DNA of 64,000 nucleotides. Origin: Nocardioides caldifontis. GTDB lineage: Bacteria > Actinomycetota > Actinomycetes > Propionibacteriales > Nocardioidaceae. The DNA lies in assembly GCF_008087345.1 (NCBI RefSeq), contig NZ_VHIB01000008.1, positions 62,001 to 126,000 of the forward strand. Reading direction: 5' to 3'. The notes below the pieces were generated by a model. It ran no database searches. It saw only the letters and a list, made by a program, of their open reading frames with translations, and was not told the origin of the DNA. Shown here in pieces: positions 1-64,000 of this stretch. How positions within the stretch are numbered: position 1 is the stretch's first letter; each line of letters begins with the position of its first letter. The position numbers were made by a program, and so were the translations under genes.

Positions 1-924
1 CTGGAGCTCCTCCGCGACGACGCCCTCGGGCACCGGCACCTCGGTGAGGTCGAGGAGCTTCTCGAGCACGGCGTCGCGGGCCGCGGCGGCCTGCTCGAGC
101 CGCTTGCCGTTGAGCAGCCGGGTGCGGACGTCCTCGATGAGCTCCTCGACGGTGTCGAACTCGGAGGCCATCTGGGCGAACTCGTCGTCGAGCTCGGGGA
201 GCTGCTGCTCCTTGACCGCGGTCACGGTCACCTCGACCTCGACGTCCTCGCCCTCGAGGTCGCCACCGGCGAGGGTCGAGCTGAAGGTCTTGACGTCGCC
301 GGCGCTCATGCCGGCCAGGGCCTCGTCGAGCCCGTCGATCATGCCGCCGCGTCCGAGCTGGTAGCTGACGCCGGCCGCCTCGCCGCCCTCGACGACCTCG
401 CCGTCCTTCGTGGCCTTCAGGTCGATCGTGACGAAGTCGCCCTCGGCAGCCGCGCGCTCGACGTCGAGCAGGGTGCCGAACCGCTCGCGCAGGCTCTGGA
501 CCTGCTCCTCGACGTCCTGGTCGGTGACCTCGACGTCGTCGACGGTCGCCTCGATGCCGTCGAGCGAGGGCAGCTCGACCTCGGGGCGGACGTCGACCTC
601 GGCGGTGAACTCGAGGGTCTCGTTGTCCTCGAGCTTGGTGATGTCGATCTCCGGCTGCGCCAGCGGCTGCAGGTCGTTGTCCTGGAGCGCCTGGACGTAG
701 AGCTTCGGGAGCGCGTCGTTGATCGCCTCGTCGAGGACCGGGCCGCGGCCCACCTGGCGGTCGATGATCGCGGCGGGCACCTTGCCGCGGCGGAAGCCGG
801 GCACGTTGATCTGCTGCGCGATCCGCTTGTACGCCGCGTCGAGGCTCGGCTTGAGCTCCTCGAAGGGCACCTCGACGGTGAGCTTGGCCCGGGTGGGGCC
901 CAGGGTCTCGACGGCGCTCTTCAC
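1..924 (-). CDS. tig: Trigger factor (3' end cut by the window edge)
   Basis: Ribosome-associated chaperone and peptidyl-prolyl isomerase that meets nascent chains at the tunnel exit. The first 308 residues are visible and the gene runs off the left edge. The N-terminal ribosome-binding signature GFRRGKVP lies at residues 43-50. The acidic FKBP-type PPIase region follows from about residue 150, with a [16 protein letters not shown] stretch, and then the start of the C-terminal helical domain. A GTG start at 924 is chosen because GAGGAG sits just upstream and the family N-terminus begins there ([12 protein letters not shown]). Identification is very secure; only the C-terminus is missing. Confidence 0.97.
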
Positions 925-1084
925 AGGGGTGTCTCCTCGCATTGCTGGCACGGTCGTGCCGGTGGATCGCTGGTCGTTGCTGGGGCGCTGGACGGCGGGC
1001 GGCCCGCGCGACCCCGCGCGACGGAGCCGTCCGGCGGACATCACCACCGGACGACGCGACGGGCGTGGTCGACGTCGGGAGCAG

Positions 1085-1157
1085 TCGGGGCGACAGGACT
1101 CGAACCTGCGGTCTCCTGCTCCCAAAGCAGGCGCGCTAGCCACTACGCTACGCCCCG
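1085..1157 (-). tRNA. tRNA-Pro (anticodon TGG)
   Basis: Reading the minus strand, a full cloverleaf can be folded: 7-bp acceptor CGGGGCG/CGCCCCG, D arm GCGT/GCGC, anticodon stem CCTGC/GCAGG with loop TTTGGGA (anticodon TGG), and T arm with TTCGAGT. The length is 73 nt with discriminator A at 1085. No CCA is encoded. No integrase gene or duplicated tRNA 3' end is seen nearby, so it is not an obvious attachment site. Confidence 0.95.
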
Positions 1158-1304
1158 GGGTAGAACGCCGAGAGTCTAGTCAGCGGCCACTCCCCTGTCG
1201 AAACGGCGGGGTGCCCGGTGGACGGGGCGAGCCCGGCGCTGTGGCACCATGGGCCCCGCGTCACCGGAGCCCTCGGCCCGCCGAGCAGGCCCGCCGGTGA
1301 CCAC

Positions 1305-1378
1305 GCGGATGTAGCTCAATGGTAGAGCCCCAGTCTTCCAAACTGGCTACGCGGGTTCGATTCCCGTCATCCGCTCCA
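1305..1378 (+). tRNA. tRNA-Gly (anticodon TCC), CCA encoded
   Basis: Cloverleaf with acceptor GCGGATG/CATCCGC (1305-1311 and 1368-1374), anticodon stem CCAGT/ACTGG with loop CTTCCAA (anticodon TCC), T loop TTCGATT, discriminator T at 1375, and an encoded CCA at 1376-1378. It ends 8 bases before the convergent phosphatase gene. Confidence 0.95.
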
Positions 1379-1385
1379 CGCCCGT

Positions 1386-2513
1386 TCAGCGGCGCTGCAG
1401 CACCACCAGGGCGCAGTCGTCCGCGGAGGTCCCCAGCTTCGCCACGAGCTGCTCGGCGGAACCGTCGAACCCCTGCCGCACGCACCGCTCGGCCTCGCCG
1501 ATCAGCCGGTCGATCCCCTGGCCGATGTCGCGGCGCGGCCGCTCGACCAGCCCGTCGGTGTAGAGCAGCAGCGCGTCGTGGTGCGCGAGGCTCCCGCGGA
1601 TCACCGGGAAGTGAGCCCCGGGCACGAGCCCGAGCACCGGTCCCCCGACCTCGTCGAGCACCCGCCACCGCCCCGAGCCGGCGAGGAACTGGATCGCCGG
1701 CGGATGGCCGGCAGATCGCAGCTCGAACTCGCCGTTGCTCAGGTTCACGCAGAGGTGGACCGCGGTGGCGAACCCCTCACCCCAGTCCTGGGCGACCAGG
1801 TAGTCGTTCGCGGCGGTCAGGAACCGCGGCGCAGGGGAGCTGGCGAGCAGCGCTCCGAAGGCACCCGAGAGCAGCAGGGAGCGCGTCCCGGCCTCGACGC
1901 CCTTGCCGGACACGTCCACCACCGCGAGCGACAGCGACGGGCTGACGGTCCCCCGGTGGGCGACGAGGAAGTCGCCGGCGAACGAGGTGCCACCCGCGGA
2001 CCGGGTGGCGAGATCGACGTACCAGCCGACGGGCAGGGGCGGCACGCGGCCCTGGCGGTTGATCCGGTCCTGCAGGTCGATGAGCATCGCCTCGCCGGCG
2101 AGGCCTCCGACACCGAGCCGGTTGCGGCGCGCGCTGACCAGCAGGACCAGCGCCGCCGCGAAGACGACCACGCCGATGGTGACGAGCCGGCGAGGCGGGA
2201 ACGACGCGTCCTCCGGGAAGAGGTACTCGAAGTAGGTCTCCACGGCGAGCACCGCGAGGATGATCCCGACCATCGCGGGCACCCGCCGGGGGCTGAGCAT
2301 CATGTCGGTGAGCAGCAGCGGCACCATCAGCGCCGAGGCGACGACCACGCCGGAGAAGACGTACATCAGCACCCCGGCGACCAGGGTCATCACCACGAGG
2401 ACGGCGAACAGGATGCGGTCGTCCTCGCCGGCCCAGCGGCGTACTGCGTCCCGCCGGCGGAGCACGAGCCTGCTCGAGACCGCCGCGCGACCCGGACGCG
2501 CGTTCGCTTCCAC
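1386..2513 (-). CDS. Membrane-anchored PP2C-type (SpoIIE family) Ser/Thr phosphatase
   Basis: 375 residues. A basic N-terminus is followed by several hydrophobic segments (about residues 33-130, e.g. LFAVLVVMTLVAGVLMYVF), then a cytoplasmic PPM/SpoIIE phosphatase domain from about residue 165 to the end. Metal-binding motifs are visible: GDFLVAHR, VVDVSGKGVEAG and LLYTDGLVE. Such proteins dephosphorylate anti-sigma-factor antagonists or other phosphoproteins at the membrane. No sensor domain (PAS, GAF) is visible beyond the membrane part, and no partner anti-sigma gene lies next to it, so the target is unknown. The GTG start at 2513 has no strong ribosome-binding site, so the exact start is uncertain. 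Confidence 0.88.
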   Translation of the reverse strand: MEANARPGRAAVSSRLVLRRRDAVRRWAGEDDRILFAVLVVMTLVAGVLMYVFSGVVVASALMVPLLLTDMMLSPRRVPAMVGIILAVLAVETYFEYLFPEDASFPPRRLVTIGVVVFAAALVLLVSARRNRLGVGGLAGEAMLIDLQDRINRQGRVPPLPVGWYVDLATRSAGGTSFAGDFLVAHRGTVSPSLSLAVVDVSGKGVEAGTRSLLLSGAFGALLASSPAPRFLTAANDYLVAQDWGEGFATAVHLCVNLSNGEFELRSAGHPPAIQFLAGSGRWRVLDEVGGPVLGLVPGAHFPVIRGSLAHHDALLLYTDGLVERPRRDIGQGIDRLIGEAERCVRQGFDGSAEQLVAKLGTSADDCALVVLQRR

Positions 2514-2589
2514 GCACCGACCCTAGCGAGGCGGGGTCCCGGGAGTGTCGTATCCCGGAATTTCCGGACGCGCGCGTTTCGTCGGCGGA

Positions 2590-3435
2590 TCAGGCGCGGG
2601 CTCGCGACCGGTACCTCGGCTGGCACCGCGGGCACCAGAACGAGTTGCGGCCGGCGAGGACCTCGGTGCGGATCCGGGTGCCGCAGACGTGGCAGGGCTG
2701 CTCGTGGCGCCGGTACACGTAGACCTCGCCACCGTGGTCGTCCTTGCGCGGCGGGCGGCCCATCGCCTCGGGGGTGTGCTCGGGGCGCACCGTGTCGATG
2801 CGGTTGAGCACGACGCCCTCGGCCATCAGCTCGACGAGGTCCTGCCAGATCGCGTCGAACTGCTTGCGGCGCAGCGTGCGGCCGGGTCGGAGCGGGTGGA
2901 TCCGGTGGCGGAACAGCACCTCGGCGCGGTACACGTTCCCGACGCCCGCGACGACGGCCTGGTCCAGGAGGAGCTCCCCGATCGAGCGGTGGCTGGTGGA
3001 GATCCGGCGCCAGGCGCGCTCGGGGTCGGCGTCGGCGCGCAGCGGGTCCGGCCCGAGCTTCGCGACCACCGCCTCGCGCTGCTCCGGGGTGACCAGCGCG
3101 CACTGGGTGGCGCCACGCAGGTCGGCGTACGCCGGGTCGCGGCCGTCCCCTCCCGCCACGATCCGGAGCCGCACGGCGCCGACCGGCTCCACGGGCCGGC
3201 CGGGCAGGATCGTGAACTTCCCGATCAGCCCGAGGTGGACGTGGACGACGTGACCGCCCTCGAGCTCGAGGAACAGGTGCTTCCCGGCCGAGTCGGCCGC
3301 CTCGAGGAGCGACCCGTCGAGCAGCGCCGCCTCCTCGGCGAACCGGCCCTGCGGGCTGGCGACCCGGACCCGCCGCCCGGCGAAGGTGGCCGTGAGGTCG
3401 TCTGCGAGCCGGCGGAGGGTGTGCCCCTCAGGCAT
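2590..3435 (-). CDS. nei: Fpg/Nei-family DNA glycosylase (endonuclease VIII-like)
   Basis: 281 residues. It begins MPEGHTLRR, so the catalytic Pro2-Glu3 of the Fpg/Nei family are present. The EGHT start is typical of actinobacterial Nei-type enzymes, which excise oxidised pyrimidines and cut the abasic site. The helix-two-turn-helix region lies around IGELLLDQAVVAGVGNVYRAE. The C-terminal zinc finger is seen as CHVCGTRI ... FWCPRCQ. The ATG at 3435 overlaps the end of rpiB by 8 bp, which suggests translational coupling. It is the last gene of the leftward metG-hydrolase-rpiB-nei run. Confidence 0.93.
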   Translation of the reverse strand: MPEGHTLRRLADDLTATFAGRRVRVASPQGRFAEEAALLDGSLLEAADSAGKHLFLELEGGHVVHVHLGLIGKFTILPGRPVEPVGAVRLRIVAGGDGRDPAYADLRGATQCALVTPEQREAVVAKLGPDPLRADADPERAWRRISTSHRSIGELLLDQAVVAGVGNVYRAEVLFRHRIHPLRPGRTLRRKQFDAIWQDLVELMAEGVVLNRIDTVRPEHTPEAMGRPPRKDDHGGEVYVYRRHEQPCHVCGTRIRTEVLAGRNSFWCPRCQPRYRSRARA

Positions 3436-3955
3436 CGGTGTCCGCGGCCCCGGCCGGTCCACGGCCGAGGGCGGAGTCGGGCAGCGGGGGCAGCTCGCCG
3501 GTGCGCTCGTAGCCCGCGAGCATGCCGATGCGCCGCACGTGGCGCTCCTCGCCGGGGAACGACGTGGAGAGGAACACCTCGACGAACCGGACCATCTCGT
3601 CGACCGAGTGCATCCGCCCGCCGACCGAGACCACGTTCGCGTCGTTGTGCTCGCGGGCGAGGACCGCGGTCTCCTCGTTCCACACCAGGGCGGCCCGCAC
3701 GCCACGCACCTTGTTGGCCGCGATCTGCTCGCCGTTGCCAGAGCCGCCGATGACCACGCCGAGGCTGTCCAGCCCGTCCTCGCGGTCGGCGGCCACCGCC
3801 TCGGCGGCCCGCAGGCAGAACACCGGGTAGTCGTCGTCCTTGTCGTGGACGAACGGGCCGTGGTCGACCGCCTCGTGGCCCTGGTCGGCCAGCCAGCCGA
3901 GAAGGTGGTCCTTGAGCTCGAGGCCGGCGTGGTCGGAGCCGAGGTGCACGCGCAT
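3428..3955 (-). CDS. rpiB: Ribose-5-phosphate isomerase B
   Basis: 175 residues. Interconverts ribose-5-phosphate and ribulose-5-phosphate in the pentose phosphate pathway. The family start MRVHLGSDHAGLELK and the phosphate-binding loop GGSGNGEQIAANKVRGVRAA are both present. The loop has the mycobacterial form, which lacks the active-site cysteine of the E. coli enzyme, so an acidic residue is expected to act as base. The last 8 bp overlap nei. A 48-bp gap separates it from the hydrolase gene upstream. Confidence 0.95.
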   Translation of the reverse strand: MRVHLGSDHAGLELKDHLLGWLADQGHEAVDHGPFVHDKDDDYPVFCLRAAEAVAADREDGLDSLGVVIGGSGNGEQIAANKVRGVRAALVWNEETAVLAREHNDANVVSVGGRMHSVDEMVRFVEVFLSTSFPGEERHVRRIGMLAGYERTGELPPLPDSALGRGPAGAADTDA

Positions 3956-4003
3956 GGCGCGGATTCTTCCACCGCCCGTCGGGGCCCCGAGGGGTGGCCC
4001 GGG

Positions 4004-4894
4004 TCAGGGGTGGTGGCTGCGGAGGAAGCCGGCGATCGTGCGGGTCAGCGGCTCCGCCGCGTCGAAGACGTCGTGGTGGCGCCAGAACCCGTGCAGCTGC
4101 CCGAGGAACCGGATCCCGACCACGGTGACGCCCTCCTCGGCGAGCACCGCGGCGAGCCGCTCGCCCTCGTCGCGCAGCGGGTCGTGCTCGGCGGTCACCA
4201 CCAGGGTGGGGGGCAGCGTGTGGAGCCGGTCGGAGCGCAGCGGCGCGAGGTCGGGGTGGTCGAGGTCGGCGGGGCCGGCGGCGTACTGCTGCCAGTACCA
4301 GGCCGCCTCGCCCGGGTCGAACCCGTCGGCGGCGGTCCGGTAGGACTCCCCCTCGGCGCGCGGGTCGAGGAACGGGTACGTCAGGACCACGGCGCGGAAC
4401 CGGCCGGGGTTGCGCAGGGCGGCGACCAGCGCGAGGTTGCCGCCGGCGCTGTCGCCGTGGACGTACGCCGGCCCCGCGACCCCGAGCTCGTCGGCGTGCA
4501 CGTCGAGCCACCGGAGCACCGTGTCGACGTCGTCCGGGGCTGCCGGGAAGCGGTGCTCCGGCGGGCGCCGGTAGTCGACGTTGAGCACCGACACGCCGAC
4601 CCGGTTCGCGAGCGAACGGGCGACCGCGTCGTGCACGTCGATGTCGTGGAAGACGAACCCTCCGCCGTGGAGGTGGACGACCACGCCCGGTGCGGCGCCG
4701 TGGGGGCGCAGCAGCCGGCACCGCACGCCGTCGGCGTCGAGGTCGAGCGCCTCGGCGACCTCCTCGCGCGGCGCGGCCGCCGCCTCCGCCCGGGCCTGCT
4801 CACGGGCCGCCTGCACGTCGTAGCCGTCGGAGTGCACCGGCTGCTCGCCCGCCGCGCGCTCGAGGGCGGCGCGGGCCTGCGGGTGGAGCGCCAC
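4004..4894 (-). CDS. Alpha/beta hydrolase of the hormone-sensitive lipase type
   Basis: 296 residues. The HSL-family oxyanion motif HGGGFVFHD lies near residue 75 and the nucleophile elbow GDSAGGN near residue 147. Candidate acid and histidine residues are in the EHDPLRDEG and LHGFWRH stretches near the C-terminus. Probably a carboxylesterase on short acyl esters; the substrate cannot be told from sequence. The start lies 2 bp after the metG stop, so the two are almost certainly co-transcribed, though no functional link is obvious. Confidence 0.9.
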   Translation of the reverse strand: MALHPQARAALERAAGEQPVHSDGYDVQAAREQARAEAAAAPREEVAEALDLDADGVRCRLLRPHGAAPGVVVHLHGGGFVFHDIDVHDAVARSLANRVGVSVLNVDYRRPPEHRFPAAPDDVDTVLRWLDVHADELGVAGPAYVHGDSAGGNLALVAALRNPGRFRAVVLTYPFLDPRAEGESYRTAADGFDPGEAAWYWQQYAAGPADLDHPDLAPLRSDRLHTLPPTLVVTAEHDPLRDEGERLAAVLAEEGVTVVGIRFLGQLHGFWRHHDVFDAAEPLTRTIAGFLRSHHP

Positions 4895-4896
4895 CG

Positions 4897-6708
4897 CTAC
4901 TCGGCAGCCATCCGGGCGAGCTCCTCGTCCACCACCGACGGGTCGAGCTTGCGGAAGATCGGCGTCGGCTTCGCCACGGGGGTGCCGGGCACCAGCGGCC
5001 TGCGCTCCCAGCGCGGGGCGTCGGAGTAGTCGCCGGTGATGACCGGGTAGCCGGCGCCGCCGTCGAGGTCCTCGACCTCGTCGATGCGCGGCATCGGCTG
5101 GAACTCCCCCTCACCTCCGAGCGCGCGGTGCACGGCGTTCGAGGAGTGCGGCAGGAAGGGCGAGAGCATCGTGTTGCAGTCCAGGACGGCCTGCGCGGTG
5201 ACGTGCAGGATCGTCGCCAGCCGCTCCCGCTGCTCCTCCCCCTTGAGCTTCCAGGGCTCGGACTCGGAGACGTACTTGTTGACCTCCGCGACGACCCGCA
5301 TCGCCTCGCCGACCGCCTGCTTCTGGCGGTGCCGGGCGATCAGCTCGCCGACGGTGGTGAACCCCGTCTCGACCGTGTCGAGCAGTGCCCGGTCCTGCGG
5401 CTCGAGATCGCCGGCCTCCGGCAGCTCCCCGAAGTTCTTCGCGATCAGGGTGGCGGTGCGGTTCACGAGGTTGCCCCACCCGGCGACGAGCTCGTCGTTG
5501 GTGCGGCGGACGAACTCGGACCACGTGAAGTCGGAGTCCTGGTTCTCCGGTCCGGCGGCGGCCACGAAGTAGCGGAACGCGTCCACCTGGTAGCGCTCCA
5601 GCATGTCGCGGACGTAGATCACCACCCGCTTGGACGAGGAGAACTTGCGCCCCTCCATCGTGAGGAACTCGCTCGAGACGACCTCGGTGGGCAGGTTGAG
5701 CTCGCCGTACTGCCGCGGGGTGCCGCCCTTGTCGCCCTTGCCCGCGTAGGCGAGCAGCTCGGCCGGCCAGATCTGCGAGTGGAAGGTGATGTTGTCCTTC
5801 CCCATGAAGTAGTACGACAGGGCCTCCCCCTGCCCGTCGTGCGCAGGGTTCCACCACTCGCGCCAGCGGTCGGGGTCGCCGAGACGACGCGCCCACTCGA
5901 TCGACGCCGAGAGGTAGCCGACGACGGCGTCGAACCAGACGTAGAGCCGCTTCGTCGGGTTGTCGCGCCACCCGTCCAGCGGGACCGGGATCCCCCAGTC
6001 GATGTCCCGGGTCATCGCGCGTGGCTTGATCTCGTCGAGGATGTTCTGGCTGAACTTGATGACGTTGGGCCGCCAGGTGCCGCTCGCCTCGCGCTCGTCC
6101 AACCAGCCCTTCAGCGCGTCCGCCAGCGCCGGCAGGTCGAGGAAGAAGTGCTGGGTCTCGATGAACTCCGGCGTCTCGCCGTTGATCTTCGACCGCGGGT
6201 TGATCAGCTCGTGCGCGTCGAGCTGGTTGCCGCAGGTGTCGCACTGGTCGCCACGGGCCCCGTCGGCCCCGCAGATCGGGCAGGTGCCCTCGATGTAGCG
6301 GTCCGGAAGGGTCCGTCCGGTGGACGGCGAGATGGCGCCGTACGTGGTGCGCTCGACGAAGTAGCCGTTCTCGTAGACGCCGAGGAACAGCTCCTGGACG
6401 ACGGCGTAGTGGTTGCGCGACGTGGTCCGCGTGTAGAGGTCGTAGGAGACCCCGAGCGAGCAGAGGTCCTCGGCGATCAGCCGGTGGTTGCGGTCGGCGA
6501 GCTCCTGGGCCGAGACCCCGGCCTCGTCGGCGGCGATGAGGATCGGCGTGCCGTGCTCGTCGGTCCCGGACACCATGAGCACGTCGTGCCCGGCCATCCG
6601 CATGTAGCGGCTGAAGACGTCGGACGGCACCCCGAACCCGGCTACGTGGCCGATGTGCCGGGGCCCGTTGGCGTAGGGCCAGGCCACGGCGGACAGCACT
6701 CTGCTCAT
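4897..6708 (-). CDS. metG: Methionyl-tRNA synthetase
   Basis: 603 residues. Charges tRNA-Met with methionine. The class I signature HIGH is in [11 protein letters not shown] near residue 19 and the KMSKS equivalent is KFSSSKR. A zinc-knuckle insertion CPICGAD...CDTCG lies near residues 140-160. The anticodon-binding helical domain follows, ending near residue 545. The protein has no C-terminal tRNA-binding (EMAP) domain, so it would be the short monomeric form. The ATG start at 6708 gives the canonical N-terminus [15 protein letters not shown]. Confidence 0.97.
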
Positions 6709-6760
6709 GCGCCCGATCCTAGGAGGGACCCCGCGGCGACGCGCACGCCCGGGACCCGCC

Positions 6761-7384
6761 TCAGCTGAAGTCGGGGCCCGCGGTGCGGGTGCGCTTCAGC
6801 TCGAAGAAGCCGGGGGTCCCGGCCACCGCGAGCACGCCGTCCCAGAGCCGGCCCGCGGCCTCGCCCTTCGGGGCCGGGGTGACCACCGGCCCGAAGAAGG
6901 CGACGTCACCGACGCTGATCACCGGGGTGCCGACGTCCTCGCCGACCAGGTCCATCGCCCGCTGGTGCGAGGCGCGCAGCGCCTCGTCGTGCTCCTCGGA
7001 GTCCATGGCGTCGACCAGGTCACCCGGGAGCCCGACCTCGACCAGCGCCTCCTCGAGGAGGGTGCGGTCGATCTCGCGGCCGCCGGGGTGGATCCGCTCG
7101 CCCAGCGCCGTGTAGAGGTCGCCGAGCACCTCGTCGCCCGCCTTCGCGGCCGCGGCGATCGCCACCCGGCCGGCCCACCACGACCTGGTCATGGCTGCCT
7201 CGTACTGCTCGGGGAGCTCGTCGCGCCCCTCGTTGAGGACCGCGAGGCTCATCACGTGCCAGCGCGGCTCGAGGTCGCGGACCGCCGCGGCCTCGAGGAG
7301 CCAGCGGGAGGTCATCCAGGCCCAGGGGCAGAGCGGGTCGAACCAGAAGTCGACGGGGGTGCGGGAGGTATCGTCGGTAGTCAC
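6761..7384 (-). CDS. DsbA-fold mycothiol-dependent nitroreductase homologue (Rv2466c family)
   Basis: 207 residues if the GTG at 7384 is used, which matches the length of M. tuberculosis Rv2466c. The active site reads [17 protein letters not shown]: Cys19 is kept, but the position of Cys22 in the Rv2466c CPWC motif is alanine. The rest of the family pattern is clear ([47 protein letters not shown]). Rv2466c uses mycothiol to reduce its active-site thiol. A single-cysteine site suggests a monothiol mechanism with mycothiol resolving the mixed disulfide, which is an inference. Divergent from the kinase gene. Confidence 0.85.
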
Positions 7385-7465
7385 GTGAAGCCTCAACCGA
7401 CACGATCGGGGCTTTCTTCCCGGGCTCGCGGGCATGTGGCCCAACCCATGCCGGACCGGAGGCTT

Positions 7466-7500
7466 GGATCAGGACGAGTCGGGCAAGACTCCCCTGATCC
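7466..7500. promoter_or_regulatory. Imperfect palindrome/hairpin in the divergent nitroreductase-kinase gap
   Basis: GGATCAGG (7466-7473) pairs with CCTGATCC (7493-7500), and inside it AGTC (7477-7480) pairs with GACT (7487-7490). It lies 23 bp upstream of the proposed kinase start. It could be an operator or an RNA structure; if the kinase began at the ATG at 7448 it would be coding. Confidence 0.4.
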
Positions 7501-7522
7501 TGACGGCGACGAAAGGTTGCGT

Positions 7523-8923
7523 GTGATCGCGGGGAGGTACGCGCTCAAGGACGAGGTGGGCCGCGGCGGCATGGGCGTCGTCTGGCGTGCCGAGGACGAG
7601 CTCCTCGGCCGTGACGTCGCCGTCAAGCGAGTCGGGCTCACTCCCGGTGGAGCGACCCCGGACCTCGCCCGAGCGGCGCGAGAGGCGCGGCTCGCCGCCA
7701 CCCTGAACCACCCCAACGTGGTCGCCGTCTTCGACCTCGTCGACCAGGACGACCAGCAGTGGCTGGTCATGGAGTACGTCGAGAGCCGCACGCTCACCCA
7801 GCTGGTCGCCGAGCACGGGCCCCTCTCCCCCGACGACGCCGCACGGCTGCTCTGCCAGGCCGCCGACGCCCTGGTGGCCGCGCACCGGGCGGGGATCACC
7901 CACCGCGACGTCAAGCCGTCGAACATCCTGATCACCTCCACCGGCCGCGCCAAGCTCACCGACTTCGGGATCGCCCGTGCGGCCGCCGACGCGACGCTCA
8001 CGCAGACCGGGATGATGACCGGCTCCCCCGCCTACCTCGCTCCCGAGGTCGCCAGCGGGCAGACCGCCGGACCGCACAGCGACGTGTGGGCCCTCGGCGC
8101 GACCGCCTACCACGCGTTGACCGGCAAGCCGCCCTTCGAGACCGGCGAGAACGTGCTGGGCACGCTGTGGCGGATCGTCCAGGAAGAGCCCCCGCGGCCC
8201 GACGACGCCGGCTGGCTCGCCCCGCTGTTCGAGCACACGATGGTCAAGGACGTCGACGCCCGCTGGTCGATGGAGGAGGTCGCCGACTTCCTGGCACGCG
8301 GCGCGGGCACCACCACGAGCGGCGGGCTCGGCTCGGCGACGGCCGAGGACGTCGAGCCGGTCCAGGAGGACGGGCGCACGCAGACCGTCCCGGTGGCCAC
8401 CGGGGTCCCGCCCGCGCCCGTTCCGCCCGTACGACGGAGGAGGCGGTGGGCCCTGGCGGCGCTCGGCCTCGCCGCGGCCCTGCTCGTGGTGCTGGGGGTG
8501 GCGGCCTGGAACTGGCTCGACACCGAGCCGGTCGGGACCGACCGGGCGCGCGACGACTCCTCGCAGGACTCGGCGGAGCCCGGACCGTCGCAGGAGCCGC
8601 GTCCCGCGCGGCCCACGGCGAAGGGGATGCGGACGTTCGTCGAGGACTACCTCGCGACCGCGCCGGTCGACCAGACCGAGGCGTTCACGATGCTCACCTC
8701 GGAGTTCCAGACCGAGAGCGGCGGGCTCGAGGGGTACCGCGGCTTCTGGTCCAAGGTCGCGTCGGCGCAGCCGGTCGACGTCCAGGTGGACCCCCGCTCG
8801 CTCGAGGTCCGGTACACCGTGGAGTACGCGATGAAGGACGGCAACGAGTTCACCGACGTCGTGGAGCTCGTCCTCGCCCACCGCGACGGCGAGTACCGCA
8901 TCGCCGCCGAGCCGACGAGGTAG
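7523..8923 (+). CDS. Transmembrane Ser/Thr protein kinase (PknB-like, no PASTA repeats)
   Basis: 466 residues from the GTG at 7523, chosen for the GAAAGG ribosome-binding site 6 bases upstream; an ATG at 7448 in frame would add 25 residues. Kinase landmarks: glycine loop GRGGMGVVW, ATP-binding Lys in VAVKR, catalytic loop HRDVKPSNIL, DFG in TDFGIARAAAD, and APE in YLAPE. After a linker rich in Pro/Glu there is one membrane segment (WALAALGLAAALLVVLGVAAW, near residue 310). An extracellular domain of about 125 residues ends in a cystatin/NTF2-like pattern (EYAMKDGNEFTDVVELVL). The ligand and substrates are unknown. Confidence 0.93.
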   Translation: MIAGRYALKDEVGRGGMGVVWRAEDELLGRDVAVKRVGLTPGGATPDLARAAREARLAATLNHPNVVAVFDLVDQDDQQWLVMEYVESRTLTQLVAEHGPLSPDDAARLLCQAADALVAAHRAGITHRDVKPSNILITSTGRAKLTDFGIARAAADATLTQTGMMTGSPAYLAPEVASGQTAGPHSDVWALGATAYHALTGKPPFETGENVLGTLWRIVQEEPPRPDDAGWLAPLFEHTMVKDVDARWSMEEVADFLARGAGTTTSGGLGSATAEDVEPVQEDGRTQTVPVATGVPPAPVPPVRRRRRWALAALGLAAALLVVLGVAAWNWLDTEPVGTDRARDDSSQDSAEPGPSQEPRPARPTAKGMRTFVEDYLATAPVDQTEAFTMLTSEFQTESGGLEGYRGFWSKVASAQPVDVQVDPRSLEVRYTVEYAMKDGNEFTDVVELVLAHRDGEYRIAAEPTR

Positions 8924-8982
8924 CCGGACGGGCCGCGCCTGCCCGCTTTGGAACTGTTCGGGGGGCGGTGTAAGCATGCTCC

Positions 8983-11550
8983 ATGCCTGGAACCAACCTC
9001 ACCCGCGAGGAGGCGCAGACCCGCGCCGCGCTCCTCGACGTCGAGTCGTACACCGTCGACCTCGACCTCACGACGGGTGACACCACCTTCGCCTCGACCA
9101 CCGTCCTGCGCTTCACCTGCCGCGAGCCCGGCGCCTCGACCTTCGCCGACCTCGTCGACGCGACGGTCCACGAGGTCGTGCTCAACGGCACCGCGCTCGA
9201 CCCCGCCGACGTCTACGCCGACAGCCGCATCCGGCTCGACGGGCTGGAGGGGAGCAACGAGCTGCGGGTCGTCGCGGACTGCACCTACAGCCGCAGCGGT
9301 GAGGGGCTCCACCGCTTCGTCGACCCGGCCGACGACCGGGTCTACCTCTACACGCAGTTCGAGGTCCCCGACGCCCGCCGCGTCTACACGACGTTCGAGC
9401 AGCCCGACCTGAAGTCGGTCTTCACCTTCACCGTCACCGCCCCCGAGGGGTGGACGGTCGTCTCCAACGCGCCGACGCCGGAACCGGAGCCGCTCGGCGA
9501 CGGCAGGGCGGTGTGGCGGTTCCCCACCACCGACCGGATGTCGACCTACATCACCGCGCTCGTCGCCGGCGAGTACCACGCGGTCTACGACGACTACGAG
9601 GGGCCGACGGGGAAGATCCGGCTCGGCCACCTGTGCCGGCAGTCGGTGGTGCCGTTCCTCGACGTCGACGAGCTGCTCGAGGTCACCCGCCAGGGGTTCG
9701 CGTTCTTCGAGAGCGCCTTCGACTATCCCTACCCGTTCTCGGTGGGCGAGGGCGAGGTGCGCAAGTACGACCAGGCCTACGTGCCGGAGTACAACATGGG
9801 CGCGATGGAGAACGCCGGGTGCGTGACCTACCGCGACGAGTACCTCCCCCGCTCCCGGCAGACCCACGCGTTCTACGAGCAGCGCGCCAACACCGTGCTC
9901 CACGAGATGGCGCACATGTGGTTCGGCGACCTCGTGACGATGCGCTGGTGGGACGACCTCTGGCTCAACGAGTCGTTCGCGGAGTGGGCCTCGCACCACG
10001 CGATGACCCGCGCCACCAAGTACGTCGACGCCTGGACCGGGTTCGCCAACGCCCGGAAGAACTGGGCCTACCGCCAGGACCAGCTCCCCTCGACCCACCC
10101 GATCGCTGCCGACAACGTCGACCTCGAGGCGGTCGAGGTCAACTTCGACGGCATCACCTACGCCAAGGGCGCCTCGACGCTGAAGCAGCTCGTCGCCTGG
10201 GTCGGCGAGGAGGAGTTCCTCGAGGGGCTCCGCAGCTACTTCAAGAAGCACGCGTTCGGCAACAGCGAATTCAGCGACCTGCTCTCCGCGCTCGAGGCGG
10301 CCAGCGGCCGCGACCTGGCCTCCTGGGCCGAGGAGTGGCTGCAGACCTCCGGGGTCAACACCCTCGAGCCGGTCTTCGAGGTCGGCGAGGACGGGCGGTT
10401 CACCTCGTTCGCGATCCGGCAGGGCGCGCACCCCGACTTCCCGACGCTGCGGCGCCACCGGGTAGCGGTCGGGCTCTACGACCGGGTCGACGGCCGGCTG
10501 GTGCGCCGCGGCGCCCACGAGACCGACATCCACGGCGAGCTCACCACCGTGGACGAGCTCGTCGGCGTGACCCGCCCCCACCTGCTGCTGCTCAACGACG
10601 GCGACCTGACCTACGCCAAGATCCGGCTCGACGAGGAGTCCCTCGACGTCCTGGTCTCCTCGATCGACACCCTCGAGGACTCCCTGGCCCGGGCCCTGTG
10701 CTGGGGCGCCGCCTGGGACATGACCCGCGACGCCGAGATGACCGCGACCGACTTCGCGGCCCTCGTCCTCCGCGGGATCGGGACCGAGTCCGACCTGACC
10801 GCGGTCCAGGCGCTGCTCCGCTACGCCAAGCAGGCGATCGACACCTACTCCGCCCCGGCCAACCGGCCGGCGCTGCAGGCGCAGTGGGAGGAGGGGCTCT
10901 CCGGGCTCGTCGACGCCGCGACGCCCGGCAGCGACCACCAGCTGGCGCTGGTCCGGGCGTTCGCCACCGCGGCGAGGAGCGACGCCGCGCTCGACCGGGT
11001 CACCGGGTGGTACCACGGCGGCGCCCCGCTCGAGGGGCTCGAGGTCGACACCGACCTCCGGTGGGCCCTGCTCACCGCGCTGGCCGCGCACGGGCGGGCC
11101 GACGAGGCGGCGGTCCTCGCCGAGCTGGAGCGGGACAACACGATCTCGGGCCACGAGCGGGCGGCGGCGGCACGCACGGTGATGCCGACCGCCGAGGCCA
11201 AGGAGCATGCCTGGCAGGCGACCGTGGTCCGCACCGACACCCCCAACGAGACGCAGCGGCAGATCGCCGGCGCCTTCCAGGTGACCGGGCAGGACGAGCT
11301 GCTCGAGCCCTACGTCGACCGCTACCTCGAGGCGGCCGAGACGGTCTGGGAGACCCACGGGGTCTTCAAGGGCGGCATGGTGCTGCAGCTGCTCTTTCCG
11401 CGGGCGCTGGCGACGCGGGAGACCCTCGAGCGGGTGCAGGGGTGGCTGCGGACCGCGAACGCGAACCCTGCCGCGCTGCGCTACGTGCGCGAGGGGGCGG
11501 CGGACCTGGAGCGGGCGCTGGCGGCGCAGGAGCGCGACGCCCAGGGGTGA
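8983..11550 (+). CDS. pepN: Aminopeptidase N (M1 family)
   Basis: 855 residues, the usual size for actinobacterial PepN. A zinc metallopeptidase that removes N-terminal residues from peptides in the cytosol. The substrate-recognition motif GAMENAGC and the zinc site HEMAHMWFGDL (HExxH, with the downstream Glu in NESFAEW) are both intact. The C-terminal ERAP1-like helical domain follows. The ATG at 8983 gives the family start MPGTNLTREEA. Followed by a strong hairpin at 11561. Confidence 0.97.
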   Translation: MPGTNLTREEAQTRAALLDVESYTVDLDLTTGDTTFASTTVLRFTCREPGASTFADLVDATVHEVVLNGTALDPADVYADSRIRLDGLEGSNELRVVADCTYSRSGEGLHRFVDPADDRVYLYTQFEVPDARRVYTTFEQPDLKSVFTFTVTAPEGWTVVSNAPTPEPEPLGDGRAVWRFPTTDRMSTYITALVAGEYHAVYDDYEGPTGKIRLGHLCRQSVVPFLDVDELLEVTRQGFAFFESAFDYPYPFSVGEGEVRKYDQAYVPEYNMGAMENAGCVTYRDEYLPRSRQTHAFYEQRANTVLHEMAHMWFGDLVTMRWWDDLWLNESFAEWASHHAMTRATKYVDAWTGFANARKNWAYRQDQLPSTHPIAADNVDLEAVEVNFDGITYAKGASTLKQLVAWVGEEEFLEGLRSYFKKHAFGNSEFSDLLSALEAASGRDLASWAEEWLQTSGVNTLEPVFEVGEDGRFTSFAIRQGAHPDFPTLRRHRVAVGLYDRVDGRLVRRGAHETDIHGELTTVDELVGVTRPHLLLLNDGDLTYAKIRLDEESLDVLVSSIDTLEDSLARALCWGAAWDMTRDAEMTATDFAALVLRGIGTESDLTAVQALLRYAKQAIDTYSAPANRPALQAQWEEGLSGLVDAATPGSDHQLALVRAFATAARSDAALDRVTGWYHGGAPLEGLEVDTDLRWALLTALAAHGRADEAAVLAELERDNTISGHERAAAARTVMPTAEAKEHAWQATVVRTDTPNETQRQIAGAFQVTGQDELLEPYVDRYLEAAETVWETHGVFKGGMVLQLLFPRALATRETLERVQGWLRTANANPAALRYVREGAADLERALAAQERDAQG

Positions 11551-11560
11551 GACGACGCGA

Positions 11561-11582
11561 GCCCGGCTCCTCGGAGCCGGGC
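11561..11582. terminator. Hairpin between convergent pepN and DUF5130 gene
   Basis: GCCCGGCTCC-TC-GGAGCCGGGC is a perfect 10-bp stem, 10 bases after the pepN stop and 7 bases from the end of the convergent gene. No U-tract is present, as is common in high-GC actinobacteria. Likely a bidirectional terminator. Confidence 0.65.
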
Positions 11583-11589
11583 CGGCCGC

Positions 11590-11979
11590 TCACGCGTGCA
11601 GCGTGGGCGGCCGCCGGGCGGAGCCGGCGAGCATGTTGATGCCGCGGACGATGCCGCCGCAGAGGTCGTCGTGGGCGAACTGCGACTGCATCTCCACGAC
11701 GGCCAGCCGCACGTGGTGGTCCTCGAGCGACCGGCGCACCTGGTCGCCGGTCACCACCTCGAGCACCCGGGCGGCGGGGTCGACCGCGATCAGGACCGAA
11801 CGGGCGGGGGCCACGAGGGCCGCGTGCAGCCGCTCGGCGTACAGCCGGGGGTCCCCTTCGAGCTTCCCGACGTAGACGGAGAACTCGAAGCGGCAGACGG
11901 TCTCGGCGTCGCGGATCGCCTTGTCGATCGACGCCCGCTGCGCGTCGGTGAAACCGTCACCACCGGCCACCGGCACCAC
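11590..11979 (-). CDS. DUF5130 (TPM-fold-like) protein
   Basis: 129 residues. The sequence FTDAQRASIDKAIRDAETVCRFEFSVYVG matches the actinobacterial DUF5130 family, which is structurally related to TPM-domain proteins. The gene start (GTG at 11979, preceded by GAGGACAAGG) lies inside the end of the upstream membrane-protein gene, overlapping it by 23 bp, so the two are translationally coupled. No catalytic residues are evident and its function is unknown. Confidence 0.75.
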   Translation of the reverse strand: MVPVAGGDGFTDAQRASIDKAIRDAETVCRFEFSVYVGKLEGDPRLYAERLHAALVAPARSVLIAVDPAARVLEVVTGDQVRRSLEDHHVRLAVVEMQSQFAHDDLCGGIVRGINMLAGSARRPPTLHA

Positions 11980-12334
11980 CCTTGTCCTCGCTCTGCGCGG
12001 TCGGCTCGGGGGTGCCCTCGACGCCCTTGCGGGGACCGCCGAACCACTCGGAGCGCTGCTGGAAGGCCAGCGCCGGCTCGGAGGACTGGCCGCGCATCAT
12101 CGACGGCAGGTACACCGCCAGGGCGAGCAGCGCGATGACCGCCAGCGGGATGCCGCCGAGGATCAGCAGCAGCTCCAGCGCCGAGCCGTTGTCGGGGTCC
12201 TCCCACGACTCGGGCGGGGTGGCGAAGGCCGGGGCGGCGAGCGACCCGAGGGCCAACCCCGTCAGCAGCACGAGCGGGCGGGCCACCGCACGGACGGCCC
12301 GGAGGAAGGCGGTCGAGAGCATGTCGATCGTCAC
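11957..12334 (-). CDS. Small membrane protein coupled to DUF5130
   Basis: 125 residues from the GTG at 12334 (an ATG at 12322 is possible). An N-terminal signal-like hydrophobic segment (LVLLTGLALGSLAAPAFA) is followed by a second transmembrane segment (LLLILGGIPLAVIALLALAVYLP), then a polar tail with ALAFQQRSEWFGGP. I do not recognise the family beyond its conserved pairing with DUF5130-type genes. Probably two membrane crossings with the tail inside the cell. Divergent from the MscS gene. Confidence 0.7.
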   Translation of the reverse strand: MTIDMLSTAFLRAVRAVARPLVLLTGLALGSLAAPAFATPPESWEDPDNGSALELLLILGGIPLAVIALLALAVYLPSMMRGQSSEPALAFQQRSEWFGGPRKGVEGTPEPTAQSEDKGGAGGRW

Positions 12335-12394
12335 AGACCGAAGCCTACCGTTCGGCTCGGAGCGGGCCAGCACCGCTCGCTAGCCTGGCGACCC

Positions 12395-13411
12395 ATGATC
12401 CCGCTCACCGAGACCACGCCGGAGTGCGAGCAGGAGGACTGGCTCTGCAAGCAGGTCACCGACCTGACCGGCAACGAGTGGCTGGGCGCCGCCGCCGACT
12501 GGCTGATCGCCAAGCCCGCCATCATCCTCTTCGTCGTCCTGCTCGGGCTGCTCTGCCGCTGGCTCGCCTACAAGCTGGTCAACCGGCTCGTCGAGCGTGC
12601 GTCGACGGGGGTGCTGCCCACGAGCCCGCAGGGGCGGTTCCACACCGACGTCGCGCCCGACAACGCGGCCGCCCGCATCGCTGCGGCACGCCGCAAGCAG
12701 CGAGCCGAGACGATGGGCGCGGTGCTCAAGAGCGTCGCGTCGTTCACGATCCTCGTGATCGTCGTGATCATGTCGCTCTCCGAGCTGAGCGTGAACGTCG
12801 GGCCGTTGATCGCGGGCGCCGGGATCGTCGGCGTGGCGCTCGGCTTCGGCGCCCAGTCGCTGGTCTCGGACTTCCTGTCCGGGCTCTTCATGCTCTTCGA
12901 GGACCAGTACGGCATCGGTGACGTCGTCGACCTCGGCGACGCGAGCGGCACGGTCGAGGCGGTCACGCTGCGGATCACGCGGCTCCGCGACGTCAACGGC
13001 ACCGTCTGGTACATCCGCAACGGCGAGATCCGCCGGGTCGGCAACCAGAGCCAGAACTGGGCGCGCACGGTGCTCGACGTCACCGTCGGCTACGGCGAGG
13101 ACCTCCCCCGGATCCGTCAGGTGCTCGCCGAGACCTGCCAGGCCCTGTACGACGACCCCGAGTGGCGCGGCAAGGTCATGGAGGAGCCCGAGGTCTGGGG
13201 CGTGGAGCGGATGGAGGCCGACGGCATCGCCGTCCGGGTCGCCATCAAGACCGCTCCCCTGGAGCAGTGGGCCGTCGCCCGCGAGCTGCGCGAGCGCATC
13301 AAGCAGCGGTTCGACCGCGAGGGGATCGAGATCCCGTTCCCCCAGCGCGTGGTCTGGCAGCGGTCGGAGCCGCCCACCCCGATGGCCGGCAGCGACGCCG
13401 ACGACGCCTGA
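12395..13411 (+). CDS. mscS: MscS-type mechanosensitive channel
   Basis: 338 residues. N-terminal membrane segments (IILFVVLLGLLCRWLAYKL near residue 35 and TILVIVVIMSLSELSV near residue 120) precede the pore-lining helix rich in Gly/Ala (GPLIAGAGIVGVALGFGAQSLVSDFLSG). The MscS beta domain follows (EDQYGIGDVVDLGDASGTVEAVTLRIT). The protein gates on membrane tension to release solutes during osmotic downshock. The ATG at 12395 is the only start that fits the conserved N-terminus. Confidence 0.95.
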   Translation: MIPLTETTPECEQEDWLCKQVTDLTGNEWLGAAADWLIAKPAIILFVVLLGLLCRWLAYKLVNRLVERASTGVLPTSPQGRFHTDVAPDNAAARIAAARRKQRAETMGAVLKSVASFTILVIVVIMSLSELSVNVGPLIAGAGIVGVALGFGAQSLVSDFLSGLFMLFEDQYGIGDVVDLGDASGTVEAVTLRITRLRDVNGTVWYIRNGEIRRVGNQSQNWARTVLDVTVGYGEDLPRIRQVLAETCQALYDDPEWRGKVMEEPEVWGVERMEADGIAVRVAIKTAPLEQWAVARELRERIKQRFDREGIEIPFPQRVVWQRSEPPTPMAGSDADDA

Positions 13412-13412
13412 C

Positions 13413-13444
13413 CCCGGCGCGGACCTCCAGGGGTCCGCGCCGGG
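13413..13444. terminator. Hairpin between convergent mscS and osmC
   Basis: A perfect 13-bp stem, CCCGGCGCGGACC (13413-13425) with GGTCCGCGCCGGG (13432-13444), and a 6-base loop. It begins directly after the mscS stop and ends 12 bases before the end of osmC. Probable bidirectional terminator. Confidence 0.7.
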
Positions 13445-13456
13445 ACCGTCAGCGCG

Positions 13457-13882
13457 TCAGGCGAGCGACGCGTCCAGCGTGATGGTCGTGCCGGTGAGCG
13501 CCTGGGACACCGGGCAGTTCTTCTTCGCGTCCTCGGCAGCCGCCTTGAACGCGTCCTCGTCCATCCCGTCGACCGAGCCGACGAGGGTGAGGTGGATCCC
13601 GGTGATGCCGGTGCCCGGCTGGAAGGTCACGTCGGCGGTCACGTCCAGCGAGGTCGGCGGGGTACCGGCCTTCGCGAGACCGTTCGACAGCGCCATCGAG
13701 AAGCAGGCCGAGTGGGCGGCCGCGATGAGCTCCTCGGGGCTGGTCTTCCCGTTGGGCTCCTCCGCGCGGGCCGGCCACGACACGTCGTACGTGCCGAGGC
13801 CGCTGGAGGCGAGCGTGACCTGGCCGGCGCCTTCGAACAGCGAGCCTTCCCAGTGGGTCTTTGCCTGGCGGACAGTCGCCAT
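13457..13882 (-). CDS. osmC: OsmC-family peroxiredoxin
   Basis: 141 residues, the standard OsmC length. A cytosolic thiol peroxidase for organic hydroperoxides. Both redox cysteines are in place: the peroxidatic Cys in HSACFSMALSNGL and the resolving Cys in NCPVSQALTG. The EELIAAAHSACF helix is diagnostic. The ATG at 13882 follows AAGGAG at a good distance. Confidence 0.94.
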   Translation of the reverse strand: MATVRQAKTHWEGSLFEGAGQVTLASSGLGTYDVSWPARAEEPNGKTSPEELIAAAHSACFSMALSNGLAKAGTPPTSLDVTADVTFQPGTGITGIHLTLVGSVDGMDEDAFKAAAEDAKKNCPVSQALTGTTITLDASLA

Positions 13883-13989
13883 GAACAACTCCTTCGCACG
13901 TGGTGGGGGCGGGCCGCCGCCACGACGGCCCGTCGGCCAACCTACCCACGCCGCCCGGGGCGTCACCGCCCGGCTGCGACAATGGGGCC

Positions 13990-14403
13990 GTGAGCGAGAG
14001 CCAGACCGAGGGAGCAGCGCAGGAGCAGGCGTTCTTCGACGAGATCGGCGGGCTGCCGGTGATCGAGAAGATCGTGGCGCGGTTCTACGAGGGCGTGGCC
14101 ACCGACGAGGTGCTCCGGCCGATGTACGCCGACGAGGACCTCGCGGACGGCTCGGCGGCCCGGCGGCTGTCGATGTTCCTGGCGCAGTACTGGGGCGGCC
14201 CGTCGACGTACTCCCAGGAGCGCGGCCACCCGCGGCTCCGCATGCGCCACGCGCCGTTCACCGTGAACCGGGTCGCCGCGGAGCACTGGCTGAAGCACTT
14301 CCGCGCCGGGCTCGACGAGGCGGGACTCACCCCGGAGCAGGACGCGCGGTTCTGGGGCTACGTCACCTACGCCGCCCAGTTCATGCTGAACAGCGAGGAC
14401 TGA
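13990..14403 (+). CDS. glbO: Truncated haemoglobin, group II (GlbO type)
   Basis: 137 residues from the GTG at 13990. The pattern FFDEIGGLPVIEKIVARFYEGVATDEVLRPMY, then RLSMFLAQYWGGPSTYSQERGHPRLRMRHAPF, is that of trHbO. The proximal His is in LRMRHAPF, the B10 Tyr is in ARFYEG, and the G8 Trp is in AAEHWLKHF. Such proteins bind O2 and are proposed to act in redox and NO chemistry under low oxygen. Single gene, not in an evident operon. Confidence 0.94.
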   Translation: MSESQTEGAAQEQAFFDEIGGLPVIEKIVARFYEGVATDEVLRPMYADEDLADGSAARRLSMFLAQYWGGPSTYSQERGHPRLRMRHAPFTVNRVAAEHWLKHFRAGLDEAGLTPEQDARFWGYVTYAAQFMLNSED

Positions 14404-14432
14404 GACGGGGACGGGCCGGCCAGGCGGGTCCG

Positions 14433-15320
14433 TCAGCCGGCCGGACCGAGGAGCGCCTGCCGCTGCCGCTCGGAGAGCTCCGCGGCCCGCTGGGTCGCGG
14501 CGTCGAAGGCGACCATGACCGCGCGCGAGCGGGACAGCACCTTCTCGCCGTCGCGGATCCACCCCTCGATCACGAACGACGACCGACCGACGTGGGCGAC
14601 CCAGGTCTGGACCTCGTAGGGCTCCTCCCGGAAGAACATCGGCGTGCGGTAGTCGACGTCGATCTGCGCCACCACGACGCTGTCCGCACCCGACTCCCCC
14701 GCCCGGGCCTCCGCGGCCCAGCTCGTCGCCCCGACCTGGGCGATGCGGGCCTCCTGGAAGAACTCGAAGTACTTCACGTTGTTGACGTGGCGGTAGGCGT
14801 CGACGTCGGAGAACCGCACCGGGCAGAGCCAGGTGAACCGCCGCTCGTCCGGCACCTCGCTGACCTTCACCGACGCCGGCAGCGGCTCCACGTCGTCGAC
14901 GAGGAAGCGGCGGAGCACCTCCTGCTCCTCCGGGCGCACGCGCCGCGGGTGCTCGGTCGCGAAGCTGTACGGCGTGAGCACCGACCGGGCCTGCAGGTAG
15001 ACGCGCCGGCCGTCGAGGGTCTCGTCGAACACCTCGTAGGCGAGGGTGAACGTGGAGGCGCGGACCTCGGTCACCCAGACCTCGATGCTCACCGGCTCGG
15101 GGCGGTAGACCAGCGGCGCGAGGTACCTCACCTCGTGGCGCACCACCACGACGCCCTCGGCGAGCTCCTCGCCGCCGCTCGCGGGCGGGTGGACCCGCAG
15201 CATGTCGACGCGCGCCTCCTGGAGGTAGTCGACGTACGTCACGTTGTTGACGTGGCCGAGCTGGTCCATGTCCGCCCAGCGGATCGGGCACCGGTAGAGG
15301 TGACGAGTCACACCGTGCAT
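14433..15320 (-). CDS. Double-hotdog acyl-CoA thioesterase
   Basis: 295 residues made of two 4HBT-like hotdog domains in tandem. The first contains YRCPIRWADMDQLGHVNNVTYVDYLQEARVD and the second CPVRFSDVDAYRHVNNVKYFEFFQEARI. The Asp of each is the usual catalytic position for acyl-CoA hydrolysis. The start could be the ATG at 15320 or the GTG at 15311. Divergent from the thiolase, with a palindrome between them. Confidence 0.88.
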   Translation of the reverse strand: MHGVTRHLYRCPIRWADMDQLGHVNNVTYVDYLQEARVDMLRVHPPASGGEELAEGVVVVRHEVRYLAPLVYRPEPVSIEVWVTEVRASTFTLAYEVFDETLDGRRVYLQARSVLTPYSFATEHPRRVRPEEQEVLRRFLVDDVEPLPASVKVSEVPDERRFTWLCPVRFSDVDAYRHVNNVKYFEFFQEARIAQVGATSWAAEARAGESGADSVVVAQIDVDYRTPMFFREEPYEVQTWVAHVGRSSFVIEGWIRDGEKVLSRSRAVMVAFDAATQRAAELSERQRQALLGPAG

Positions 15321-15342
15321 GCTCGCAGAGTGCGCGCCTAGT

Positions 15343-15358
15343 GTGGGCCGCGGCCCAC
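15343..15358. promoter_or_regulatory. Perfect 16-bp palindrome between divergent thioesterase and thiolase
   Basis: GTGGGCCGCGGCCCAC is exactly self-complementary and lies 22 bp from the thioesterase start and 28 bp from the thiolase start. Its position suits an operator for a dimeric repressor controlling both genes, but no regulator gene is adjacent. Confidence 0.4.
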
Positions 15359-15386
15359 GCCGCCCCTACGAACGGAGACCCAGCCC

Positions 15387-16604
15387 ATGCCTGAGGCAGT
15401 GATCGTCTCGACCGCCCGCTCCCCCATCGGCCGCGCGAACAAGGGCTCGTTGAAGGAGATGCGCCCCGACGAGCTGAGCGCGCAGATGGTCCGTGCGGCC
15501 CTCGACAAGGTGCCTGCCCTCGACCCGACCGACATCGACGACCTGATCCTCGGCTGCGGCCTCCCGGGCGGTGAGTCCGGCAACAACATGGGCCGCGTCG
15601 TCTCGGTGCTGCTCGGGCTCGACGGGGTGCCGGGCACGACCGTCACCCGCTACTGCTCCTCGTCGGTGCAGACCACCCGGATGGCGTTCCACGCGATCAA
15701 GGCCGGCGAGGGCGACGTCTTCGTCAGCGCCGGCGTGGAGACGGTCTCCCGCTTCGCCAAGGGCACCTCCGACCACCTCCCCGACACCCGCAACCCCCGG
15801 TTCGAGGACGCGGCGGCCCGGACCGCGAAGCTCGCCGAAGGCGGCCAGGACTGGCACGACCCGCGCGAGGACGGGCTCCTGCCCGACGTCTACATCGCGA
15901 TGGGCCAGACCGCCGAGAACGTCGCCCGGCTCCGCGGCATCACCCGCGAGGAGGCCGACGAGTACGGCGTCCGCAGCCAGAACCTCGCCGAGAAGGCGAT
16001 CGCGGACGGGTTCTGGGCCAAGGAGATCACCCCGGTCACGCTTCCCGACGGCACGGTCGTGACCGCCGACGACGGCCCGCGCGCCGGCGTGACGATGGAG
16101 CAGGTCTCCCAACTGAAGCCGGTGTTCCGCCCCGACGGCATCGTCACCGCCGGCAACTGCTGCCCGCTCAACGACGGCGCGGCGGCGGTCGTGGTCATGT
16201 CCGACACGAAGGCCCGCGAGCTCGGGCTCACGCCGCTCGCGCGCATCGTCTCCACCGGGCTGACCGGGCTCTCCCCCGAGGTCATGGGGCTCGGCCCCGT
16301 CGAGGCGTCGAAGCAGGCGCTGAAGCACGCCGGGATGACGATCGACGACATCGACCTCGTCGACATCAACGAGGCGTTCGCCGCGCAGGTCATCCCGTCG
16401 TACCGCGACCTGGGTGCCGACCTCGACAAGGTCAACGTCAACGGCGGCGCGATCGCGATCGGCCACCCCTTCGGCATGACCGGCGCCCGGATGCAGGCGA
16501 CGATGATCAACTCGCTGCAGCACCACGACAAGTCCACCGGGCTGGTCACGATGTGCGTCGGCGGGGGTCAGGGCATGGCGCTCGTCCTCGAGCGCCTCTC
16601 CTGA
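15387..16604 (+). CDS. Acetyl-CoA acetyltransferase (thiolase)
   Basis: 405 residues. Catalyses thiolysis of 3-ketoacyl-CoA or condensation of acetyl-CoA units. The acylated Cys is in TRYCSSSVQTTRMA. The His/Cys pair of the second half is in IGHPFGMTGAR and MCVGGGQGMALVLE. Divergent from a thioesterase, so a role in fatty-acid or branched acyl-CoA breakdown is likely. An 86-bp hairpin element starts 3 bases after the stop. Confidence 0.94.
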   Translation: MPEAVIVSTARSPIGRANKGSLKEMRPDELSAQMVRAALDKVPALDPTDIDDLILGCGLPGGESGNNMGRVVSVLLGLDGVPGTTVTRYCSSSVQTTRMAFHAIKAGEGDVFVSAGVETVSRFAKGTSDHLPDTRNPRFEDAAARTAKLAEGGQDWHDPREDGLLPDVYIAMGQTAENVARLRGITREEADEYGVRSQNLAEKAIADGFWAKEITPVTLPDGTVVTADDGPRAGVTMEQVSQLKPVFRPDGIVTAGNCCPLNDGAAAVVVMSDTKARELGLTPLARIVSTGLTGLSPEVMGLGPVEASKQALKHAGMTIDDIDLVDINEAFAAQVIPSYRDLGADLDKVNVNGGAIAIGHPFGMTGARMQATMINSLQHHDKSTGLVTMCVGGGQGMALVLERLS

Positions 16605-16607
16605 GGG

Positions 16608-16693
16608 GGCTTCCGGAAAAACCCATGGTGCCCTGGGGATCTGGTCCTTGCCATCGGTTGCAATCGATGGGGAGGGCCAGTTCCTCGTGGGGA
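16608..16693 (+). repeat. 86-bp hairpin element, copy A (inverted relative to copy B at 17815)
   Basis: Aligns without gaps to the reverse complement of 17815-17900. Two blocks are identical: CCCATGGTGCCCTGGG, and TCGATGGGGAGGGCCAGTT. Inside it CTGGTCCTTGCCATCG and CGATGGGGAGGGCCAG form a 16-bp stem with two G-U type pairs and one mismatch around loop GTTGCAAT. It begins 3 bases after the thiolase stop and could act as its terminator. Confidence 0.75.
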
Positions 16694-16721
16694 GTACGCC
16701 GGTCGCACGCGGGTCTCGAGG

Positions 16722-17671
16722 TCAGGCGGCTGACCGCATCATCGACCGGACGATCGAGGCGGTGCGCACGGCGTCGTACAGCATCTCCCACGTGATCCGG
16801 ATGAAGCGCATCCAGTGACGCGGCGCAGGTGGTCCTCGCGCTGCTTCTCCCGGAACACGGCGTCGCCGGGGTCCTCCCCGGGGCGGAGGTACCGGCCGTA
16901 CTTGACCTTGCCGTCGAACTCACCGAGCAGGCCGAGTGCGGGCCAGGCGAAGTCGGTGATCCCGATGAGGACGCCGCCGTCGTACACCTCGTACTGCAGC
17001 TCGGGGGCGGGTAGCCCGGCCTTCCAGAACAGGTGACAGCTGCGGGTCTCACCCACGGAAGCCCTTCGGCCGTCCGCCAGGCGCACGACGAGCTCGAGGT
17101 GCAGGCTCAGCGGCCAGGACGTCATGAGCGCTGCCTGCCCGACCAGCTCCTCCTGGGTGAAGCGGCCCAGGCGGAGCCCCGAGTCCACCAGGCACAGGGC
17201 GTGCTCGACGTCGAGCAACGTGGCCGACTCCATAGCGGCACGCACCGCACTGGTCATCGTGAGCCCCTCATGGGTCACGAGATCCTCGGGGAGACAGAGC
17301 CCCTCGTGGTGCGTCACGTCCGCAATGACCCTGCCGGCGCCACCGTCCAGACGGGTCACGTGTGCCCGACCCAACGGCACCTCCCACAGGTCTAAGCCAT
17401 GCAGCAGGCTGGCGCTGTGGTGGCTCGCAGCCACGCGGCCGCCGTGCGACCTGAGAAGGCCTCGGACCAGCAGGACGTGACGGTCCTTGTCGTCGGCAGC
17501 GGCCCACAGGTCACCCAGCACGTAGGTCCCTTGCCGGACGCGGACCAGCTCCCCCGACCGGACACCGCGTCGGAGCGCGGCGTCGGTCATCCCGAGCGCG
17601 ACTGCCTCGTGGCGGAAGAACACGCCGTGCTCGCTGCACAGGCCCCGGAGGACATCGTCGAATCCCGTCAT
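16722..17671 (-). pseudogene. AbiEi-like/PD-(D/E)XK-fold gene with a C-terminal frameshift
   Basis: From the ATG at 17671 the product has an AbiEi-type winged-helix N-terminus (FFRHEAVALGMTDAALRRGVRSGELVRVRQGTYVLGD). Its C-terminal part resembles the nuclease-like fold of DUF559/Vsr proteins (ITDFAWPALGLLGEFDGKVKYGR, with Asp, Glu and Lys in the expected order). After EDHLRRV the open frame turns to low-sense residues and stops at 16739. One frame over, the sequence continues as WMRFIRITWEMLYDAVRT, the expected ending, to a stop at 16722. A single missing base near 16815 explains this. No AbiEii toxin gene is adjacent. Function unknown; flanked by the two 86-bp elements. Confidence 0.65.
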
Positions 17672-17814
17672 GACCGGGGAGCATGGCGACGTCTCCGGAC
17701 GACACGACGGGAGCGGTCCGGGGCTGTGGAAGGACCGCCCAGTGCCCGCCCTGGGGATGGTCACCGGCTCTGGAGGTCAGCTCCACGTCTCGTGACAGCG
17801 AGCGGCGCGCGAAC

Positions 17815-17900
17815 ATCCCTCAGAAAACTGGCCCTCCCCATCGACTGCAACGTGTGGGGAGGGCCGGTTTCCCAGGGCACCATGGGATTTTGCGGAGGAC
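17815..17900 (-). repeat. 86-bp hairpin element, copy B
   Basis: Inverted partner of 16608-16693. Its stem is ACTGGCCCTCCCCA with TGGGGAGGGCCGGT, with a few unpaired bases at the loop side. It begins 3 bases after the ettA stop on the minus strand, which is the same placement and orientation relative to the upstream gene as copy A has to the thiolase. Confidence 0.75.
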
Positions 17901-17903
17901 CGC

Positions 17904-19586
<1,683 letters not shown>

Positions 19587-19658
19587 GATGCGGCCAGCCT
19601 ACGGCTCGCCCGCGCACCCGTCCCAATCGAGCCGCCCGCCTGCCGGGCCACCTTGCTC

Positions 19659-19685
19659 GTCGGACCCGTCCGGACGGGGTCCGAC
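19659..19685. terminator. Hairpin downstream of ssb
   Basis: GTCGGACCC (19659-19667) pairs with GGGTCCGAC (19677-19685), with a further self-complementary GTCCGGAC inside. It lies 11 bases after the end of the leftward ssb gene. Confidence 0.6.
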
Positions 19686-19696
19686 GTACCCGGGGT

Positions 19697-20167
19697 TCAG
19701 GCGGCGTACTCGGCGGCCAGCTCCTCCTCGAGCCCGACCGGCTCCTGCCCCTCGGCCTCCGTGGCGGAGGGCTGGCGGACCTCCTCCTGCGCGCCCTCCG
19801 CGGGCGCCGCGTCCCGTCGCGGCTTGGAGAAGTGCGTCGTCCCACGGGTGAGGTCGTGCCCCACCAGCAACGCCTCCACGTGCAGCGTCGTGCTCGGCGC
19901 CCCCTCGTCCGGGGTCCAGGTCTCGGTCCTGAGCCGGCCGTGGACGAAGACCGGGTCGCCCTTGCGGATGGAGTGGGCGAGGTTCTCGGCGAGCTGGCGC
20001 CAGGCGGTGACCGTGTACCACGTCGTCTCGCCGTCGACCCACTCCCCGTCCTTCTTGAGCCGCGGGGTCGCGCCGACCCGGAAGGTGGCGACGCTGACGT
20101 CCCGGGCGACCCGGTGGCGCACGTCGCCGCCGACCCAGCCGCGGAAGGTGACGAAGGTGTCGTTCAT
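19697..20167 (-). CDS. ssb: Single-stranded DNA-binding protein without an acidic C-terminal tip
   Basis: 156 residues. An OB-fold with the SSB pattern TFVTFRGWVGGDVRHRV, VATFRVGATPRLKKDGEWVDGETTWYTVTAWRQLAENLAHSIRKGDPVFVHGRLRTETW. The C-terminus ends EEELAAEYAA and lacks the DDxPF tip that recruits replication partners. It is therefore probably a secondary SSB (SsbB-like, for recombination or stress) and not the replicative one, which is an inference. The ATG at 20167 follows an AGGAGAG-type ribosome-binding site. The segment upstream to 20287 holds nothing else I can name. Confidence 0.9.
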   Translation of the reverse strand: MNDTFVTFRGWVGGDVRHRVARDVSVATFRVGATPRLKKDGEWVDGETTWYTVTAWRQLAENLAHSIRKGDPVFVHGRLRTETWTPDEGAPSTTLHVEALLVGHDLTRGTTHFSKPRRDAAPAEGAQEEVRQPSATEAEGQEPVGLEEELAAEYAA

Positions 20168-20287
20168 GAGCTCTCCTCTGTGTCTGGACTGACACGAGGA
20201 GCCTCCGCCACCCGCTGCCGCCGGCCCACCCACCGCCGGCAGGCGGTGGAGAGGACGCGGGTCTCCGCCCTGTGGACGCAGGGCGGC

Positions 20288-21754
20288 TCAGGTGAGCTCG
20301 AGGCCCGGGTACAGCGGGTGCTTGTCCAGGAGCTCCGCGGAGGCGGCCCGCGTCCGCTCGACCACCCCGTCCTCCAGCGTGTACGTCGCCTTGGACGGCG
20401 CGCCTGCCGAGGTGGTCTTCGGCGTGGTGCTCGACAGCACGTCGACCACCAGCTCGGCCACCCGGTCGAACTCGTCGTGCCCGAAGCCGCGGGTGGTCAG
20501 CGCGGGCGTGCCGAAGCGGATGCCGGAGGTGTACCAGGCGCCGTTGGGGTCCGAGGGGACGCTGTTGCGGTTGGTCACCACGCCGGCGTCGAGGAGCGCC
20601 GACTCGGCCTGCCGCCCGGTCAGCCCGAAGGAGGTCACGTCCAGCAGCACGATGTGGTTGTCGGTGCCGCCGGTGACGAGCTTGGCGCCCCGCGAGAGGA
20701 AGCCGTCGGCCAGGGACTTGGCGTTGTCGGCGATCCGCTGGGCGTAGTCGCGGAACGACTGCTGGCGCGCCTCGGCGAGCGCGACGGCCTTCGCCGCCAT
20801 CACGTGCGAGAGCGGGCCGCCGAGCACCATCGGGCAGCCGCGGTCGACCGACGGTGCGAACTCCTCGGTCGCGAGGACCAGGCCGCCACGGGGGCCGCGC
20901 AGCGACTTGTGGGTGGTGGTGGTGACGACGTGGGCGTGCGGGACCGGGTCCTCGTTGCCGGTGAAGACCTTGCCGGCGACCAGCCCGGCGAAGTGCGCCA
21001 TGTCCACCATCAGCGTGGCGTCCACCTCGTCGGCGATCTCGCGCATCTTCGCGAAGTCGATGCGGCGCGGGTAGGCGGAGTAGCCGGCGACGAGGATCAG
21101 CGGGCGGAACTCGCGTGCCGCCTCCCGCACCCGGTCGTAGTCGAGCAGCCCGGTCTCGGGGTCGGTGCCGTAGGAGCGCTGGTGGAACATCTTGCCGCTG
21201 ATGTTCGGCCGGAACCCGTGGGTGAGGTGGCCGCCCGCGTCGAGCGACATCCCGAGCATCCGCTGGTTGCCGAGATCGTGGCGCAGCTCCTCCCAATCGG
21301 CCTCTGTGAGCTCGTTCACGTTCTTGACCGCGTGCTTCTCCAGCGCGGGCGACTCGACGCGGTGCGCGAGGATCGACCAGAACGCCACCAGGTTCGCGTC
21401 GATGCCGGAGTGCGGCTGCGCGTAGGCGTACTCCGCGCCGAACAGCTCGCGGGCGTGCTCGGCGGCGAGCGCCTCGACGGTGTCGACGTTCTGGCACCCG
21501 GCGTAGAAGCGGTGACCGATCGTGCCCTCGGCGTACTTGTCCGAGAACCAGGTGCCCATGGTGAGCAGCACCGCAGGCGAGGCGTAGTTCTCGCTGGCGA
21601 TGAGCTTCAGGGACGCGCGCTGGTCCGCGAGCTCGGCGCGGGTGGCCTCGGCGACACGCGGCTCGACGGCGGCGATGACCTCGAGGGCCGCGTCGTACGC
21701 CTCGGAGGTGCGCCGGGCCAGGTCGGCAGACTGGGACGAGGGAGAGTCGGTCAT
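20288..21754 (-). CDS. glyA: Serine hydroxymethyltransferase (long form)
   Basis: 488 residues, about 60 longer than the E. coli enzyme, with an insertion after the [15 protein letters not shown] region as in other actinobacterial long forms. PLP-dependent conversion of serine and tetrahydrofolate to glycine and methylene-tetrahydrofolate. The PLP lysine is in [15 protein letters not shown]. Other family blocks are [32 protein letters not shown] and [14 protein letters not shown]. Divergent from the sulfate-assimilation operon. Confidence 0.96.
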
Positions 21755-21821
21755 GCGCGGAAGCCTAGACCCGTGGCTCTTCGCGCGGGACCCGGCGTCC
21801 GTACCAGAATGTGGACCTCCA

Positions 21822-21836
21822 TCTCATGGCATGAGA
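21822..21836. promoter_or_regulatory. 15-bp perfect palindrome upstream of the sulfur operon
   Basis: TCTCATG-G-CATGAGA, 7-bp perfect arms with one central base, lies 43 bp upstream of the leader peptide start and 67 bp from the divergent glyA start. It is well placed to be an operator for a dimeric repressor of sulfur genes; the regulator is not in the window. Confidence 0.45.
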
Positions 21837-21879
21837 CGCGCATTTGTGAGAACGCCGTCCGTCAGTCGAGACTGGTCCG

Positions 21880-21969
21880 GTGATCAGCGCTGCAACCGCC
21901 CAGTTCCTCGTGGCCCGACGCCACGTGGACCTCGGGCGCACCCGCAGCATGATCTGTATGTCGGCCTGA
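21880..21969 (+). CDS. Leader peptide of the sulfate-assimilation operon
   Basis: A 29-residue reading frame, GTG at 21880 to TGA at 21969, contains the core LVARRHVDLGRTRSMICMSA. This matches the actinobacterial short leader peptides with an RRHVDL core and a terminal Cys that precede cysteine and sulfur-assimilation genes. The single Cys codon (TGT) is four codons from the stop. A perfect hairpin starts 2 bases after the stop. The arrangement fits ribosome stalling at Cys codons when cysteine is short, changing the fate of the downstream hairpin; the mechanism here is inferred. The rest of the 342-bp gap to the sulfite reductase (21991-22096) shows no further gene. Confidence 0.75.
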   Translation: MISAATAQFLVARRHVDLGRTRSMICMSA

Positions 21970-21971
21970 CA

Positions 21972-21990
21972 GTGCCGCCTCCGGCGGCAC
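21972..21990 (+). promoter_or_regulatory. Hairpin just after the leader peptide (candidate attenuator)
   Basis: GTGCCGCC-TCC-GGCGGCAC, a perfect 8-bp stem with a 3-base loop, starting 2 bases after the leader stop codon and 106 bases before the sulfite reductase start. No U-tract follows, so it may be a Rho-independent terminator of the actinobacterial type or a structure that controls ribosome or Rho access. Confidence 0.55.
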
Positions 21991-22096
21991 GACGCCCTGC
22001 TCCACGCAGCCAGGTGCGCAGTCGCCGACACCGCCTTCCGACACCGTCGTCGGGGACGTCAGCGCGAGCGCGCCACGACCTACAGGAACGCACCCC

Positions 22097-23821
22097 ATGA
22101 CGACAGACTCCACCCGCCCTGCGCGCAAGCCCCGAGCCAAGCGCGGAGAGGGCCAGTGGGCACTGGGTTACCGCGAGCCCCTGAACCCCAACGAGCAGTT
22201 CAAGAAGGACGACAACCCGCTCAACGTGCGGGCGCGCATCGAGCACGTCTACTCCAAGCGCGGCTTCTCCTCCATCGACCCCAACGACCTGCGCGGCCGG
22301 ATGCGGTGGCTGGGGCTCTACACCCAGCGGCGCCCCGGGCTCGACGGCGGCAAGACCGCGACGCTCGAGCCGCACGAGCTCGACGACGAGTTCTTCATGA
22401 TGCGGGTCCGCAGCGACGGCCAGCTCCTCTCGGCCGACGCCCTGCGCGCGCTCGGCAGCGTCTCGACCGACTTCGCCCGCGACACGGCGGACATCACCGA
22501 CCGGCAGAACATCCAGTACCACTGGATCCGCATCGAGGACGTGCCCACGATCTGGGAGCGGCTCGAGAGCGTCGGGCTCAGCACCACCGAGGCCTGCGGT
22601 GACTCCCCCCGCCCGTTCCTCGGCTCGCCGGTCGCCGGCATCGCGAAGGACGAGATCATCGACGGCACCCCGGCGCTCGCCGAGATCAAGCGCCGCTTCA
22701 TCGGGGACCCGCAGTACTCCAACCTCCCTCGCAAGTTCAAGACGTCGGTCTCCGGCCACCCCAGCCTCGACGGCGCCCCCGAAGTCAACGACGTCTCCTT
22801 CGTGGGCACGGTGCACCCGGACCACGGCCCCGGCTTCGACCTGTGGGTCGGCGGCGGCCTGTCGACCAACCCGATGCTCGCGCAGAAGCTCGGCGTCTGG
22901 GTCCCGCTCGACGAGGTGGCCGACGTCTGGGAAGGCGTCGTCGGGATCTTCCGCGACTACGGTTACCGCCGGCTCCGCAGCCGCGCGCGGCTGAAGTTCC
23001 TCGTCGCCGACTGGGGCGTGGAGAAGTTCCGCGACGTGCTCGAGAACGAGTACCTCAAGCGCAAGCTCGTCGACGGCCCCTCCCCCGGCGCCCCCGACGT
23101 CAGCGGCGACCACATCGGCGTGCACGAGCAGAAGGACGGCAAGTTCTACATCGGTGTCGCGCCGACGGCCGGCCGGGTCTCCGGCACGATCCTCACCGCG
23201 GTGGGCGACGTCGTCGAGCGGTACGGCGCGGCCGGCGCCCGGTTCACGTCGTACCAGAAGCTCGTGGTCATCGGGGTCGACGGCGCCGACGTCGAGTCGG
23301 TCGTCTCGGACCTGGAGGACGTCGGTCTCTCGGCGCGGCCCTCCCCCTGGCGGCGGTCGACCATGGCCTGCACCGGGATCGAGTTCTGCAAGCTCGCGAT
23401 CGTCGAGACCAAGGAGCGCGCGATCCGGCTCGTCGACGAGCTCGAGCGCCGGTTCCCCGACCTCGACACCCCGATCACCGTCAACGTCAACGGCTGCCCC
23501 AACGCCTGCGCGCGGACCCAGGTCGCGGACATCGGGCTCAAGGGCCAGCTCGTCCTCGACGCCGACGGCAACCAGGTCGAGGGGTTCCAGGTGCACCTCG
23601 GCGGTGGCATCGGGCTGGCCGGTGCGACCGCGAGCGCGCCGTTCGGCCGCAAGCTGCGGGCGCACAAGGTGATCAGCGCCGGGCTCGACGACTACATCAC
23701 CAACGTCGTGCACGCCTACCTCGCCGAGCGCGAGGAGGGCGAGCCGTTCAACGCCTGGGTGGCACGCGCCGACGAGGCGTCGCTCAAGGGTGAGCGGGTC
23801 CTGGCAGGGGCCTCCGCATGA
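22097..23821 (+). CDS. sir: Ferredoxin-dependent sulfite reductase (nitrite/sulfite reductase family)
   Basis: 574 residues. Six-electron reduction of sulfite to sulfide using siroheme and a 4Fe-4S cluster. The cluster and siroheme ligands are seen as two Cys pairs, CTGIEFCKLA and NGCPNACARTQ. N-terminal blocks are FMMRVRSDGQLLSADALRALG and TDRQNIQYHWIRIEDVPTIW. Family membership alone would allow nitrite as substrate. The neighbours cysH and sirohydrochlorin chelatase, plus the cysteine-type leader, make sulfite the likely one (compare M. tuberculosis SirA/NirA). The stop overlaps the next start (ATGA). Confidence 0.92.
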   Translation: MTTDSTRPARKPRAKRGEGQWALGYREPLNPNEQFKKDDNPLNVRARIEHVYSKRGFSSIDPNDLRGRMRWLGLYTQRRPGLDGGKTATLEPHELDDEFFMMRVRSDGQLLSADALRALGSVSTDFARDTADITDRQNIQYHWIRIEDVPTIWERLESVGLSTTEACGDSPRPFLGSPVAGIAKDEIIDGTPALAEIKRRFIGDPQYSNLPRKFKTSVSGHPSLDGAPEVNDVSFVGTVHPDHGPGFDLWVGGGLSTNPMLAQKLGVWVPLDEVADVWEGVVGIFRDYGYRRLRSRARLKFLVADWGVEKFRDVLENEYLKRKLVDGPSPGAPDVSGDHIGVHEQKDGKFYIGVAPTAGRVSGTILTAVGDVVERYGAAGARFTSYQKLVVIGVDGADVESVVSDLEDVGLSARPSPWRRSTMACTGIEFCKLAIVETKERAIRLVDELERRFPDLDTPITVNVNGCPNACARTQVADIGLKGQLVLDADGNQVEGFQVHLGGGIGLAGATASAPFGRKLRAHKVISAGLDDYITNVVHAYLAEREEGEPFNAWVARADEASLKGERVLAGASA

Positions 23822-23979
23822 GCGAGCGCATGGCGCCGTTCCACTGCCCCTACTGCGGCGAGGAAGACCTGCGCCCGCACGAGGTCGCCGAGGGCTCCGG
23901 CCACGGCGCCTGGGAGTGCCGGTCCTGCATGCGCGCGTTCAAGCTGTCGTTCCTCGGTCTGCTGAGGCCGACCTCGTGA
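23818..23979 (+). CDS. 53-residue zinc-ribbon protein of the sulfate-assimilation operon
   Basis: A short gene between sulfite reductase and cysH, joined to both by overlaps (ATGA at 23818 and GTGA at 23976), so it must be translated with them. It has two CxxC pairs, FHCPYCGEEDL and WECRSCMRAF, spaced as in a rubredoxin-like or zinc-ribbon fold. I do not know a demonstrated function. A small metal-binding or electron-carrier partner for the reductases is a reasonable guess from context, and that is inference only. Confidence 0.8.
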   Translation: MSERMAPFHCPYCGEEDLRPHEVAEGSGHGAWECRSCMRAFKLSFLGLLRPTS

Positions 23980-24722
23980 CGGCCGCGACGAGCACGCGCG
24001 CCTTCCACGCACGGGGCACCGCGACGGAGGGGCGCAGCGAGCAGGAGCTGCGCGACCTCGTGAGGCACGCCGGCGCCGAGCTGGAGCTCGCCCCCGCCGA
24101 GGTGATCATCGAGTGGGCCGCCGCCACCTTCGGCGAGCGGTTCTGCGTCACCTCGTCGATGGGCGACGCCGTCCTGGCCCACCTCGCGTCGTCGGTGGTG
24201 CCGGGGATCGACCTGGTCTTCCTCGACACCGGCTACCACTTCGCCGAGACGATCGGGACCCGTGACGCGGTGGCGGCGACGCTGCCGGTGAACCTCATCT
24301 CGATCACCCCGGTGCAGAGCGTCACCGAGCAGGACGCCGAGCACGGGCCACGCCTCTACGAGCGCGACCCCGACCTGTGCTGCGCGCTGCGCAAGGTCAA
24401 GCCGCTCGAGGAGTCGCTGTCCGGCTACGACGCGTGGGCCACCGGGCTGCGCCGCGCCGAGACCCGCAACCGGGTGATCGCGCCGGTCATCGGCTGGGAC
24501 GCCCGCAAGCGCAAGGTCAAGGTCTCGCCGCTCGCCCGGTGGAGCGACGACCAGGTCGAGCGCTACGTCGCGGAGAACGGCGTCCTGGTGAACCCGCTGC
24601 AGTACGACGGCTACCCCTCGATCGGCTGCGCCCCCTGCACCCGGCGGGTCGCTCCCGGAGCCGACCCCCGCAGCGGCCGCTGGGCCGGCACCGGCAAGAC
24701 CGAGTGCGGGATCCACGCCTGA
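23976..24722 (+). CDS. cysH: Assimilatory adenylyl-sulfate (APS) reductase
   Basis: 248 residues from the GTG at 23976. Reduces APS to sulfite with electrons from thioredoxin. The 4Fe-4S ligands that mark APS (not PAPS) reductases are present as a CC pair in DLCCALRKVKPL and a CxxC in GCAPCTRR. The catalytic Cys is in the C-terminal GKTECGIH. The P-loop-like SSMGDAVLAHL and the LDTGYHFAET stretch are typical. ATP sulfurylase genes cysD/cysN are not in this operon. Confidence 0.96.
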   Translation: MTAATSTRAFHARGTATEGRSEQELRDLVRHAGAELELAPAEVIIEWAAATFGERFCVTSSMGDAVLAHLASSVVPGIDLVFLDTGYHFAETIGTRDAVAATLPVNLISITPVQSVTEQDAEHGPRLYERDPDLCCALRKVKPLEESLSGYDAWATGLRRAETRNRVIAPVIGWDARKRKVKVSPLARWSDDQVERYVAENGVLVNPLQYDGYPSIGCAPCTRRVAPGADPRSGRWAGTGKTECGIHA

Positions 24723-24787
24723 CCCGACCACCCACCGAACGACACCGAACGACCCCAGAGAAGAACGAACCGAGAGGAGGCTGACCG

Positions 24788-25531
24788 ATGACCGCTCCCG
24801 CCCTGGTGGCCCTGGCCCACGGCAGCCGTGACCCTCGCTCTGCGAGCACCGTCCGCCAGCTCATCGACGAGGTCCGCCGGATGCGCCCCGACCTGCGCAT
24901 CGAGCCGGCCTTCCTCGAGCTCTCCAAGCCGTCGTTCAGCCAGGTGGTCGACCGGCTGGTGAAGGCCGGGTACGACGAGATCGTCGTCGTACCCCTCCTG
25001 CTCAGCGAGGCCTACCACGCGAAGGTCGACGTGCCCTCCGTGGTCGCCGAGGCCACCGCCCGCCACGAGGGGCTCCGGATCCGGGTGACCGACGTGCTGG
25101 GCCTGGAGCCGGTCTTCCTCGACGTGCTCGACCGCCGGCTCCGCGAGGCGCTGCAGGCCGCGCGGGTCCGCGAGCTCGACGCCCTGGTGCTCGCCGCCGC
25201 CGGCACCACCGACGCGCTCGCCAGCCAGTCGATCAGCCGGCTCGCGCGGCTCTGGGGAGCCCGGCACAAGCTCCCGGTGATGGCGGCGTTCGCCTCGGCG
25301 AGCCCGCCGGCCACCGGCGAGGCGGTCCGCGCGTTCCGCGCCGAGGGGCGCCGTCACATCGCAGTCGGCGCGCTGTTCCTCGCTCCCGGGTTCCTCTACG
25401 ACCGTGCGGCCGAGCTGGCGCTCGAGGCCGGCGCCGTCGCGGTGTCCCAGCCGTTCGGGGCCGACCCTGAGGTCGCCCGCACCGTGCTCGCGAGGTACCT
25501 CGTCGGCGCGGTCGAGCTCGTCCCCGTCTGA
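24788..25531 (+). CDS. sirB: Sirohydrochlorin ferro-/cobaltochelatase (CbiX/SirB-like)
   Basis: 247 residues built from two similar halves. The metal-binding His of the first half is in [11 protein letters not shown], and a second is in [16 protein letters not shown]. Inserts the metal into sirohydrochlorin. Because it follows sulfite reductase and cysH, iron insertion to make siroheme is the likely job. A strong ribosome-binding site (GAGAGGAGG) precedes the ATG at 24788. The upstream gap of 65 bp shows no terminator, so it belongs to the same operon. Confidence 0.9.
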
Positions 25532-25569
25532 CGTCCGGACGGTCAGGTCGGTCGACTAGGCTCAGACGC

Positions 25570-26967
25570 ATGGCCAACAAGTTCGATGTCGTCGTCCTCG
25601 GTGCGGGCCCCGGTGGGTACGTCGCCGCCATCCGCGCGTCCCAGCTGGGGCTGAAGACGGCGGTCATCGAGAAGAAGTACTGGGGCGGGGTCTGCCTCAA
25701 CGTCGGCTGCATCCCGAGCAAGGCGCTGCTCAAGAACGCCGAGCTCGCCCACGTGATCAACCACGAGAAGGACAAGTTCGGGATCACCGGCGACGCCTCG
25801 ATGGAGTTCGGCCCGACCCACGAGCGCAGCCGCAAGGTCGCCAACGGCATGGCCAAGGGCGTCCACTTCCTGATGAAGAAGAACAAGATCACCGAGATCG
25901 ACGGCTGGGGCACCTTCGTCGACGCCAAGACGATCTCGGTGGAGAAGGACGGCGGCGAGACCGAGGAGGTCACCGCCGACCACATCATCATCGCCACCGG
26001 CGCGACCACCCGGCTCATCCCCGGCACCGAGCTCTCCGACCGGGTCGTGACCTACGAGGAGCAGATCCTCGACGAGCAGCTCCCGGGCAGCATCGTGATC
26101 GCCGGCTCCGGCGCGATCGGCGTCGAGTTCGCCTACGTCATGGCCAACTTCGGCGTCGACGTGACGATCGTGGAGTTCCTCGACCGCATGGTCCCGACCG
26201 AGGACGAGGAGATCTCCAAGGAGCTCGCCAAGCACTACAAGAAGCTCGGCGTGAAGGTGCTCACCGGCACCAGGGTCGAGAAGATCGACGACTCCGGCGA
26301 CAAGGTGAAGGTCACCGTCTCCTCGGAGAAGAACGGCGAGCAGGTGCTCGAGACCGACAAGGTGCTGCAGGCGATCGGCTTCGCCCCGCGGCTCGACGGC
26401 TACGGCCTCGACAAGACCGGCGTGCGCACCACCGACCGCGGCGCGATCGAGGTCGACTCGCGGGGCCGCACCAACGTCGACGGCCTGTACGCCATCGGTG
26501 ACGTCACCGGCAAGATGATGCTCGCCCACACCGCCGAGGCGATGGGCGTGGTGGCCGCCGAGACGATCGCCGGCGCCGAGACCGTCGAGATCGACTTCGA
26601 CATGATCCCGCGGGCGACGTACTGCCAGCCGCAGATCGCGTCGTTCGGCTACAGCGAGGCCCAGGCCAAGGACCGCGGATACGACGTGAAGGTCGCGAAG
26701 TTCCCCTTCTCCGCCAACGGCAAGGCGCAGGGGCTCGGCGACGCCGTCGGCTTCGTGAAGGTCGTCGCCGACGCGAAGTACAACGAGATCATCGGCGCCC
26801 ACATGATCGGCCCCGACGTCACCGAGCTGCTCCCGGCGCTCACGCTGGCGCAGAAGTGGGACCTGACGGCCGACGAGGTGGCGCGGAACATCTTCGCCCA
26901 CCCGACGCTCTCCGAGGCGGTCAAGGAGGCCGTCGAGGGGATCGCCGGCCACATGATCAACCTCTGA
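25570..26967 (+). CDS. lpdA: Dihydrolipoyl dehydrogenase
   Basis: 465 residues. The E3 flavoprotein of pyruvate and 2-oxoglutarate dehydrogenase complexes; reoxidises dihydrolipoamide with NAD+. The FAD-binding motif is [17 protein letters not shown], the redox disulfide is in [13 protein letters not shown], the NAD motif is [16 protein letters not shown], and the C-terminal His-Glu pair is in [13 protein letters not shown]. The ATG at 25570 is canonical. Starts 38 bp after the chelatase gene but is probably a separate unit. Confidence 0.96.
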
Positions 26968-27013
26968 CGGAGCCCCCGAGCTCGGCGGACGCCCACCCCC
27001 TGGCGCGACCCAG

Positions 27014-27038
27014 TTTGTGGCATTACATTTGCTACAAA
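27014..27038. promoter_or_regulatory. Candidate GntR operator upstream of the membrane protein gene
   Basis: TTTGTGGC (27014-27021), 9 bases, then GCTACAAA (27031-27038): an inverted repeat with one mismatch in 8 bp arms, 22 bp before the ATG at 27061. The AT-rich spacer contains TACATT, a possible -10 element. Its position suggests self-repression by the GntR protein encoded second in this operon. Confidence 0.5.
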
Positions 27039-27060
27039 GCTCGGTACACATGGGAGCGTC

Positions 27061-27936
27061 ATGGAGTACGTGGTGTACATCGCCGTGGTCATGCTCATCG
27101 GCGGGCTGTTCACGATCTTCTACCTGCGATCGGCCCGTGAAGACGCCGAGGAGGAGGTGCACAAGCGCAAGGTGCTCAACCCCGCCGTGCCGATGTCGCC
27201 ATCAGTGGAACGGTGGCTGGTAGAGGCGGAGCTCCGAGAGACCCGCTACGTCGGTGTCGGGGGGCTCTGGGGGTTCATGCTGGGCGCCGCCTGGCCGGGA
27301 GCGAGTGACGCTCTGCGCGACGCCCCCGCGTACTGGCTGGCCAGCGGCGTGTGCGGCGCCTGTGGCACCGTGCTCGGCTCGCTGCTGGCAGCCCACCGCA
27401 CCCAACCGCTGCGCGATGGCAGCGTCCGCGTCGCGGAAGTGCGGCGACGCGTTCTCTCCGACTACGTCGGGCTCTGGGGACGTGCCGGGCTGCTCGCTAC
27501 ACCGGCGCTGACGTGCGGGGCGCTGTCCATCGCCGTCGGACTCGACGCGCACGTCGCAGGAAGCACCGCCACGAAGCTCGTGGTGGTCATCGCCACTGCG
27601 CTGGTGGTGACGGTCGCGGCACCGATCGTTGCCCGCGCGCTCCTCACGCGGCCTCTGGGCAGCAATGGTCCGGAGGGGGCGTACTGGCACCACACCATGG
27701 TGCAGGAGAACGTGAATCGCCTCGCCCGCTTGTCACTTGTCACGGCCTCGCTCAGTGCACTGGTCGCCGTCTACTACACCGCACTCAACGCTGCGTCGCT
27801 TCCCGACGCGTTGCTCTCGTCGAGTGCAGCCCTGCTCCTGGCGTGGTGTGCGGTCACCCTGTCGCTGGCTGTTGCCCGGAAGGCAACGGCCTCCGCCGTC
27901 AAGGCGAGCTCCATGCACCCAGGGGCGGCTCGATGA
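27061..27936 (+). CDS. Multi-pass membrane protein of unknown function
   Basis: 291 residues. One N-terminal anchor (YVVYIAVVMLIGGLFTIFYL) is followed by about six further hydrophobic segments (for instance LLATPALTCGALSIAVGL and LVVVIATALVVTVAAPIVA). I recognise no domain. Base composition is somewhat less GC-biased at third positions than the neighbours. It is translationally coupled (ATGA) to a YtrA-type GntR regulator. In this regulator family that arrangement usually means an integral membrane or ABC system controlled by its own repressor. No ATPase gene is present here, so an exporter is not supported. Confidence 0.75.
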   Translation: MEYVVYIAVVMLIGGLFTIFYLRSAREDAEEEVHKRKVLNPAVPMSPSVERWLVEAELRETRYVGVGGLWGFMLGAAWPGASDALRDAPAYWLASGVCGACGTVLGSLLAAHRTQPLRDGSVRVAEVRRRVLSDYVGLWGRAGLLATPALTCGALSIAVGLDAHVAGSTATKLVVVIATALVVTVAAPIVARALLTRPLGSNGPEGAYWHHTMVQENVNRLARLSLVTASLSALVAVYYTALNAASLPDALLSSSAALLLAWCAVTLSLAVARKATASAVKASSMHPGAAR

Positions 27937-28307
27937 ACCTCATCGTCGACACCGCGTCCGCCGTCCCGCCGTACGAGCAGGTCCGCGCGCAGATCGCGCA
28001 GCAGGTGGCGGACGGGGAGCTCCCGGCGGGCACGAAGCTGGCGACGGTCCGGCAGCTCGCTGAAGACCTCGGGCTCGCGCCGAACACGGTCGCCCGCGCC
28101 TACAAGGAGCTCGAGGCCGACGGCGTGATCGAGACCCACGGGCGGCGTGGCACGTTCGTCCGCTCGTCGGCTGCCGAGTCGTCCACGTCCGCGGTCCAGG
28201 CGGTCCGCGCGTACGTCGCCGCCGCACGCCGCCTCGGGCTTACCCGCCCCGAGGCAGTCCGGCTCGTCGAGGACGCCTGGCTCGGCGAGCACGCCCCTCC
28301 CGCCTGA
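27933..28307 (+). CDS. GntR-family regulator, YtrA type
   Basis: 124 residues. The winged helix-turn-helix is typical of GntR proteins: PPYEQVRAQIAQQVADGELPAGTKLATVRQLAEDLGLAPNTVARAYKELEADGVIETHGRRGTFV. Only a short C-terminal helix follows (about 45 residues), which marks the YtrA subfamily, dimeric repressors of the operon they sit in. The ATG at 27933 overlaps the upstream stop. The palindrome at 27014-27038 is the obvious candidate binding site. Confidence 0.9.
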   Translation: MNLIVDTASAVPPYEQVRAQIAQQVADGELPAGTKLATVRQLAEDLGLAPNTVARAYKELEADGVIETHGRRGTFVRSSAAESSTSAVQAVRAYVAAARRLGLTRPEAVRLVEDAWLGEHAPPA

Positions 28308-28325
28308 GGTCGCCTGGTGGTCGGT

Positions 28326-28344
28326 GACCCCGGGTGTCGGGGTC
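28326..28344. terminator. Hairpin after the GntR gene
   Basis: GACCCCG-GGTGT-CGGGGTC, a perfect 7-bp stem 18 bases after the regulator stop, facing the convergent gene ending at 28506. The rest of the 198-bp gap (28345-28505) shows nothing I can name. Confidence 0.5.
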
Positions 28345-28505
28345 GTGTTGACCCGCCCGTCGTGGCGCGGGGGGCCGACAGGTCCGGGACCACCCAGATG
28401 CGCGGATCTTCACGCCGTAGGGCGCGCAACCCGTCAGGATCCGTTCGGATGCACGATGCGACCCTCTCTCGCCGCGCCACGAGGGGCGGCTCAACACCGC
28501 TGGCG

Positions 28506-28871
28506 TCAGAGGGAGATGACCTGCGAGTCGACGTCCTCGCCGTCGACGGTGAGGACCGCCTTCCAGACCGGCCACTCGACGGCGACGCCGACGATCGAGG
28601 CCGGGTAGCGCACGGTCAGCTCGCCGTCGCGCAGGTCGGCGTCCTCGTCGAGCTCCTGCTTCTCGGCGGAGTTGCCGGAGAAGACGTACTGCGAGCGGAA
28701 GGCGCCGTCGACCGACCGCTCGTGGCCGAGCTGGAGCCGCTCGCTGCCGTCCTCGTTCGAGATGACCACCGACCACAGCACGGTGGAGCCGTGGATCGAC
28801 CCCTCCCAGCGGATGTCGAACGCGACGAACTCACCGGCGATCGTGCGCCCGCAGTGGGTGATCTGGACCAT
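28506..28871 (-). CDS. Conserved hypothetical protein, beta-rich
   Basis: 121 residues starting MVQITHCGRTIAGEFVAFDIRWEGSIHGSTVLWSVVISNEDGSERLQLGHERSVDG. No signal peptide or membrane segment is present. Alternating hydrophobic residues suggest a beta sandwich. I do not recognise the family. It reads in the same direction as the DUF3037/HipA-like pair and ends up downstream of them with a 35-bp gap, so it may be co-transcribed. Confidence 0.65.
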   Translation of the reverse strand: MVQITHCGRTIAGEFVAFDIRWEGSIHGSTVLWSVVISNEDGSERLQLGHERSVDGAFRSQYVFSGNSAEKQELDEDADLRDGELTVRYPASIVGVAVEWPVWKAVLTVDGEDVDSQVISL

Positions 28872-28906
28872 GGGCGCAGCGTAGTTCGCGACCCGCTGCG
28901 GACGGC

Positions 28907-29281
28907 TCAGCGCACCAGGGTGTCGAGGAGCTGCTCGAGCCGCGCCGCCGGCTCGTCGGTCAGGCCGCCGTGGATCGGGCCGGGCTGCACGACGGTCGAC
29001 CGCGGCGCGCTGAGGAACCCGAAGCGGGTGCCGAGCGGTGCCTTCCCGGCCGCGCCGGCGGAGGCGTCGCCGCGACAGACGGCCGCGGCCGCGGCGAGCG
29101 CGGAGGAGACGGCGGCGGTGTCGAGGTCGGCCGAGAGGGCGCGCAGCCGCTGCTCGTCGACGTCGTAGCCGCAGGCGAGGAAGTCGGCGTCCTGGCAGTA
29201 GAGCACCACGCCGACGTTGACGAACTCCTCGCGGTCGACGCGGGGGACGCACCGGAGCACGACGTACTGGAACCCCTTCAC
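28907..29281 (-). CDS. DUF3037 protein, partner of the HipA-like kinase
   Basis: 124 residues from the GTG at 29281. The start FQYVVLRCVPRVDREEFVNVGVVLYCQDADFLACGY is the DUF3037 hallmark. The gene overlaps the end of the HipA-like gene by four bases (GTGA), so the two are translated together. This pair is conserved in many bacteria, but its role is not established. A toxin/antitoxin or kinase/partner relationship is often suspected from the HipA fold; nothing in this sequence proves it. Confidence 0.85.
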   Translation of the reverse strand: MKGFQYVVLRCVPRVDREEFVNVGVVLYCQDADFLACGYDVDEQRLRALSADLDTAAVSSALAAAAAVCRGDASAGAAGKAPLGTRFGFLSAPRSTVVQPGPIHGGLTDEPAARLEQLLDTLVR

Positions 29282-30048
29282 GCCGCACCTCCCGGCAGCC
29301 AGCCCCGGGAGCCGGAGACGCGGGCGAGCAGGAAGTCGACGTACGCGCGGCGCAGGGCGGACGGGTCCGCGTCCGGCACCGGCTCCAGCCACTCCTCGGG
29401 CACGAGCGCGACGACCTCCTCGAGCAGCTGCTCGGTGACCTGCGGGGCGAGCTCCTCGTCGGCCGCGGCGACTCCGGGGAGGTACGCGCCGAGCACGTGG
29501 TCGTCGACCCGGTAGGGCTGGGCGGCGAACCGCTCCGGCGAACCGATGCCGCCGGTCCAGGAGTGGTGGAAGTACAGGCACGCGCCGTGGTCGATCGCCC
29601 AGAGGTTGCCGTGCCACATCAGCAGGTTCGGGTTGCGCCAGGAGCGGTCGACGTTGGCGGTGAGGGCGTCGAGCCACAGGATCCTGGCCGCCACCGCCGG
29701 GTCGGGGCGGCACTCGGCGTCGTAACCGAACGCGCCGGGCAGGAAGTCGATGCCGAGGTTGAGCCCGAGGCTGGCGGTGAGCAGGTCCTGGACCTCCTCG
29801 TCGGCCTCGTACCTCGCGATCGCCTCCTCGAGCTGCACCGCGACCAGGTCGGGGGTCGCGATGCCCAGCCTGCGGGCCAGCTCGCCGACGACCACCTCGG
29901 CGACCAGCACCCGGAGCCCCTGTCCGGCCCCGCGGAACTTGCAGACGTAGGTGCCCAGGTCGTCGGCCTCGACCAGCCCGGGCAGCGATCCCCCCTCGCG
30001 GAGCGGCACGACGTAGCGGGTCGCTCGGACCGTCGGCAGCGCACTCAC
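29278..30048 (-). CDS. HipA-like (HipA_2) kinase-fold protein
   Basis: 256 residues from the GTG at 30048. A stripped-down HipA fold: the ATP-binding Lys is probably in YVCKFRGAGQG, and the catalytic and metal-binding stretch is LWLDALTANVDRSWRNPNLLMWHGNLWAIDHGACLYFHH. It lacks the N-terminal domain of true HipA toxins, and there is no HipB-type DNA-binding antitoxin beside it. The obligate neighbour is DUF3037, overlapping its stop. Divergent from egtB, with a 78-bp gap. Confidence 0.82.
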   Translation of the reverse strand: MSALPTVRATRYVVPLREGGSLPGLVEADDLGTYVCKFRGAGQGLRVLVAEVVVGELARRLGIATPDLVAVQLEEAIARYEADEEVQDLLTASLGLNLGIDFLPGAFGYDAECRPDPAVAARILWLDALTANVDRSWRNPNLLMWHGNLWAIDHGACLYFHHSWTGGIGSPERFAAQPYRVDDHVLGAYLPGVAAADEELAPQVTEQLLEEVVALVPEEWLEPVPDADPSALRRAYVDFLLARVSGSRGWLPGGAA

Positions 30049-30126
30049 GCGGACAAACCTCTCACACCACGCACGAGGGCTCCCGGCTGTTCCGTCCTGT
30101 CGGTGCCCGTGCCTACAGTCGGGGAG

Positions 30127-31440
30127 ATGACGGCCCTCCACCCGATGTCCGGAGCCCTCGACGCCGACGCGGACGCGCTGCTCCGCCGGTACGACGAGGT
30201 GCGCAGCCACACCGAGGCGCTGGCGCTCCCCCTCTCCCCCGAGGACCAGACCGTCCAGTCGATGCCGGACGTCTCGCCCACCAAGTGGCACCGCGCGCAC
30301 GTCACCTGGTTCTTCGAGACGTTCCTGCTCGCGCAGGAGGAGGAACGGTTCGCGCCGTTCCAGGACCAGTACTGGTTCCTCTTCAACAGCTACTACGAAG
30401 CCATCGGGCCCCGCTACTCCCGCCCCGAGCGCGGGCTGATCAGCCGGCCGGGCGCCCACGAGGTCGGCGACTACCGCCGCAACGTCGACGACCGGGTGCG
30501 CGACCTGCTCGGCGCCCTCGACGGTGGTGCGCTCGAGCGGCTCGCCCCGACGGTCGAGCTCGGGTTCCACCACGAGCAGCAGCACCAGGAGCTGCTGCTC
30601 ATGGACATCAAGCACGTCCTCTCGGTCAACCCGCTGCGGCCGGTCTACGCGGGCGCCCCGCTGCCGCCGAGCGAGCCCGACGCGCTCGGCTGGGTCGACG
30701 TCGACGGCGGCCTGGTCGAGATCGGCCACGAGGGGCTCGGCTTCTCCTTCGACAACGAGCTCCCCCGCCACCAGCAGTGGCTCGAGCCGTTCCGCCTCGC
30801 CGACCGGCTGGTCACCAACGGCGAGTGGCTGGAGTTCATGGCCGACGGTGGCTACCGCCGTCCCGAGCTCTGGCTCTCGGACGGGTGGGGCAAGGTGCGG
30901 GGCGAGGGATGGCAGGCCCCGTTCTACTGGACCGAGGTCGACGGGGTGTGGCTCGAGCACACGCTCAACGGCACCTGGCCGGTCGACCCGGGGCTGCCGG
31001 TCACCCACGTCAGCCACTACGAGGCCGACGCCTTCGCCACCTGGGCGGGGTGCCGGCTCCCCACCGAGGCCGAGTGGGAGCACGCCGTCGTCTCCACCGG
31101 GGCAGCCGTCGCGGCCGGCAACCTCGCCGACACCGCCACGTTCCACGCCCGACCGGCGCCGGCGGCCACCGGTGGGCTCCGGCAGGTGCACGGCGACTGC
31201 TGGGAGTGGACCTCGTCCGCCTACCTCCCCTACCCCGGGTTCCACCCGCCGGCGGGCGCGATCGGCGAGTACAACGGCAAGTTCATGTCCGGCCAGATGG
31301 TGCTCCGCGGCGGGTGCGCGCTGACCCCGGACGGCCACGCCCGGCCGACCTACCGCAACTTCTTCCCGCCGGGCGCCCGGTGGGCGATGAGCGGCGTGCG
31401 GTTGGCCGACGGCGGCGAGCCGGTCACGACCAGGGGGTGA
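30127..31440 (+). CDS. egtB: Ergothioneine biosynthesis sulfoxide synthase EgtB
   Basis: 437 residues. A non-haem iron enzyme that joins hercynine to a thiol donor to form a sulfoxide. The N-terminal DinB-like part carries the iron ligands in WHRAHVTWFFETFLL and GFHHEQQHQELLL. The C-terminal formylglycine-enzyme-like domain contains ATWAGCRLPTEAEWEHAV and MVLRGGCALTPDGHARPTYRNFFPP. egtA, egtC, egtD and egtE are not next to it, so if ergothioneine is made, the rest is elsewhere. The ATG at 30127 follows GGGGAG. Its last 17 bp overlap the convergent DUF427 gene. Confidence 0.92.
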   Translation: MTALHPMSGALDADADALLRRYDEVRSHTEALALPLSPEDQTVQSMPDVSPTKWHRAHVTWFFETFLLAQEEERFAPFQDQYWFLFNSYYEAIGPRYSRPERGLISRPGAHEVGDYRRNVDDRVRDLLGALDGGALERLAPTVELGFHHEQQHQELLLMDIKHVLSVNPLRPVYAGAPLPPSEPDALGWVDVDGGLVEIGHEGLGFSFDNELPRHQQWLEPFRLADRLVTNGEWLEFMADGGYRRPELWLSDGWGKVRGEGWQAPFYWTEVDGVWLEHTLNGTWPVDPGLPVTHVSHYEADAFATWAGCRLPTEAEWEHAVVSTGAAVAAGNLADTATFHARPAPAATGGLRQVHGDCWEWTSSAYLPYPGFHPPAGAIGEYNGKFMSGQMVLRGGCALTPDGHARPTYRNFFPPGARWAMSGVRLADGGEPVTTRG

Positions 31441-32254
31441 GCGGCCGCTCCTGGGGGACCCCGTCGAGGACGAGGTCGAGCCGCTCGGTGAAGAACGCCA
31501 CCATCCCCTTCACCGGCACCGCGTCGTGGCGGGGCTCCTCGTAGCTCCACGCCAGGTCGCGGACGAGCCGGCCCTCGACCTCGGCGGACCAGTACCTCGC
31601 GTCGCCCTTGTAGGCGCAGACGGTCCGCCGGTCGCTCGGCCGCAGCAGCTCCATCGCGACGTCCTCGCGCGGCAGGTAGTAGCGGGTCGGCAGCGGCGTC
31701 TCGAACAGCAGCGTCGCGCGCCGGCTGTCGGCGAGCGTGACGCCCGTGCGGGAGATCACCACGTGCCGGGTGCTGCGGAGACAGTCGATCCGGTCGAACG
31801 GGTCGCGTGGGTGGCCGGTGACCTCCTCGTCCTCCTCGAGCCAGTGCGTGAACGCACCCCAGTCGAGGATCACGTGGTCGGCGAGGTCGGGGTCGTGGGG
31901 CGCGAACGCCGCCCCGACCAGGTCTCGTTCCGGCACCCGCACGGTCAGCAGCCGGCCCGGGGTCGAGTGTGCGAGGAAAGGCGTCGACGGGTCGAGCACG
32001 GGGGCGTTCACCAGCCCCACGTGGACGGGGCGCTCCTCGGTCGCGGGCGCGTCGTACGGCACCAGGTCGGCGGCGAGGTCGGCCTCCGGCACGGCGTACG
32101 ACGCGACGACCCGGCGTGGCTCCCACACCAGCAGCGCGGAGCGGGAATCCACGACGACCCGGTCCCCCACGGTGGCGCGGATCCACTTCGGTGAGGGGTG
32201 GATCCGGGTCTCGGGCAGGGCCGAGGCCCAGAGGTCAGCCATGCGGACGGCCAT
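31424..32254 (-). CDS. Tandem DUF427 protein
   Basis: 276 residues with two DUF427 domains, one near residues 25-110 (IRATVGDRVVVDSRSALLVWEP) and one near residues 150-255 (GVTLADSRRATLLFETPLPTRYYLPREDVAMELLRPSDRRTVCAYKGDARYW). DUF427 proteins are common in actinobacteria, have a beta-tent-like fold, and lack a proven reaction. The ATG at 32254 gives MAVRMADLW; an ATG at 32242 is also possible. The 3' end overlaps egtB in the convergent sense by 17 bp. Confidence 0.85.
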   Translation of the reverse strand: MAVRMADLWASALPETRIHPSPKWIRATVGDRVVVDSRSALLVWEPRRVVASYAVPEADLAADLVPYDAPATEERPVHVGLVNAPVLDPSTPFLAHSTPGRLLTVRVPERDLVGAAFAPHDPDLADHVILDWGAFTHWLEEDEEVTGHPRDPFDRIDCLRSTRHVVISRTGVTLADSRRATLLFETPLPTRYYLPREDVAMELLRPSDRRTVCAYKGDARYWSAEVEGRLVRDLAWSYEEPRHDAVPVKGMVAFFTERLDLVLDGVPQERPLTPWS

Positions 32255-32268
32255 CCGCCCTTCATACC

Positions 32269-32312
32269 GTGCAGACGGGTCCCTGACGAGGTCCGGAAGG
32301 ACCCATCTGCAC
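32269..32312. terminator. Hairpin downstream of the DoxX gene
   Basis: GTGCAGACGGGTCC (32269-32282) pairs with GGACCCATCTGCAC (32299-32312) with one mismatched pair, around a 16-base loop. It lies between the end of the DoxX gene and the start of the DUF427 gene, both leftward, so it probably ends the DoxX transcript. Confidence 0.6.
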
Positions 32313-32332
32313 CGATGAGGCCGCCGGGCGGC

Positions 32333-32944
32333 TCAGCTCAGCGAGTCGGGCCGGGTCGCGGAGGCGTCCGCCGGGTCGGCCTCGACGACGGTGTCCGCCT
32401 CGGGGCCGTCGTTGTCCACCACGGCCTTGTCGACGGGCTGGTCGGTGTCGGTCGAGCCGGCGACCTGCTTGCCGATCCGCATCGCCGCTGCGGAGGCCGC
32501 GACCCCCATGCCGAGCCCGGCGAGGGCCCATCCCGGGCCCCACTCCTCACGGCCGAGCGCGGCGTCGACCGAGAGGTCGCCCGGTCCCGCGTCGATGATC
32601 CCGAGGAGGGCGGCGACGAGCACCGCGTTGTACTCCCAACCGCCCTCGGTGTTCCACGGGCCGTTGCTCTGGTGGACCTTGCGGATCGCGGTGACCATCG
32701 TGCCGATGAGGCTGGCGCCGGCGAGCGGGGTCGCCGCACCGGCCACGAGGAGCGCCCCGCCCGCGGTCTCGGCGAGCCCGGCGGCGTACGCGTTGGCCTT
32801 GGGCGGGTGCATCTCGAGGGCGCCCATCATCTGCTCGGTCCCCTCGATGCCCGGGCCGCCGAACCAGCCGAAGAGCTTCTGGGTCCCGTGGCCGATGAAG
32901 AGCCCTCCGATGACCGCGCGTGCGGCGAGCCGTCCCACCTGCAT
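32333..32944 (-). CDS. DoxX-family membrane protein
   Basis: 203 residues. The family start RAVIGGLFIGHGTQKLFGWFGGPGIEGTEQMM is followed by segments LAETAGGALLVAGAATPLAGASLIGTM and YNAVLVAALLGIIDAGPG, giving the usual four membrane helices. The last 40 residues are an acidic, Asp/Ala-rich cytoplasmic tail that most family members lack. DoxX proteins are linked to redox and thiol homeostasis in mycobacteria; the exact role here is unknown. Confidence 0.88.
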   Translation of the reverse strand: MQVGRLAARAVIGGLFIGHGTQKLFGWFGGPGIEGTEQMMGALEMHPPKANAYAAGLAETAGGALLVAGAATPLAGASLIGTMVTAIRKVHQSNGPWNTEGGWEYNAVLVAALLGIIDAGPGDLSVDAALGREEWGPGWALAGLGMGVAASAAAMRIGKQVAGSTDTDQPVDKAVVDNDGPEADTVVEADPADASATRPDSLS

Positions 32945-33018
32945 GACTGTTCCTTCCCGAGGGGATGCGTTGGGAAGGTCCTACCCGCGCCGGGCTGGTG
33001 CCACGCCCTCCGGTCCGG

Positions 33019-33930
33019 TCAGCCGCCGAACGCGTGGGTCGCGGTGGCGCCGCCGTCGGCGACGAACTCGGCCCCCGTGCTGTAGGAGCTCTCGTCGCTG
33101 GCGAGGAAGACGTAGAGCTGCGCGATGTCCGCCGGGGTGCCGACCCGCTTCAGCGCGACCTTCTGGCCGCCCCAGTGGAGCCCCTCGTCGCCGGTGTAGC
33201 CGCGGATCATGCCGGTGTCGATCATCCCGGGGTGCACCGAGTTCACCCGGATCCCCTTCGGGCCGAGCTCGAGCGCGGCCGCCTTCGTCATCCCGCGGAT
33301 CGCGAACTTGGTGCCGGTGTCGGCCACCAGGGTCGGCATCCCGCCCAGCCCCTCGATCGAGGAGGAGTTCACGATCGAACCGCCGCCGTTCTCGATCATC
33401 ACCGGGGCGACGGTCCGCATCCCGAGGAAGCAGCCGAGCTGGTTGATCCGGAAGAGCCGCTCGAAGTCGGCGGTCGTCGTCTGCGTCAGCTCCGAGAAGT
33501 GCAGCACCCCGGCGTTGTTGACCAGGACGTCGGTCGGCCCGAACGTGTCCACGGCCTCGGCCACGGCCCGGGTCCAGCCCTCCTCGTCGGAGACGTCGAA
33601 TTGGGCTGCCCCGGGCTGCCGGTCAGCGCGGCCTCGGACGAGGTGTTCACGATGCGGCCGTAGACCGGCTCCCCCGGCCTGCTTCGACAGCGCGCGCCAG
33701 TGGGCGGACCGCGTTGCGGCCCAGCAGGAAGTGGCCGCGGAGGTGGATCCGCAGGACCTGGTCCCACTCCTCGTCGCTCATGTCGAACAGCATCCGGTCG
33801 CCGGTGACGCCGGCGTTGTTCACCACGACGTCGAGCCGCCCCTGCCGGTCGACGGCCTCGGCACGACCGAGCCCCGCTCCGGCCCGGGTCACCACCGCGA
33901 CCCGTCCCTCGAGGGACAGTGCTCCGGCAC
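33019..33930 (-). pseudogene. Composite pseudogene made of two short-chain dehydrogenase genes
   Basis: Reading leftward, SDR 'A' begins near 33930 as VVTRAGAGLGRAEA. The first glycine of the TGxxxGxG motif is Arg, and the frame then jumps straight to VDRQGRLDVVVNNAG, about 60 residues missing. After HFLLGRNAV two one-base insertions in C and G runs (near 33710 and 33672) throw it out of frame. It resumes as GEPVYGRIVNTSSEAALTGSPGQPN. At about 33600 it is joined, in another frame, to SDR 'B' from FDVSDEEGW through LVNNAGVLHFSEL to the stop at 33019. The B part alone keeps its tail but lacks the Rossmann start. Confidence 0.8.
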
Positions 33931-33932
33931 GC

Positions 33933-34127
33933 TCACTCCTCGATCGACAGCGCGCTCTTGGGGCAGGCGCTCACGGCCTGCCGGATCCGGGGCTCGTTCT
34001 CCGGAGTGACGTCGTAGGTGTGCACCTGCAGGTAGTCGTCGTCGTCGATCTCGAAGACGTCCGGGGCGAACCCGGTGCAGAGCGCGTTCGACTCGCAGAG
34101 GTCGAAGTCGACCTTCAGCCTCTTCAC
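33933..34127 (-). CDS. 3Fe-4S ferredoxin
   Basis: 64 residues from the GTG at 34127. The three cluster cysteines are in DFDLCESNALCTGFAPDVF and AVSACPKSALS, the CxxxxxC...C pattern of the small actinobacterial 3Fe-4S ferredoxins that feed cytochrome P450s and other oxygenases. Its start overlaps the stop of the flavin-binding-fold gene (GTGA), and the ferredoxin reductase lies two genes upstream. The operon therefore forms an NADPH-to-ferredoxin electron chain. The terminal oxygenase is not in the window. Confidence 0.93.
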   Translation of the reverse strand: MKRLKVDFDLCESNALCTGFAPDVFEIDDDDYLQVHTYDVTPENEPRIRQAVSACPKSALSIEE

Positions 34128-34633
34128 TGCTGACCTCCTCCACCCGGAAGGATGTTCATCTTGCTGTGGTCCCAGCTGGCGACCTTGTCTGGCGTGACGA
34201 GGATCGCCACCCGCTTGAGCACCTGCTTCTCGACGGTGTCCTGGCCCAGCTCGCCGAGCTCGGCGATGTCGGTCACGCCCGCCATCGCGGCGGCGACCCG
34301 CGAGCCGATCTCGCGGATCCGGTCGTGGTCGCGGACGATCTCGGCGGTGCCCTGGATCGAGACCCCGGTGAGCTCGAAGTAGTCGCTGCCGGACTCCACC
34401 AGCACGCTGACCCGCGGGTCCCGCTCGAGGTTCTTCACCTTCTGCGAGGTGGCGTAGGTCCAGAACCCGATGCGCCCCTCGTGGACGACGTAGAAGAGCG
34501 TCGTGAGGTGCGGCATGCCGTCGCGGCCGATGCTCGCGACCTGCACCTTCATCTGGGAGGCGAGGTATGCCTCGACCTCCTCCTCGCTCATCGCGACGGC
34601 ACGGCGCTGCGAGGCGCGCTTGCTGGTGGCCAT
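34124..34633 (-). CDS. PPOX-type split-barrel flavin/F420-binding protein
   Basis: 169 residues. The pyridoxamine 5'-phosphate oxidase-like split barrel is seen in EAYLASQMKVQVASIGRDGMPHLTTLFYVVHEGRIGFWTYATSQKVKNLERDPRVSVLVE. The family includes FMN- and F420-dependent reductases and haem-binding members, and the cofactor cannot be fixed from sequence. It lies between the ferredoxin reductase (8-bp gap) and the ferredoxin (4-bp overlap), so it works in or beside the same redox chain. Confidence 0.85.
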   Translation of the reverse strand: MATSKRASQRRAVAMSEEEVEAYLASQMKVQVASIGRDGMPHLTTLFYVVHEGRIGFWTYATSQKVKNLERDPRVSVLVESGSDYFELTGVSIQGTAEIVRDHDRIREIGSRVAAAMAGVTDIAELGELGQDTVEKQVLKRVAILVTPDKVASWDHSKMNILPGGGGQQ

Positions 34634-34641
34634 CGAGGGAT

Positions 34642-35625
34642 TCAGCCTTCCGAGGAGTGGCCGGGGAACAGATGGGCCGCCGGGTTGATCGCCACCGCCG
34701 CGTTGTTGACCGCGGTCGCGGCCTCGCCGAACCCGACGGCGATGAGCCGCACCTTGCCGGGGTAGTCGGTGACGTCGCCGGCCGCGAAGACCCGCGGCAG
34801 GTTGGTGCGCGTCGTGGAGTCGACGACGATGTGCCGCTTGTGGACCTCGAGCCCCCACTCCTGGATCGGGCCGAGGTCGGCGACGAACCCGAGGGCGGCG
34901 ATCACCGCCTGCGCCTTCACGACGGTGGTCTCGCCGGTCTTCACGTGCTCGATCTCGACCGCCTCGAGCCCGTCGTCACCGACGAGCCGGGCGACGTTGG
35001 CGTTGGTGATCACCTCGGTGTCCCCCGCGAGCACCTTGTCGACGGTGGCCTGGTGGGCCCGGAACGCCTCGCGGCGGTGCACGAGCGTGACCGAGGCGGC
35101 GATCCCCTGGAGGGCGAGCGCCCAGTCGAACGCGCTGTCGCCGCCGCCGACGACCACGACGTCCTTGCCGGCGTACTCCGCCAGCGACGGGACGAAGAAC
35201 GCGACGCCGCCGCCGGTCCACCCCTCCGCCGCCGGCAGCGGGCGCGGGGTGAACTTGCCGATGCCGGCGGTGATGATCACGGCCTTGGCCACGACCGTCG
35301 TGCCGTCGTCGAGCCCGACCCGCACGGGGCCCTCCTCGCCGCCGTCCTCGAGGGTGCGCGCCGTGCGACCGAGGAGGTACGTCGGGTCGGCGGTCGCGGC
35401 CTGGGCAACGAGCCCGGCGACGAGCTCCTTGCCCTTGACCGACGGGAAGCCGGCGACGTCGAGGATCTCCTTCTCCGGGTACATCGCGGTGATCTGGCCG
35501 CCGAGCTCCGGCAGCGAGTCCACGACCGCCACCGAGAGGCCGCGGAACCCTGCGTAGTAGGCCGCGAACAGCCCGACGGGGCCGGCACCGATGACGAGCA
35601 GGTCGACCTCGTGTTCCTCGCTCAC
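34642..35625 (-). CDS. Ferredoxin-NADP+ reductase, thioredoxin-reductase-like type
   Basis: 327 residues. The FAD motif is LLVIGAGPVGLFAAYYAG and the NADPH motif VVVGGGDSAFDWALAL. The C-terminal FAD block is RVFAAGDVTDYPGKVRLIAVGFGEAATAVNNA. There is no CxxC redox pair, which separates it from true thioredoxin reductase and places it with YumC-type ferredoxin reductases. The GTG at 35625 follows GAGGAGGAATCC. It heads the reductase, flavin-protein and ferredoxin operon, with a KstR-like box upstream. Confidence 0.9.
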   Translation of the reverse strand: MSEEHEVDLLVIGAGPVGLFAAYYAGFRGLSVAVVDSLPELGGQITAMYPEKEILDVAGFPSVKGKELVAGLVAQAATADPTYLLGRTARTLEDGGEEGPVRVGLDDGTTVVAKAVIITAGIGKFTPRPLPAAEGWTGGGVAFFVPSLAEYAGKDVVVVGGGDSAFDWALALQGIAASVTLVHRREAFRAHQATVDKVLAGDTEVITNANVARLVGDDGLEAVEIEHVKTGETTVVKAQAVIAALGFVADLGPIQEWGLEVHKRHIVVDSTTRTNLPRVFAAGDVTDYPGKVRLIAVGFGEAATAVNNAAVAINPAAHLFPGHSSEG

Positions 35626-35657
35626 GGATTCCTCCTCGTCCGCGCCACCGCGGAAAC

Positions 35658-35671
35658 TGAAACGCGTTCTG
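35658..35671. promoter_or_regulatory. KstR-like box upstream of the ferredoxin reductase operon
   Basis: TGAAACGCGTTCTG fits TnnAACnnGTTnnA, the core recognised by the cholesterol-catabolism repressor KstR, at every fixed position but the last. It lies 33 bp upstream of the reductase start. The motif is short and could arise by chance. Confidence 0.4.
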
Positions 35672-35786
35672 GTCTAGCCCGAGGTGCTCGGCCGAGGCCA
35701 ACAACTCCGCTCGCGGCCCTTCCTACCACGCTCGCGACCCGTCCGGGCTACGCCCGGACGGGTGAGGCGGTCGAGACCAGGCCGGC

Positions 35787-36779
35787 TCAGCCGGCGGACT
35801 CGCGCTCCTTCTCGCGCTGCGCGGAGACCCAGAGGCTCAGCACCGCGGTGACGACCAGGGTGGTCACGATGACCCCGAGGGAGACCACGATCGGGATCTC
35901 CGGAGCCCACTCGACGTGGTGGCCGCCGTTGATGAACGGCAGCTCGTTGGTGTGCAGGGCGTGGAGCACCAGCTTGACGCCGATGAACGCGAGCAGGAAC
36001 GCCAGGCCGTAGCTGAGGAAGATCAGCCGTCGGAGGAGGTCGCCGAGGAGGAAGTAGAGCTGACGCAGCCCCATCAGCGCGAAGACGTTCGCGGTGAGCA
36101 CGAGGTAGGGCTCCCGGGTGAGCCCGAAGATCGCCGGGATCGAGTCGAGCGCGAAGAGCAGGTCGGTGGTGCCGAGCGCGACGGCGACGATGAACATCGG
36201 GGTGAGGAGCAGCTTGCCGTGCTCGCGCACCCAGAGCTTGCCGCCGCGGTAGTCCTCCGTGTGCGGCATGACCGTCCGGACCCAGCGGACGAGCCGGTTC
36301 TCCTCGAACTCCTCGTCCTCCTCGTTGCCCTCCTTGGCGAGCTTGGCGCCGGTGTAGATGAGGAACGCGCCGAAGAGGTAGAAGACCCAGCTGAACTGCT
36401 CGATCGCCGCGGCGCCGACGGCGATGAAGATGCCGCGGAAGACCAGCGCCAGGATGATCCCGATCAGCAGCGCCTCCTGCTGGTACTGCCGCGGCACCCC
36501 CAGCTTGCTCATGATGATGATGAAGACGAAGAGGTTGTCGACGGAGAGGGAGTACTCCGTGAGCCAGCCGGCGAAGAACTCCGTTCCGTACTGGTGGCCG
36601 GAGAGCACCCAGACCCCGATGCCGAAGAGCACCGCCATCGAGATGTAGATCGTCAGCGCGACCGAGACCTCCCTGCGGGAGGGCTCGTGCGGCCGCCGGC
36701 CGATGATCGCGACATCGACGACGAAGATCGCGACGGTGAGCCCGATCGTCACCCACCAGACCCACTCGGGGACGTTCAT
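35787..36779 (-). CDS. terC: TerC-family integral membrane protein
   Basis: 330 residues from the ATG at 36779, preceded by GAGGTAG. Seven or more hydrophobic segments. The paired acidic motifs of the family are present (SLSVDNLFVFIIIMSKLGVP and LGTTDLLFALDSIPAIFGL); the Asp residues within the membrane are thought to bind metal. TerC proteins are tied to tellurite resistance and to manganese export or metallation of secreted proteins. It starts 8 bp after the small ORF that follows uvrB, so it is likely the end of a uvrB transcript. Confidence 0.93.
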   Translation of the reverse strand: MNVPEWVWWVTIGLTVAIFVVDVAIIGRRPHEPSRREVSVALTIYISMAVLFGIGVWVLSGHQYGTEFFAGWLTEYSLSVDNLFVFIIIMSKLGVPRQYQQEALLIGIILALVFRGIFIAVGAAAIEQFSWVFYLFGAFLIYTGAKLAKEGNEEDEEFEENRLVRWVRTVMPHTEDYRGGKLWVREHGKLLLTPMFIVAVALGTTDLLFALDSIPAIFGLTREPYLVLTANVFALMGLRQLYFLLGDLLRRLIFLSYGLAFLLAFIGVKLVLHALHTNELPFINGGHHVEWAPEIPIVVSLGVIVTTLVVTAVLSLWVSAQREKERESAG

Positions 36780-36787
36780 CAACTACC

Positions 36788-36982
36788 TCATAGGTCGGGG
36801 ACGGCGGACCCGGTCAGTTTCTCAGACGCTCCCAGTGGCCGCGTCCCACCCTCCGGTCGGTGCTTGCGGGGCAGTGTGCCCACGATCGGGGTGTGCGACT
36901 CGTCCACGGTCTCGAGCAGCTCGTCGTCGGGGATCGCGCCGCCGACCTGAAACCGGTTCCACCCCGACCAGCCCAGCCTCAC
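36788..36982 (-). CDS. 64-residue protein coupled to uvrB
   Basis: A small reading frame, GTG at 36982 overlapping the uvrB stop (GTGA), ending 8 bp before terC. The sequence [37 protein letters not shown] faintly recalls the C-terminal end of MmcQ/YjbR-like proteins, which would make it a short or truncated member; this resemblance is weak. The coupling on both sides is the best evidence that it is translated. Confidence 0.5.
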
Positions 36983-39105
36983 CGGGCGCCCGCCTCGATC
37001 ATCTGGCGCAGCTCCTTCTTGAGGTCGGAGATCTCGTCGCGGAGCCGGGCGGCCACCTCGAACTGGAGCTCGGCCGCCGCGGTGTGCATCTGCTCGGTGA
37101 GCTGCTGGACCAGCTCGGCCAGGTCGGCCGACGGGAGCCCGGAGAGGTCGGCACGCTGCCGCTCGTCGCCGCCGCTGCGCAGGGAGGGCACCGGCGCCTT
37201 CTTGCGGCTGGCGTCGCTGCGCCCCACCTGCTGCCAGGTCTGGAGCAGCTGCTCGGTGGTCTCGTCCTCGCGGGCCAGCATCTCGGTGATGTCGGCGATC
37301 TTCTTCCGCAACGGCTGCGGGTCGATCCCGCGCTCCTCGTTGTAGGCGATCTGCTTCTCGCGCCGCCGATTGGTCTCGTCGATGGCCAGCTCCATCGACG
37401 GGGTCACCTTGTCGGCGTACATGATCACCTGGCCCGAGACGTTGCGGGCCGCGCGGCCGATCGTCTGGATCAGCGACTTGTCGGAGCGGAGGAACCCCTC
37501 CTTGTCGGCGTCGAGGATCGCCACCAGCGACACCTCGGGGAGGTCGAGCCCCTCGCGGAGCAGGTTGATGCCGACGAGCACGTCGTACTCCCCCAGCCGG
37601 AGCTCGCGGAGCAGCTCGATGCGGCGGAGCGTGTCGACCTCGCTGTGCAGGTAGCGGGTGCGGATGCCGGCCTCGAGGAGGTAGTCGGTGAGGTCCTCCG
37701 ACATCTTCTTGGTCAGCGTCGTGACGAGCACCCGCTCGTTGCGCTCGCTGCGCGTCCGGATCTCGTGGATCAGGTCGTCGATCTGCCCCTTGGTGCCCTT
37801 GACGATCACCTCGGGGTCGACGAGCCCGGTCGGGCGGATGATCTGCTCGACCACGTTGCCGAGGCCGCCGACCTTGTCGAGCTCGTAGTTGCCCGGGGTC
37901 GCGGAGAGGTAGATCGTCTGGCCGATCCGCTCGAGGAACTCCTCCCACTTCAGCGGCCGGTTGTCCATCGCGCTCGGCAGCCGGAACCCGTGGTCGACGA
38001 GGTTGCGCTTGCGCGACATGTCGCCCTCGTACATCCCGCCGATCTGCGGGACCGCCACGTGCGACTCGTCGACGACCAGGAGGAAGTCCTCGGGGAAGTA
38101 GTCGAGGAGACAGTTCGGCGCCGAGCCCGGCTTGCGGCCGTCGATGTGCATCGAGTAGTTCTCGATCCCCGAGCAGCTGCCGACCTGGCGCATCATCTCG
38201 ATGTCGTACGTCGTCCGCATCCGCAGCCGCTGCGCCTCGAGGAGCTTGCCCTGGCGCTCGAACTCGGCGAGCCGGTCGGCGAGCTCGAGCTCGATGCCCC
38301 GGATCGCCCGCTCCATCCGCTCCGGACCGGCGACGTAGTGGGTCGCCGGGAAGATGTAGAGCTCCTCGTCCTCGGTGAGCACCTCGCCGGTCACCGGGTG
38401 GAGCGTCATCAGCCGCTCGATCTCGTCGCCGAAGAGCTCGACCCGGACCGGGTGCTCCTCGTAGACCGGGAAGATCTCCAGGGTGTCGCCGCGGACCCGG
38501 AAGGTCCCGCGGGTGAACGCCTGGTCGTTGCGGGTGTACTGGATCTCGACGAGCCGGCGGAGCAGCTGGTCGCGGTCGACCTCGCCGCCCACCCGGAGCC
38601 GGACCATCCGGTCGACGTACTCCTGCGGGGTGCCGAGGCCGTAGATGCAGGACACGGTCGAGACGACGATGACGTCGCGGCGGGTGAGCAGGCTGTTGGT
38701 CGCGGAGTGGCGCAGCCGCTCGACCTCCTCGTTGATCGAGGAGTCCTTCTCGATGTAGGTGTCCGTCTGCGGGACGTAGGCCTCGGGCTGGTAGTAGTCG
38801 TAGTAGCTGACGAAGTACTCCACCGCGTTGTTCGGCAGCAGCTGGCGCAGCTCGTTGGCGAACTGGGCGGCGAGCGTCTTGTTGGGCTGCATGACCAGCG
38901 CCGGCCGCTGGAGCCGCTCCACCGCCCAGGCCACGGTGGCGGTCTTGCCGGTGCCGGTCGCGCCGAGCAGCACGACGTCCTGCTCCCCCGCCTTGATCCG
39001 GCGCTCGATGTCGTCGATCGCGGTGGGCTGGTCACCTGCCGGCTGGTAGTCGGAGATGACCTCGAACGGCGCGACCTTGCGCTTCAGGTCGGTGACGGGC
39101 CTCAT
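36979..39105 (-). CDS. uvrB: UvrABC excinuclease subunit B
   Basis: 708 residues. DNA-damage verification helicase of nucleotide excision repair. Walker A is in [13 protein letters not shown]. The beta-hairpin region is [15 protein letters not shown]. Helicase motifs follow ([47 protein letters not shown]). A C-terminal UVR domain is [23 protein letters not shown]. The ATG at 39105 gives [16 protein letters not shown]. All parts are intact. Confidence 0.98.
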
Positions 39106-39171
39106 GGGTTCGAGCGTAGCCAGCGGCTCCGACAGGACGCGTCCGTCGGCCGCCCCCGATAGATTCCTCCC

Positions 39172-40449
<1,278 letters not shown>

Positions 40450-40452
<3 letters not shown>

Positions 40453-40493
40453 CCGGCTGCTGACCGGCTGGTGACCCGCTGCTGACCGGGCAA
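40450..40493 (+). repeat. Four tandem 11-bp units with stop codons in all three frames
   Basis: TGACCGGCTGC, TGACCGGCTGG, TGACCCGCTGC and TGACCGGGCAA follow one another. The first TGA is the stop of the phospholipase D gene. The 11-base period puts a TGA in each frame, and a terminator hairpin overlaps the last unit. Confidence 0.7.
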
Positions 40494-40515
40494 TGGTCCC
40501 TTGGGGCCATTGCCC
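40488..40515 (+). terminator. Hairpin after the phospholipase D gene
   Basis: GGGCAATGGTCCC (40488-40500) pairs with GGGGCCATTGCCC (40503-40515), 13 bp with one T-G pair and a very small loop. It separates the phospholipase gene from the metalloprotease/ATP-grasp island. Confidence 0.65.
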
Positions 40516-40570
40516 GCGGCGGGGACCGCGAGGAACGTCAGGACGAGAACCAGGCCGTGGAGGCGGACCG

Positions 40571-40882
40571 ATGGAGCCACAGGCACTCGAGGGGTCGTGG
40601 ACCCACGTCCACGAGGAGGACCGGGACGACGTCCAGGTCTGGCTGCCCAGCGACCGTCCGCTCCCGCCCGCCCGCGGCCGCACGTCGTTCACGCTCCGGC
40701 CCGACGGCACGGCCGACGCGGGGTCACCCGGCCCCGACGACCGGGGCGTGACGAGCGAAGACGGCACCTGGCAGGTCGAGGGTGACGTCCTGACGGTCCG
40801 CTGCCCCGGGTGGGTGGCGACCTTCGAAGTCGTGGCCGCGGACCCGGACCACCTCGGGCTGCGGCCGCTCCCCTCCTCCTGA
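40571..40882 (+). CDS. Small lipocalin-like protein of the metalloprotease/ATP-grasp island
   Basis: 103 residues, no signal peptide. It begins LEGSWTHVHEEDRDDVQVWLP and contains TSFTLRPDGTADAG and DGTWQVEGDVLTVRC, spaced like the strands of small lipocalin-like barrels. I do not recognise a defined family. GGAGGCGGACCG before the ATG at 40571 is a good ribosome-binding site. It is 34 bp upstream of the M43 protease gene in the same direction, so co-transcription is likely. A binding or regulatory partner role is only a guess. Confidence 0.65.
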   Translation: MEPQALEGSWTHVHEEDRDDVQVWLPSDRPLPPARGRTSFTLRPDGTADAGSPGPDDRGVTSEDGTWQVEGDVLTVRCPGWVATFEVVAADPDHLGLRPLPSS

Positions 40883-40916
40883 AGCGAGGCCCACCGGCCT
40901 CGGGAGAGGTCCACGA

Positions 40917-42377
40917 ATGCCACCCAGGAAGCGCACCGAGAGCGCGCCCACCGACGACGTCCCCACCCGCAGGATCTGCGCGACCGACGAGGTGAACGAG
41001 AGGCTGCTGAGGACCGTCCCCGGCTACGCCGACACCCGCTCCGAGATCGAGAACCGCACCGGCCGGATGGTCGCCTTCGAGGGGGCGGTGCTGCGCACCG
41101 GCTGCACCAGCATCCCCGTCGTCGTCCACGTCGTGCACCGCACGACCGCCGAGAACATCTCCGACGCCCAGGTGCAGAGCCAGATCGACGTGCTCAACGA
41201 GGACTTCCGGGCCCGCAACGCCGACCGGACCAACACCCCCGCACCCTTCCAGGGGCTCGTCGCGGACGCCCGGATCACCTTCCGGCTCGCGACGACCGAC
41301 CCGGACGGGAACCCGACGAACGGCATCACACGGACCTCGACCAGCAGGACGTCGTTCAACTCCGAGGCCGACGACGTCAAGTCCGCCTCGACCGGCGGTG
41401 CCGACCCCTGGCCCGCCGACCAGTACCTCAACATCTGGACCTGCGGGAACCTCCGCAACTCCCGGAACGAGGCGCTGCTCGGCTACGCGCAGTTCCCCGG
41501 CGGCCCCGCCGCCACCGACGGGGTCGTCGTCCTGCACAGCGCCTTCGGTACGACGGGGTCGGCGACCGCACCCTTCGACCGCGGCCGCACCACCACCCAC
41601 GAGATCGGTCACTGGCTGAACCTGCGCCACATCTGGGGCGACGACGGCACCGGCTGCTCGGGCGACGACTTCGTCGCGGACACCCCCAACGCCGCGGGGC
41701 CGAACTTCGGCGCCCCGACGTTCCCGAACATCACCTGCGGGAACGGACCGCACGGCGACCTGTTCATGAACTACATGGACTACGTCGACGACGCTGCGAT
41801 GTTCATGTTCACCCACGGCCAGGTGGCGCGGATGCAGGCCGCCCTCGACGGCGCCAGGTCGACGATCGGCACCACCGCCCCCTGCCGCGACAAGGGGTTC
41901 GCCGACGACATCGTGAAACCGCTGCCGACCGAGAACGTCAAGGACTTCATCAAGGAGCGCCCGAAGGAGCTGGTGAAGGAGCCGGTCAAGGAGCTCCCGA
42001 AGGACGTCGTCAAGGACACCCCGAAGGACACCCCCAAGGAGTTCGTCAAGGAGCGGCCGAAGGAGCTGGTCAAGGAGCTGCCGAAGGACGGCGGGTTCGA
42101 CCCCAAGGACTTCGTCGAGGGGCCGGACTTCCCCCAGGGGCCGGTCGTCCAGCCGGTCCAGCCGGGGCTGGGCGGCCAGGTGCCGTTCGTGCTGGGCGGC
42201 CAGGCCCGGGGTGCGGCCGGCGGCGGCGACCCGCTCCTGCCGTTGGTGCAGCAGGTGGGTGCGCTGCTCTGGGCGTACTCCTCGGCTGCGCAGCAGGGGA
42301 CGCTGAGCCCGCGCGACTCCGCCCGGTGGCAGCAGCTGTCGGCGGTCTACGCCCAGCTCGTGGCGCTGCTCGGCTGA
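40917..42377 (+). CDS. M43-family zinc metalloprotease with a 13-fold K-[DE]-x-x repeat tail
   Basis: 486 residues. The catalytic site is HEIGHWLNLRH (His228, Glu229, His232, His238), the pappalysin/cytophagalysin type, and the Met-turn is in FMNYMDYVDD. Cysteines near CTSIPVVVHVVH, GCSGDDF and NITCGNG are as in secreted relatives. Yet the N-terminus (MPPRKRTESAPTDDVPTRR) has no signal peptide. After the protease domain, residues 342-393 are 13 exact tetrapeptides beginning Lys-Asp or Lys-Glu, then a Gly/Pro linker and a C-terminal helix of about 50 residues. The next gene is an MvdC/MvdD-type ATP-grasp ligase, 12 bp away. Confidence 0.9.
   Translation: MPPRKRTESAPTDDVPTRRICATDEVNERLLRTVPGYADTRSEIENRTGRMVAFEGAVLRTGCTSIPVVVHVVHRTTAENISDAQVQSQIDVLNEDFRARNADRTNTPAPFQGLVADARITFRLATTDPDGNPTNGITRTSTSRTSFNSEADDVKSASTGGADPWPADQYLNIWTCGNLRNSRNEALLGYAQFPGGPAATDGVVVLHSAFGTTGSATAPFDRGRTTTHEIGHWLNLRHIWGDDGTGCSGDDFVADTPNAAGPNFGAPTFPNITCGNGPHGDLFMNYMDYVDDAAMFMFTHGQVARMQAALDGARSTIGTTAPCRDKGFADDIVKPLPTENVKDFIKERPKELVKEPVKELPKDVVKDTPKDTPKEFVKERPKELVKELPKDGGFDPKDFVEGPDFPQGPVVQPVQPGLGGQVPFVLGGQARGAAGGGDPLLPLVQQVGALLWAYSSAAQQGTLSPRDSARWQQLSAVYAQLVALLG
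41940..42095 (+). repeat. 12-bp coding repeat: 13 tetrapeptides K-[DE]-x-x
   Basis: Within the metalloprotease gene, units KDFI, KERP, KELV, KEPV, KELP, KDVV, KDTP, KDTP, KEFV, KERP, KELV, KELP and KDGG follow without a break. Lys recurs every fourth residue from 342 to 390. A larger repeat, KxFx-KERP-KELV, recurs 96 bp apart. Thr, Lys, Asp and Glu dominate, as in graspetide core peptides. Confidence 0.9.
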
Positions 42378-42389
42378 GCGGGGTCCCGC

Positions 42390-43352
42390 ATGATCGTCGT
42401 GGTCAGCTTCCGGGACAACCCACACGTCGAGGCGGTCCTGGAGCACCTCCGGCGCCGCGCCCTGGTCGTGGACGCGGCCGACTTCCCCACCCGGGCCATC
42501 CTCGAGGTGCGGCTCGCGGACACCGCCGTCCCCGACCTGGTGGCGCTGGAGACCGTGGACGGCCCGGTGCGCGCCGACCGGATCGGCGCGGTCTGGTACC
42601 GCCGCGAGCGCCCGATGGAGCTCGACCCCGCGCTCACCGACCCGACCGCCCGGCTGTTCGCCTGGTCGGAGAGCCAGGAGGCGCTGCAGGGGTTCTGGCG
42701 GGCGACGGAGTGCTTCTGGATGAACCCGCCCGACGTCGACGCGCTGGCCCAGCGGAAGGTCCGCCAGCTCCAGCTCGCCCGCGAGGTCGGGTTGGCGGTC
42801 CCGCCCACGTTGATCACCAACAGCCCGGCGAGGGCGGCGGCGTTCCTCGAGGCGCACCGCCCCGCCGGGGTGGTGCGGAAGGCGTTCCGCAACCTGCGCG
42901 AGGCGCCCCGGTCGACGGCGCTGGTGACGGCCGAGGACGAGGCGCGGCTCGACGAGGTCCGCTTCGCCCCGGTGACCTTCCAGGAGTTCGTCCCGGCCGA
43001 GCTCGACCTCCGGGTCGTCGCGGTCGAGGACGAGCTGTTCGCCACCGCGATCCGGTCGACCGCCGAGCACCAGGTCGACTACCGGCCCGGGCTCGGCACC
43101 GCCGAGCTCTTCGCCTACCGGCTGCCCGACGACGTCGCGTCCGCGCTGCTCGCGCTGCACAAGCGGCTCGGGCTGGCGTACGGCGCCTCGGACCTCCGGG
43201 TGACGCCCGCCGGAGAGCACGTCTTCCTCGAGGTCAACCCGGCCGGGGAGTTCCTCTTCGCCAGCGAGCGGACCGGCCAGCCGGTGCCGCAGGCGATCGC
43301 GGCCTGCCTGGACCGCCACGACCGCGAGCACGAGACCCGGTGGTGCTGCTGA
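42390..43352 (+). CDS. MvdC/MvdD-type ATP-grasp ligase (graspetide synthetase-like)
   Basis: 320 residues. A short N-terminal pre-ATP-grasp part (VVSFRDNPHVEAVLEHLRRR ... AVWYRRERPM) is followed by the ATP-grasp domain, with DLRVVAVEDELFATAIRSTAEHQVDYR and the metal-binding FLEVNPAGEFLF near the end (GQPVPQAIAACL). This layout is that of the enzymes that form ester or amide crosslinks between Ser/Thr/Lys and Asp/Glu side chains in microviridin-like peptides. No separate short precursor gene is seen; the K/D/E/T repeat of the preceding protein is the only evident acceptor-donor rich sequence. Ends 15 bp from the convergent glycosylase gene. Confidence 0.85.
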   Translation: MIVVVSFRDNPHVEAVLEHLRRRALVVDAADFPTRAILEVRLADTAVPDLVALETVDGPVRADRIGAVWYRRERPMELDPALTDPTARLFAWSESQEALQGFWRATECFWMNPPDVDALAQRKVRQLQLAREVGLAVPPTLITNSPARAAAFLEAHRPAGVVRKAFRNLREAPRSTALVTAEDEARLDEVRFAPVTFQEFVPAELDLRVVAVEDELFATAIRSTAEHQVDYRPGLGTAELFAYRLPDDVASALLALHKRLGLAYGASDLRVTPAGEHVFLEVNPAGEFLFASERTGQPVPQAIAACLDRHDREHETRWCC

Positions 43353-43367
43353 GCCGGTCTCCCGAGG

Positions 43368-44306
43368 TCAGACGCGACCGGGAAGGTGCGTGGGCAGCGT
43401 CATCCGGGGCGCCCGCCGCGGCCGGCGCAGCCGCCCTTGCATGACCAGCACCTGCACCCGCAGCCGGTGCGGCCGGTAGGGCTCGAGCAGCTCGGCCAGC
43501 CGTTCGTCGTCGACGGGCTTGCCGGTGAGCGCCCACCCGATGTCCTTGGCGACGTGGAAGTCGCCGAAGCTGACCGCGTCGGCGTCCCCGAGCGCCCGCG
43601 CCCGGGTCTCGGCCGAGGTCCACACCCCGACCCCGGGCAGCGTGCGCAGCCGGCGGTCGGCCTCCTCGACAGGAACGTCCACGAGCCGCTCGAGGGCCGA
43701 AGCCCGCTCCGCCACCCGTACGACGGTCCGCGACCGAGCCGGGTCGACGAGCAGCTGCAGCCACTCCCACGACGGGATGGCCCGGAGCGTCTCGGGGGCG
43801 GGCAGCACCATCAGCCCGCGTCGCTCGGCCTCGGGACCGGGTGCGGGGTCGCCGTACCTGCGGACCAGCCTGCGCTGGGAGGTGAACGCCTCCTTGCCGG
43901 TGACCTTCTGCTCGATGATCGCGGGGACCAGCGCATCCATCACGAGCCTGGTCCGCGGCACCCGCCAGTGCGGGTAGGCCCCCCACGCCGCGGCGAGCAC
44001 CTCGTGCTCGGGGTCGAACCCGGTCGGGTCGTCGCCGGCGCCGAGCAGCTCCGGCAGCCCGTCGAGCACCCAGTCGGCCCCCGGCCCCCAGGCCGTCGCC
44101 CGCACCTCGCCGTCGCGGGACAGCGCCCGCACCGCCAGGGTCACCAGCCCCTCCGGCGTGCGCCACCCCTTCACCACGGTGCCGTCGGGGTCGAGCTGGA
44201 AGGTCGGGTCGCCGGCGCCGCGGCGCAGCGACAGCAGGATCGAGGCGACCGGGCACGGCCAGGAGGGACGCCAGCTCCGCTCGAGCGGGGAGTCGGTCGC
44301 AGGCAC
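43368..44306 (-). CDS. AlkA-like DNA-3-methyladenine glycosylase
   Basis: 312 residues. The helix-hairpin-helix and catalytic Asp of the superfamily are in LRTLPGVGVWTSAETRARALGDADAVSFGDFHVAKD, preceded by LVPAIIEQKVTGKEAFTSQRRLV. It removes alkylated bases from DNA. The N-terminal 100 residues resemble the AlkA TBP-like domain, reduced. The GTG at 44306 gives the start MPATDSPLERS. Divergent from the ATP-dependent DNA ligase, which may also serve repair. Confidence 0.9.
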   Translation of the reverse strand: MPATDSPLERSWRPSWPCPVASILLSLRRGAGDPTFQLDPDGTVVKGWRTPEGLVTLAVRALSRDGEVRATAWGPGADWVLDGLPELLGAGDDPTGFDPEHEVLAAAWGAYPHWRVPRTRLVMDALVPAIIEQKVTGKEAFTSQRRLVRRYGDPAPGPEAERRGLMVLPAPETLRAIPSWEWLQLLVDPARSRTVVRVAERASALERLVDVPVEEADRRLRTLPGVGVWTSAETRARALGDADAVSFGDFHVAKDIGWALTGKPVDDERLAELLEPYRPHRLRVQVLVMQGRLRRPRRAPRMTLPTHLPGRV

Positions 44307-44345
44307 CGCACCAGCCTAGGCGGCGGGATGGCGCAGAATGACCGC

Positions 44346-45866
44346 GTGCTCCTCGCCGACCTGGTCCGCGCCTCCGTCGAGATGACCGCGACCCGGTCCC
44401 GGACCGCCAAGACCGCCGTGGTGGAGCGGACGCTCCGAGCGGCGGCCCCCGACGAGGTGGAGGTGGTCGCGGCGTTCCTCGCCGGCGCGCCACGGCAGCG
44501 GCGGACCGGGCTCGGCTACCGGTCGTTGGAGACGCTCCCCGAACCCGCCACGGAGCCGATGCTCACCGTCCTCGAGGTCGACGCGCTGCTCGAGCGGATC
44601 AGCACCACGGCGGGCGTCGGGTCACGGGCCGCGCGCACCGCCCTGGTGGCGGAGCTGTTCGGCCGCGCGACGGCGGAGGAGCAGCGGTGGCTGAAGGCGC
44701 TCGTCTTCGAGAACCTCCGCCAGGGCGCCCAGGACTCGATCCTGCTCGACGGCATCGCCAAGGCCGCCGAGGTCCCGGTGACCGCGGTGCGCCGGGCCGC
44801 GATGTTCACCCCGTGGTCGGGCGAGGTCGCCGCGGCCGCGCTGTCCGGCGGCCGCGAGGCGCTGGACGCCTTCGGCCTGGTGCCCGGCCGGCCGGTCCGG
44901 CCGATGCTCGCCGCGTCCGCACCCGACGTCGCAGCGGCGCTGGAGAAGATGGCGGCCGCGTGCGTCGTCGACCGCAAGCTCGACGGGATCCGCGTCCAGG
45001 TGCACCGGGTCGGGGGCGAGGTGCGGGTCTACACGCGCAGCCTCGACGACGTCACCGAGCGGCTGCCCGAGGTCGTCGAGGCGGCGCTCGCGCTCGCGGC
45101 CGACCCGGTCGTGCTCGACGGCGAGGTGCTCGCGCTCGCCGAGGACGGGCGGCCCCGGCCGTTCCAGGAGACCGCGTCGCGCACCGGCAGCAGCGTCGCG
45201 GTCGAGGAGCTGCGCCGCCGCACCCCGCTGACGGTGTACTTCTTCGACGTCCTGCACCGCGACGGCGAGGACCTGCTCGACGCCGACGGCGCGACCCGGC
45301 TCGCGCGGCTCGACGAGACGGTGCCCGAGCGGTACCGCGTCCCGCGGGTGGTCACCAGCTCCCCCGAGGAGGCCCAGGCGTTCTTCGACGCGACCGTCGC
45401 CGCCGGCCACGAGGGGGTCGTCGTCAAGGCTCTCGACAGCCCCTACCTCGCCGGCCGGCGCGGCGCCGGGTGGGTGAAGGTGAAGCCACGGCACACCCTC
45501 GACCTCGTCGTCCTCGCGGTCGAGTGGGGCAGCGGTCGGCGCAGCGGATGGCTGTCGAACATCCACCTCGGCGCACGCGACCCCGAGGGCGGCGGCTACG
45601 TGATGCTCGGCAAGACCTTCAAGGGGATGACCGACGAGATGCTCGCGTGGCAGACCGAGCGGTTCCTCTCCCTCGAGACCTCTCGCGAGGGGCACGTCGT
45701 GCACGTCCGACCCGAGCAGGTCGTCGAGATCGCGTTCGACGGCATCCAGACGTCGTCGCGCTACCCCGGCGGGATGGCCCTGCGGTTCGCCCGGGTCCTC
45801 CGCTACCGCGACGACAAGACCGCCGACGAGGCCGACACCGTGGAGACGGTCCGGGCGCTGCGCTGA
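44346..45866 (+). CDS. lig: ATP-dependent DNA ligase
   Basis: 506 residues from the GTG at 44346; an in-frame ATG at 44328 would add six. An N-terminal DNA-binding domain is followed by the nucleotidyltransferase core, whose adenylated Lys is in DRKLDGIRVQVH (Lys211). Further motifs are VLDGEVLALAEDG, GHEGVVVKAL and WVKVKPRHTLDLVVLAV, and then the OB-fold. It matches the LigB/LigC-like actinobacterial accessory ligases that work in repair; the replicative NAD+ ligase would be elsewhere. Confidence 0.93.
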   Translation: MLLADLVRASVEMTATRSRTAKTAVVERTLRAAAPDEVEVVAAFLAGAPRQRRTGLGYRSLETLPEPATEPMLTVLEVDALLERISTTAGVGSRAARTALVAELFGRATAEEQRWLKALVFENLRQGAQDSILLDGIAKAAEVPVTAVRRAAMFTPWSGEVAAAALSGGREALDAFGLVPGRPVRPMLAASAPDVAAALEKMAAACVVDRKLDGIRVQVHRVGGEVRVYTRSLDDVTERLPEVVEAALALAADPVVLDGEVLALAEDGRPRPFQETASRTGSSVAVEELRRRTPLTVYFFDVLHRDGEDLLDADGATRLARLDETVPERYRVPRVVTSSPEEAQAFFDATVAAGHEGVVVKALDSPYLAGRRGAGWVKVKPRHTLDLVVLAVEWGSGRRSGWLSNIHLGARDPEGGGYVMLGKTFKGMTDEMLAWQTERFLSLETSREGHVVHVRPEQVVEIAFDGIQTSSRYPGGMALRFARVLRYRDDKTADEADTVETVRALR

Positions 45867-45883
45867 CCACGGCTCTTTACCTT

Positions 45884-45900
45884 TTCGAGAAAAACTCGAA
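45884..45900. promoter_or_regulatory. A-rich inverted repeat upstream of the sulfatase
   Basis: TTCGAG-AAAAA-CTCGAA, 6-bp perfect arms. The AT-rich patch stands out in this GC-rich DNA, 17 bp after the ligase stop and 59 bp before the sulfatase start. Operator or weak terminator. Confidence 0.4.
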
Positions 45901-45959
45901 CAGCACGCCTGACCTGCCGATACCTTCCGTGGCTGACGTCGAACGACCACGGGGGAGAC

Positions 45960-47699
45960 ATGACGGAGGAGACCGGCGGGCGCCGGCACGGGCGAGGAAA
46001 CCGGTTCGGGCTGGTGCTCGGCGCCGTCCTCGCACTCGCACTGGCCGCACCCCTGGCGGTGGCCGGCGGCGCGACCGCGACACCGGGCGTGGCATCGACC
46101 GCCACGACCGTGGCCGCTGCCGGGCCGCGCAAGGTGACCGAGGACAAGCGGCCCAACATCGTCGTGGTGATGGCCGACGACATGCGCGCCGACGACCTGC
46201 GCTTCGCCCCCAACATCCGCCGGATCCTCGGCCAGGGCGGCGTCACGTTCGAGAACGCCTTCTCGCCGTTCCCGCTCTGCTGCCCGGCCCGGGCGTCGTT
46301 CCTGACCGGCGTCTACGCGCACAACCACGGCGTCTACTGGCACGGCGCTCCCTATGGCTACGGCTCCTTCGACGACTCGCGCACGATCGCGACCTCGCTG
46401 TCCGAGGCGGGCTACCGGACCGGGTTCATCGGCAAGTACCTCAACGGCTACGGCAAGGACGCCTCGAAGGTCACCGGCGAGCCGTCGTACCTCTACGTGC
46501 CGAACGGGTGGACCGACTGGCGCGCCTCGTTCACCAACCCGGGCGTCCCCGGGATCCACGGCGGCACGTACAACTACTTCGACAGCCCCTACAACGTCAA
46601 CGGCAAGGTCGACAACCGCTACAAGGGGCAGTACCAGACCGACGTCCTCGGCACGTTCTCGGTGAGGATGGCCCGCCGGTTCGCCGCCTCGCCGAACCCC
46701 TTCTTCATGTTCGTGTCGTACGTCGCGCCGCACCACGGCACGCCGTTCGAGCACGACGACCCGCGGCAGCGCACCGACGTCGACGGCACCTACGACGGCT
46801 ACTCCACGCCGGCCCGGCCCCGCTGGGTCAAGGGGATGTTCGACAAGGTCGTCAAGCGCGGCGCCGGCATCGCACCGGGCAGCCGCTCCGGCGAGCTCGA
46901 CGTCTCGGACAAGCCGTCGTTCTTCCGGGCCCGCAAGGACTTCACCGCCGGCCAGCTCGCCGCGCTCGCCGAGGTGACCCGGCAGCGGGCCGAGGCGATC
47001 TACGTCGTCGACCAGCAGGTCGCCCGCCTGGTGAAGGTGCTCACCAAGAAGGGCGAGTGGGACGACACCGTGCTGGTGTTCACCTCCGACAACGGCTACT
47101 TCCTCGGCGAGCACCGGCAGCCCAGCGGCAAGGTCCGCGCGCACGAGCCGTCCCTGCGGGTGCCCTTCCTGGTCACCGGCCCCGGCATGCGCAGCGGCCA
47201 GAAGCGCTACGACCCGATCAGCACGGTCGACGTCACCGCGACGATCCTCGACATCGCCAATGCCGCTCCCCCGCTCACCCCGGACGGCACGTCACGGCTG
47301 CGGACGATCCGCCGCGGCGACCAGGGGTGGACGGCGCCGGTCGTCACCGAGGCGGTCTACACCGTCGGCGGTCAGCGGGTCGCGCCGGGCTTCGTCGACG
47401 GCGACGCCCGGGACTCCGTGGGGCTCCGCACCCCTCGCTACTCGTTCACCCTCTACGACAACGGCGAGGGCGAGCTCTACGACCTCCGGACGGACCCGGC
47501 CCAGATGGAGAACCGGTTCGGCGACCCGGCGTACGCCGCGGTGCAGGAGCAGCTCACCGAGACCTGGTGGCAGTACAAGGACTGCGTGGGGGCCGAGTGC
47601 CGCACCGCCATGGACCCGGCACTGCGGCAGAGCGTCCAGCAGACCAAGCGGACGACCCGGGGCTACTGGGCCGCGGTCTCGAAGCTCTACGGCCGCTGA
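45960..47699 (+). CDS. Secreted sulfatase
   Basis: 579 residues. Signal peptide: basic start (GGRRHGRGNRFG), hydrophobic core LVLGAVLALALAAPLAVAGG, probable cleavage after an Ala-rich stretch near residues 40-45. The alkaline-phosphatase-superfamily metal site is in RPNIVVVMADDMRADD. The formylglycine motif CxPxR is present as CCPAR in FPLCCPARASFLTG. Other family blocks are GYRTGFIGKYLNGYG and FTSDNGYFLGEHRQ. It hydrolyses sulfate esters outside the cell after formylglycine activation; the substrate is unknown (glycan or aryl sulfate). Confidence 0.94.
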   Translation: MTEETGGRRHGRGNRFGLVLGAVLALALAAPLAVAGGATATPGVASTATTVAAAGPRKVTEDKRPNIVVVMADDMRADDLRFAPNIRRILGQGGVTFENAFSPFPLCCPARASFLTGVYAHNHGVYWHGAPYGYGSFDDSRTIATSLSEAGYRTGFIGKYLNGYGKDASKVTGEPSYLYVPNGWTDWRASFTNPGVPGIHGGTYNYFDSPYNVNGKVDNRYKGQYQTDVLGTFSVRMARRFAASPNPFFMFVSYVAPHHGTPFEHDDPRQRTDVDGTYDGYSTPARPRWVKGMFDKVVKRGAGIAPGSRSGELDVSDKPSFFRARKDFTAGQLAALAEVTRQRAEAIYVVDQQVARLVKVLTKKGEWDDTVLVFTSDNGYFLGEHRQPSGKVRAHEPSLRVPFLVTGPGMRSGQKRYDPISTVDVTATILDIANAAPPLTPDGTSRLRTIRRGDQGWTAPVVTEAVYTVGGQRVAPGFVDGDARDSVGLRTPRYSFTLYDNGEGELYDLRTDPAQMENRFGDPAYAAVQEQLTETWWQYKDCVGAECRTAMDPALRQSVQQTKRTTRGYWAAVSKLYGR

Positions 47700-47715
47700 C
47701 CGGTCCCCCGCGAGG

Positions 47716-48708
47716 TCACCGGGCGACCAGCGCCTTGCGCCACCCGTCGACCACGTCCCAGACGTAGATCACCACGGCGGACAGGACGACGATCAGCCCC
47801 ACGACGTCCGGGTCGAACTCGGCCCAGTGCTCCTGGATCCCGGCGACCGCGTGGGGGTTGAGCAGCCGGTCGGACGCGGCGAGGTACACGACCGGGGCCG
47901 TGAACACCGCGCCGAGGACCACGTTGAGCGTGGCCAGCCGCGTCGTCCACCCGCCCGCGCGGTACTTCACCACCTCGAACACCATCTCGGCGACGATCAG
48001 GACGAGCACCAGCGGCAGCCAGAACGTCCAGAGCTCCGGGTCGAGGACCGGCACGTCCTCCCCGTCGTACGACACCGAGGGGTTGAGCTGCTGCCAGACG
48101 ATCGCGGCGCCGAACAGCCACAGGAAGACCAGCGCCGCGACGAGGTCGGTGACCGAGCCGCGGTGGGCGCGTGACAGCTCGGGAAGCTGGTCGGGCGTCC
48201 ACACCGCGCCGACCGACTCCCGCACGTCGTCGTCCGGGCCTCGCTCGACGACGGCGAAGACCGCGGTCACCCAGAAGGCCACCTGGACCGCGACGGTGTA
48301 CGCCGTCCACACGGCTGCGCCGACGACCGACCCGACGTCGCCGCCGCCGAGCGCGTCGATCGTCGCCACCACCAAGGCGACGACCGGCACCACGAGGAGG
48401 GTTCCCTTGAGCACGCGGACGTACGACGGGAACAGCTCCGGACCGATCAGCCGGAGCTTGCGCCCCGAGTAGCCGGCCGAGAGCCGCTCCGGCTCCCCCA
48501 GCTCCTCGAGGGCGGCGTACTCCGCCTGCTCCGGTGTCAGCCCGGGCCGCTCGTCGAGCAGCGCCTCGACGCGGTCGTCGATGCTGCCGCGCAGCTCGTC
48601 GGCGACGTCGGCGCGCTGGTCCTCGGGGAGCCGGCGGGTGGCCGCGTGGACGTAGCGGTCCGCCAACGTCGGCGTGCCGGGGGTCCGCTCACGGCGGTCG
48701 GTCGTCAT
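47716..48708 (-). CDS. Membrane protein with an N-terminal permease-prefix-like helical domain
   Basis: 330 residues. The first 100 residues (TLADRYVHAATRRLPEDQRADVADELRGSIDDRVEALLDERPGLTPEQAEYAALEELGEPERL) are a soluble helical domain of the kind found on proteins paired with PadR regulators. About six membrane segments follow. Substrate and function are unknown. It starts 5 bp after the PadR stop, with GAGGTGAGG as ribosome-binding site, so the PadR protein almost certainly controls it. Confidence 0.8.
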   Translation of the reverse strand: MTTDRRERTPGTPTLADRYVHAATRRLPEDQRADVADELRGSIDDRVEALLDERPGLTPEQAEYAALEELGEPERLSAGYSGRKLRLIGPELFPSYVRVLKGTLLVVPVVALVVATIDALGGGDVGSVVGAAVWTAYTVAVQVAFWVTAVFAVVERGPDDDVRESVGAVWTPDQLPELSRAHRGSVTDLVAALVFLWLFGAAIVWQQLNPSVSYDGEDVPVLDPELWTFWLPLVLVLIVAEMVFEVVKYRAGGWTTRLATLNVVLGAVFTAPVVYLAASDRLLNPHAVAGIQEHWAEFDPDVVGLIVVLSAVVIYVWDVVDGWRKALVAR

Positions 48709-48713
48709 GGTCC

Positions 48714-49037
48714 TCACCTCAGCTTCTCGATGGATGCGTGCAGCTCCTGCCACTCCGCGAGCAGCGACTCGAGCAGGGACTGCCCGTCGGGGCTGACCCG
48801 GTAGAACTTCCGCGGCCGTGACTCCTCGGTGTTCCACTCGCTGGTCAGCAGCCCCTGCTTCTCCAGGCGGCGGAGCAGCGGGTAGAGCGTGTTGGCGTCG
48901 ACGGCGAAGCCGGCGTCGGCGAGCGTCTCGAGGAGCGCGTAGCCGTACGTCGGGCGGCTCAGCGTGGCCAGGGCCGCCATCACCACGGTCCCCCTGCGGA
49001 GCTCCTGGAGGTGGCCGGCCAGGACGTCGTCAGGCAT
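48714..49037 (-). CDS. PadR-family transcriptional regulator
   Basis: 107 residues. The PadR winged helix is clear: LRRGTVVMAALATLSRPTYGYALLETLADAGFAVDANTLYPLLRRLEKQGLLTSEWNTEESRPRKFYRVSPDG. The short C-terminal helix mediates dimer formation. The first gene of a two-gene operon with the membrane protein. The palindrome at 49045-49071, just upstream of the start, is its likely operator. Confidence 0.93.
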   Translation of the reverse strand: MPDDVLAGHLQELRRGTVVMAALATLSRPTYGYALLETLADAGFAVDANTLYPLLRRLEKQGLLTSEWNTEESRPRKFYRVSPDGQSLLESLLAEWQELHASIEKLR

Positions 49038-49044
49038 GACTGAG

Positions 49045-49071
49045 ACAATACTGTGCGTCACACACCATTGT
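49045..49071. promoter_or_regulatory. Candidate PadR operator
   Basis: ACAAT-N2-TGTG-N5-CACA-N2-ATTGT, 27 bp, with all nine paired positions matching. It lies 8 bp upstream of the padR ATG, so binding would block the promoter. PadR sites commonly contain ATGT/ACAT-like halves with similar spacing. Confidence 0.6.
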
Positions 49072-49109
49072 CCAGCGCACGCCCTCAAGCTGCGACACGG
49101 ACACCTGCT

Positions 49110-49124
49110 GCAACTCCGAGTTGC
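49110..49124. promoter_or_regulatory. Palindrome upstream of tetR (site 1 of a shared motif)
   Basis: GCAACTC-C-GAGTTGC, perfect 7-bp arms with one central base, 20 bp before the TetR start. Its core ACTCCGAGTT recurs exactly at 51201-51210, between fadA2 and fabG4. Confidence 0.6.
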
Positions 49125-49144
49125 ACGACCGTACGATGTGCCGC

Positions 49145-49840
49145 ATGAGCGAACAGACGACGGCGCCCCCGGGCCCGCGTCAGCGCCGGCAGAGCGCTGT
49201 CGACCGCCGCCGGGAGCGCGAGGCGCGGATCATCGCCGCCACGCGCGAGCTGTTCGACGCCAGCGGGGTGCGGGACGCCCAGATCGAGGACGTCGCCCGG
49301 GCGGTCGGCATCAACCGCGCGATCATCTACCGCCACTTCACCGGCAAGGAGGAGCTGTTCGCCCTCACCGAGGCGACCTACCTCAAGGACCTCGAGGAGC
49401 GGCTCCGCGCCGCCGACGACACCGGCGCCGACCCGGAGACGCGGCTGCGCGCGCTCACCGAGGCGTTCGTCGACTTCGGCCTCGCGCACCCGGCCTTCGT
49501 GGACTGCGGCGTCACGATCCTGCGGATGGGCCCGGCGCTGCTCGACGAGCTCAGCTCGTCGGCGCTCTTCAAGCTCGGCAAGGGGATGAGCGACTGCCTC
49601 ACCCGGGTCGTCGACATCATCCGGGCGGGCCAGGAGACCGGCGCCTTCGCCGAGCAGGACCCCGACCTGGTGGCGAACATGCTCTACTCGCTCGGCCTCG
49701 GCGGGCTCCAGCTCGCGCGGCTCGGCGTGATGGTCAAGGAGGGCTCCCCCGGCGTCCCGACCGTCGCCGACATCGACGCCGCCCAGGTCAAGCAGCACCT
49801 CGTGGCGTCGAGCCTCGCCCTGGTCCGCCGTCCCGACTGA
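49145..49840 (+). CDS. TetR-family regulator of the fadA2/fabG4/htdX locus
   Basis: 231 residues from the ATG at 49145. The N-terminal DNA-binding helix-turn-helix is ARIIAATRELFDASGVRDAQIEDVARAVGINRAIIYRHFTGKEELFALTEATY. The ligand-binding C-terminal part is all-helical (LRALTEAFVDFGLAHPAFVDCG). It stands directly next to, and convergent with, the thiolase gene. A 10-bp motif shared between its own upstream region and the fadA2-fabG4 gap suggests it controls both. An acyl-CoA inducer is plausible but inferred. Confidence 0.92.
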   Translation: MSEQTTAPPGPRQRRQSAVDRRREREARIIAATRELFDASGVRDAQIEDVARAVGINRAIIYRHFTGKEELFALTEATYLKDLEERLRAADDTGADPETRLRALTEAFVDFGLAHPAFVDCGVTILRMGPALLDELSSSALFKLGKGMSDCLTRVVDIIRAGQETGAFAEQDPDLVANMLYSLGLGGLQLARLGVMVKEGSPGVPTVADIDAAQVKQHLVASSLALVRRPD

Positions 49841-49855
49841 CGGACCAGGACGGGC

Positions 49856-51136
49856 TCAGCGCTCCAGGATCGCGGTGACGCCCTGGCCGCCGGCGGCGCA
49901 GATGGAGATCACGCCCCGGCCGCTCCCCTTCTGGGCGAGCAGCTTGGCGAGGTTCGCGATGATCCGGCCACCGGTCGCGGCGAACGGGTGCCCTGCGGCG
50001 AGCGAGCTGCCGTTGACGTTCAGCTTGGAGCGGTCGATCGCGCCGAGCGGGGCGTCGAGGCCGAGCCGCTCCTTGCAGTAGATCGGGTCCTCCCAGACCT
50101 TCAGCGTCGCCAGCACCTGCGAGGCGAACGCCTCGTGGATCTCGTAGAAGTCGAAGTCCTGCAGCGACAGGTCGTTGCGCTCCAACATCCGCGGCATGGC
50201 GTACGCCGGGGCCATCAACAGCCCCTCCTGGCCGTGCACGAAGTCGACCGAGGCGGTCTCGTGGTCGGTGAGGTACGCCAGCGGCTCCCACCCGCGCTGC
50301 TCGGCGTACTCCTCCGAGCAGAGCAGGACCACGGACGCGCCGTCGGTCAGCGGCGTCGAGTTCGCCGCGGTCATCGTCGCGGTCTCGCCCTTGCCGAAGA
50401 CCGGCTTGAGCTTGGCGAGCTTCTCCATCGACGAGTCGGGGCGGAGGTTCTGGTCGCGCTCGAGGCCGCGGAACGGGGTGACCAGATCGTCCTGGAACCC
50501 CTCCTCGTAGGCGCGGGCGAGGTTGTGGTGCGAGGCCACGGCGAGGGCGTCCTGCTCCTCGCGGCCGATCTGCCACTCCAGCGCGGTGAGCGCCGCGGAC
50601 TCGCCCATCGACAGCCCGGTGCGCGGCTCGCCGTTCTGCGGGATCGAGGGGGCGAGGTACTGCGGCCGCACCTTCGCCAGCGCCGCGATCCGGCCCTGCA
50701 GCGTCTTGGCGCGGTTGGCCTCAAGCAGGATCTTGCGCAGCTTCTCGTTGAGCGCGATCGGCGCGTCGGAGGTGGTGTCGGTGCCACCGGCGATGCCGAC
50801 GTCGATCTGGCCGAGGGCGATCTTGTTCGCCACGGCGATCGCGGCCTGGATGCCGGTGTCGCAGGCCTGCTGGATGTCGTACGCCGGGGTGTCGGGCGCC
50901 AGCCTCGAGCCGAGCACCGACTCCCGGGCGAGGTTGAAGTCGCGGGAGTGCTTGAGCACCGCTCCCGCGACGACCTCGCCGACGCGCTCCCCCTCGAGGC
51001 CGAAGCGGGTGACCAGGCCGTCGATGGCGGCGGTCAGCATCTCCTGGTTGGAGGCGTCGGAGTAGACGGTGTTGGACCGGGCGAACGGGATCCGGTTGCC
51101 GCCGATGACGGCGACCCGGCGGGTCGTGGTCTGCAT
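49856..51136 (-). CDS. fadA2: FadA2-like acetyl-CoA acyltransferase
   Basis: 426 residues. Thiolase with the acylated Cys in YDIQQACDTGIQAAIA, and the paired His and Cys in AAGHPFAATGGRI and SICAAGGQGVTAILER. The arrangement thiolase, divergent fabG4 and then a hydratase is that of M. tuberculosis fadA2 (Rv0243), fabG4 (Rv0242c) and htdX (Rv0241c). It probably acts in acyl-CoA degradation or remodelling. The ATG at 51136 has no clear ribosome-binding site. Confidence 0.92.
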   Translation of the reverse strand: MQTTTRRVAVIGGNRIPFARSNTVYSDASNQEMLTAAIDGLVTRFGLEGERVGEVVAGAVLKHSRDFNLARESVLGSRLAPDTPAYDIQQACDTGIQAAIAVANKIALGQIDVGIAGGTDTTSDAPIALNEKLRKILLEANRAKTLQGRIAALAKVRPQYLAPSIPQNGEPRTGLSMGESAALTALEWQIGREEQDALAVASHHNLARAYEEGFQDDLVTPFRGLERDQNLRPDSSMEKLAKLKPVFGKGETATMTAANSTPLTDGASVVLLCSEEYAEQRGWEPLAYLTDHETASVDFVHGQEGLLMAPAYAMPRMLERNDLSLQDFDFYEIHEAFASQVLATLKVWEDPIYCKERLGLDAPLGAIDRSKLNVNGSSLAAGHPFAATGGRIIANLAKLLAQKGSGRGVISICAAGGQGVTAILER

Positions 51137-51200
51137 GGGGTAATACTGACGGGTAACCGGAGCCAGCAGAAGGGCTTGAGGGCCAGATCACGAACTGTGG

Positions 51201-51210
51201 ACTCCGAGTT
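51201..51210. promoter_or_regulatory. Second copy of the TetR-site motif in the fadA2-fabG4 gap
   Basis: ACTCCGAGTT, identical to the core of the palindrome at 49110-49124, placed centrally in the divergent 127-bp gap. The same gap holds TACTGACGGGTA at 51144-51155, a weaker inverted repeat 7 bp from the fadA2 start. Confidence 0.55.
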
Positions 51211-51263
51211 ACACCAGTCGTTACGTTTGAACGGACCCGGACCCGACGCCAGGAGCCTGCACG

Positions 51264-52604
51264 ATGAGTGACCGCTACCAAAGCCTGATCCACACCCCGG
51301 TCGGCCAGCTGCTGGCCAAGAACCTCGGGCTCCCGAACCCGGTCGAGCTCGACCGCTGGTCCGAGGGCGACCCCCTCGTGAAGGGCACCGTGGTCGTCGG
51401 CGGCGAGGGCCGGCTGACCACCGAGGTCACCGCCGCGCTCGACGTGCTGGGGATCAGCCACACCGACGAGGTGACCGAGGAGGGCCGCTACAAGGGGCTC
51501 GTCTTCGACGCCTCCGGGCTCACCTCGTCCGACCAGCTCGTCGAGCTGCAGCGGTTCTTCACCCCCAAGCTCCGCAAGCTCGAGAGCAGCGGCCGCGTCG
51601 TCGTCCTCGGCGGCCCGCCGGAGGAGGCCGCCGACGCGCGCGAGCGGGTCGCCCAGCGCGCCCTCGAGGGGTTCACCCGGTCGCTCGGCAAGGAGGTCGG
51701 CCGCGGCAGCACCGTCCAGCTCGTCTACGTCTCGCCCGGCGCCGAGGATGCGATCGCCTCGACGCTCGGGTTCCTGCTCTCCCCCAAGTCCGCCTACGTC
51801 TCGGGCCAGGTGGTCAGGATCGGCGCGAAGGGCGCCCACAAGCAGCCGGCCGAGCAGGTCGACTGGTCCAAGCCGCTGACCGGCAAGGTCGCCGTCGTCA
51901 CCGGCGCCAGCCGTGGCATCGGCGAGCAGATCGCGCGGGTGCTGCACCGCGACGGCGCCCAGGTCCTCGGCATCGACGTCCCGCAGGCCGCCGAGGACCT
52001 GCACCGCGTGATGACCGAGATCGGCGGCGACACGCTCACCCTCGACATCACCGCGAAGGACGCCCCGGCGCGGATCACCCACCACGTCAAGGAGCAGTAC
52101 GGCGGCGTGGACGTCGTCGTGCACAACGCCGGCATCACGCGCGACAAGCGGCTGGTGAACATGAAGGAGGACGCGTTCGGCTCGGCGATCGCGGTCAACC
52201 TCACCGCGCCCGAGCGGATCACCGACGCCCTCCTCGAGGACGGCGCGATCAAGCCGAACGGCCGCATCATCGGGGTCGCCTCGATCGCCGGCATCGCCGG
52301 CAACGTGGGCCAGACCAACTACGCCGCCTCGAAGGCCGGCGTCATCGGGCTCGTCGACGCGCTCGCGCCCGACCTCGAGGACGGGATCACCGTCAACGCG
52401 GTCGCTCCGGGGTTCATCGAGACCAAGATGACCGCAGCCGTGCCGTTCACGACCCGCGAGGTCGGCCGCCGGCTCAACGCGATGTCGCAGGGCGGCCTCC
52501 CGGTCGACGTCGCCGAGACGATCGCCTGGTACGCCAACCCCGCCTCGACCGCCGTCAACGGCAACGTGGTCCGGGTCTGCGGCCAGATGATGCTGGGGGC
52601 CTGA
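51264..52604 (+). CDS. fabG4: FabG4-like long-chain 3-oxoacyl-(ACP/CoA) reductase
   Basis: 446 residues. The length comes from an N-terminal flavodoxin-like domain of about 190 residues before the SDR domain, the hallmark of high-molecular-weight FabG4. The SDR part has the cofactor motif TGASRGIGEQIA, NNAG equivalent VHNAGITRD, and the catalytic Ser-Tyr-Lys in GVASIAGIAGNVGQTNYAASKAG. FabG4 of M. tuberculosis is NADH-dependent and acts on CoA thioesters. The hydratase gene starts 1 bp after its stop. Confidence 0.94.
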   Translation: MSDRYQSLIHTPVGQLLAKNLGLPNPVELDRWSEGDPLVKGTVVVGGEGRLTTEVTAALDVLGISHTDEVTEEGRYKGLVFDASGLTSSDQLVELQRFFTPKLRKLESSGRVVVLGGPPEEAADARERVAQRALEGFTRSLGKEVGRGSTVQLVYVSPGAEDAIASTLGFLLSPKSAYVSGQVVRIGAKGAHKQPAEQVDWSKPLTGKVAVVTGASRGIGEQIARVLHRDGAQVLGIDVPQAAEDLHRVMTEIGGDTLTLDITAKDAPARITHHVKEQYGGVDVVVHNAGITRDKRLVNMKEDAFGSAIAVNLTAPERITDALLEDGAIKPNGRIIGVASIAGIAGNVGQTNYAASKAGVIGLVDALAPDLEDGITVNAVAPGFIETKMTAAVPFTTREVGRRLNAMSQGGLPVDVAETIAWYANPASTAVNGNVVRVCGQMMLGA

Positions 52605-52605
52605 G

Positions 52606-53511
52606 GTGGCCGCGCGCGACACCCACGGCCAGGTCGGCCCGGTCAAGGTCGTCGACCAGCCGCCGAGCTCGGTCGGGCTGATGGTCCGCGCCGCGCTCCC
52701 GGCGATCCCGGGCGTCGCCGCCCTGCCGGGGGTACGACGGACCGCGCGCGACCTTCCCGACCTCGAGCTGGTGCGGCGGGCGGTCCCGGTCGACACCGGC
52801 CACGTCGCGTCGTACGCCTCGGTGTGCGGGTTCCCGGCGAAGGACGACCTGCCGCTGACGTACCTGCACATGCTGGCGTTCCCGCTGCACATGCAGCTGA
52901 TGACCGACCCGGCCTTCCCCTTCCCCGCGATGGGCACGGTCCACCTCGAGAACACGATCACCCGTCACCGGCGTACGACCGCGCGGGACCGGTACGACGT
53001 GTCCGTGAGGGCGGCGAACCTCCGCGGTCACGCGAAGGGCAGGGCGTTCGACCTGCTCACCGAGGTGCGCGTCGACGACGCGCTGGTGTGGGAAGAGGTC
53101 TCGACGTACCTCCGCCGCGGCAAGGGCGATCCGCACGCTCGTCCCGGCGCCGGCATCCCGCTCGTCGAGGACGGCGGCGTGGAGTGGCGGCTCGGCGGCG
53201 ACCTCGGCCGTCGCTACGCCGCGGTGTCCGGCGACCGCAACCCGATCCACCTCTACGGCGTCACCGCGAAGGCGTTCGGCTTCCCGCGGCAGATCGCGCA
53301 CGGCATGTGGTCGATGGCGCGCTGCGTCGCCGCGGTGGAGAACCGGCTGCCCGACGCCGTGCGGGTCGAGGTCGCGTTCAAGACGCCGATCCTGCTGCCC
53401 GGCACGGTGCGCTTCGCGACGCGTCGGGGCGAGGACGGCACGATCGGCTTGGGGTTGAGCAACGCGCGGAACGGCGCGCCGCACCTCGCCGGGCGAGCTT
53501 CTCGGGCCTGA
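52606..53511 (+). CDS. htdX: MaoC-like 3-hydroxyacyl dehydratase (HtdX-like)
   Basis: 301 residues from the GTG at 52606. Double-hotdog architecture. The C-terminal half holds the hydratase 2 motif YAAVSGDRNPIHLYGVTAKAFGFPRQIAHGMWSMAR, with catalytic Asp and His. It interconverts 3-hydroxyacyl and enoyl thioesters, the step next to the FabG4 reaction; the two are joined by a 1-bp gap. The order matches the mycobacterial fabG4-htdX operon. Confidence 0.92.
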   Translation: MAARDTHGQVGPVKVVDQPPSSVGLMVRAALPAIPGVAALPGVRRTARDLPDLELVRRAVPVDTGHVASYASVCGFPAKDDLPLTYLHMLAFPLHMQLMTDPAFPFPAMGTVHLENTITRHRRTTARDRYDVSVRAANLRGHAKGRAFDLLTEVRVDDALVWEEVSTYLRRGKGDPHARPGAGIPLVEDGGVEWRLGGDLGRRYAAVSGDRNPIHLYGVTAKAFGFPRQIAHGMWSMARCVAAVENRLPDAVRVEVAFKTPILLPGTVRFATRRGEDGTIGLGLSNARNGAPHLAGRASRA

Positions 53512-53650
53512 GCAGTCGCGCCGTGCGTGGCATCCACCGGCACGGCCGAGATCCGACCCCGACCAGCAGCACCACGACCACAACGGCACCGCCGCCTAGC
53601 CCTCAAGGCGTTCGCACGTCGGGAGTGTTCGCTCAGCCGTTCGCCTTGAC

Positions 53651-54388
53651 CTACTTCTCGAGGATCTTCGAGTAGCCAGCTGCTCGCGTTCGTGTGGGGG
53701 CGACGAACAGGCGGTAGGACGTCTTCTTGGTTGCCCTCACGGTGATCTTCACGCGCCCCTTCGCATCGACCCTCGACGTTCGCACCGTTCGCCAGGTGGT
53801 CCCCTTCTGGCGGAGCAGGGAAACCGTCGTCCTTGCCTCGAGCTTCTTGAACCTGCCGCTCCTCGCGTCGAAGTACACGGGTCTTGCAGTCACCGCGTGC
53901 TTGCGCCCAGCGACCATCCGCAGCTTCTTGAAGTGGGTGGCCTGCTGGGCTCGGGTCCTTCCCGTGACGCTGCTTCGTACAGTGCCTCTGTACGAGGTCA
54001 TGAAGTCAGCGCTGAGGCCCCGCACCGCACCGTCAACCACACGCACGGAAAGCGGACCTAGCGGGACTAGAGCCGGGCACGCCATCCACGTGCCGCTCAA
54101 GACGGACTCGCTGGAGGACGACTCCCACATTCTCCCTACGACCTCGGGACCGCTTCTCACCTCCAGCTCCAGCGACACGGTCACCCTTCCGTCGACCTGG
54201 GGATCAACGGCGTGTCGAACGGTGTAGGCCACCTTCGGACAAGCGGGCTTCTTGTCGTATACGACGGCCCCGACCTTGATCGACTTGACGATGGCATCGA
54301 CTTGCTGGGTGTCCGCATGCACAGCCGTAGGGGGTCCTGCCAACGTCGCGCTGACCCCGACCATCCCGGCAACCAACAGCTTTCGCAT
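53651..54388 (-). CDS. Secreted protein of unknown function
   Basis: 245 residues from the ATG at 54388, preceded by a GGGGGGAGCAG ribosome-binding site. Signal peptide MRKLLVAGMVGVSATLAG, with cleavage likely after AVHA. Two Cys (KKPACPK and MACPALV) may form a disulfide. The C-terminal half is Ig-like in pattern (VYFDARSGRFKKLEARTTVSLLRQKGTTWRTVRTSRVDAKGRVKITV), a repeat type found in many secreted actinobacterial proteins. Third-position GC bias looks weaker than in neighbours, which may mean more recent arrival. The 139-bp gap to htdX is featureless. Confidence 0.75.
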   Translation of the reverse strand: MRKLLVAGMVGVSATLAGPPTAVHADTQQVDAIVKSIKVGAVVYDKKPACPKVAYTVRHAVDPQVDGRVTVSLELEVRSGPEVVGRMWESSSSESVLSGTWMACPALVPLGPLSVRVVDGAVRGLSADFMTSYRGTVRSSVTGRTRAQQATHFKKLRMVAGRKHAVTARPVYFDARSGRFKKLEARTTVSLLRQKGTTWRTVRTSRVDAKGRVKITVRATKKTSYRLFVAPTRTRAAGYSKILEK

Positions 54389-54614
54389 GTGCTGCTCCCC
54401 CCTCGCTCGGTCTGGAACGTACCGCAAGGGATCGCCTCGGGTTGCGAGAGATGCGTCCGCGCCCTCGTTGCCGGGTCCTGGCTGCGGAGCTGGCGAATTT
54501 GCTCGTTCTCCAGCGTGGAGCTCGTCCGTCGATGAGAATTCGATGGTCTCGGGTTTGGTGCGCGCGCTCGCCGAAGCTCTGCCGAGGCCGACCGATCACC
54601 TAACTGGGGGAACC

Positions 54615-55445
54615 TTGTCCTACACCGAACAGCCCGTCCAGCACCCGTACCCCGGCCCGTACGCGCCGCCGCCCGCCAAGGGCAGCAACGGTCTCGCGAT
54701 CGCTGGCTTCGTCCTCGGCCTGCTGGGTCTGCTCAGCTCGTGGATCCCGCTGCTGAACATCGTCGGCATCCTGCTCGGCGTCATCGGCGTCGTCCTGGCC
54801 GGCGTCGGCCTGGCCAAGTCCAAGAAGGCCAACGCCGGCAAGGGCCTTGCCATCGCCGGCATCATCCTCGGCGCCCTCGGCGTCGTCATTGCCGTGCTCG
54901 TCAACGCCGTGTTCGTGAGCGCGGTCGACGAGGCGATCGACGAGACCACCAAGACGACCGTTCAGGCTCCCTCGAAGTCGGGCGCCGAGGGCTCCTCCGA
55001 CGAGAAGGCACCTTCCGACGCCGAGGTCGGCACCACGCGCGAGAACCCCGCGCCGCTCGGTTCCGCCATCACCGGCGACGACTGGACCGTGACGATCAAC
55101 TCGGTCGAGACGGTGGCCCAGGACTCGATCGGCCAGAAGCCCGCGGCCGGCTCGACGCTGATCAGCGTCAACCTGACCGCGACCTACAACGGTGACGACG
55201 AGCAGGGCTCGACGCCGTGGGCGACCGTCAACTTCGTCGGCACCGACGGCACCACCGTCGACACGACGAGCGGCTCCACGATGTTCATCGCCGAGAACGA
55301 GTTCGACTCGCTCAAGACCCTCTACACCGGGGCGTCCGTCCAGGGCGACCAGCTGCTCGAGGTTCCCACGGACTCGTGGAAGGACGGCGTCCTGGCCGTC
55401 TCACCGGACATGTTCAGCGACGACACCTTCGTCGCCGTCAAGTGA
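54615..55445 (+). CDS. Membrane-anchored DUF4352-type protein
   Basis: 276 residues from a TTG at 54615 with GGGGG five bases upstream. A Pro/Tyr-rich cytoplasmic start (YPGPYAPPPAKG) is followed by two close membrane segments with DUF4190-like pattern (GLAIAGFVLGLLGLLSSW and GKGLAIAGIILGALGVVIAVL). A Ser/Glu linker and an extracellular Ig-like DUF4352 domain follow (GDDWTVTINSVETV ... STLISVNLTATYNG). Function unknown. A hairpin follows the stop. Confidence 0.82.
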   Translation: MSYTEQPVQHPYPGPYAPPPAKGSNGLAIAGFVLGLLGLLSSWIPLLNIVGILLGVIGVVLAGVGLAKSKKANAGKGLAIAGIILGALGVVIAVLVNAVFVSAVDEAIDETTKTTVQAPSKSGAEGSSDEKAPSDAEVGTTRENPAPLGSAITGDDWTVTINSVETVAQDSIGQKPAAGSTLISVNLTATYNGDDEQGSTPWATVNFVGTDGTTVDTTSGSTMFIAENEFDSLKTLYTGASVQGDQLLEVPTDSWKDGVLAVSPDMFSDDTFVAVK

Positions 55446-55468
55446 CGCACTGAGCCGACCGGCTGACC

Positions 55469-55517
55469 GCAAGCAAGCGGCCTCGACTCCATGGAAGTCG
55501 GGGCCGCTTCCGCTTGC
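55469..55517. terminator. Long hairpin between the DUF4352 gene and tesB
   Basis: Outer stem GCAAGC (55469-55474) with GCTTGC (55512-55517), inner stem AGCGGCC (55476-55482) with GGCCGCT (55502-55508), and a near-palindromic centre around CCATGG. It lies between convergent genes. Confidence 0.65.
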
Positions 55518-55542
55518 CTGAGCACGAAGCGAGCTACACGAC

Positions 55543-56373
55543 TCAGCGCGGCCGGATCAGCCCCTCCTGCGCCACGGTCGCGACGAGCCGCCCGTCCTCG
55601 GTGAAGAGCCGGCCCAACGCCAGCCCCCGCGCGCCGGACGCGCTCGGGGACGACTGGTCGTAGAGCAGCCACTCGTCGGCGCGGAACGGCCGGTGGAACC
55701 AGATCGTGTGGTCCAGGGAGGCGACCTGCACGTCGGGGCTGCTCGGGGTGCGGCCGTACGGCACCAGTGCGACGCCGATCAGCGTCATGTCGCTGAGGTA
55801 GGTCAGGACCGCCTCGTGGACCAGCCGCTGGTCGGGGAGCTCCTGCGCGGTCTTGACCCAGTAGCGGCTGCGCGCGCCAGGGGTCGGGTTGCCGGCGTGG
55901 CGCAGCTCGAGCGCCGCCCACTCGCGCAGCCACTCCTGGCGGTGCTCCGAGCCGGGCTTCGAGAGCGCCGCGGCGATGTCGGTCGATTCTGCCGGCGACG
56001 GCACCTCGGGCATCGGGTCCTGGTGGTCGAACCCCTCCTCGACGCGCTGGTAGCTCGCGGTCATCGCGTAGATCGGCCGCCCGTGCTGGCGCGCGAGCGC
56101 GCGCCGCGTGGTGAACGACCGGCCGTCGCGCACCCGCTCGACGTCGTAGACGATCGGCACGGAGGTGTCGCCGGGGCGCATGAAGTAGCTGTGCAGCGAG
56201 TGCACCGCCATGTCGTCCGGCACCGTGCGGGTCGCGGCGACCAGCGCCTGCGCGGCGACCTGTCCACCGAAGACCCGCTGCATCGTGGTGTTCGGCTGCT
56301 GGCCACGGAAGAGGTTGAGGTCGATCGTCTCGAGGTCGAGCAGCGCCACCAGCTCGTCCGCGGTCGCCGGCAT
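55543..56373 (-). CDS. tesB: Acyl-CoA thioesterase II
   Basis: 276 residues. Double-hotdog TesB with FGGQVAAQALVAATRTV, the active-site region SLDHTIWFHRPFRADEWLLYDQSSPSASGARGLALGRLF, and the ending VATVAQEGLIRP. Hydrolyses medium- and long-chain acyl-CoA. The ATG at 56373 overlaps the stop of the PAC2 gene (ATGA), so it is the last gene of the coupled dxs-PAC2-tesB operon. Confidence 0.93.
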   Translation of the reverse strand: MPATADELVALLDLETIDLNLFRGQQPNTTMQRVFGGQVAAQALVAATRTVPDDMAVHSLHSYFMRPGDTSVPIVYDVERVRDGRSFTTRRALARQHGRPIYAMTASYQRVEEGFDHQDPMPEVPSPAESTDIAAALSKPGSEHRQEWLREWAALELRHAGNPTPGARSRYWVKTAQELPDQRLVHEAVLTYLSDMTLIGVALVPYGRTPSSPDVQVASLDHTIWFHRPFRADEWLLYDQSSPSASGARGLALGRLFTEDGRLVATVAQEGLIRPR

Positions 56374-57311
56374 CAGTCGTCCTCGGATTCGGCCTGGGAG
56401 GCGAGGAACCGCTCGAACTCGGCGCCGAGCTCCTCGGCGGTCGGGAGCTCCTGCTCCTCCGCGAGCGGCAGTGGCCCCTCCTCGGCGGCGCGCGCGAAGG
56501 CGTCGTACTGCTGCTCGAGCCCGGCGACCACCTCGCCCACCTCCGGCGACTCGGCGACCTGCTGCGCGATCTCCCCGCTCCGCACCACCGCGGCCGTCTG
56601 GAGCTCCTCGAGCTGCCACTGCAGCCCGGTCACGACCTCCAGGCACTCGAGCAGCTTGACGGCCGCGGCCGGGTAGTCGCCCTGGGCGACGTAGTGCGGC
56701 ACGTGCGCGACGAACCCCGTCGCGTCGTGGCCCCACTCCCCCAGCCGCTGCTCGAGCATCGACATCGCGCTCGCCGGGATCCGGATGACGCCGCGCCACA
56801 CGTTGCGGCTCATCAGGAGCTCGGAGCGCGTCGCGTGGTTGGTCACCATCACCGGCCGGCTGTGCGGCACCGCCATCGGGACCGCCCCCATGAAGACCAC
56901 GAGCCGCACCCGGAAGTGCTCGACGACCTCGCGGACCGCGCGGGCGAACGCCTCCCAGTGGGTGTCCGGCTCAGGCCCGTGCATGAGGAGGTACGGCGTG
57001 CCGCCGGCGTCGGTCTGCAGCCGCGCGACGAGCCGAGGAGCGACGTACCCCTCGTAGTGGTCCTCCACGAACGCCATCGCCGGCCGGCGTGCGCGGTAGT
57101 CGTAGAACGCGTCGATCTCGAAGCTCGCGACGACCTTGCCGCCCTGCTCGTCGGGCTGGATCCCCAACAGGTGGTCGACGGCGATCCGCCCGGCGTTGCC
57201 GGCGTCGAGGAACCCGTCGAGCGCGACCAGCAGGACCGGCCCGGGTGCGGCCGGGTCCGCCCCGCCGTCGAGCTCGGGGACGTCGTCGACGATGTGGACG
57301 TGCTCGCTCAT
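56373..57311 (-). CDS. PAC2-family protein (proteasome-assembly-chaperone-like)
   Basis: 312 residues. The PAC2 family pattern is seen in [73 protein letters not shown] and [30 protein letters not shown]. The last 90 residues are acidic and helical. In actinobacteria these proteins are linked to the proteasome system by homology, but a function is not proven. Overlaps dxs and tesB by four bases each. Confidence 0.9.
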
Positions 57312-59245
57312 CGGGCCCGGTCGACGTCGACAAACGGGTCACGGACGGAGGTCGGGGCGGGGCCGTCGTCGAGCGCGGTCACGTCCTCGACGATGCTGCG
57401 CGCCAGCGCCTGCGGCGTGAGCCCGATCTGCTCGAGGATGCTGGCCCGCTTCGCGTGGTCGAGGAACCGCTGCGGGATGCCGTGCAGACGGACCGGCGTG
57501 GTGACCCGCGCCTCGGAGAGGGTCTGCAGGAGGACCGAGCCGCAGCCGCCGACGACCCCGTTGTCCTCGACGCTGACGACGAGGCGGTGGTGGCGGGCCA
57601 GCTCGACCAGCGCGGGGTCGACCGGCTTGACCCACCGCGGGTCGACCACGGTGGTGCCGATGCCCTGGTCGCGGAGCCGCTCGGCGACCTCCACGCAGGT
57701 GGCACCCATCGCGCCCACGGCGACGATCAGCACGTCGCGCGCACCCTCGCGGACGAGCACGTCGGCACCGCCGACCTTGTCGACGGCGGCGACGTCGGCG
57801 ATCGGCGGCCCCTTGGGATAGCGCACGACCGTCGGCGCGTCGTCGACCTGCACCGCCTCCTGCAGCAGCTCGCGGAGGCGGGTGGCGTCGCGCGGCGCGG
57901 CGAGCCGCAGCCCGGGAACCACCTGGAGCACCGACATGTCCCACATGCCGTTGTGCGAGGCGCCGTCGTCGCCGGTGACCCCGGCCCGGTCGAGCACGAA
58001 CGTGACGCCGCACCGGTGCAGCGCGACGTCCATCAGCACCTGGTCGAAGGCGCGGTTGAGGAAGGTGGCGTAGACGGCGACGACGGGGTGCAGCCCGCCC
58101 ATCGCGAGCCCCGCGGCCGAGGTGGCGGCGTGCTGCTCGGCGATGCCGACGTCGAAGGTGCGCTCCGGCCACCGCCGCGCGAACAGGTCGAGCCCCACGG
58201 GGTGGAGCATCGCGGCGGTGATCGCCACGACGTCGGGCCGCTCCTCGCCGATGCGCAGCATCTCGTCGGCGAACACGTCGGTCCAGATCTGGCCGCGCAC
58301 CGCTTCCTTGCCGGTCGCCACGTCGAACGGCCCCGGCGAGTGGAACTGGTCGGCCTCGTGGGCCTCGGCGGCGCGGTAGCCGAACCCCTTCTTCGTCATC
58401 GCGTGCACGATGACCGGCCCGTCGAACCGCTTCGCCTTCGCCAGCGCCTGCTCGAGGGCGGGGCGGTCGTGGCCGTCCACGGGGCCGACGTACTTGAGCC
58501 CGAGGTCCTCGAAGAGCCCCTGCGGCGCGAGGGCGTCCTTCATCCCCTTCTTGATCGCGTGCAGCGCGTCGTAGACCGGCTGACCGACACCGGGCACGCC
58601 GGTGAGCCGCCGCTTCACGAGCTCGAGCACCGGCTCGTAGCGCGGGTCGGTGCGCAGCGCGGTCAGGTGGTTGGCCAGCCCGCCCACGGTCGGGGTGTAG
58701 GAGCGGCCGTTGTCGTTGACGACGATCACCAGCCGGCGGTGCTCCGCGGAGCCGTCGGTGGTGGCGATGTTGTTGAGCGCCTCCCAGGCCATGCCACCCG
58801 TCAGCGCGCCGTCGCCGATGACCGCGACGACGTGGCGGTCCTCGCCGCGCAGCGCGTAGGCCTTCGCGAGCCCGTCGGCGTAGGACAGCGCGGTGGACGC
58901 GTGGGAGTTCTCCACGATGTCGTGGTCGGACTCCGCCTGGCTCGGGTAGCCCGACAGCCCGCCCTCCTGGCGCAGCGTGTGGAACTGCTTCGCCCGCCCG
59001 GTGAGCATCTTGTGGACGTAGGCCTGGTGGCCGGTGTCGAAGACCACCCGGTCGTGCGGGGAGTCGAAGACGCGGTGGATCGCGAGCGTGAGCTCGACGA
59101 CGCCGAGGTTGGGGCCGAGGTGGCCCCCGCGCGGCGAGCAGGTGGTGACCAGCAGGTCGCGGATCTCGGTCGCCAGCTCGTCCAACCCCCCGTCATCGAG
59201 CGCGCGCAGGTCGCGCGGCCCGGTGAGCGAGTCGAGGTGCCCCAT
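57308..59245 (-). CDS. dxs: 1-Deoxy-D-xylulose-5-phosphate synthase
   Basis: 645 residues. The first step of the MEP isoprenoid pathway, from pyruvate and glyceraldehyde-3-phosphate, using thiamine diphosphate. Blocks: [15 protein letters not shown], the thiamine site [16 protein letters not shown], the Glu region [17 protein letters not shown], and [18 protein letters not shown]. The ATG at 59245 gives [17 protein letters not shown]. It heads the operon with PAC2 and tesB. Confidence 0.97.
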
Positions 59246-59278
59246 GCGGTGACCTTCCTGGTGGCGGTGGACGACGCT

Positions 59279-60214
59279 TCAGTCTATGAGGTCGAACCAG
59301 GCCACCGCGGGCTCGACCAGGCTGCCGAGCCAGACCCGGCCGTGGTGCTCGCGGACACCGGTGACGACGTGGTACGCCGCGGCGTCCAGCGGCCGGTCGT
59401 GCACCACCCGGCCGTCGGCGTCGAAGGCCATCACCCGGGTGTTCCGCTTGGGGGCCGGCTGGAGCGCCTCGGGGAGCCGCCACGCGAGCTGCCGGAGCCG
59501 CAGCGGGGAGGTGATCAACCTCTCGACGACGGGGTCCGTCGGCGAGGCGATCGTCACCCACACCAGCCCGTCGGTGCCGGTCGCGATGTTGTCGGGGTAG
59601 CCGGGCAGGTCGACGACCAGGTGGTCCCGTCCCCCGCCCACCCGGTGCCGTACGACGGTCCGCCCGGTCGTCTCGGCGACGTACACGCAGGAGCGGTCCG
59701 GCGCCAGCGCGACGCCGTTGGCGAACCGCAGCCCGTCGAGCACGACCTCGACCCGCCCGTCGGGGTCCCGGCGCAGCAGCCGGCCGGTGCGGGTGTCCTC
59801 GACCATGTCCGCCTTCCACCGCTCGATCGGGTGGACCCGGGAGGAGTCGGTGAACCAGATCGTGCCGTCGTCGTGGACCGCGGCGTTGTTGCAGAACACC
59901 ATCCGCTCGCCGTCGACCTCGGTCACGAGGGTCTCGACGGTGCCCGAGGCCACGTCGACCGCCAGGAGCCCGGCGTGCGCGTCGCAGACCAGCAGCCGGC
60001 CGTCGGGGAGCCACTCGAGCCCGAGCGGCCGTCCCCCGGTGCGCACCACCCGCCGGACCGTGTCGCCGTCGGCGGAGACCGCGAAGACACTGCCGTCGTC
60101 GGTCCCGGTGTAGACGGTGCCGTCCTCGGCGACGAGGACGTCCTCGGCGCCGTTGCCGGGCACGGGGACGACGGTCACGGGCTGGAGTCCGCTCTGCTGC
60201 GTCGTGGTCTGCAC
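59279..60214 (-). CDS. SMP-30/gluconolactonase/LRE-family protein
   Basis: 311 residues from the GTG at 60214 (a GTG at 60232 is possible). Six-bladed propeller pattern: GAEDVLVAEDGTVYTGTDDG, PLGLEWLPDGRLLVCDAHAGL, NNAAVHDDGTIWFTDSS, LRFANGVALAPDRSCVYVAETTGRTVVRH and GYPDNIATGTDGLVWVTIASP. Members are lactonases, strictosidine-synthase-like enzymes or binding proteins. The divalent-metal residues appear present, but the substrate is unknown. It ends 33 bp before dxs on the same strand. Confidence 0.87.
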   Translation of the reverse strand: MQTTTQQSGLQPVTVVPVPGNGAEDVLVAEDGTVYTGTDDGSVFAVSADGDTVRRVVRTGGRPLGLEWLPDGRLLVCDAHAGLLAVDVASGTVETLVTEVDGERMVFCNNAAVHDDGTIWFTDSSRVHPIERWKADMVEDTRTGRLLRRDPDGRVEVVLDGLRFANGVALAPDRSCVYVAETTGRTVVRHRVGGGRDHLVVDLPGYPDNIATGTDGLVWVTIASPTDPVVERLITSPLRLRQLAWRLPEALQPAPKRNTRVMAFDADGRVVHDRPLDAAAYHVVTGVREHHGRVWLGSLVEPAVAWFDLID

Positions 60215-60234
60215 CCGCCGCAGACTAGACACCG

Positions 60235-60606
60235 TCACAGCCGGGCCACGAACCGGCGGCCGCGCAACGCCTCCTCGACCAGCAGCACCGCCCGGTGCTC
60301 GCCCAGCAGCCGGACCTCCTCGGCCTGCCAGGCCAGCACCGCACGGTCGACGGTGTCCGGGTCGGCGACGTCGCGGAGCACCGCCCGGGCCTCGCTCAGC
60401 CCCCGCCGGACCGCCGCCTGGCACCCCTCGACGTGGAGCCGGGCGAACCGGGCGAGCACCACCTCGTGGCGGCGCAGCACCGGGTAGCCGCGGTACTCCG
60501 GCGGGCAGAGGTCGAGCAGCCACCCGACTGCGCTCCGCTCCCACCCCGGCACGCCCGGGGGCCGGACCTGGGACGGCCACCCCGGAGGTACGTAGGGCGT
60601 CGTCAT
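60235..60606 (-). CDS. Conserved hypothetical protein
   Basis: 123 residues. A Pro-rich start (TTPYVPPGWPSQVRPPGVPGWERSAVGWLLDLCPPEYRGYPVLRRHEVVLARFARLHVEG) leads into a helical C-terminus (LAWQAEEVRLLGEHRAVLLVEEALRGRRFVARL). No membrane segment. The family is familiar in Nocardioides-type genomes but has no known role. It lies between acnA's terminator and the SMP-30 gene, all leftward; the 20-bp gap to the SMP-30 gene suggests co-transcription. Confidence 0.7.
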   Translation of the reverse strand: MTTPYVPPGWPSQVRPPGVPGWERSAVGWLLDLCPPEYRGYPVLRRHEVVLARFARLHVEGCQAAVRRGLSEARAVLRDVADPDTVDRAVLAWQAEEVRLLGEHRAVLLVEEALRGRRFVARL

Positions 60607-60614
60607 GGGATGAC

Positions 60615-60654
60615 GATACCCCCGGGTCGAACAGGTGTTCGACCCGGGGGTATC
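60615..60654. terminator. 40-base perfect hairpin downstream of acnA
   Basis: GATACCCCCGGGTCGAACA (60615-60633) and TGTTCGACCCGGGGGTATC (60636-60654) form a 19-bp stem without a mismatch and a 2-base centre. It starts 9 bases after the acnA stop on the minus strand and ends 8 bases before the next start. Confidence 0.8.
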
Positions 60655-60662
60655 GGGGCAGG

Positions 60663-63542
<2,880 letters not shown>

Positions 63543-63630
63543 CACCGTCTCCTGTCCTCGTCCTGCACTGGTGCGACCCCCAGCGCTTACCCATCTTGCC
63601 GCTCGCGTCAACGCACCCGCCGAGCACTTC

Positions 63631-63658
63631 TCTTGACGTCAAGATACATGACGTCAAG
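63631..63658. promoter_or_regulatory. Two TGACGTCA palindromes upstream of acnA
   Basis: TCTTGACGTCAAGA (63631-63644) is a perfect 14-bp palindrome. A second TGACGTCA with CATGACGTCAAG context lies at 63649-63656, exactly 15 bp further. They sit 89 to 116 bp upstream of acnA and 19 bp after the end of the next gene upstream, so they most likely belong to the acnA promoter. Confidence 0.55.
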
Positions 63659-63676
63659 CAAAAGCGGCAGGCGGGG

Positions 63677-64000
63677 TCAGCGGCGGGTGAACGTGCCAAC
63701 GACCTCGACGTGCTGCGTCATCGGGAAGAGGTCGAAGGCCCGGAGCCCGGCCAGCTCGTAGCCGGCCTCCGCGAGCAGCGCGGTGTCGCGCCCGAACGCC
63801 GCCGGGTCGCAGGCCACGTGCACGACCGTGCGCGGGCGTCGGGCCGCCAGCTGCGCGACCACGGCCCGCTTCGCCCCCTCGCGCGGGGGATCCAGCACCA
63901 CGACGTCCACGGCTGTGTCCACGGCGTCGTGCGGGGCGCGCTGCAGGACCCTCGCCACCGGGCCGCGCACCACCTCCACCCACGGGTACGACGCGAGGTT
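63677..64000 (-). CDS. TrmA/RumA-family RNA methyltransferase (5' part outside the window)
   Basis: The last 107 residues of a SAM-dependent m5U-type RNA methyltransferase. The motif VVVLDPPREGAKRAVV and the catalytic Cys region VVHVACDPAAFGRDTALLAEAGYELAGLRAFDLFPMTQHVEVVGTFTR are diagnostic. The N-terminal TRAM and FeS portions, if any, are outside. Same direction as acnA, with a 134-bp gap holding the palindromes. Confidence 0.9.
   Translation of the reverse strand, partial: NLASYPWVEVVRGPVARVLQRAPHDAVDTAVDVVVLDPPREGAKRAVVAQLAARRPRTVVHVACDPAAFGRDTALLAEAGYELAGLRAFDLFPMTQHVEVVGTFTRR

Follow-up and report, generated by a model that had tools for sequence, protein, structure and literature searches.

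The closest described counterparts of the locus studied here come from steroid breakdown. In N. simplex VKM Ac-2033D, hsd4A (KR76_12260) and the gene for a 3-alpha(or 20-beta)-HSD (KR76_12265) are both placed in cluster B and in the KstR regulon, and lithocholate and cholesterol are given as inducers of KR76_12265, in the portion of that study used here (PMC7593942). The KstR motif is given as a 14-bp inverted palindrome in the part of PMC3068626 drawn on. For the role of ChsB1/Hsd4A (Rv3502c) we follow the available section of PMC8708139, and Rv3503c is named fdxD in the consulted part of PMC6429209. For M. leprae, the same part of PMC6429209 enters Rv3526 and others as 'Negative', which we read as genes that are absent.

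The window, that is, the whole stretch of 64,000 nucleotides of Nocardioides caldifontis DNA analyzed here, contains on its minus strand a locus with the same two enzyme types as cluster B of N. simplex, where the two genes have neighboring locus tags and belong to the KstR regulon (PMC7593942, in the portion used). Whereas the N. simplex pair is assigned to steroid breakdown and induced according to that portion of the paper (PMC7593942), the window copy is a broken chimera. From annotation and adjacency, KR76_12260 and KR76_12265 would be the very orthologs of the two genes that gave rise to it. Below, SDR A and SDR B denote the first and the second short-chain dehydrogenase gene downstream of the ferredoxin gene, and the own genome is that of N. 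caldifontis; the locus comes from one assembly of one strain of the species (4.8 Mb in 33 contigs, 99.65% complete). In the order of transcription, the features of the locus are the following.

35658 to 35671, minus strand: putative degraded KstR-type operator, CAGAACGCGTTTCA, 4 mismatches; relatives have TAGAACACGTTCTA or near variants
34642 to 35625, minus strand: gene of a thioredoxin-reductase-like flavoprotein, taken as ferredoxin-NAD(P) reductase (FNR, a name that we infer); first gene of the operon; intact
34124 to 34591, minus strand: PPOX-class gene (pyridoxamine 5'-phosphate oxidase-like, F420 type); intact
33933 to 34127, minus strand: ferredoxin gene, single-cluster, FdxD-like; intact
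33601 to 33936, minus strand: remains of SDR A (predicted hsd4A/ChsB1 type, PRK07792), ending at ...SPGQPN; intact homologs in relatives
33589 to 33608, minus strand: joint of A and B (last base of A about 33601, first base of B about 33600), from alignment with six relatives
33019 to 33600, minus strand: SDR B, last 193 codons and stop (predicted 3-alpha,20-beta-HSD / Rv2002 type); open frame, N-terminal cofactor part missing

The label FdxD for the ferredoxin is our assumption. Downstream of the chimera, a gene at window positions 32333-32944 on the minus strand has a weak, below-cut-off match to the HvfX family.

The initial annotation had described a pseudogene welded from two different SDRs; we confirm the observation and find its interpretation supported. 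Reading from 33936 to 33019 on the minus strand (the annotation gave no strand), the remains of A pass into the last three quarters of B, and intact tandem copies of A and B are present in all six relatives read. The switch lies at 33601/33600, give or take a few bases, and the proposed position of about 33600 was exact, but what follows it is three quarters of B (193 of about 251 residues) and not its second half. The window keeps under half of SDR A. A GTG at 33936 overlaps the ferredoxin stop and is followed by 15 codons and then a stop (33891-33889), while the frame of A upstream of the cofactor motif contains no ATG, GTG or TTG. In the cofactor motif itself (33881-33892) the first glycine has been replaced by arginine, VTRAGAGLG here against VTGAGAGLG in relatives, as had been noted before; the position is glycine in 54 of 54 relatives. 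An in-frame deletion inside A had also been recognized, although its size is 53 codons (159 nt, joint at 33848-33862) when measured against each of the four relatives counted, and not about 60 residues. Further downstream, A carries two net +1 changes, at 33697-33715 and 33663-33681. These had been reported as one-base insertions in homopolymers, a description that clearly fits only the second, in a run of five G, since the first adjoins a run of three C. Each SDR does bring its own NNAG motif, at 33809-33823 and 33508-33522, so that the chimera contains two distinct ones. The B part, which begins at about residue 59, keeps the latter motif and lacks the TGxxxGxG cofactor motif, and its catalytic tyrosine has become aspartate (DxxxK for YxxxK, within 33307-33327); tyrosine and lysine are present in 54 of 54 relatives with ferredoxin-A-B loci, and the tyrosine also in all of the best 80 B loci listed. 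The out-of-frame start of A and the loss of the tyrosine in B are additions to what had been described.

Judged from their sequences, A is of the Hsd4A/ChsB1 type and B of the 3-alpha,20-beta-HSD type. The intact A of a relative scores 462 bits against the curated NCBIfam cut-off of 414 for PRK07792, where the window fragment, at 82 bits, stays below. Among the structures matched by the relatives' A, PDB 7LG9/7LGB, which we take to be ChsB1 (Rv3502c), ranks second.

Searching 58 related genomes with the ferredoxin yielded, apart from the own-genome copy, six close matches with identities of 56-72%. In all six (G002, G003, G004, G010, G017 and G032) the order FNR - (PPOX) - ferredoxin - A - B is found on one strand with full open frames, the lengths being about 300 aa (A) and about 251 aa (B); PPOX lies between FNR and ferredoxin in four of them and is missing from that place in G017 and G032. 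The initial annotation had proposed to look for relatives in which two SDR genes stand in tandem behind the ferredoxin gene; both genes are there in six of the six relatives read. The order FNR-PPOX-ferredoxin-A-B is also found in a Pimelobacter simplex genome (L097). A follows the ferredoxin gene in the relatives just as Rv3502c follows Rv3503c, an adjacency that we take from the gene numbers in the consulted part of PMC6429209. When genomes were scanned with a profile of B, the best 80 B loci being retained, an A-type gene was found upstream on the same strand in 66, ferredoxin and A in 49, and FNR, ferredoxin and A in 23. About 1.5 kb separates A from B in 13 of 55 ferredoxin-A-B loci (the six relatives included); in the two such loci that were read, L088 and L084, the spacer holds by eye an aldehyde-dehydrogenase-like gene. 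A further relative of B, in Saccharomonospora sp. CUA-673 (L134:4815-5575), gave a partial alignment over a length not divisible by three, and is perhaps another broken copy.

The main piece of A is 43-62% identical to its counterparts in the six relatives, deletion gap included, and the B part 61-74%, the next best own-genome match to B being 39% identical. Together with the tandem copies in six of six relatives, these values exclude a chance resemblance. Between A and B, 593-648 nt are missing in comparison with the six relatives. This deletion of about 0.6 kb connects A, at about its residue 160, with B, at about its residue 59, in agreement with the earlier proposal of a deletion between neighboring SDR genes. 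By eye, the relatives' sequence suggests short shared words at the joints, GCCCA-like at the A-B joint and GGCCG-like at the internal joint of A. As the sequences show, the ancestral order was FNR - PPOX - ferredoxin - A - B, and a deletion between A and B gave rise to the present arrangement.

The three upstream genes have fared differently from the two dehydrogenases. Counting changes at sites invariant in 28 other operons (14 for PPOX), we find 0 in FNR (mean of the others 0.79), 0 in PPOX (0.93, n=14) and 0 in the ferredoxin (0.07), in line with the earlier impression of a redox operon that still looks intact, and 2 in the pieces of A (mean 0.39), a number that 2 of the 28 others reach. 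A wider set of 54 sequences with a 98% threshold again gives 2 changes in A, reached by 1 of 54. Both sets leave out L078, a duplicate of L055 (same 676,859-base contig).

Upstream of the operon we looked for an operator of the KstR type, using as reference word TAGAACACGTTCTA, read from three of the relatives' own loci. In the relatives such a site stands before FNR in 28 of the 28 loci with enough upstream sequence (27 distinct genomes, as L055 and L078 are the same; L054 was excluded for too little upstream sequence), at -10 to -190 and with 0-3 mismatches (0 in 5 loci, 1 in 8, 2 in 14 and 3 in 1), and we presume that KstR binds it. The best site of the window, CAGAACGCGTTTCA at -46, has 4 mismatches and falls outside this range, a score that 8% of random segments reach, which is not far off the 0-7% for relatives with 2 mismatches. 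By this comparison the operator before the window operon is degraded. On the scale of whole genomes, operator-like sites and matches to the reversed pattern number 13 and 15 in the own genome, 3 and 9 in G001, 24 and 15 in G002, 34 and 8 in G003, and 21 and 6 in G004 (at most 2 mismatches, both strands; the word is a near-palindrome, so some sites are counted twice). The own genome still has two sites that match the operator exactly. As a separate observation, AACNNGTT occurs 8 times in the window where shuffling leads one to expect 2.5 (8 is reached in 0 of 100 shuffles), and of these sites the one at 35661 was related to the operon.

By all signs, the FNR-PPOX-ferredoxin-A-B operon of the relatives belongs to sterol/steroid catabolism. 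In 341 genomes of the family, scored for A at E<=1e-60 and for the C-terminal domain of KshA (KshA_C) at E<=1e-40, A was found in 152; A and KshA occur together in 147, A only in 5, KshA only in 3 and neither in 186, that is, with 8 discordant genomes (Fisher P about 4e-86, shared ancestry not corrected for). Three of the five A-only genomes have weak matches (G062, G073 and G102; E 1e-63 to 1e-66) that are probably other SDRs, and the association was tabulated with and without them; the other two are 71-75% complete, and the three KshA-only genomes 81-87%.

In the own genome, no SDR A was found at E<=1e-60 (six best candidates scored), nor did an intact B turn up, and KshA_C has no match at E<=1e-40. 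The congeners G002, G003 and G004 have KshA_C and an intact A-B pair. For a FadE-like gene that adjoins KshA in G002, identity is 84-87% with its counterparts in G003 and G004 and no higher than 36% with any match in the own genome. An IpdF-type gene (PRK07831, which we take to be IpdF) was not found in the own genome and is present among the congeners in G002 and G003 only (G004, 82% complete, is without it). A search of the own genome for FadD17/CasI also found no match of that type, but this is an imperfect marker, with matches under the family cut-off in G003 and G004 and none in G002 despite its KshA and A-B. P450 matches do not discriminate (own genome 13, G003 16, G002 10, G001 3, G004 11), and an SDR- and P450-rich stretch of the own genome (C1:920-1001 kb) gave no clear sterol cluster in four pieces (L177, L178, L170 and L179), with three proteins scanned. 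The pathway markers searched, namely KshA, the adjoining FadE, FadD17/CasI, IpdF and IpdE2, are on these sequence matches absent, distant or broken in the own genome. Another genome of the genus, G001, has no KshA, ferredoxin or A match and no close B; with its few operator-like sites it perhaps shows the same loss at a more advanced stage, or else a separate loss.

Steroid genes are also found broken at other places. We compared the steroid-gene regions of G002 and G003 with two stretches of the own contig C3, listing own matches of at least 45% identity. Of KshB, named from its position beside KshA and from its PaaE-like family, the last 49 of 362 residues are left (80% identical, C3:264782-264928), flanked by a full-length neighbor gene (99% covered) on one side and a quinone-oxidoreductase-like gene (100% covered) on the other. 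From this oxidoreductase to the corresponding KshB residue the distance is about 5.5 kb in G002, where two acyl-CoA-dehydrogenase-like genes, KshA and most of KshB lie in between, against about 0.4 kb here. EchA19, whose copy in G002 passes the curated cut-off, is split across two frames (C3:261847-262628). The thiolase (PRK07801) is 67% covered with a frame change near its end, an IpdE2-like gene (family match under cut-off) 71% covered, and a MaoC-like gene (so called by eye, no family match) 29% covered in two frames, and a nitronate-monooxygenase-like gene (labeled by eye, its family match being FabK-like) is a 43-residue stub. In the regions of the second congener, used as a control, the thiolase, the IpdE2-like gene and KshB reach coverages of 93-100%. 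The compared regions of that congener hold no good counterpart of EchA19, the MaoC-like gene or the nitronate-monooxygenase-like gene, so the control covers the former three.

Three further loci of the own genome may be noted on their own account. At C3:259110 onward (L183:711-1505), an exact TAGAACACGTTCTA is followed after 86 bases by a truncated C-terminal piece of a FadD8-like gene, a possible relic of the regulon. Of a lipid-transfer thiolase (PRK06059), the C-terminal 160 residues are found at C4:563.6-565.2 kb (L186:3647-5212), about 1 kb from an operator-like site with one mismatch. A GMC-family oxidoreductase (choline-dehydrogenase-like) at C1:1032.1-1033.6 kb (L187:3576-5064), whose pieces alternate between two frames, adjoins another one-mismatch operator-like site.

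We are highly confident that an ancestral FNR - PPOX - ferredoxin - A - B operon lost its dehydrogenase function through the A-B deletion and further lesions, with no functional dehydrogenase left, and that the chimera is one relic of a lost sterol catabolism. The loss of the pathway follows from the missing KshA, the missing ortholog of the adjoining FadE and the missing FadD17/CasI- and IpdF-type matches, together with the stubs and broken copies of KshB, EchA19, the thiolase, the IpdE2-like gene and others. The chimera is most likely one of the remains of a recently dismantled KstR sterol regulon whose electron-transfer operon was left standing, and the stubs of other steroid genes indicate that the own lineage lost steroid degradation recently. 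The course of events reads as follows. The ancestor had SDR A and SDR B behind FNR, PPOX and ferredoxin, as in the relatives, and a deletion of ~0.6 kb fused A, at about its residue 160, with B, at about its residue 59. The further lesions (the 53-codon deletion, the frame changes, the out-of-frame start, Gly to Arg and Tyr to Asp) add to this. We suggest that, once the pathway had become useless, small deletions between short chance matches (GCCCA-like, GGCCG-like) built up neutrally. FNR, PPOX and ferredoxin are either the next genes to decay or retained because another partner uses them.

The second of these fates can be extended into a fuller scenario, in which the regulon is in mid-dismantling by many small deletions, as seen in stubs and orphan operators, and FNR-PPOX-ferredoxin remains constrained, freed from KstR by the decay of its operator and now serving another oxygenase. 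We hold this scenario as a whole to be rather doubtful.

That the SDR B remnant gives a novel protein, truncated yet functional (for example a dimerization partner or a regulator) and translated from a GTG at 33564, is very improbable. The open frame from that GTG has 181 codons with a GC3 of 0.99, and dN/dS is about 0.4, or 0.34-0.48 against three congeners where three intact pairs give 0.35-0.43. Yet such a protein would be without the N-terminal NAD(P)-binding part and without the catalytic tyrosine, on which grounds we reject it, and long chance frames are common at this base composition (82 ORFs of at least 60 aa over 14 kb, many overlapping). At the sites invariant in the 28 relatives B has 5 changes, a number that 0 of the 28 others reach (mean 0.50, max 4); this count masks the first 58 positions because the match ran past the joint, and unmasked it is 6. 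With the 54-sequence set, however, only one change remains, the catalytic Tyr to Asp, and 15 of the 54 others have at least one. The decay of B is weakly marked in substitutions, and dN/dS hardly separates it from the intact pairs, two points that count against our main reading. Since the remnant still looks like a coding gene in GC3 and dN/dS, we take the inactivation to be recent.

An artifact of assembly or sequencing, in which intact A and B were collapsed by misassembly and homopolymer errors added to this, is in our view marginally less credible still. The assembly is in 33 contigs, and one of the net +1 changes sits in a run of five G, but an artifact would need two separate deletions as well as missense changes at the cofactor glycine and the catalytic tyrosine. 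At the protein level intact A and B share only 33% identity, so a collapse is unlikely, and internal stops are absent from the 42 SDR-family matches listed for the own genome. Other places in the genome hold truncated genes of this pathway, and with several independent lesions here and relics elsewhere we reject this explanation. A true fusion giving a working chimeric enzyme, with frameshifting to bridge the frame changes, has next to no probability: the pieces of both genes are in the correct order, but given that the start is out of frame, that the frame changes three times or more and that the NNAG region is duplicated, a single folded Rossmann enzyme is implausible, no such fusion is seen in any of the six relatives read, and the frame changes and the lack of a start led us to reject it.

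Gene decay in M. leprae is general and genome-wide. As far as the consulted part of the published table goes, M. leprae and the own genome are alike in that the same catabolic regulon is eroded, kshA included. However, M. leprae is a host-bound pathogen, whereas the own genome has 4.8 Mb and most of its compared non-steroid syntenic neighbors are full-length or nearly so. In a title-level search of the open-licence literature we found no published case of a broken hsd4A or of the loss of a steroid pathway in the family.

Pseudogenes that arise by deletion between neighboring genes are ordinary, and the value of this one lies in its context of steroid loss. Together, the chimera, the stubs of KshB, EchA19, the thiolase and other genes, and the decayed operator map an apparent recent loss of steroid degradation in an actinobacterium with a large genome, whose congeners keep the genes. 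The near-perfect co-occurrence of A with KshA and the KstR-type operator tie the FNR-PPOX-ferredoxin operon to sterol catabolism, and make it a candidate for the chain that passes electrons to a steroid oxygenase.
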